From Hydrogenophilales bacterium RIFOXYD1_FULL_62_11 (GTDB lineage Bacteria > Pseudomonadota > Gammaproteobacteria > Burkholderiales > Thiobacillaceae), in the NCBI GenBank assembly GCA_001802655.1, contig MGZO01000073.1, positions 28,818 through 61,520 on the forward strand: DNA of 32,703 nt, written 5' to 3'. This document shows, piece after piece, positions 1 through 32,703 of the stretch. A program made the translations under genes and the position numbers. Each line of letters starts with the position of its first letter. The first letter of the stretch is position 1. Under the pieces are notes generated by a model. It was not told the DNA's origin. It was given only the letters and a program-made list of their open reading frames with translations, and did no database searches.

Positions 1-504
1 TCTATTCCTGCTGACAACCAGCTTTTTCAATGGCTCAAGGCGCAACCAGGCGACATTTTAGTGCGTGCATATCTGGCGCAGCATTACATGAACACCGGGC
101 GCATCCGCGAAGCTATCGGTCAATACGAAATTATTTTGCAGCAGTCGCCGAACAATGCTCTTGCGCTTAATAACGTGGCGGCGCTTTACCAGCAGCAAAA
201 GGATCCGCGCGCGCTCGCTACTGCGGAAAAAGCCCACAAACTCAGCCCAAAGGATGCTGCCACCCAAGACACCTTGGGCTGGATTTTAGTGGAACGGGGG
301 CAGCATGTGCGTGGCCTTACGCTATTGCGACAAGCCAGTGCTGGCGCCCCTGCGTCCGCTTCCATCAAGTATCACCTCGCAGTCGCGTTGGTTCGCACCG
401 GTGATTCGGTTGAAGCTCAAAAAATACTCCGGAAGCTATTGCTCAGCAATGCTCCCAAATTTCCGGAAGCAGAAGAGGCAGCGGCTTTGCTGCGAAGCCT
501 CTGA
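1..504 (+). CDS. TPR-repeat protein, C-terminal part (5' truncated by window); probably PEP-CTERM system TPR lipoprotein PrsT-like
   Basis: Frame 1 is open from base 1 (SIPADNQLFQWLKAQPGDILVRAYLAQHYMNTGRIREAIGQYEIILQQSPNNALALNNVAALY...) to TGA at 504; clear TPR pattern. PrsT assignment inferred from the neighbouring PEP-CTERM genes. Confidence 0.7.
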   Translation, partial: SIPADNQLFQWLKAQPGDILVRAYLAQHYMNTGRIREAIGQYEIILQQSPNNALALNNVAALYQQQKDPRALATAEKAHKLSPKDAATQDTLGWILVERGQHVRGLTLLRQASAGAPASASIKYHLAVALVRTGDSVEAQKILRKLLLSNAPKFPEAEEAAALLRSL

Positions 505-550
505 GGCTTTCAAAAGTAGCCGTGCTCGTGCAATTCGGGACGCCCTCGCA

Positions 551-1426
551 CTATGCGAAAGGATCGTTTTTTAGTCCGCCCAAGGCAAAAAACAAACGCA
601 AATCGGTCAAGTCACGGCGATAACGCGGCTTGAGTTCACCCCGCAATGCAGCGATGCGCTGTCGAAAAGCTTCAGGCAGCGGTTTGTCTGCTGTTTTGAT
701 AACAACAAGAAACGGTACTTTGAAGGTGGATTGCACACAAACTTCAAGTGAGAAATATTTGGCCGCCAAGGCCACAAAGTCTTCCTTAAGAAAGGCTGCA
801 CGTAGCGAGCGTTCGTAATCGAGAGAAAACAGATGGGGCTGGTGATGGGCATTGGCATAGGCGAAAAAAATCACTGACTGCAATGATTTGAGCCGCCCAA
901 AGTCAGTTAAATACAAGGCACCACCTGGTTTCAACACCCGCTGAATTTCGGCAAAACACCTGTCCAAATGCTCTGGTGTCGGCAGGTGATGCAAGGCCAT
1001 GGTGCTGATCACCGCATCCATACTGTGATCCTCAAACGCATCCAGGCGGGTGATATCGGCTTGGCGAAAATCTACATTGTGAAGTTTCAGCGCCTCGGTA
1101 TGCAGCCTTGCGTCAGCCAGCATATTGGGAGACAGATCGATTCCGGTAAAGTGGATGTCCGGGTTGAGTTGGGCAATTTGTGCCAATTGAGTTGCCGGAC
1201 CGCACCCCAAATCAAGCACCGTCCGGCATTCCTGAATGACTTGGCTGATGTGGGCTGAATGAAATAAATAAGCCGCTGCCATCGCACCATTGATACGGCC
1301 AGCCTCCGCATAGGCTGCAACCTGCTCCGCATCTTCCATTACTAAATCGGGCTCAGGTTCGCGCGGCAGGCTCCGTGAGACGAGACATTCACGCAGGAAC
1401 GTAGGGATCAGGGCAAGATTGGGCAT
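551..1426 (-). CDS. Class I SAM-dependent methyltransferase
   Basis: ORF 291 aa; motif I VLDLGCGPATQLAQIA, FTGIDLSPNML, MALHHLPTPEHLDRCFAEIQRVLKPGGALYLTDFG. Confidence 0.85.
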   Translation of the reverse strand: MPNLALIPTFLRECLVSRSLPREPEPDLVMEDAEQVAAYAEAGRINGAMAAAYLFHSAHISQVIQECRTVLDLGCGPATQLAQIAQLNPDIHFTGIDLSPNMLADARLHTEALKLHNVDFRQADITRLDAFEDHSMDAVISTMALHHLPTPEHLDRCFAEIQRVLKPGGALYLTDFGRLKSLQSVIFFAYANAHHQPHLFSLDYERSLRAAFLKEDFVALAAKYFSLEVCVQSTFKVPFLVVIKTADKPLPEAFRQRIAALRGELKPRYRRDLTDLRLFFALGGLKNDPFA

Positions 1427-1444
1427 GGGGTATTTTATAAACGA

Positions 1445-1478
1445 AAAACCCGCACTTGGCTAGCCAAGTGCGGGTTTT
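1445..1478 (-). terminator. Intrinsic terminator of the PEP-CTERM gene (perfect 34-bp palindrome)
   Basis: AAAACCCGCACTTGGCTAGCCAAGTGCGGGTTTT, downstream of the minus-strand PEP-CTERM gene; on the minus strand it ends in a T-run. Confidence 0.8.
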
Positions 1479-1524
1479 CTTAACCGTAAGGACTGCATAT
1501 TTGCAGTCCCGTCGTTCCGGTCAA

Positions 1525-2316
1525 TCAGGCAGATTTACGCTTGCGCAGTGAAACGCCCATGCCCAAGAGGCCCAAGCCAACCAGAGCCAGGACACCGGGT
1601 TCCGGAACGGTGGTCAGGCCACGCAGGTCAGCCGAGCCAGCGATACACCATTGACCCTCAACCGCGTCGCCAGTCGTACAGCCGTCTGTATTGTCAAACG
1701 GATTTAGTACGGCATTGTCACCAGAGGTGGTGATCGCGATGTCAGCAAAGCCGCCTGCACCGTCACCAATGCCATCGGAATCGAGGAAAGCGACTACGTC
1801 AGCCTCGCCACCAACAACATCCAGAAGGCCAGCACCGCTAAAGGAGATGACATCGCCGGTAAACTGACCGTTGGATGCAAGCGTGTCGGTCGTGCCAAAC
1901 AAGCCATGCCCTTCCAAAACAGCCCAAGGCGTACCCGTATCGATCAGACCAAAGTTGGTTGCCGAATCCTGTGCCAACAAGTTGAAAGTAGGCATCAGGT
2001 AAACGCGCACCTGCCCTGCGGAGAAATCAACAGTGGTAAAGGTGTAGTCGTTGCTAACGTATTGGTCAAACACAAAATAGAGGCGATCGGATCCGCTGCC
2101 GTAGAACAGGTTGCCGTTCACGGTATTGACTTGGCCGTATCCGAGCAACTGCTGACCGTTGCCGCTAATAAACGTTTCTGCCACAGTCGTGGTTTCAAGA
2201 TGGCTGAGCAAGCCCGCGGCGCCAAAGTCCACACCACCAACAACGATAGCTGAAGCGGAACCGGAAGCCGCCAGGCCCAGACCGGCAATTGCCGATGCGA
2301 TAAATTTCTTGTTCAT
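1525..2316 (-). CDS. PEP-CTERM sorting domain-containing exported protein
   Basis: 263 aa with N-terminal signal peptide MNKKFIASAIAGLGLAASGSASA and C-terminal VPEPGVLALVGLGLLGMGVSLRKRKSA (PEP motif, TM segment, basic tail). RBS AAGGAG upstream. Confidence 0.93.
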   Translation of the reverse strand: MNKKFIASAIAGLGLAASGSASAIVVGGVDFGAAGLLSHLETTTVAETFISGNGQQLLGYGQVNTVNGNLFYGSGSDRLYFVFDQYVSNDYTFTTVDFSAGQVRVYLMPTFNLLAQDSATNFGLIDTGTPWAVLEGHGLFGTTDTLASNGQFTGDVISFSGAGLLDVVGGEADVVAFLDSDGIGDGAGGFADIAITTSGDNAVLNPFDNTDGCTTGDAVEGQWCIAGSADLRGLTTVPEPGVLALVGLGLLGMGVSLRKRKSA

Positions 2317-2389
2317 TTCAAACTCCTTATAAGGAATGATGGGTTAGTAATCTTGCGAGCCAGGCGACCAGCTTCACGCACATCTACAA

Positions 2390-2405
2390 AGCATGTAGCG
2401 TGCCA
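2390..2405 (-). promoter_or_regulatory. Sigma-54 (-24/-12) promoter for the PEP-CTERM gene
   Basis: Minus strand reads TGGCACGCTACATGCT versus consensus TGGCACG-N4-TTGC[A/T]; GG and GC dinucleotides at canonical spacing; predicted 5'UTR about 60 nt. Confidence 0.75.
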
Positions 2406-2409
2406 TAAT

Positions 2410-2446
2410 AAAAATATTGTTTTAATTCAATGTGTTGAATATTTTT
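2410..2446. promoter_or_regulatory. Nested inverted repeats upstream of the sigma-54 promoter (candidate enhancer/activator site)
   Basis: Outer AAAAATATT (2410-2418) / AATATTTTT (2438-2446); inner ATTCAA-TGTG-TTGAAT (2425-2440). Confidence 0.45.
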
Positions 2447-2652
2447 CAGGCTGACGGAGTGCTTGAAGTGTAAATTTTTTCGACATTGGGCGCGGTCTCT
2501 CAGTAAAGCCAAGCGCAAGCCGGAGGTGGTCTGGATCGTTGGTTTTCACGGGTTGTGGCGACGCCGAGTGAGCGTGGCCAGGCTGGGTTCGGGCGAAGGG
2601 GGGGGCTACAAAAGGTCAGGCGCAGTCGATTACCCGGAAGGCAAAGCGTTGT

Positions 2653-3708
2653 TCAGGACTTTTCCAGAAATTGTTCGATGGCTGGCCGGCCAGCTGTGAC
2701 GAGTGGGGGCTTGGCTTTGCCTGTTCTGAACAACATGACCGGCACGAGCGAGCCGAAGTGGATTTTCCAGCCTTCAGCCAGGTCCTGCTGCAACGCTTTC
2801 GGAATACCTGCTGCATCGGCTCCATCTAGTGCATAAAGAGCCGATGCGGGCATGGGTTGCAGGACGCGTCCCAGGCGGGTTGTGGTCAGCCAGATCCGCT
2901 GGAAAACCCGACCCGCCTCGAAGACCGAAGCGGTGTCGGTTTTTTTTACGGTCAACACGCCCAGGTTGGGGGCGAGCCGACACGGCAGGTCGCAGGAACG
3001 CAGCCCCAAAAAGTGGTGCGCGCCAAACCGGTTGGCCATGCGCATGACGGGCCAATGGCGCAGCGTTGAAAAGAGACCGTGCAAGGGCAATTCAACCCCC
3101 AGTGCGCCGGGCGGCAGCCCTGTTTCGCTGGTATCGCGCCAGCCGACGTCAAAGCGGATTGCAGAGAAAAGTTCTTCGTGCAAAACCGGGTTGTGGAAAC
3201 GTTCGGTTTCTGCGCGCCGCATCAGGGCAAGCACGGGTTTTCGATCAGCGGCGGTGTCAAGCCAGTGAAGGGTACATGAGGGGTGAGCGTAAGTAATGGC
3301 ATCCAGTTGAGCGCGCTCCGTGACATTAAACGGCGGCCCCCGAAAACGAAACTGGCGGCTGGTGTGGCGATTCGGGATTTCGTGCCACAAAGGATCAGCC
3401 TGTGTCACGTCAGGCTGCAAATCAATGCTTAGCGCAAGCCCGGGTTGTTCGGGGTCGGGAAAAAGCCTCATATCGGCCTTTACGCCATACTGGCTGGCGG
3501 CAATCGCGAGGTTTTCTGCCAGCGCGCCGAGCGAAAGCAGGTCGAGCACCCGCTGATATCCCGGCTGTTCCCATGCGGTTCGGGTGTGGTGAACCAGGAT
3601 GTGCGAGCCGTCAAGCTGAAAGCGTACGGGATGGTGGTTGTCGGCGGACGGTGCCTGGATGGCGCTTTGCAGCACGCCACGAACCTGTTCCTGCGTGATC
3701 GCTTCCAT
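2653..3708 (-). CDS. Nitroreductase-like (FMN-dependent fold) protein, 351 aa
   Basis: MEAITQEQVRGVLQSAIQAPSADNHHPVRFQLDG resembles the nitroreductase N-terminal APSxxNxQPWRF segment. Start chosen at 3708, overlapping the stop of the upstream gene by one base (TGATG), rather than the 418-aa ORF start. Confidence 0.75.
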   Translation of the reverse strand: MEAITQEQVRGVLQSAIQAPSADNHHPVRFQLDGSHILVHHTRTAWEQPGYQRVLDLLSLGALAENLAIAASQYGVKADMRLFPDPEQPGLALSIDLQPDVTQADPLWHEIPNRHTSRQFRFRGPPFNVTERAQLDAITYAHPSCTLHWLDTAADRKPVLALMRRAETERFHNPVLHEELFSAIRFDVGWRDTSETGLPPGALGVELPLHGLFSTLRHWPVMRMANRFGAHHFLGLRSCDLPCRLAPNLGVLTVKKTDTASVFEAGRVFQRIWLTTTRLGRVLQPMPASALYALDGADAAGIPKALQQDLAEGWKIHFGSLVPVMLFRTGKAKPPLVTAGRPAIEQFLEKS

Positions 3709-4565
3709 CAAGCCAACCCCAGTTGGCGGCGTGCGATGGCGATGGCGATCCGGTTGAGTGGATGGCGGTTGCCACCGGGGCGCCAGGTATGGGCGAGCTG
3801 GTTGCGGTAGCCGTCGAACTGGATGCCGTGCGGTGCGCTCCAGACCTTGCCGCGTTGCAGCAGGATTTTGACCGCTTCGCTGGCCGCCACGCCTGCGCAT
3901 AACTGACATGCAATCACGGTTGAGGGACCTTTTCGCTGTTTCAGGTCGACCTTGTTTTTGTCGGCGAGGTAGTGGCGATGCAACAATCCGGGCGCGAGTC
4001 CGACGAGAAAACGCACGGCTTTTTCCAGTTCGCTCCGACCTGACAGCTGAAAGTAATCTTCGAAACTCATGCCGCCAGGCAGGAAGTTCAGTAATGCCGC
4101 ACTCATGCCCAAGGGCGCAACGGTGATGGCCGGGATACGGTGTTCAGCGCAGTAGGCAAAAAGCTGTTCGCGGGCATCGAAAGCAAAAAAGTCCAGACCG
4201 TCCACATAAAGATCGACATCCTGGAAAAACTGCTCAAGATTAGACGCGTTCACCCCGTCAGGGAAACGCCTCAAGTCACTTTCCGGATTAATGTCGCGCA
4301 CCATCGCTTCAAGCGTGTCGACTTTGGGGCGATTGAGACTGGACATGCTGGCGCCCGCCTGACGGTTGAAATTGGCTAATTCAAAAACGTCGAAGTCGGC
4401 GATATTGAATTTTTCTACACCCAGCCGCGCAAATGTCAGCAAATGGGAGCCGCCGACTCCGCCCATGCCAGCAATGGCCACGCGTTTGTGCTTCAGTTGC
4501 TGCTGCTCGTTGTCAGTAAACCAGCCTATATTGCGCGAAAATGCAGCGCTGTAATCGAAGCTCAT
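3708..4565 (-). CDS. ThiF/MoeB/HesA (E1-like) adenylyltransferase family protein
   Basis: VAIAGMGGVGGSHLLTFARLGVEKFNIADFDVFELANFNRQAGA nucleotide-binding signature; CQLCAGVAASEAVKILL C-terminal region. Confidence 0.88.
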   Translation of the reverse strand: MSFDYSAAFSRNIGWFTDNEQQQLKHKRVAIAGMGGVGGSHLLTFARLGVEKFNIADFDVFELANFNRQAGASMSSLNRPKVDTLEAMVRDINPESDLRRFPDGVNASNLEQFFQDVDLYVDGLDFFAFDAREQLFAYCAEHRIPAITVAPLGMSAALLNFLPGGMSFEDYFQLSGRSELEKAVRFLVGLAPGLLHRHYLADKNKVDLKQRKGPSTVIACQLCAGVAASEAVKILLQRGKVWSAPHGIQFDGYRNQLAHTWRPGGNRHPLNRIAIAIARRQLGLA

Positions 4566-4583
4566 GCAGGTCCGCCTAACACG

Positions 4584-5378
4584 CTACCTACCGTGAGTAA
4601 CACGATTGGTAATGCCGATTTCGTCTGTTTTGCTGAAAAAGTAAGGGTATAGCGACCGTTCGCCATGTGCGCTTTCGGTTTTCCCGCCGAGTAACTCGAT
4701 TTGCTGGTCAACATAATCCAGCTCCAGTCGCAGCAACACGGCAGGCGCATTGACGCGGTTGCAGATGCGTTCCGGGCCGAAATCGGTAAAGCCCAGCATG
4801 CGTTTGTAGAACGCAGCATGGCGTGGATTAACCTCAATCACGACATCTGTATAGCCCTGCATCACCCGGCCATATATGTAGGCAATATGAAAGAGCGATG
4901 CCAGAATGTGTTTTGAGCCGTGTGTTTGATCAACGGCCAGCTTGGTCAGTTCGCAGACTTTACGGCCAGCCTGACGCAAGTCATCTATTTCCTGCTTGTA
5001 TAACTCTTCAACCAACAACCCATGGGGGGTGTCCAGGCCCAGCGTCAGGGTTCCGATGACTTTGTCATCCTGGGACGCCATCAAGGTAATGCGTTCTGGG
5101 GCTTTCTGGAAGTCGTTCGCTATATAGCCGCGCCCGGCATATTTTCGCTGCACAAGCATGCTGGCCGAGCTCACCCGCTCGTTGGAATGTGCCAGCCGGA
5201 TCTTGAAAGCCTGCTCTTCGATTTTTTCGCCCTGCTGAGGCGTGGCACTTTGAGGCTCGGGTAAAACCAGGTCAGTAAGCCGATACGGAGAGATGGCGAC
5301 AATTGTTTTGTCCCATTCTTCCGCAGCCTTGTTGCGCTGTCTAAAACCGGTAAAGCCCTTGGGTATCTTGACGGACAT
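4584..5378 (-). CDS. PEP-CTERM/exosortase-associated acyltransferase, FeeM-like N-acyl amino acid synthase
   Basis: 264 aa GNAT-like protein; FKIRLAHSNERVSSASMLVQRKYAGRGY..., VCELTKLAVDQ, HIAYIYGRVMQGYTDVVIEVNPRHAAFYKRMLGF resemble the long-chain N-acyl amino acid synthase / exosortase-associated acyltransferase family. Confidence 0.8.
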   Translation of the reverse strand: MSVKIPKGFTGFRQRNKAAEEWDKTIVAISPYRLTDLVLPEPQSATPQQGEKIEEQAFKIRLAHSNERVSSASMLVQRKYAGRGYIANDFQKAPERITLMASQDDKVIGTLTLGLDTPHGLLVEELYKQEIDDLRQAGRKVCELTKLAVDQTHGSKHILASLFHIAYIYGRVMQGYTDVVIEVNPRHAAFYKRMLGFTDFGPERICNRVNAPAVLLRLELDYVDQQIELLGGKTESAHGERSLYPYFFSKTDEIGITNRVTHGR

Positions 5379-5423
5379 AAATTAAACCGGGATAAATGAG
5401 ATCGTAGTTAGGGTTGCCATGTT

Positions 5424-5439
5424 AGCCACTCGTTTGCCA
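5424..5439 (-). promoter_or_regulatory. Possible (weaker) sigma-54 promoter for the acyltransferase operon
   Basis: Minus strand TGGCAAACGAGTGGCT: GG/GC at canonical 11-nt offset, partial match to -24 and -12 consensus; 5'UTR would be about 35 nt. Confidence 0.35.
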
Positions 5440-5494
5440 TAGCTGGCAACCTTTTAGTGATTATGGATGCAGGGCTAACACGAATCAGTCTTGC

Positions 5495-6517
<1,023 letters not shown>

Positions 6518-6531
6518 TTACTGAATGAACT

Positions 6532-6558
6532 GGAACTATTTGAAGGTCGGTCGTCTCT
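6532..6558 (+). promoter_or_regulatory. Candidate ECF/sigma-E-type promoter for the sRNA below
   Basis: GGAACT (6532-6537) - 15 nt - GTCTCT (6553-6558), resembling the RpoE-type GGAACTT-N15/16-TCTAA/TCTGA architecture; predicted start about 6564-6566. Confidence 0.45.
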
Positions 6559-6563
6559 GTACT

Positions 6564-6669
6564 GCAGACGGTGTTTCACCGTCCCCCGCTTCTCCTCCCT
6601 GAGCGGGGTGCCTTAACCCTTAAGGCATCTTTTGGCCCCGATCCTTCGTGTGATCGGGGCTTTCTTTTT
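6564..6669 (+). ncRNA. Candidate trans-acting small RNA (four stem-loops, last is intrinsic terminator)
   Basis: SL1 GACGGTG-TTT-CACCGTC (6567-6583); SL2 CCCCGCT-TCTCCTCCCTG-AGCGGGG (6584-6608) with anti-SD loop; SL3 GCCTTAA-CCC-TTAAGGC (6610-6626); SL4 GCCCCGATC-cttcgtgt-GATCGGGGC (6635-6660) followed by TTTCTTTTT. Confidence 0.75.
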
Positions 6670-7318
6670 GTTGGGCGTCCGATTCGATCAGGGATTCAGT
6701 CGATTGCGGCTTCCCCTGTTGAGCCTGGACGAACCAGCCTTCAAGCAAGTCCGTCGCATCCTCCGCCCCCAGGCGCGACAAGCTGGAAAACAGCTGAACC
6801 GAAACGTTGTCGAACGTTGCGAGGGCTTGCTTGACGTTGCGCAGCGTCAACACCTTCTCGCTATTCGATAACTTGTCCGCTTTCGACAGCAGGATGTGTA
6901 CTGGTTTGCCCGTTGGGGTGAACCAGTCGAGCATTTGGCGATCCAGCGGGGTGAGCGGGTGGCGTGCGTCCATGATCAGTACCATTCCGGCCAGTGCGTC
7001 GCGTTCCTGCAGGTAACGCGACAGCAAGCCTTCCCATTTTGCCTTGACTGCGGGCGGCACTTTCGCATAACCGTACCCCGGCAGGTCAACCAGATAGGTG
7101 TCATCATCCACCGCAAAAAAGTTGATCAGCTGGGTTCGCCCTGGTGTTTTAGATGTGTAGGCTAGACGGTTGATTCTGGTTAACAGATTGATTGCGCTGG
7201 ACTTTCCAGCGTTTGAGCGCCCGGCAAACGCAATTTCGGCGCGGCTGTAAGGCAGGTCACGCAGTTGGGCGACCGAGGTGTGGAATTGAGCACGATTGAG
7301 CACAGGCTTGGCAGTCAT
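6620..7318 (-). CDS. engB: Ribosome biogenesis GTP-binding protein YihA/YsxC/EngB
   Basis: [60 protein letters not shown]. Start placed at [12 protein letters not shown] (7318) rather than the longer ORF. Confidence 0.95.
6635..6669 (+). terminator. Rho-independent terminator of the sRNA (inside the 3' end of engB, opposite strand)
   Basis: 9-bp perfect GC-rich stem followed by TTTCTTTTT on the plus strand. Confidence 0.85.
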
Positions 7319-7392
7319 ATTAGTTGCCGCTAAACTACCCGCTTCACCAAATTTTGCAATCCCCTGGTTTTGCAAGCTTTCAGGAGCTCTAG

Positions 7393-8019
7393 ATGAAATT
7401 CGTCGTCTCTTTGGTTGCCGCTTTGGCCGCCACTTCTGCTTTTGCCAACGCACCTGCTGCCACTCCGGCCAGCAAAGGCGACCCCAAGGCGGCAGAATCC
7501 ATCGTAAATCAGGTATGCGCGGCTTGCCACGCAGTCGACGGCAATAGCGTTGCCGCTGCCAACCCCAAGCTTGCGGGGCTGAATGCGGAGTACATCAACA
7601 AGCAGTTGAACGAGTTCAAATCGGGCGCCCGTAAAAACGCCATCATGTCGGGCATGGTCGCGAACCTGACACCGCAAGACATGTTGAACCTGAGCGCTTA
7701 TTACAGCGCGCAGCAACCCAAGCCCGCCACGTCCAAAGATCAGGCGCTGGCTCTGCAAGGTCAGAAAATCTTTCGCGGCGGCGTGATGGGTGCCGGCGTG
7801 CCGGCGTGTGCTTCGTGCCATGGCCCGCAGGGCAAGGGCATTCCCGCCCAGTTCCCACGTCTGGCTGGTCAGCACAGTGATTACATCTATGCCCAGCTGA
7901 ATGCGTTCCGCGTCGAGGCACGTGCAAATGACGCAGCCAAGATGATGCGCACCATCGCCGCCAAGATGACGGATGCTGATATGAAGGCCGTTGCTTCTTA
8001 TATTCAGGGTCTGCGTTGA
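7393..8019 (+). CDS. Diheme cytochrome c4
   Basis: 208 aa, signal peptide, two CxxCH motifs ([18 protein letters not shown]); divergent from engB. Confidence 0.9.
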
Positions 8020-8062
8020 ACCGATTGACCTTGATTGTGTCCACTCAGTCTTGAGTCTGTTC

Positions 8063-8088
8063 AAAGGGTGACGCAAGTCACCCTTTTT
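8063..8088 (+). terminator. Intrinsic terminator after cytochrome c4
   Basis: AAAGGGTGAC-gcaa-GTCACCCTTTTT. Confidence 0.8.
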
Positions 8089-8118
8089 ACTTGTGCCCTC
8101 TGGGGAAATGTCGAGCAA

Positions 8119-10131
8119 ATGAATACCGTCCCCCACTCCTTCGGCCGATCCGTGTTCGAATTGATGAGCTCGATGCGCTTTGCCATCAGCTTGCTGTCCA
8201 TCCTTGCGGTCGCATCGATTGTGGGCACGGTGTTGAAACAAGCCGAGCCATACGGCAACTATCTCATTCAGTTCGGTCCTTTCTGGTTTGATGTGTTTGA
8301 GAAGTTGGGGCTGTACGACGTTTATCATGCCGCCTGGTTTTTGCTAATCTTGACCTTTCTGGTTGCCTCGACCAGCGTCTGCATCAGCCGCAACGCGCCG
8401 AACTTCGTGCGCGAAATGAAAAGCTTTCGCGAGCACGTCAGCGAGCAGTCTCTCAAAGCGTTCAAACACAAGCACGAAGCTGCAACCGAACATACGCCCG
8501 AGGCGCTTGCCGCCAGTGCGCAACGCTATCTCGAAGGTCAGGGCTACAAGGTCAAGAACCTGCCGCGTGAAAACGGCGTGTTGCTTGCCGCCAAGGCGGG
8601 CAGCTGGAACCGCTTGGGCTATCTGCTGGCGCACTCGGCCATTGTGCTGATCTGCATTGGTGGTCTGATGGATGGCAATCTGGTGTTCAAGGTACAGCAG
8701 TCGCTCGGCTACAAAAAAATCGAGACGCGTGACATCCCGCAAAGCCAGGTACCAGCGATTTCGCGCCTGAGCCCGTCCAATCCCTCGTTTCGTGGCAGCG
8801 TGCAGATCCCCGAAGGATCCAGCGCCGATGTCGCGTTTCTCAATGTTGCCGACGGCTATCTGGTGCAGGAGCTGCCTTTCACGGTGGGGCTGAAAAAATT
8901 CCGCATCGAGCACTACACCACCGGCCAGCCGAAAAGCTTCGAGAGCGATATCGAGCTGTTCGACAAGTCCGGCAAGAAGATCAAGGAAGCCACCATCGCC
9001 GTCAATCACCCGCTGGTGTTTGACGGCGTGGCGATTTACCAGGCCAGCTTTGCCGATGGCGGCACGCGCATGACGCTGCGCGGCTGGAATTTGTTCTCGC
9101 CGACAGCTTCATCGTTCCCCGTCGAGGGCGTGGTCCAGCAAAACACCACGCTCACCAGCGAGGCGGGTGAATACACCCTGGAGTTCACCGACTTCCGCCC
9201 ATTCAACATCGAGAACATGGGCGGCGACATTGCGCCTGCCGGCGACACCATGGGCGTGTTCGGCGGCAGTTCGGTGAGTGACAACAAACACCTGCGCAAC
9301 GTCGGTCCGAGTTTCCAGTTCAAGCTGCGCGATGCGCGGGGCCAGGCGCGCGAGTTCAGCAATTACATGTTGCCATTGGAGCTGAATAGCCGCTGGTACA
9401 TGATGTCGGGCGTGCGCGAATCGCCCAATGAAGCCTTTCGCTACATGCGCATGCCACTCGATGCCGAGGGCAATATCGACAGCTTCATGCGGCTGCGCGG
9501 CGCGCTGCTGAATGCCGAGCTGCGACCTGAAATCGCCGCCCGCTTCGCCCGTCAGGCACTGCCACAAAATGCCTGGGGCACCGAGATTGAAGACAAGCTG
9601 AAATTCAGCGCAACGCAAATGCTGACGCTGTTTGCGGAGGGCGGATTTCAGTCGCTGGGACGATTTATCGAGGAAAAAGTCCCGGAGGCGGAACGCGACA
9701 AGGCGGCCAGCACCTATCTGCGTATCATCGAATTGGCCGCGTTCGAGGCTTTGCAAGTCGCCAATCAACAGGCCGGACTGCCTGCGCCGTCCACCGATGA
9801 CGTCACCGGTTGGCTGGTGCGCGATACGCTCAACAGCATCAGCGATATGTTCATCTATGGTGCACCGATCTATCTGCAACTTATGCAATACGACGAAGTC
9901 AAAGCCAGCGGTCTGCAACTGACCCGTTCGCCCGGGCAAAATGTGGTCTATTTCGGTTCATTATTGCTGACGCTCGGCGTGTTCTTCATGCTTTACGTGC
10001 GCGAGCGCCGGGTATGGTTGCGCATCAGGCCGGGCAGCGCGCTGCTGGCGATGTCGTCGGCCAAACAGACTATCGACTTTGAAAAAGAATTCACCCAGCA
10101 TGCACACTCGCTCGACACGCTTGCCAAATAA
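8119..10131 (+). CDS. resB: Cytochrome c biogenesis protein ResB/Ccs1
   Basis: MNTVPHSFGRSVFELMSSMRFAISLLSILAVASIVGTVLKQ... ; WNRLGYLLAHSAIVLICIGGLMDGN; internal ATG at 8119 preferred over the ORF start at 8035. Confidence 0.92.
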   Translation: MNTVPHSFGRSVFELMSSMRFAISLLSILAVASIVGTVLKQAEPYGNYLIQFGPFWFDVFEKLGLYDVYHAAWFLLILTFLVASTSVCISRNAPNFVREMKSFREHVSEQSLKAFKHKHEAATEHTPEALAASAQRYLEGQGYKVKNLPRENGVLLAAKAGSWNRLGYLLAHSAIVLICIGGLMDGNLVFKVQQSLGYKKIETRDIPQSQVPAISRLSPSNPSFRGSVQIPEGSSADVAFLNVADGYLVQELPFTVGLKKFRIEHYTTGQPKSFESDIELFDKSGKKIKEATIAVNHPLVFDGVAIYQASFADGGTRMTLRGWNLFSPTASSFPVEGVVQQNTTLTSEAGEYTLEFTDFRPFNIENMGGDIAPAGDTMGVFGGSSVSDNKHLRNVGPSFQFKLRDARGQAREFSNYMLPLELNSRWYMMSGVRESPNEAFRYMRMPLDAEGNIDSFMRLRGALLNAELRPEIAARFARQALPQNAWGTEIEDKLKFSATQMLTLFAEGGFQSLGRFIEEKVPEAERDKAASTYLRIIELAAFEALQVANQQAGLPAPSTDDVTGWLVRDTLNSISDMFIYGAPIYLQLMQYDEVKASGLQLTRSPGQNVVYFGSLLLTLGVFFMLYVRERRVWLRIRPGSALLAMSSAKQTIDFEKEFTQHAHSLDTLAK

Positions 10132-10164
10132 ACAGCCGCTTGTGAAGCACTCCGGAGATACCCA

Positions 10165-11304
10165 ATGGAACTCGCCCTAAACCAACCCGCCCCGCTGTTC
10201 AAACGCTTGTCATGGTTCGACTGGCTGTTTGCCGCCATTGTTGCAGCAGGCGCCCTGTTTGCCCTGTCGCGGTTTGGCGATTTCATGGACATCTATGAAA
10301 AAGCCATTCTGCTGGCAGCGATTCCCGCGCTGGCAGCATTTGGCTGGTTCTGGAAACCGTTTCGACAGCTGTTCATCGGGGTGGGGATCATCAGCCTGTT
10401 TGCGATCAGCCAGTATCAGGGAGATCTCGGGCGAATGGAGCTTGCGTTCTTCCTCAAGTACCTGATTTCCAGCCAGGCCGCGATCATGTGGATGTGCGCG
10501 CTGTTCGGACTGGCCACGGTGGCCTACTGGGCGGGTTTGCTGGCGCGTTCCGAGTTCCTGATGAAAACCGGCAGCACCCTGAGCTGGGCCGCCATCACGC
10601 TGGGCTTTGTCGGCCTGATGGTGCGCTGGTACGAATCCTATCTGATTGGTGCCGATGTAGGCCACATTCCGGTATCCAATCTGTATGAAGTGTTCGTGCT
10701 GTTCTGCCTCATCACCGCGATGATGTACCTGTATTACGAAGCGCGTTACCAGACCCGCCAGATGGGGGCTTTCGTGCTGCTGGTGATTTCCGCAGCGGTC
10801 GGCTTCATCCTCTGGTATACCTTTGACCGGGGCGCGCATGAAATCCAGCCGCTGGTGCCTGCACTTAAATCCTGGTGGATGAAGCTGCATGTGCCCGCCA
10901 ACTTCATCGGCTACGGGTCATTTTCGCTGTCCGCCATGCTCGGCGTCGGCTATCTGCTGGCCGATCGCGGCATCCTCGCCAGCCGGCTGCCCAAGCTCGA
11001 AATCATCGATGACATGATGTACAAGGCCATTGCCATTGGTTTTGCCTTTTTCACCATCGCGACGATTCTCGGCGCAATGTGGGCGGCCGAAGCCTGGGGG
11101 GGGTACTGGAGCTGGGACCCGAAAGAAACCTGGGCGCTGATCGTGTGGCTGAACTACGCGGCCTGGCTGCATATCCGGCTGGTCAAGGGGTTGCGCGGAC
11201 CCATGCTGGCGTGGTGGGCGGTGGTCGGTCTGTTCGTCACCACCTTTGCGTTTCTGGGCGTAAACATGTTTTTGTCGGGCCTGCATTCCTACGGTGAGTT
11301 GTAG
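10165..11304 (+). CDS. ccsB: Cytochrome c biogenesis protein CcsA/CcsB (ResC), heme-handling
   Basis: 379 aa multi-TM; WGGYWSWDPKETWALIVWLNYAAWLHIRL heme-handling WWD motif. Confidence 0.93.
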   Translation: MELALNQPAPLFKRLSWFDWLFAAIVAAGALFALSRFGDFMDIYEKAILLAAIPALAAFGWFWKPFRQLFIGVGIISLFAISQYQGDLGRMELAFFLKYLISSQAAIMWMCALFGLATVAYWAGLLARSEFLMKTGSTLSWAAITLGFVGLMVRWYESYLIGADVGHIPVSNLYEVFVLFCLITAMMYLYYEARYQTRQMGAFVLLVISAAVGFILWYTFDRGAHEIQPLVPALKSWWMKLHVPANFIGYGSFSLSAMLGVGYLLADRGILASRLPKLEIIDDMMYKAIAIGFAFFTIATILGAMWAAEAWGGYWSWDPKETWALIVWLNYAAWLHIRLVKGLRGPMLAWWAVVGLFVTTFAFLGVNMFLSGLHSYGEL

Positions 11305-11369
11305 GCCGGGCAGGTTCACCGGACGCACGATTGGACTTGGCTGAAGTTTGCCCGGCACGGCATGATGCC

Positions 11370-11897
<528 letters not shown>

Positions 11898-11968
11898 ATT
11901 CGGAACATAGATGCGATTTGGCGTCAATATCTGGACAATTCACCCCTATCTACGGCAAACTCGCCGCC

Positions 11969-12499
11969 ATGACGACTAAACGAACCGGCCGCGTTGCGAC
12001 CAAATCGGCCCCCAGTCTGCATCCGCATGTCCTGGTTATGCACGGGCCCAACCTGAATTTGTTGGGTAGTCGCGAACCCGCGCATTACGGGCTCGCCACG
12101 CTGGACGACATTAATCGTGCACTGGCCGGTCGCGGGGATGCGGTCAGTGCGTTTATCGAAACCTTTCAGCACAACCACGAAGGTGCGCTGGTCGACCGGA
12201 TCCACCAGGCCAGCCGAGATCATGTTGATTTTATCGTGATCAACCCGGCAGCTTATACCCACACCAGCGTGGCAATCCGCGATGCGCTGGCAGCGGTCGC
12301 CATTCCTTTCGTCGAAGTGCACCTATCCAATATTTACGCACGCGAACCATTCCGCCACCACTCGTATTTGTCCGACCTCGCGGTCGGCGTAGTGTCCGGT
12401 CTGGGCGCGTACGGTTACGAACTGGCGCTGGAATATGCGCTGCATCACCTTCAAAACAGGACGCCTCATGGATCTCAGAAAACTGAAAAAGCTCATTGA
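11969..12499 (+). CDS. aroQ: Type II 3-dehydroquinate dehydratase
   Basis: [92 protein letters not shown]. 3' end overlaps accB by 32 bp. Confidence 0.95.
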
Positions 12500-12920
12500 C
12501 CTGGTGGAAGCTTCCGGCATTGCCGAGCTTGAAATCACCGAGGGCGAAGAAAAAGTCCGTATTGCAAAAAGCATTGCGGGCGCGCCGATGATGATGCATG
12601 CGCCGCAGCAGATGATGATGCATGCGCCCGTGCCCGCGGCACCGGTCGTGGCGCTCGCGGCGCCGGCGGAAGACGCATTGCCTGAAGGTCATGTCGTGCG
12701 CTCGCCGATGGTCGGAACGTTCTATCGCGCGCCCGCACCAGGTGCCAAAAACTTTGCCGAAGTGGGGCAGAGCGTGAGTGCCGGGGATACGCTGTGCCTC
12801 ATCGAGGCGATGAAGCTGCTGAACGAAATCGAAACTGACGAGAGTGGCGTCATCAAGGCCATCCTGGTCGAGAATGGCCAGCCGGTGGAATACGGCGAAC
12901 CGCTGTTTATTATTGGGTAA
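12468..12920 (+). CDS. accB: Biotin carboxyl carrier protein of acetyl-CoA carboxylase
   Basis: [32 protein letters not shown]; biotinylation site [11 protein letters not shown]. Confidence 0.96.
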
Positions 12921-12926
12921 GGCAAC

Positions 12927-12979
12927 AGGCGTCAGGAGCCAGGCGCTAGCGCCTTAACCTTTCTTCCTCATCCTTCACC
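12927..12979. repeat. Heptamer-periodic intergenic element (accB-accC)
   Basis: AGGCGTC|AGGAGCC|AGGCGCT|AGCGCCT|TAACCTT|TCTTCCT|CATCCTT|CACC: exact 7-nt phase, strand-switching at the centre. Confidence 0.55.
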
Positions 12980-12994
12980 GAGTGTCACGTCACC

Positions 12995-13123
12995 ATGTTT
13001 GAAAAAAATCTTATCGCCAATCGCGGCGACCGGTTGCCGCAAGGCAGCGCAGCGACGAAGTCAAACCGCTTCGCAGCTGCAGGCTGCGTGGGTGATTCTG
13101 CTGCGAGACCCCGCCATGTTTGA
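12995..13123 (+). pseudogene. Truncated duplicate of the accC 5' end (42-codon ORF)
   Basis: ATGTTTGAAAAAAATCTTATCGCCAATCGCGGCGA ([12 protein letters not shown]...) copies ATGTTTGAAAAAATACTGATTGCCAATCGCGGCGA at 13116; ORF stops at the TGA within the true accC start region. Confidence 0.7.
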
Positions 13124-14465
13124 AAAAATACTGATTGCCAATCGCGGCGAAATCGCCTTGCGTATCCAGCGTGCCTGCCGTGAAATGGGCATCAAAACGG
13201 TCGTTGTTTATTCTGAAGCGGACCGCGATGCCAAATATGTGAAGCTGGCCGACGAGTCGGTGTGCATAGGTCCGGCTGCCTCAGCGCAGAGTTATCTGCA
13301 CGTGCCGTCGATCATCGCCGCAGCCGAGGTGACCGACGCCGAGGCGATTCACCCTGGATATGGTTTCCTTTCGGAAAATGCCAATTTCGCTGAGCGTGTT
13401 GAATCGTCCGGTTTCGCTTTTATCGGCCCGCGCCCCGAAAACATCCGCCTGATGGGTGACAAGGTCACCGCCAAGCAGGCTATGGTCGCAGCAAAGGTGC
13501 CGTGCGTACCCGGCTCCGAAGGTGCGATGCCGGAGGATCCAGCTGAAATTCTTAAAACGGCCGCTCAGATTGGCTATCCCGTTATCATCAAGGCAGCAGG
13601 CGGCGGTGGCGGGCGCGGTATGCGCGTGGTGCACAGCGAGGCTGCGCTGTTGAACGCCGTGGCCATGACCAGCTCGGAAGCGCAGAGCTTCTTCGGCAAC
13701 CCCATGGTTTACATGGAGAAATTCCTGCAGACCCCGCGCCATATCGAAATCCAGATCCTCGCCGACGAGCATGGCAATGCCGTGCACCTGGGCGAACGCG
13801 ACTGCTCGATGCAGCGTCGTCATCAGAAAGTGCTGGAAGAAGCGCCTGCCCCAGGGCTTGACTCCAAGTTGCGCGACAAGATCGGCGAACGCTGCGCCGA
13901 GGCCTGCCGCAAGATCGGCTATCGTGGCGCGGGTACCTTCGAGTTCCTGTACGAAAACGGCGAGTTCTATTTCATCGAAATGAACACCCGGGTACAGGTC
14001 GAGCATCCGGTGACCGAACTCATCACCGGAATCGACATCGTGCAAATGCAGATCCGTGTGGCAGCCGGTGAAAAGCTGCCGTGGAAGCAAAAGGATATCC
14101 AGTTCAGGGGCCATGCCATCGAGTGCCGCATCAACGCCGAGCACCCGACCACTTTTGTTCCCAGTCCTGGCAAGCTGACCAACTACCATGCCCCCGGCGG
14201 TCCCGGCATCCGTGTTGATTCGCATGTCTACCACGGTTACTACGTGCCGCCGCACTACGACTCGATGATCGGCAAGCTGATTGCCTACGGTGACACGCGT
14301 GACCAGGCGATCGCGCGCATGCGTGGCGCGTTGATGGAAATGGTCGTCGAAGGCATCCATACCAACATCCCGCTGCACCAGGTTCTGATGCACGACGCTG
14401 CGTTTATCGCCGGCGGCACCAGCATTCACTACCTGGAACACAAGCTGGCGGAGGAGAAGAGCTGA
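13116..14465 (+). CDS. accC: Acetyl-CoA carboxylase biotin carboxylase subunit
   Basis: [47 protein letters not shown]... ; [28 protein letters not shown]. Confidence 0.97.
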
Positions 14466-14475
14466 TTGGCAAGCG

Positions 14476-14546
14476 GTGAACGGTGAGCCGCAAGCGGAAA
14501 TATCCGCTCACGGTTTACCGTTCACTGTTACCCCTCACCGCTCACC
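14476..14546. repeat. Heptamer-periodic inverted-arm element (accC-prmA)
   Basis: GTGAACGGT (14476-14484) / ACCGTTCAC (14517-14525), inner AGCGGA-aata-TCCGCT; right arm CGCTCAC|GGTTTAC|CGTTCAC|TGTTACC|CCTCACC|GCTCACC. Confidence 0.7.
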
Positions 14547-14551
14547 ACCCC

Positions 14552-15442
14552 ATGCCCTGGCAATCCGTACGCATCCTCGTTGATTCAAAAACCGCTGAGC
14601 CGTTCTCCGATTCACTGATGGAGGTAGGCGCGCTGTCGGTGTCGCTGGAAGATGCCGACGCGGGCACGGCTGACGAAACCCCGCTGTTCGGTGAGCCGGA
14701 TTACCCGACAGCCGAGCTGTGGCCGCACAGCATTGCGGTCGTGCTGCTGGAGGCGGACGCCGATGTGGTCGCCACACTTGCAGCGGCGGCCGCAATGGCC
14801 GGCATCACCGCGCCCACTCAGTACACGATTGAAACGGTCGCGGATCAGGATTGGGTGCGGCTGACGCAATCACAATTCGATCCGATCCCGATTTCGCCGC
14901 GTTTGTGGATCGTTCCGACCTGGCACACCGCGCCCGACAGCAGCGCGATCAACCTCAAGCTGGATCCCGGTCTTGCTTTCGGCACCGGCAGCCATCCCAC
15001 GACACGACTCTGTCTGCGCTGGCTCGACGACAACCTGCGCGGCGGCGAAACCCTGCTCGACTATGGCTGCGGCTCCGGCATCCTCGCCATCGCCGCGGTC
15101 AAGCTCGGCGCGGCACGCGTGGATGGCGTGGATATCGACGCGCAAGCCGTCACCGCCTCGCGCGATAACGCCGCGCTGAACGAGGTCAGTGCGCATTTCT
15201 GCCTGCCCAATGAATTCGCGCCGGGGCAATACGACATTGTCGTTGCCAACATCCTCACCAATCCGCTCAAGGGCATGGCACCGCTTTTGGCGGGGCGTGT
15301 GCGCGCAGGCGGACACCTGGTTTTGTCGGGCATCCTCGCCGAGCAGGCGGAAGATGTGATGGCGGTGTATCGCGAGTGGTTTGTGTTTGATGCGCCCACG
15401 ATTGACGAGGGCTGGGTGCGTCTGTCTGGAATCAGGCAGTGA
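14552..15442 (+). CDS. prmA: Ribosomal protein L11 methyltransferase
   Basis: MPWQSVRILVDSKTAEPFSDSLMEVGALSVSLEDAD; LDPGLAFGTGSHPTTRLCLRWL; LLDYGCGSGILAIAA; VVANILTNPL. Confidence 0.95.
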   Translation: MPWQSVRILVDSKTAEPFSDSLMEVGALSVSLEDADAGTADETPLFGEPDYPTAELWPHSIAVVLLEADADVVATLAAAAAMAGITAPTQYTIETVADQDWVRLTQSQFDPIPISPRLWIVPTWHTAPDSSAINLKLDPGLAFGTGSHPTTRLCLRWLDDNLRGGETLLDYGCGSGILAIAAVKLGAARVDGVDIDAQAVTASRDNAALNEVSAHFCLPNEFAPGQYDIVVANILTNPLKGMAPLLAGRVRAGGHLVLSGILAEQAEDVMAVYREWFVFDAPTIDEGWVRLSGIRQ

Positions 15443-16425
15443 GTTTCCGTACGACCTGCCCGGCATGCGATAGCGTGTTTCGCCTCGGGGCGGATCAGCT
15501 CGATGCCGCGCGGGGATGGGTGCAATGCAGTGTGTGCGGTGCCGCTTTCGATGCCCGCCTCAGCCTGCTGATGGAGGATGGCTCGGCGCTGGCGACAGAG
15601 CCACAAGCCGAGACTGAAACCGAACCCGCAGTCGCCGCGCAGCCATCCGCGTTTCCGTTCACGAAGCACGATCCTGACGAGGTACGGGCGATCGAGCAGG
15701 CGGCTCAGGCTGCTGCCATCGCACCGGTTCCCGGCGGCATCACCCAGCGCGAAAGCGCGATTGAACTGCCGTCGATCATTCTCATCGACCCCGATATCCC
15801 CGTGCCGGACGATTTCGGTCCGTTGCCGCAAATCGATTCCGAACCCGCTGCTTCGATCGTGCCCGTTTTCACGGTACCGGAACGGCCTGCCGCACGCATC
15901 GAATATGCCGTGCCGCAGCCGGTTGCCGCGCTTGTGATGCAATCCGTGCCGCGTCGTGCCAAGCCCTGGGTGTGGGGTCTGGGCAGCGGGGTGCTGTTGT
16001 TGGTGTTGCTTGCGCAGATGAGTTATTTCCTGCGCGACAGCCTGGTTGGGCGCTGGCCGCAGGCTCGTCCTGCATTCGAACAAGCCTGTGCGGTATTGGG
16101 TTGTGGCTTGTCCTTGCCACGTAATCTGGCGCAACTCCAGATCATCGGATCCGACTTGCAAACCGAAACCCGCAGCCGCCTGAAACTCGTGCTCACGCTG
16201 GGCAATCGCGCCGATCAGGCGCAGGCCTGGCCGATGCTGGTACTTACCCTGACCGATCAGCGCGAGCGTCCGCTGGCACGCCGCAGCTTCGCTCCCAGCG
16301 AGTACCTCGACGATCCCCAGCGCATTGCCGCCGGTATTCCGCCACGCAGTGAGCAGCCTTTGAGCCTGCCGCTGACAATCCGTGATGTGTCCCCCATGGG
16401 CTTTGGTTTGAAGCTAACGTATTGA
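15439..16425 (+). CDS. DUF3426 zinc-ribbon membrane protein
   Basis: Starts GTG overlapping prmA stop (GTGA); TTCPACDSVFRLGADQLDAARGWVQCSVCGAAFDA zinc-ribbon, TM segment, DUF3426-like C-terminus. Confidence 0.85.
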   Translation: MSFRTTCPACDSVFRLGADQLDAARGWVQCSVCGAAFDARLSLLMEDGSALATEPQAETETEPAVAAQPSAFPFTKHDPDEVRAIEQAAQAAAIAPVPGGITQRESAIELPSIILIDPDIPVPDDFGPLPQIDSEPAASIVPVFTVPERPAARIEYAVPQPVAALVMQSVPRRAKPWVWGLGSGVLLLVLLAQMSYFLRDSLVGRWPQARPAFEQACAVLGCGLSLPRNLAQLQIIGSDLQTETRSRLKLVLTLGNRADQAQAWPMLVLTLTDQRERPLARRSFAPSEYLDDPQRIAAGIPPRSEQPLSLPLTIRDVSPMGFGLKLTY

Positions 16426-16484
16426 ACGGTTGGGTCGATTGAGCACTGCTAGCCGGTCCGATGCTTCTTCGGTATAGTTCGCCA

Positions 16485-16697
16485 TCCCGTTGCGGGAGAG
16501 TGCATACGCAACATGCCGCCGAAGGCGTAACCCACCCGGAATCGCTCAGGCAAAAGGACCGCAACACCGGAACACTCTGGAGAGCGTGATTGCTGCTTTC
16601 AACTGAAAGCCAGCCGGTTCACCACCGAAGGGGCAGCGGGCACATCAGGCTTAACCCAGATGAACCCGTAATCTCTCAGGTACCAAGGACAGAGGGG
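16485..16697 (+). promoter_or_regulatory. Tandem (two-aptamer) glycine riboswitch
   Basis: CGGGAGAG...GCCGCCGAAGGCGTAACCCACCCGGAATCGCTCAGGCAAAAGGACCG...ACTCTGGAGAGCG...CACCACCGAAGGGGCAGCGGGC...AATCTCTCAGGTACCAAGGACAGAGGGG immediately 5' of gcvT. Confidence 0.95.
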
Positions 16698-16728
16698 TGG
16701 AGCGCATCCGCGCATCCCTTTTATTTTT
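16694..16728 (+). terminator. Possible intrinsic terminator as riboswitch expression platform
   Basis: GGGGTGGAGCGcatcCGCGCATCCC followed by TTTTATTTTT; imperfect stem overlapping the 3' end of aptamer 2. Confidence 0.5.
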
Positions 16729-16738
16729 GGTCACTGTC

Positions 16739-17854
16739 ATGTCAAATCACGCAGCGTCTACTCCAGCAGCGCTCAAGCTCACACCCCTCAACGCCACCCA
16801 TCGCGGCCTGGCCGCCAAAATGGTCGATTTCGGCGGCTGGGACATGCCGGTCAATTACGGTTCGCAAATCGAGGAACACCATGCGGTGCGCAGGGGGTGC
16901 GGTCTGTTCGACGTCTCGCACATGCTGCCGCTCGATATCAAGGGCAGCAATGTCCGCGCGTTCCTGAAGCGGCTGGTCGCCAATAACGTCGATAAATTGC
17001 AGGTTTCGGGCAAGGCGCTGTATTCGTGCATGCTGAACGAAGCGGGCGGCGTGATCGATGACCTCATCATCTATTTCATGGACGAGTCCTGGTTCCGTCT
17101 GGTGGTGAATGCGGGATCGGCTGAGAAAGACCTTGCCTGGATGGAGAAAATGAACGCTGACTGGGGCATGGGACTCACCCTCACGCCACGCCGCGACCTG
17201 GCCATGATTGCGATTCAGGGTCCCAACGCGACCCAGGCATTGAACCAGGCCTTGCCGGGTGTCGATTCCATCACCGCCAATCTCAAACCCTTCAATGCCG
17301 CCGCGATGGGCGAGATGTTCATCGCGCGCACGGGCTACACCGGCGAGGACGGCTTTGAAGTGATGGTGCTGGCGAAATCCGCCCCGTTTTTCTGGCAAGC
17401 GTTGATGGAAGCCGGCGGCCAGCCGATCGGTCTGGGCGCGCGCGACACGCTGCGGCTCGAAGCGGGAATGAATCTGTATGGCCAGGATATGGACGAAACC
17501 ACTTCGCCGCTGGAGTCCGGCCTGGCGTGGACGGTGGACATGAAAGCCGAGCGCGATTTTGTCGGTCGGGCTGCGCTGGAAAAGAGCGAAATCACCAAGC
17601 AGCTGGTCGGCCTGGTCTTGCTCGACAAGGGGGTGCTGCGCGGGCATCAGAAAGTGCTGACGAAAAACGGCGATGGTGAAATCACTTCCGGATCCTTTTC
17701 GCCGACGATGGAAAAGTCCATCGCGCTGGCGCGCATTCCGCTCGGCATCGCGCCGGGCCAAGAAGTCGAAGTCGAAATCCGTGACAAAAAACTGCGCGCG
17801 AAAGTGGTGAAATACCCGTTTGTGCGCAGTGGCAAAGTGCTGATTGAAATCTGA
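16739..17854 (+). CDS. gcvT: Glycine cleavage system aminomethyltransferase (T protein)
   Basis: [83 protein letters not shown]. Confidence 0.97.
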
Positions 17855-17861
17855 TTGACCA

Positions 17862-17898
17862 GCGAAGGCGCAAACGAACAAATTTCGTGCGCCTTCGC
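17862..17898. repeat. Intercistronic hairpin between gcvT and gcvH
   Basis: GCGAAGGCGCA (17862-17872) / TGCGCCTTCGC (17888-17898), 11-bp perfect stem. Confidence 0.8.
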
Positions 17899-17928
17899 CG
17901 CTGAACCCCCATTTACCAGGAGCAAACC

Positions 17929-18318
17929 ATGAACATCCCCGCAGACCTCAAATACACCCCCAGTCACGAATGGGTGCGCGTCGAAGCCGACGGCACGCTG
18001 ACCGTCGGCATCACCCATCACGCGCAGGACTTGCTGGGCGACATGGTGTTCATCGAAAACCCCGCTGCCGGTCGCGCGCTGAAAAAAGGCGAAGAGTGCG
18101 CGGTGGTCGAGTCGGTGAAAGCCGCATCCGACGTCTATGCGCCGGTTGCCGGCGAAGTCATCGCCGCCAATGGCGACGTCGAATCCAGCCCGGAAGCGAT
18201 CAACAAGGATGCGTACAGCGCCTGGATGTTCAAGCTCAAGCCGGCCAATGCAGCCGATGTCGCTGAACTGATGGATGCTGCGGCGTACCAGAAGCTGGTC
18301 GAATCGGAAGCGCATTGA
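17929..18318 (+). CDS. gcvH: Glycine cleavage system H protein
   Basis: [40 protein letters not shown]; lipoylation region [22 protein letters not shown]. Confidence 0.97.
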
Positions 18319-18325
18319 GGGGGCC

Positions 18326-18431
18326 GGATTCAGGGGCCAGGGATCAGGGAATGTGCGGCTTTGCCGCCAACCTGGACCGGGCACTGAGTCCCCCCCTGAA
18401 TCCTGACCCCTGAATCCTGATCCCTGACCAA
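18326..18431. repeat. Heptamer-periodic inverted-arm element (gcvH-gcvPA)
   Basis: Left GGATTCA|GGGGCCA|GGGATCA|GGGA; centre GCGGC-ttt-GCCGC; right TGAATCC|TGACCCC|TGAATCC|TGATCCC|TGACCAA ending directly at the gcvPA ATG. Confidence 0.75.
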
Positions 18432-18432
18432 C

Positions 18433-19809
18433 ATGCCTTTCATTCCGCATACTCCTGAAGATGTCTCCACCATGCTTGCCGCCATTGGCGCGGCCAGCAT
18501 CGAAGACCTGTTCGACGAAATTCCGCCCGCACTCAAGACCGGCAAGCTGAAGGATGTTCCAGACGGCCTGCCGGAAATGGCCGTGACGCGCTTGATGCAG
18601 GAGCGCGCATCAGCCGACGGTTTTTGGTCCAACTTCATTGGCGCAGGGGTGTACGAGCATCACATCCCGGCCGCGATCTGGCAGATCACCACGCGCGGCG
18701 AGTTTTACTCGGCCTACACGCCGTATCAGGCCGAAGCCAGCCAGGGCACGCTGCAACTGATCTACGAATACCAGACCATGATGACGCGGCTGACCGGACT
18801 CGACGTGTCGAACGCCTCGCTTTACGACGGCGCGTCGGCACTGGCCGAGGCGGTGCTGATGGCGGTGCGTGCGCATAAAACCTCGCGCCGCGTGCTGGTG
18901 CCGAAGACCGTGCATCCGATCTATCGCAAGGTGGTGCTGACCACGGTGAAGAATCAGGGCATCGAACTGGTCGAGCTCGATTACGATCCGACTACCGGCC
19001 AGACCCTGCTGCCTGCCGATCCCGGCGCATTTGCCGGGCTGGTGATTCCGCAGCCCAGTTTCTTCGGCGTGCTGGAAGACGTGCACGTGATGACTGACTG
19101 GGCGCACGCCTACGGCGCGCTGGCGATCGGTCTGGTCAACCCGACCACGCTGGCGGTGCTCGAAGCACCGGGCAAGTGGGGCACCAAAGGCGCAGACATC
19201 GCCGTGGGTGAAGGCCAGCCGCTGGGCGCGCCGATGGCTTCGGGCGGGCCGTACTTCGGGTTCATGTGCTGCCGCCAGGAATTCGTCCGGCAGATGCCGG
19301 GGCGCATCGTCGGCCGTACCGTCGATCTGGATGGCAAGCCGGGCTTTTCACTCACGCTGCAGGCGCGCGAGCAGCACATCCGCCGCTCCAAGGCCACTTC
19401 CAACATCTGCACCAACCAGGGGTTGGTGGTCACCGCCGCCACCCAATACATGGCGCTGCTGGGGCCGCAGGGTTTGGCGAAAGTCGCGTCGGCCAGCCAC
19501 GCCAACACGGTAGCGCTAGCCGACAAGCTGACGGTAATCCCCGGGGTGATGCGCGCCTTCGCTGCGCCGTATTTCCACGAAGTCGTGCTCAAGCTCACCG
19601 ACAACGCGAAAGATGTGCTGCGCGCGCTGCAGGCGCAGGGCATCCTCGGCGGACTGGATATTTCCGGCTGGTATCCCGAACTCGGGCAGGCGATTCTGGT
19701 CTGCGTTACCGAAACCAAGACCGCCGCCGACCTTGACCACTACGCGCAACAATTGGAACGTATCCTGTCCAAGCGCCGTGAAGCGCCGCCGTGCGCGTAT
19801 AAAAACTGA
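18433..19809 (+). CDS. gcvPA: Glycine dehydrogenase (decarboxylating) subunit 1
   Basis: [56 protein letters not shown]. Confidence 0.96.
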
Positions 19810-19819
19810 TCGGACAATC

Positions 19820-20104
19820 ATGAGCGACATGCCGCAAGACAAGGAATTCTACGAACTCGCCGACGCGCACATCGCGCTGTGCAACACCCATATGGGCAAA
19901 ATCAAGCCGGCCAGGGTGAGCGCGGCCATGCTGTTCGCCGCGGCGCGCTTCAATGCTTTCGTGATCTACGCCAGCAGCGAGAACAAGGCGCAGTTCCTGC
20001 TCGAGAAAGAAGCGGCGATCGGCTACTTCATGCAGGAATATGAAAAATATCTGCGCGAGAATGTCGACGAGCATTTGTCGCGATACGAAGACCCCGCGGG
20101 CTGA
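19820..20104 (+). CDS. DUF3144-like small protein
   Basis: MSDMPQDKEFYELADAHIALCNTHMGKIKPARVSAAMLFAAARFNAFVIYASSENKAQFLLEKEAAIGYFMQEYEKYLRENVDEHLSRY; family recognised from memory. Confidence 0.7.
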   Translation: MSDMPQDKEFYELADAHIALCNTHMGKIKPARVSAAMLFAAARFNAFVIYASSENKAQFLLEKEAAIGYFMQEYEKYLRENVDEHLSRYEDPAG

Positions 20105-20158
20105 TTGCCAGACTGATCGACCCCGCATCCCTACGTTTGTTTATTCAGGAGAAACATC

Positions 20159-20650
20159 ATGGCAGTGACCCTAGGCGGCAACCCCATCGACGTATCCGGC
20201 AACTTTCCCAAAGTCGGCGACACCGCGGCGGACTTCAAATTGGTCAGCGGCGATCTGTCCGATGTCTCGCTGGCGGATTTCGCCGGCAAGAAAAAGCTGT
20301 TGAACATCGTGCCGAGCCTGGATACCGGCGTCTGCGCGACCTCGACCAAAAAATTCAATGATGCCGCGTTGAATGGCGCCGTGCTGATGGTGATTTCGGC
20401 CGACCTGCCGTTTGCGCAAGGCCGCTTCTGCTCTGCCGAAGGCACCCAGAACGCGGTGACGTTGTCGACCATGCGTGGCGCGGAGTTCAAGCGCAACTAC
20501 GGCGTCGACATCACCTCCGGCCCGCTGGCTGGCGTGACTGCACGCGCCGTGGTGGTGCTGGATGAAAACAACAAGGTACTGCACGCTGAACTGGTTCCCG
20601 AGATCAAGCAGGAGCCGGACTACGATGCGGCGCTGGCAGTTTTGAAGTAA
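20159..20650 (+). CDS. tpx: Thiol peroxidase (Tpx)
   Basis: [20 protein letters not shown] (peroxidatic Cys), [16 protein letters not shown] (resolving Cys). Confidence 0.95.
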
Positions 20651-20657
20651 TTTTTCG

Positions 20658-20739
20658 TCCGCGAAGTTCGCGAAGAAGCGCGAAAAAAGCCAGAAACATT
20701 TTCTCGGCTTTTTGGCTTTTACTTCGCGAACTTCGCGGA
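20658..20739. repeat. Long nested inverted repeat (tpx-gcvPB)
   Basis: Outer 18-bp perfect arms TCCGCGAAGTTCGCGAAG (20658-20675) / CTTCGCGAACTTCGCGGA (20722-20739); inner AAAAAGCC (20684-20691) / GGCTTTTT (20706-20713). Confidence 0.9.
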
Positions 20740-20755
20740 TAACAAGGTTTTCACC

Positions 20756-22225
20756 ATGCTGATATTTGACCATTCCCGCCCCGGCCGCACAGCCACCTCG
20801 CAACTTCCCGCCGCCGGCGGCAGCCTCGACGATCTCCCAGCTGCGCTGCGCCGCAAGGCTGCGCCTGCGCTGCCGGAGGTCTCCGAGCTCGACGTGGTGC
20901 GCCATTACACGCGATTGAGCCAGAAGAACTTCTCGATCGACACCCAGTTCTACCCGCTCGGTTCGTGCACCATGAAGTACAACCCGCGCGCGTGCAATTC
21001 GCTGGCGATGCTGCCGCAGTTTCTGGCGCGCCATCCGGCCAGCCCGGACGAGACGGGCCAGGGCTTCCTTGCCAGCATGTTCGAGCTGCAGGAAATGCTG
21101 AAGGACGTCACCGGCATGGCGGGCGTATCGATGGCGCCGATGGCCGGCGCGCACGGCGAGTTCGCCGGGGTGGCGATGATCCGCGCCTACCACGACGCGC
21201 GGGGCGACACGGCGCGGCGCGAGATCATCGTGCCAGATGCGGCGCACGGCACCAATCCGGCCACTGCGACGATGTGCGGTTACACGGTGAAGGAAATCCC
21301 CACCGATTCCACCGGCGCAGTCAACCTGGAGGCGCTGCGCGCCGCCGTCGGCCCGCAGACTGCCGGGCTGATGCTGACCAACCCGTCGACGCTGGGTGTG
21401 TTCGAAAAAACCATTACCGACATCCAGAAGATCGTCCACGATGCCGGTGGCCTGCTGTATTACGATGGCGCCAACCTCAACGCCATCCTCGGCAAGGTGC
21501 GCCCGGGCGACATGGGCTTCGACGTCATCCACATGAACCTGCACAAGACCTTTTCCACCCCGCACGGCGGCGGCGGCCCGGGCGCGGGTCCGGTTGGCGT
21601 GTCGCAGCGGCTGCTGCCGTTCATGCCGATTCCGCTGGTGCTGAACGACAACGGGCTGTATCGCCTGGCGACCGAAACCGACCTGCCGCAATCGATCGGC
21701 CGCTTGTCGGCCAACATGGGCAACGCCGGCGTGCTGATGCGTGCCTATGTTTACGCGCGCCTGCTCGGCGGCGAAGGCATGCACCGTGTTGCCGAGTACG
21801 CCACGCTCAACGCCAATTACCTGATGGCGAAACTGCGCGAAGCCGGATTCGACCTGGCTTTTCCCGAGCGCCGCGCCAGCCATGAATTCATCGTCACGCT
21901 CAAAAAGCTCAAGGATGTCACCGGCGTGTCGGCGATGGACTTCGCCAAGCGCCTGCTTGACTACGGCTATCATGCACCGACCACCTACTTTCCGATGCTG
22001 GTGCCGGAGTGCCTGTTGATCGAGCCAACCGAGACCGAAAGCCGCGAAACGCTGGATGGTTTTGTCGAGGCGATGAAAACCATCAAGCACGAAGCTGAAA
22101 CCAACCCCGAACTGGTGAAGGGCGCGCCCTACAGCCTGCCGGTGCGACGGCTTGATGATGTCAAGGCAGCGCGCGAGCTCGACCTTGCGTACCCCGTTGC
22201 GGAATCGATGCCTCCCAGGGTATGA
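20756..22225 (+). CDS. gcvPB: Glycine dehydrogenase (decarboxylating) subunit 2
   Basis: [74 protein letters not shown]. Confidence 0.96.
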
Positions 22226-22599
22226 GCGAACCGGTTAGCCCATACAAGGGTAAAACGGGTCTACGGCGTTTGTTCAATGCCGTCGGCTACACCTGGGATG
22301 GCCTGCGTGCGGCTTTCCGGCACGAGGATGCCTTCCGCCAGGAAGTGTTTCTGGCGCTGCTGCTGATTCCGCTGGCGGTCTATCTGGGCAAAAGCGGGGT
22401 TGAGCGTGCACTGATGATTGCCGCCGTGCTGGGCGTGCTGATGGTTGAATTGCTCAACTCGGCCGTCGAAGCGGCGGTGGACCGTATTTCGCTGGAACAC
22501 CATTTGCTGATCAAGCGCGCCAAGGACATGGGCAGCGCAGCGGTGATGATCGCGCTGGTCAATGTTGTGGCGGTGTGGGGGCTGGTTTTGTTGGGGTAA
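22222..22599 (+). CDS. dgkA: Diacylglycerol kinase
   Basis: [65 protein letters not shown] overlap with gcvPB. Confidence 0.95.
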
Positions 22600-22675
22600 A
22601 CTCAAGCACGATCAAACAAAAATAATGCCAATATGCAGATACTTCCTCAAGTTGCAGGCTTTCTTGCCGGAATAG

Positions 22676-24220
22676 ATGCGTGTCGTCTATTTCCGTGATC
22701 GTGTGAATTTCAAATCCGTTTGTTTCCTGCTGAGCCTGTGCCACGCTGGCTCCGCCACCGCCCTCGGGTTGGGGGATGTCAGCGTGCGCTCGCACTTGGG
22801 GCAGCCGCTGCATGCTGTCGTCCCGCTGATCGGCATGACGTCCGCGATTACAACCGATTGCCTCAGCCTTGCGGGCAGCCCGGGCGGCATTGCGCCGCTG
22901 CCGCCAGCCAGACTGAGCATCGAGCAGGTTGGCGACCAGTCGCTGTTGCATATCCGCACCACGCAAAGCGTAAACGATCCGGTGACGCAGTTTGTGCTGG
23001 TCTCTGACTGCGAGGCCCATTTACAGCGCGAATATGCGGTGTTGCTCGATCCGCCAGAAGGGATCGAAATGTCGAGCGGACGCATCGTCACCGATGCCGA
23101 GGCGCAGCAAGCCTTGACCGGGCAGGAGACAGCGATCGCACCGGCTGAGCCTGTGCGCAGCCGTCCGGTTCGGGTCAAGCCTGAGACGCCGCCGGCCGCT
23201 GCCCGTGCGAATGCAATGCGTTCGCCTGCCTCTGCGGCTAAAGCGCGGCAATCCACTGCGCAACCGAAACCACGCCTGGTGTTGTCGGGCAAGCGCGGCA
23301 GCGTGGGATCACCCCTGGCGTTGCGCCTCGATACCACCCTGTCTACGCCGGGACAGCGCCGTGCCGAGGCAGTGATGAATCCCACCGATCTGTCGGACGA
23401 AAATACGGCACTCAACCACCGGATTGCATATCTGGAAACCCAGCTGCTGGCCCTGCAACAACGCAACGCCAGTCTGGATCGTTCACGCACAGCGACACCG
23501 GTCGCAGTTGTCCCGCCGCCGGAACCCTCCTCGCAGTGGCTCCTGTATCTGCTGCTGGCGGGCGTTCTGACGGGTGTGGGCGCACTGGTAGTGGGCTGGC
23601 GTCGCCGCAGCGGCGGACGTTCCTCTTCGGTCATGCGCATCGGTGAATCCTGGGACCAGCCGGAAGCGGCCTCCACGGATCAAGCTTTCGGACCGGATAC
23701 GGTGCCCCTGGCGCCTGCTCCGCTGCGGATGGCGGAAATTGCCGCGCCACCCGGCGATGACGGCACCGAGCTTAAAGAAGACATTCTGGATCAGGCCGAG
23801 GTCTTCATGGCCCACGGCCACGGCGAGCTGGCGATCCATTTGCTGCAGGAGCACTTGCGCGATGCGCCGGCCGAATCGCCGGTGCCCTGGCTGCTGCTGC
23901 TCGACTTGTTGCACCGCGCGGGTGATACCGCGGGCTATGTTGCTGCCAGCACGGAATGTCGGCGTTATTTCAACGTCAACCTTGATGGGCGCGCTTTTTT
24001 CAGCGAGGGCGACGATGGCCAGGGGCTGGAGGCCTACCCCCATTTGCTGGAGCAAATGGTGAAAGTGTGGAACACACCCGATATCGCGGCCTTCTTTGAA
24101 GATCTGGTGTTTGACCACCGTGGCGGCACCCGGATCGGCTTTGAGCCCGGCGCCTATCGCGACATCCTGCTGTTGCGCAGCATTTCACACGATGTCGCGC
24201 AGGTGCAGCAAGCGGCCTGA
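22676..24220 (+). CDS. FimV/HubP-like protein without recognisable LysM
   Basis: N-terminal LGLGDVSVRSHLGQPLHAVVPL (FimV N-domain), coiled coil (NHRIAYLETQLLALQQRNASLD), one TM, C-terminal EDILDQAEVFMAHGHGELAIHLLQEHL. Confidence 0.75.
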   Translation: MRVVYFRDRVNFKSVCFLLSLCHAGSATALGLGDVSVRSHLGQPLHAVVPLIGMTSAITTDCLSLAGSPGGIAPLPPARLSIEQVGDQSLLHIRTTQSVNDPVTQFVLVSDCEAHLQREYAVLLDPPEGIEMSSGRIVTDAEAQQALTGQETAIAPAEPVRSRPVRVKPETPPAAARANAMRSPASAAKARQSTAQPKPRLVLSGKRGSVGSPLALRLDTTLSTPGQRRAEAVMNPTDLSDENTALNHRIAYLETQLLALQQRNASLDRSRTATPVAVVPPPEPSSQWLLYLLLAGVLTGVGALVVGWRRRSGGRSSSVMRIGESWDQPEAASTDQAFGPDTVPLAPAPLRMAEIAAPPGDDGTELKEDILDQAEVFMAHGHGELAIHLLQEHLRDAPAESPVPWLLLLDLLHRAGDTAGYVAASTECRRYFNVNLDGRAFFSEGDDGQGLEAYPHLLEQMVKVWNTPDIAAFFEDLVFDHRGGTRIGFEPGAYRDILLLRSISHDVAQVQQAA

Positions 24221-24326
24221 AGCAGCGGTTTGTCTGGCTAGCCGCATGGGTGGCCAGCAAACGCACCCGCATCACGCATGCCCCCGCAAGCCCGGGGCTT
24301 CGACAAGATGCAGTTCGACAGGGTGA

Positions 24327-24509
24327 GGCGCTGATTGTCTGGTGCAGGGAGGCTGCCCGGATGAGGTGATCGCGAGCGGCAGCGCCCCCTACCACGTGCG
24401 TTTTCTGGATACCCCGCAAACCTCGATCGTTGACCAGCCTGCAGGTTCGATACTGACGCTGGATGTGGAGCGCCGCGGCGGCCGGATGATCATTGTCGAC
24501 GTGCATTGA
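24327..24509 (+). pseudogene. Short orphan reading frame / gene remnant (~60 aa or less)
   Basis: Open frame GADCLVQGGCPDEVIASGSAPYHVRFLDTPQTSIVDQPAGSILTLDVERRGGRMIIVDVH*, protein-like composition, no convincing start except a GTG at 24342; too short for the ORF track. Confidence 0.45.
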
Positions 24510-24522
24510 ACGCGTTCCAGCA

Positions 24523-25149
24523 TCAGTACTGCACCACGACCGGGTCGAGGCTGCGCCATAGATACCATGTGGCAACGGTACGCCAGGGCGCGTGGCGCTC
24601 GCCGTGCTGAACCAGTTTTTTCGGGGTGGGCCGTTCGCCATCGAAATAGAGCAGTGCGACAGCCTTTTGCAGGCCAATGTCATCCAGCGGCCACACATCC
24701 GGGCGGCGCAGGCTGAATATCAGGAACATTTCGGCAGTCCAGCGGCCGATGCCGCGCACGCCGGTGAGTTCGGCGATCACCGCCTCATCTGTCATCGCTT
24801 CCCAGCGCATGGGTTCAACCCGGCCATCGACGAAATGCCCGGCCAGATCACGCAGGTATTCTGCCTTGCGGCGCGACAGGCCGCAGGCGGCCAGTGCGTC
24901 CAGCTTCAGGGTGGCAATGTGTTCGGGATGCAGGGTTTGCGCGTAGCCGGCGAAACGCGCCCACACGCTGTCGGCGGCTTTGACCGAGATTTGCTGGCCA
25001 ACGATGGCGCGCGCCAGGGTCTGGAACGGATCGCCGCGATTGGCGAGGATGGCGTCAGGGTAGCGCTCGATGAGTGCGGCCATCACTGGGTCGGCGGCAG
25101 CCAGTTCGGCGCAGGCGGTGGGCCAGTAGGCGGGCGGGCGCTTGTTCAT
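24523..25149 (-). CDS. DNA-3-methyladenine glycosylase (AlkA-type, HhH-GPD)
   Basis: FQTLARAIVGQQISVKAADSVWARFAG; LTGVRGIGRWTAEMFLIFSLRRPDVWPLDDIGLQKAV (HhH-GPD with catalytic Asp). Confidence 0.92.
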   Translation of the reverse strand: MNKRPPAYWPTACAELAAADPVMAALIERYPDAILANRGDPFQTLARAIVGQQISVKAADSVWARFAGYAQTLHPEHIATLKLDALAACGLSRRKAEYLRDLAGHFVDGRVEPMRWEAMTDEAVIAELTGVRGIGRWTAEMFLIFSLRRPDVWPLDDIGLQKAVALLYFDGERPTPKKLVQHGERHAPWRTVATWYLWRSLDPVVVQY

Positions 25150-25194
25150 GCAAAACCTTTTATCTGCGAAGTACGCGGATCAAGCCTTCCCGAC

Positions 25195-26646
25195 TCACAG
25201 CAGGATGATGTCGTACTGTTCCTGCGGATAGCTGGTTTCGACTTGCAGGGATACCGGCTTGCCGATGAACTCGATCAGCTGGGCGAGACTGCCGGATTCT
25301 TCGTCGAGGAACATGTCGATCACGCTTTGTGCGGCGGCAATGCGGTATTCGCGGGCTTCGAACTGGCGTGCCTCGCGCAGGATCTCGCGCAGGATGTCGT
25401 AACACACGGTTTGCGCGGTCTTGATTTCGCCGCGTCCGCCGCAGGTGGGGCAGGGCTCGCACAACACGTGCGCCAGCGATTCGCGGGTGCGCTTGCGCGT
25501 CATTTCGACCAGACCGAGGGCGGAGAAACCGCTGATGCTGGTTCGGGTAGGGTCGCGGGCGAGGGCCTTTTTCAGTTCGGTGAGCACCGCTTCCTGGTGC
25601 TCGGCATTGTCCATGTCGATGAAGTCCATGATGATGATGCCGCCGAGGTTGCGCAGGCGCAGCTGGCGGGCGATGGACTGCGCGGCTTCGAGATTGTTTT
25701 TGAAAATGGTGTCGTCGAAGTTGCGCGCGCCAACGAAGCCGCCGGTATTGACGTCGACCGTGGTGAGCGCTTCGGTCTGGTCGATGATGAGATAGCCGCC
25801 CGACTTGAGGTCGACCCGGCGTCCCAGCGCCTTGGCAATTTCGTCGTCGATGGCGTGCAGGTCGAATAGGGGGCGAGCTGCACTGTAGTGCTGTAACTTG
25901 TCGAGTACGGCATGAGTGTAGCTGTGCGCGAATTCGGCCATGCGCTGAAAGGTTTCGCGCGAGTCGATGAGAATGCGGCTGGTGTCGCGGTTGACGAAAT
26001 CGCGCAGCACGCGCAGCGACAGGTCGAGATCCTGATACAGCAGGCAGGGCGCAACGCAATTGCCCCGGGACTGGATGTTGATCCACAAGCGCCGCAGGTA
26101 ATCGATGTCGGCACCGAGCTCTGCATCCTCGGCTGTTTCGGCCATGGTGCGCACGATGAAGCCGCCGTGGGCGCCTTCCGGCATCAACTGGTGGAGTTTC
26201 TGTCGCAGCAGCTCGCGCTCTTCTTCGCCTTCTATTTTTTGTGAAATGCCGATGTGGGTTTCCTGCGGCAGGTAGACCAGATAACGCCCGGCAAAACTGA
26301 TCTGGGTAGACAGGCGCGCACCCTTGGTGCCGATCGGGTCCTTGATGACCTGAACCATCAGGGTCTGGCTTTCGTGCAGGATTTGCTCGATCGGCCGCTC
26401 GGGGTCGCTGCCGTGGCGCTCTTCCCAGATATCGACCACATGCAGGAAGGCTGCGCGTTCCAGCCCGATGTCGATAAAGGCCGACTGCATTCCCGGCAAC
26501 ACGCGCACCACACGCCCCATGTAAATGTTGCTGACCAGTCCGCGGCATTGCGCACGCTCGATATGCAGTTCTTGCACCGAACCCAGATGCAGCACGGCGA
26601 CACGGGTTTCCTGCGGGGTGACGTTGACGAGGATTTCTTCGCTCAT
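25195..26646 (-). CDS. rng: Ribonuclease G
   Basis: MSEEILVNVTPQETRVAVLHLGSVQELHIER...; S1-like NIYMGRVVRVLPGMQSAFIDIGLERAAFLH; VDVNTGGFVGARNFDDTIFKNNLEAA; CEPCPTCGGRG. Confidence 0.96.
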   Translation of the reverse strand: MSEEILVNVTPQETRVAVLHLGSVQELHIERAQCRGLVSNIYMGRVVRVLPGMQSAFIDIGLERAAFLHVVDIWEERHGSDPERPIEQILHESQTLMVQVIKDPIGTKGARLSTQISFAGRYLVYLPQETHIGISQKIEGEEERELLRQKLHQLMPEGAHGGFIVRTMAETAEDAELGADIDYLRRLWINIQSRGNCVAPCLLYQDLDLSLRVLRDFVNRDTSRILIDSRETFQRMAEFAHSYTHAVLDKLQHYSAARPLFDLHAIDDEIAKALGRRVDLKSGGYLIIDQTEALTTVDVNTGGFVGARNFDDTIFKNNLEAAQSIARQLRLRNLGGIIIMDFIDMDNAEHQEAVLTELKKALARDPTRTSISGFSALGLVEMTRKRTRESLAHVLCEPCPTCGGRGEIKTAQTVCYDILREILREARQFEAREYRIAAAQSVIDMFLDEESGSLAQLIEFIGKPVSLQVETSYPQEQYDIILL

Positions 26647-26665
26647 GGTGGGCGGATCCGCGCGT

Positions 26666-27277
26666 TCAGACGGCGAAACCAAAGGCTCTCAATAAAACAG
26701 CAGTGCCATATAACGGCAAACCCATGACGCCGCTGTAGCTGCCTTCGAGATGTTCGACGAATGCGCCTGCGCGCCCCTGGATTCCGTAGGCCCCCGCCTT
26801 GCCGACGTATTCGCCGGTTTCCAGATAGCGGGTGATGGTGAGGGGGCTGAGTTCGGCGAAGCGGATCACACTGGATGACAGGCACTGTTCGATCCGCTCT
26901 TCCTGCTTGACAGCGACGGCCGTGTGCACCAGATGCAGGCGACCGGACAAGCGCGTCAGCATGGCTTCGGCTTCGCTGCGATCAGCCGGCTTGCCGAGAA
27001 TGGCGCCATCCAGTTCCACCACGGTGTCCGCACCCAGCACCGGAAACCGCAGCACGTGGCGTGCATCCACCGCGCGCCAGCCGCAAGCAGCCTTTTCGAT
27101 CGCCATGCGCTGGGCAAATTCAGGTGCGGTTTCGTCGTCGCGCGGGATTTCGATGACGTCCATGCGACCCGCCACCGCGCGCAGGGGCAGCACGTCAAAT
27201 GCCACGCCGAGCTGTTTGAGCAACTCGCGCCGACGGGGGGATTGAGAAGCCAGGTAAATGCGTTTATCAACCAGCAT
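26666..27277 (-). CDS. maf: Maf-like nucleoside triphosphate pyrophosphatase
   Basis: [83 protein letters not shown]. Confidence 0.93.
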
Positions 27278-27297
27278 GTTGAGCCTTTGAACCTCGA

Positions 27298-27768
27298 TTA
27301 GTCGCGGTGATAGGGATGTCCCTTGATTATGCACACGGAACGGTACAGTTGCTCGGCCAGCATCACTCGAGCCAAGGCATGCGGCAGGGTCAGCTTCGAC
27401 AGCCCCAGCAGTTTGACCGCACGCGTTTTGACGCTGTCGTCGAGGCCGTCCGCCCCGCCGATGACAAAGGCGGGTGAAACGCCTTCTGCCATCCAGCCCT
27501 GCAACCAGGCCGCCAGCTCGCGGGTTGTTACCTGCGCGCCGCGCTCGTCGAGCACCACCGGCACGCAGCCGGCAGGCAGGGCGGCGAGGATGCGTTCCGC
27601 CTCCAGCTGACGGGCGCGGGCGCCGTCTTCGCCTGCCACGCGATGTCCCGGTTTGATCTCGCTCAGCAGCAGCGGCAGATCAGGCGGCATGCGCCGCGCA
27701 TAGTCGTCGTAGCCGGTGTTGATCCAGCCCGGCATTTTGTGGCCGACGGCGATCAGGTGCAGCTTCAA
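27298..27768 (-). CDS. rlmH: 23S rRNA (pseudouridine1915-N3)-methyltransferase RlmH
   Basis: [76 protein letters not shown]. Confidence 0.97.
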
Positions 27769-28128
27769 TTAGTGGTCTGCTTGGATATGCCGGGCGCGCG
27801 CTGCTTCGGCCGCCCCCCAGAGTTCTTCCAGGTTGTAATGCGTGCGCGTGGTGGGCAGCATCACATGCACGATGACATCGCCCAAATCCAGCAGCACCCA
27901 TTCGCCGCTGTCTTCGCCTTCGGTGTTGCCGACGTATTCGCCCGCCTCTTTTACCTTGACGTGAACGTGGTCGGCGAGGGCGCGCGTTTGACGGTTGGAG
28001 GTGCCGGTGGCAATGACCATGCGTTCGAACAGCGCGGTGAGCTTGCTGGTATCGAGCACGGTGATGTCTTGCGCTTTGACGTCTTCAAGCGCGGCGGTGA
28101 TCAGTTTGATCTTGTCTTCAATTTTCAT
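27769..28128 (-). CDS. rsfS: Ribosome silencing factor RsfS
   Basis: AALEDVKAQDITVLDTSKLTALFERMVIATGTSNRQTRALADHVHVKVKEAG; DSGEWVLLDLGDVIVHVM. Confidence 0.95.
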   Translation of the reverse strand: MKIEDKIKLITAALEDVKAQDITVLDTSKLTALFERMVIATGTSNRQTRALADHVHVKVKEAGEYVGNTEGEDSGEWVLLDLGDVIVHVMLPTTRTHYNLEELWGAAEAARARHIQADH

Positions 28129-28772
28129 GGGTGTGTGTAGAGTTGATGTTGATGAATGTAGTCGAGCACGGCGTCAGGCAGCAGATAACGTGCGCTGTTT
28201 TGCCGTGCCAGGGTGGCTCGGATACGGGTGGCTGAAATGTCCAGCGCCGTCATGTTCTGCAATATCACTGCACCAGCGGGGCCCGTAGCCGACCCATTTT
28301 GCACCTGGCGTTGCGATAGCTCCTGTTTCAATTCCTCCGGCAGATTGCCGGTCTGGATTCCTGCTGCGTCGGGGCGCGTGGCGACGACGATATTGGCCAG
28401 CGCGAACAGCTGCCGCCATTGGTGCCAGCCCGGCAATCCTGCAAACGCATCCGCGCCCAGCAGCAGCCACAGCGGCTGTTCATTGCCCAGTTCGGCGCGC
28501 AGCGCAGTCAAGGTATCGACTGTGTAGCTTGGGTTTGGGCGCTCGACTTCGCGCGCATCCACCGCGAAACGCGGGTTGCTGGTGATGGAGCGGCGCACCA
28601 TCTCCAGCCGGTGGACGGCCGCGGTACGCGGCGCCCCCCGGTGCGGCGGCTGCCCGGCGGGGATGAACCGCACCTGGCTCAAACCGAGCCCCTCCGCCAT
28701 TTCTTCGGCCAGCCGCAAATGGCCGAAGTGAATCGGATCGAAGGTGCCGCCAAAGACGCCGATTGGCTGCAT
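28125..28772 (-). CDS. nadD: Nicotinate-nucleotide adenylyltransferase
   Basis: IGVFGGTFDPIHFGHLRLAEEM; LLLGADAFAGLPGWHQWRQL; ISATRIRATLARQNSARYLLPDAVLDYI. Confidence 0.96.
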   Translation of the reverse strand: MQPIGVFGGTFDPIHFGHLRLAEEMAEGLGLSQVRFIPAGQPPHRGAPRTAAVHRLEMVRRSITSNPRFAVDAREVERPNPSYTVDTLTALRAELGNEQPLWLLLGADAFAGLPGWHQWRQLFALANIVVATRPDAAGIQTGNLPEELKQELSQRQVQNGSATGPAGAVILQNMTALDISATRIRATLARQNSARYLLPDAVLDYIHQHQLYTHP

Positions 28773-28775
28773 TGC

Positions 28776-30056
28776 TTATGCGCGCACGTGGCCATCTCCC
28801 AGCACCACCCACTTCTGGCTGGTCAGCCCCTCCAGGCCGACCGGGCCGCGCGCGTGGATCTTGTCGGTGGAAATGCCGATCTCCGCGCCGAGGCCGTATT
28901 CGAAGCCGTCGGCAAACCGTGTCGAGGCGTTGACCACGACGCTGGCCGAATCGACCTCGCGCAAAAAGCGGCGTGCGCGGCCGTAGTCCTCGGTGACGAT
29001 GGCGTCGGTGTGCTGCGAGCCGTGGGTATTGATGTGGGTCATCGCGGCGGCGAGGTCGTCGACCACCTTGATCGCGATGATGGGGCCGAGATATTCCTCG
29101 GTCCAGTCGGCTTCCACTGCGGCTTTTAACTTGTCTGTCACAATGCCGGCGCCCTGCAGGATCGCCAGCGCTTCCGGACAGCAGCGCATTTCCACGCCCT
29201 TGCCGGCCAGCATGCGGCCGATTTCGGGCAGCGCCGCAGCCGCGACGCCGCGCGCCACCAGCAGCGACTCGGTGGTGTTGCAGGTGCCGTAGCGCTGGGT
29301 CTTGGCGTTCTCAACGATCTTCACCGCCTTGACCAGATCGGCACGGTCGTCGACATAGACGTGGCAGTTGCCGTGCAGATGCTTGATCACCGGCACCCGC
29401 GCCTCGCCGGTGATGCGCTCGATCAGGCCCTTGCCGCCGCGCGGCACGATGACATCGACGTAATCCTTCATGGTGATGAGTTCGCCTACCGCCGCACGGT
29501 CGGTGGTCTCGATCACTTGCACCGCTGTGGCGGGCAGGCCCGCAGCGGCGAGACCTTCGCGCACGCAGGCGGCGATCGCCTGATTGGAGTGCAGTGCCTC
29601 GGAGCCGCCCCGCAGGATCGCCGCGTTGCCCGATTTGAGGCACAGCCCGGCCGCATCCGCCGTCACATTGGGGCGCGCCTCGTAAATGATGCCGATGACG
29701 CCGAGCGGCACCCGCATCTTGCCGACCTGGATGCCCGACGGGCGGTATTTGAGGTCGGTAATTTCGCCGACCGGGTCAGGCAGCGCGGCAATCTGCTCCA
29801 GCCCTTCGGCCATCCCTACCACGCCCTTGTCGTTGATCTGCAGGCGGTCGAGCAGCGCGGCGTCCAGACCGCTGGCGCGTGCGTGTTCCATGTCGCGCGC
29901 GTTGGCTGCTAGCAGCTTGGCAGCATCACGGCGGATCGCAGCGGCGATGGCCAAGAGCGCGCGGTTCTTCTGGTTGGTGTCGGCGCGGGCGATCGCGCGC
30001 GAAGCTTCGCGCGCCTGTTTGCCCACCGTTTGCATGTAGTTTTTAACGTCCATCAT
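28776..30056 (-). CDS. proA: Glutamate-5-semialdehyde dehydrogenase
   Basis: [79 protein letters not shown]. Confidence 0.97.
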
Positions 30057-31077
30057 CTTTTTCCATTGCTTGCCGGCTCAGCCAGCGTCATGCCCACGCG
30101 CAACAGCGTATCCCAAGGGTCACCCACGCGCTCCAGGCCTTTGGCCTGGCGGTCGGTCAGCGCCAGATCGGCCAGCGCGGATTCGACCCGGGGCAGGCTC
30201 AATCGTTTCAGCGCCCGCTCGATTTGCGGCGCGCGTTGTTTGTCGCGTCCCCACAGCGTCCGCATCACGCCGGGCAGGCTGTCGCCTTGCGCTACCGCTG
30301 ATTTTAACCGCAGCAGCAGCTGTACCGCCGATGACACTTGCCACAGGATGGCGGGCACGGCTTCGCCGCTGTCTTTCAAATCGGCCACGATTTGCGCAAA
30401 GCGCGCGGCATCGCCTGCATACAGCGCATCGGCCAGCGCATCGGCCTCCAGCCGGCTGACATCGACCACCGCGTGCTCGACGTCGGCCAGCGTCACGTTT
30501 CCCGGCGGCAGCAGCAGTGCGAGTTTGTCGATTTCCTGCTGCGCGGCAAGCAGATTGCCTTCCACCTGGTCGGCCAGCCGTTCCAGGGCGGCGCGTTCGG
30601 CGTGCAGCCCCTGTTTGGCCAGCCGCCGCTCGATCCAGCCGGGCAGGGCGGTGCGGTCGATGGGTTTCGCCTCGACCACCACGCCGGTTTTGGCCAGCGC
30701 AGCAAACCAGCGGCTTTGCTGCGCTTTCCAGTCGACTCCCGGCAGGCTGATCAGGGTGAGGGTGTCGGCGGGCAGCTTGGCGGCGTAGGTTTCCAGCGCC
30801 TTGGCGCCATCGACGCCGGGCTTGCCGGAGGGGATGCGGATTTCGGTCAGGCGGCGTTCGGCGAACAGCGACAGGTTGTCGCCGCTGGCAAAAATGCCCT
30901 GCCAGTTGTAGCGCCCCTGCACGGTAAATACATTGCGCTCGCTGTGGCCGGCCGCGCGCGCTGCGGCACGGATGGCGTCGGCGGCCTCCTGCGCCGCCAG
31001 CGGCTCGTCGCCCACCACTACGTAGAGCGCGGCAAGACCGCGGGCAAGCTGGTCGGGAAGGCGTTCGGCCGGGATGT

Positions 31078-31081
<4 letters not shown>
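30053..31081 (-). CDS. holA: DNA polymerase III subunit delta
   Basis: [61 protein letters not shown]-type region; located between lptE and proA. Confidence 0.93.

Positions 31082-32703
<1,622 letters not shown>

Follow-up and report, generated by a model that had tools for sequence, protein, structure and literature searches.

A stretch of 32,703 nucleotides from Hydrogenophilales bacterium RIFOXYD1_FULL_62_11, here called the window, encodes together an N-acyl amino acid synthase, a ThiF-type cyclase and an FMN-dependent oxidase (FDO), the combination expected of an acyl-oxazolone pathway. As a whole, the trio is very probably best explained as a pathway to an acyl-oxazolone (azlactone), a class of small lipid described only recently, and as a module that belongs to an extended XrtA/PEP-CTERM/exopolysaccharide gene set. 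The chemistry of the trio is well supported, whereas its tie to the PEP-CTERM system is unproven but strongly patterned. The synthase would attach a fatty acyl group, taken from ACP or CoA, to the amino nitrogen of what is probably an aromatic amino acid; in the homologous systems that have been studied, the N-acylated amino acid is aromatic. The ThiF-like enzyme would use ATP to adenylate the free carboxylate, and attack of the amide oxygen would then close a 5(4H)-oxazolone ring. Finally, FDO would remove two hydrogens from C-alpha and C-beta with O2, yielding a 4-alkylidene oxazolone; if the ring then opened, the product would be an N-acyl-2,3-dehydro amino acid instead. All three reactions have been established by others in homologues and are transferred here by analogy; substrate, product and role in the organism of the window are what we infer. 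Since the module belongs to the extended XrtA/PEP-CTERM/exopolysaccharide gene set in this genus and in many other Proteobacteria, the lipid would most likely act at the envelope or in the biofilm matrix, or else as a signal connected with them. An N-acyl amino acid synthase, activation of a carboxylate and a redox step had been proposed in the original prediction, and this chemistry appears right, with protein families that match each step. Its view of the pathway as undescribed does not hold, since OxzAB, TyzACB, TrzAS and NasY/ThiF/nitroreductase clusters have already been published (PMC10404671, PMC12856293, PMC12479983).

Families, residues, folds, gene order and co-occurrence of the trio are observed directly. 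All three genes lie on the minus strand. The FeeM-type N-acyl amino acid synthase (4584..5378, 264 aa; Pfam FeeM 183 bits, E 3e-54) is separated by 18 bp (4566-4583) from the ThiF/E1-like ATP-dependent cyclase with a predicted TyzB role (3708..4565, 285 aa; Pfam ThiF 146 bits), whose TGA shares base 3708 with the ATG of the FDO gene (2653..3708, 351 aa; predicted TyzC role) in a TGATG overlap. Coordinates and Pfam and NCBIfam domains agree with the same-strand arrangement, gap and overlap as originally described; spurious open reading frames on the opposite strand within the trio were left out of consideration. The trio is far beyond chance, because the identical three genes recur in identical order in many lineages and also as one fused protein. 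Synthase, cyclase and FDO align to consecutive segments (82-212, 313-587 and 611-803) of a single fusion family of 989 residues, PRK14852 (NF011425, NCBIfam), a fusion argument for their acting on one pathway.

FeeM (2g0b, E 1e-11) is the sole PDB sequence match of the synthase. N-acyl amino acid synthases with a PEP-CTERM connection also include TIGR03694, the PEP-CTERM/exosortase system-associated acyltransferases, but the synthase of the window is of the FeeM type and lies outside that family (cut-off 112): it does not match the TIGR03694 model at E<=1, and its own genome has no TIGR03694 hit. The third protein is matched weakly by the Pfam nitroreductase model (E 0.006). Its membership of the nitroreductase superfamily is nevertheless settled by NCBIfam scores (Acg family 119 bits, PRK14851 130 bits, Rv1355c family PRK07877 111 bits), by a PDB profile search that retrieves Acg (2ymv, E 4e-18) and by the fold of its AlphaFold model (pLDDT 93.3; top match 2ymv, E 9e-15). 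The earlier comparison with Rv1355c was apt, and 2ymv has also been named the closest structure to the TrzS oxidase (PMC12856293). We predict that FDO is an O2-dependent alpha,beta-desaturase. Its residues R170 (38/39 sequences) and Q284 (36/39) stand at distances that would suit them as candidate equivalents of R540 and Q651 of TrzS; in TrzS, the exchanges D217A and R540A impair cyclase and desaturase activity (PMC12856293). Two oxidase types occur in our set. The type found in the window (85% to 34% identity) is always encoded by a separate gene and the second type (20-28% identity) is either separate or fused, while one locus (L054) carries both in tandem. The window's type may belong to the FDO-A23 subcluster of TyzC, since this subcluster spans Actinobacteria, Betaproteobacteria and Hydrogenophilalia (PMC10404671).

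The association with the exosortase system was quantified in 274 genomes, an even sample of the class, in which the cyclase was defined as PRK08223 above its cut-off. PRK08223 was present in 26 genomes, any exosortase in 77 and XrtA in 50. An exosortase of any kind occurred in 25 of 26 cyclase-positive but only 52 of 248 cyclase-negative genomes (Fisher p 1.3e-14), and XrtA in 24/26 versus 26/248 (Fisher p 1.7e-18). Counted by family, with family lists hand-tallied from tables, the figures for XrtA were 18/20 versus 19/149 (p 3e-12). PrsT was found in 25 of the 26 cyclase-positive genomes, and in 11 of them a TIGR03694 gene lies less than 1 kb from the cyclase. Within 20 kb of the cyclase, 20 of the 26 have PrsT, XrtA or the XrtA export gene TIGR03027 (0.95 expected), and in 12 of the 26, from several families, PrsT is no more than 5 kb away (0.18 expected); these expectations assume uniform placement along the genome and ignore general operon clustering. 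As exceptions, G158 has a TIGR03694 synthase beside the cyclase without an exosortase, and G309 has an exosortase that scores below the XrtA cut-off. The cyclase is therefore an XrtA/PEP-CTERM-associated gene, largely confined to genomes with, and to the neighborhood of, XrtA system genes. The original prediction had made its reading depend on conserved co-occurrence and expected the module to recur near PEP-CTERM/exosortase genes, and both were found. On this genomic association alone, the product may serve PEP-CTERM material.

The linkage of the synthase with exosortases dates from Craig et al. 2011, as cited in PMC4897644 and PMC7293339, and the 2020 Stieleria paper (PMC7293339) noted that the stieleriacine cluster contains a PEP-CTERM gene, so our cyclase statistics extend a known link. 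New with respect to the open-access literature is that the cyclase too, beyond the synthase, tracks XrtA, together with the counts for it: the open-access oxazolone papers do not mention exosortase, and neither ThiF nor nitroreductase nor acyltransferase is named in Haft 2006. Also new are a three-domain fusion inside a PEP-CTERM locus and the recurrence of an MMPL-type exporter and a LolA-like protein in several loci (L050, L057, L084, L091, L096 and L098), where the exporter recalls mmpL9 beside tyz in M. tuberculosis.

Still, the module could be a mere passenger in XrtA loci, that is, a secondary-metabolite operon, mobile or conserved, whose presence follows that of the exosortase since both mark biofilm-forming environmental bacteria. 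We take this possibility seriously, although we lean against it. About half of the XrtA genomes (26 of 50) lack the cyclase, and the exosortase can therefore do without the module. Mycobacteria carry both tyz and trz, with no mention of an exosortase in the papers on them, and in Pseudovibrio loci XrtA genes are absent from the flanks examined. We know of no exosortase in mycobacteria. However, co-variation alone predicts no physical adjacency, which is what the distances to PrsT reveal in several families, and the adjacency is found again in another phylum on a plasmid. Plasmid pDVUL01 of Nitratidesulfovibrio vulgaris DP4 encodes one protein of 989 aa with all three domains (PRK14852, 2397 bits). 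Its gene lies 1.1 kb from PrsT and 0.7-1.7 kb from two PEP-CTERM genes, the first of them 0.7 kb away, and about 27 kb from the exosortase, all within one exopolysaccharide locus. Nitratidesulfovibrio belongs to a different phylum from the window's organism. This protein, annotated as 'hypothetical protein' or 'ThiF family', shares with the window the three domains, their order and an exosortase/PEP-CTERM setting with PrsT, but it is one polypeptide whereas the window has three genes. The plasmid-encoded regulator DVUA0057 of D. vulgaris targets PEP-CTERM genes, and the strain without the plasmid forms three-fold less biofilm (PMC3333781).

A stronger version of the association is that the XrtA/PEP-CTERM system makes functional use of acyl-oxazolones or of the corresponding dehydro-amino acids, either as a reactive or anchoring lipid of the outer envelope or as a signal that controls PEP-CTERM and exopolysaccharide genes; we put this forward tentatively. 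If true, it would give a role to acyl-oxazolone lipids. To our knowledge, the partner molecules of the exosortase system are an open question, and the near-confinement of the cyclase to XrtA genomes, its frequent adjacency to PrsT and the plasmid fusion tie that question to the role of these lipids. The latter has been termed a major unresolved question (PMC12856293), and a PEP-CTERM link could help explain the purpose of the lipids.

Several described systems resemble the trio. In M. tuberculosis, three enzymes lead to acyl-tyrazolone: TyzA N-acylates Tyr or Phe, TyzC introduces the double bond with O2, and TyzB uses ATP for ring closure (PMC10404671). As in the window, TyzACB comprises a separate FeeM-like acyltransferase, a ThiF cyclase and a single-domain FDO. 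However, tyzA runs in the opposite direction to tyzC and tyzB while the window trio shares one strand, and the tyz locus adjoins mmpL9 (PMC10404671) where the trio adjoins PEP-CTERM genes. OxzAB of Pseudoalteromonas rubra, as cited in PMC10404671 and PMC12856293, unites the same three activities in a member of the Proteobacteria; according to these citations, cyclase and oxidase form one fused protein, whereas the window has two genes with a 1-base overlap. TrzA/TrzS perform the equivalent chemistry on Trp and yield tryptazolone (PMC12856293). The oxidase domain of TrzAS (Rv1356c/Rv1355c) is related to the window FDO by its score to PRK07877, but cyclase and oxidase are fused in TrzAS and the ThiF part of the window is distant, with 49 bits to PRK07877 versus 442 to PRK08223. 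For the mycobacterial enzymes, ring closure and desaturation have been demonstrated in vitro (PMC10404671, PMC12856293). The NasY/ThiF/nitroreductase genes of Massilia kyonggiensis and Thalassotalea are three separate, tightly spaced genes as in the window (PMC12479983), and the cluster of Stieleria maiorica has a PEP-CTERM gene and exopolysaccharide genes inside or alongside it (PMC12479983, PMC7293339). These clusters come from other taxa and have a known product, and their exosortase tie has been noted for single genomes, uncounted.

The latter systems raise the possibility, which we regard as rather unlikely, that the pathway ends in an open-chain compound, an N-acyl-2,3-dehydro amino acid similar to kyonggic acids, thalassotalic acids and stieleriacines. 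The ring made by the ThiF-like enzyme would then be transient, serving to acidify C-alpha for the action of the oxidase, and would later be hydrolysed. Massilia kyonggiensis, likewise a member of the Betaproteobacteria with three separate genes, yields dehydro-amino acids, and M. umbonata, which lacks ThiF and nitroreductase, yields saturated compounds (PMC12479983). Indeed, Massilia, Thalassotalea and Stieleria, whose gene layout is most similar to that of the window, have given dehydro-amino acids only and no oxazolone (PMC12479983), which counts against the oxazolone reading. In TrzS, moreover, desaturation occurs only after cyclisation (PMC12856293). On the other hand, acid and alcohols used in work-up open the oxazolone ring (PMC12856293), and the isolated dehydro-amino acids may therefore be artefacts. 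Oxazolones themselves have been detected in M. tuberculosis, M. smegmatis and RHA1 (PMC10404671, PMC12856293).

The cyclase passes the curated cut-off of PRK08223 (NF006077, NCBIfam) with 442 against 266 bits. TcdA, ThiF and MoeB are its nearest PDB profile matches, and its AlphaFold model (pLDDT 93.7) has a fold like AclA, ThiF and MoeB. The GMGGVGG loop is present, and R11, N65, R68, K81 and D125 are invariant across 42 aligned homologues, so that the ATP-binding N/R/K and the conserved Asp of the ThiF adenylation site are intact. In a PDB profile alignment with hand-counted positions, N65, R68, K81 and D125 align with N69, R72, K85 and D130 of TcdA, of which N69, R72 and K85 reportedly contact ATP (PMC4405576). 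The comparison with TcdA is a fitting one, as this enzyme has been reported to form an oxazolone ring on tRNA (PMC4405576). The single CxxC seen earlier was confirmed at residues 220-223, within a long helix and adjoining the segment ...AGVAASEAVKIL. It is kept in most but not all homologues (C220 in 33/42, C223 in 36/42), and by our reading it corresponds to neither of the two zinc pairs of MoeB. That the protein instead activates a small ubiquitin-like or sulfur-carrier protein in the manner of MoeB/ThiF, making the operon one of sulfur transfer rather than lipid chemistry, is highly improbable despite an E1 fold and some resemblance to the ThiF/MoeB models, given the absence of an adjoining ubiquitin-like gene at the locus, scores far below the MoeB/ThiF equivalog cut-offs of NCBIfam (PRK05690 80 vs 266 bits, TIGR02356 84 vs 275 bits), the single, partly conserved CxxC and the fusion of the Nitratidesulfovibrio homologue with FeeM and FDO domains.

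Among the genomes searched, the cyclase is present in 34 of 37 genomes of the window's genus, including its own. Its named relatives are from Thiobacillus and Hydrogenophilales, followed by Tepidiphilus-labelled MAGs, Oxalobacteraceae, Sphaerotilaceae, Methylococcaceae, Marichromatium, Pseudovibrio and Bdellovibrio. Where a strong oxidase match is present within the genus, it adjoins the cyclase. Several genomes of the genus keep synthase and cyclase without an FDO match, which counts against the oxazolone reading. A mere contig-end effect as the cause was not borne out: G005, G013 and G016, all with an estimated completeness of 100%, have synthase and cyclase without the oxidase and carry a gene for a secreted protein in its place. 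In G026, a gene for a PepA-type PEP-CTERM protein takes this position. In such relatives the product would be saturated, or another desaturase would be used.

Directly downstream of the trio, the window encodes a PEP-CTERM secreted protein (1525..2316, minus strand; Pfam PEP-CTERM 27.9 bits, cut-off 20.7), a candidate exosortase client whose position behind the trio is shared by L054 and the two closest relatives. Positions 1..504 on the plus strand encode the C-terminus of PrsT, a TPR-repeat protein of the XrtA/PEP-CTERM system; its gene begins before the window (G000:C73, about 26.6 kb), contains a masked stretch and scores 611 bits to TIGR02917 (cut-off 312) on the upstream part (L008:12234-14498). 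The main XrtA locus of the genome lies on another contig (G000:C34). Between PrsT and the PEP-CTERM gene is a class I SAM methyltransferase (551..1426, minus strand; Pfam Methyltransf_11 95 bits). It recurs as a neighbor: L052, L085 and L102 carry homologues close to the trio and/or PrsT. Its tie to the trio is unproven. Upstream of the PEP-CTERM gene, TGGCACGCTACATGCT (2390..2405, minus strand) is a weak sigma-54-like -24/-12 site with one mismatch to TGGCRYN5TTGCW. The window contains 13 matches to this pattern versus 7.9 expected, so only its position supports the site. Our window scan found no sigma-54 site before the trio, promoter and terminator predictions in the window were at chance level, and the upstream DNA of relatives could be aligned only among the closest three.

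A search of plasmids for a characterised TrzS yielded no more than a remote ThiF of Rhodococcus and, beyond an IS256 transposase, a GNAT acyltransferase; this find was too distant to be placed in the tree. In the tree of 75 cyclase rows, fused forms are scattered and require 8 changes, at least 4 of them forced by starred branches. Fusion and splitting thus recur, and a fused or split arrangement is no family marker.

In the window, the trio of synthase, cyclase and oxidase genes lies downstream of hemB (5495-6499). As hemB precedes the trio in many relatives within the Hydrogenophilales (15 of 47 named loci), the location of the trio operon is old within that order. An inverted repeat, GGTTGCCA-24-TGGCAACC (5412-5451), lies in the 116-bp spacer that separates the synthase gene from hemB; it could act as a terminator or an operator.

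Locus L054 carries a tandem pair of different oxidase genes 3' of the cyclase gene (7845-10035), whose products share 23% and 60% identity with the window oxidase. No match to the oxidase was found in the same-genus genomes G005, G013, G016 and G020 (loci L029, L032, L033 and L012), in which synthase and cyclase are present. A domain scan of L093 (genome G297) revealed a single gene (2881-4110) that encodes a cyclic-nucleotide-binding, CRP-like domain together with a FeeM-type synthase and adjoins the cyclase and oxidase genes. Acyl amino acid synthesis may be under cNMP control at this locus. FeeM reading frames are also long in G207, G319, G112, G117, G130, G151, G260 and G307; the domain scan covered L093 only. 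A 28-kb plasmid of Rhodococcus sp. NJ-530 (L108) carries a GNAT N-acyltransferase gene and a ThiF-like gene, with an IS256 transposase between them.

Many cyclase loci have an MMPL/RND transporter and/or a LolA-like outer-membrane sorting protein nearby (L043, L050, L057, L084, L091, L094, L095, L096, L098/L099 and L105), and these proteins are candidates for exporting the lipid. Between PrsT and the PEP-CTERM gene, the window encodes a SAM methyltransferase (551-1426) with homologues in L052, L085 and L102, close to the trio and/or PrsT. The stieleriacine clusters of Stieleria likewise contain methyltransferases (PMC12479983). Just before the window start, the PrsT reading frame contains a run of N (about 14370-14430 of L008, the adjoining upstream DNA, near its 3' end), representing either a masked stretch or an assembly gap.
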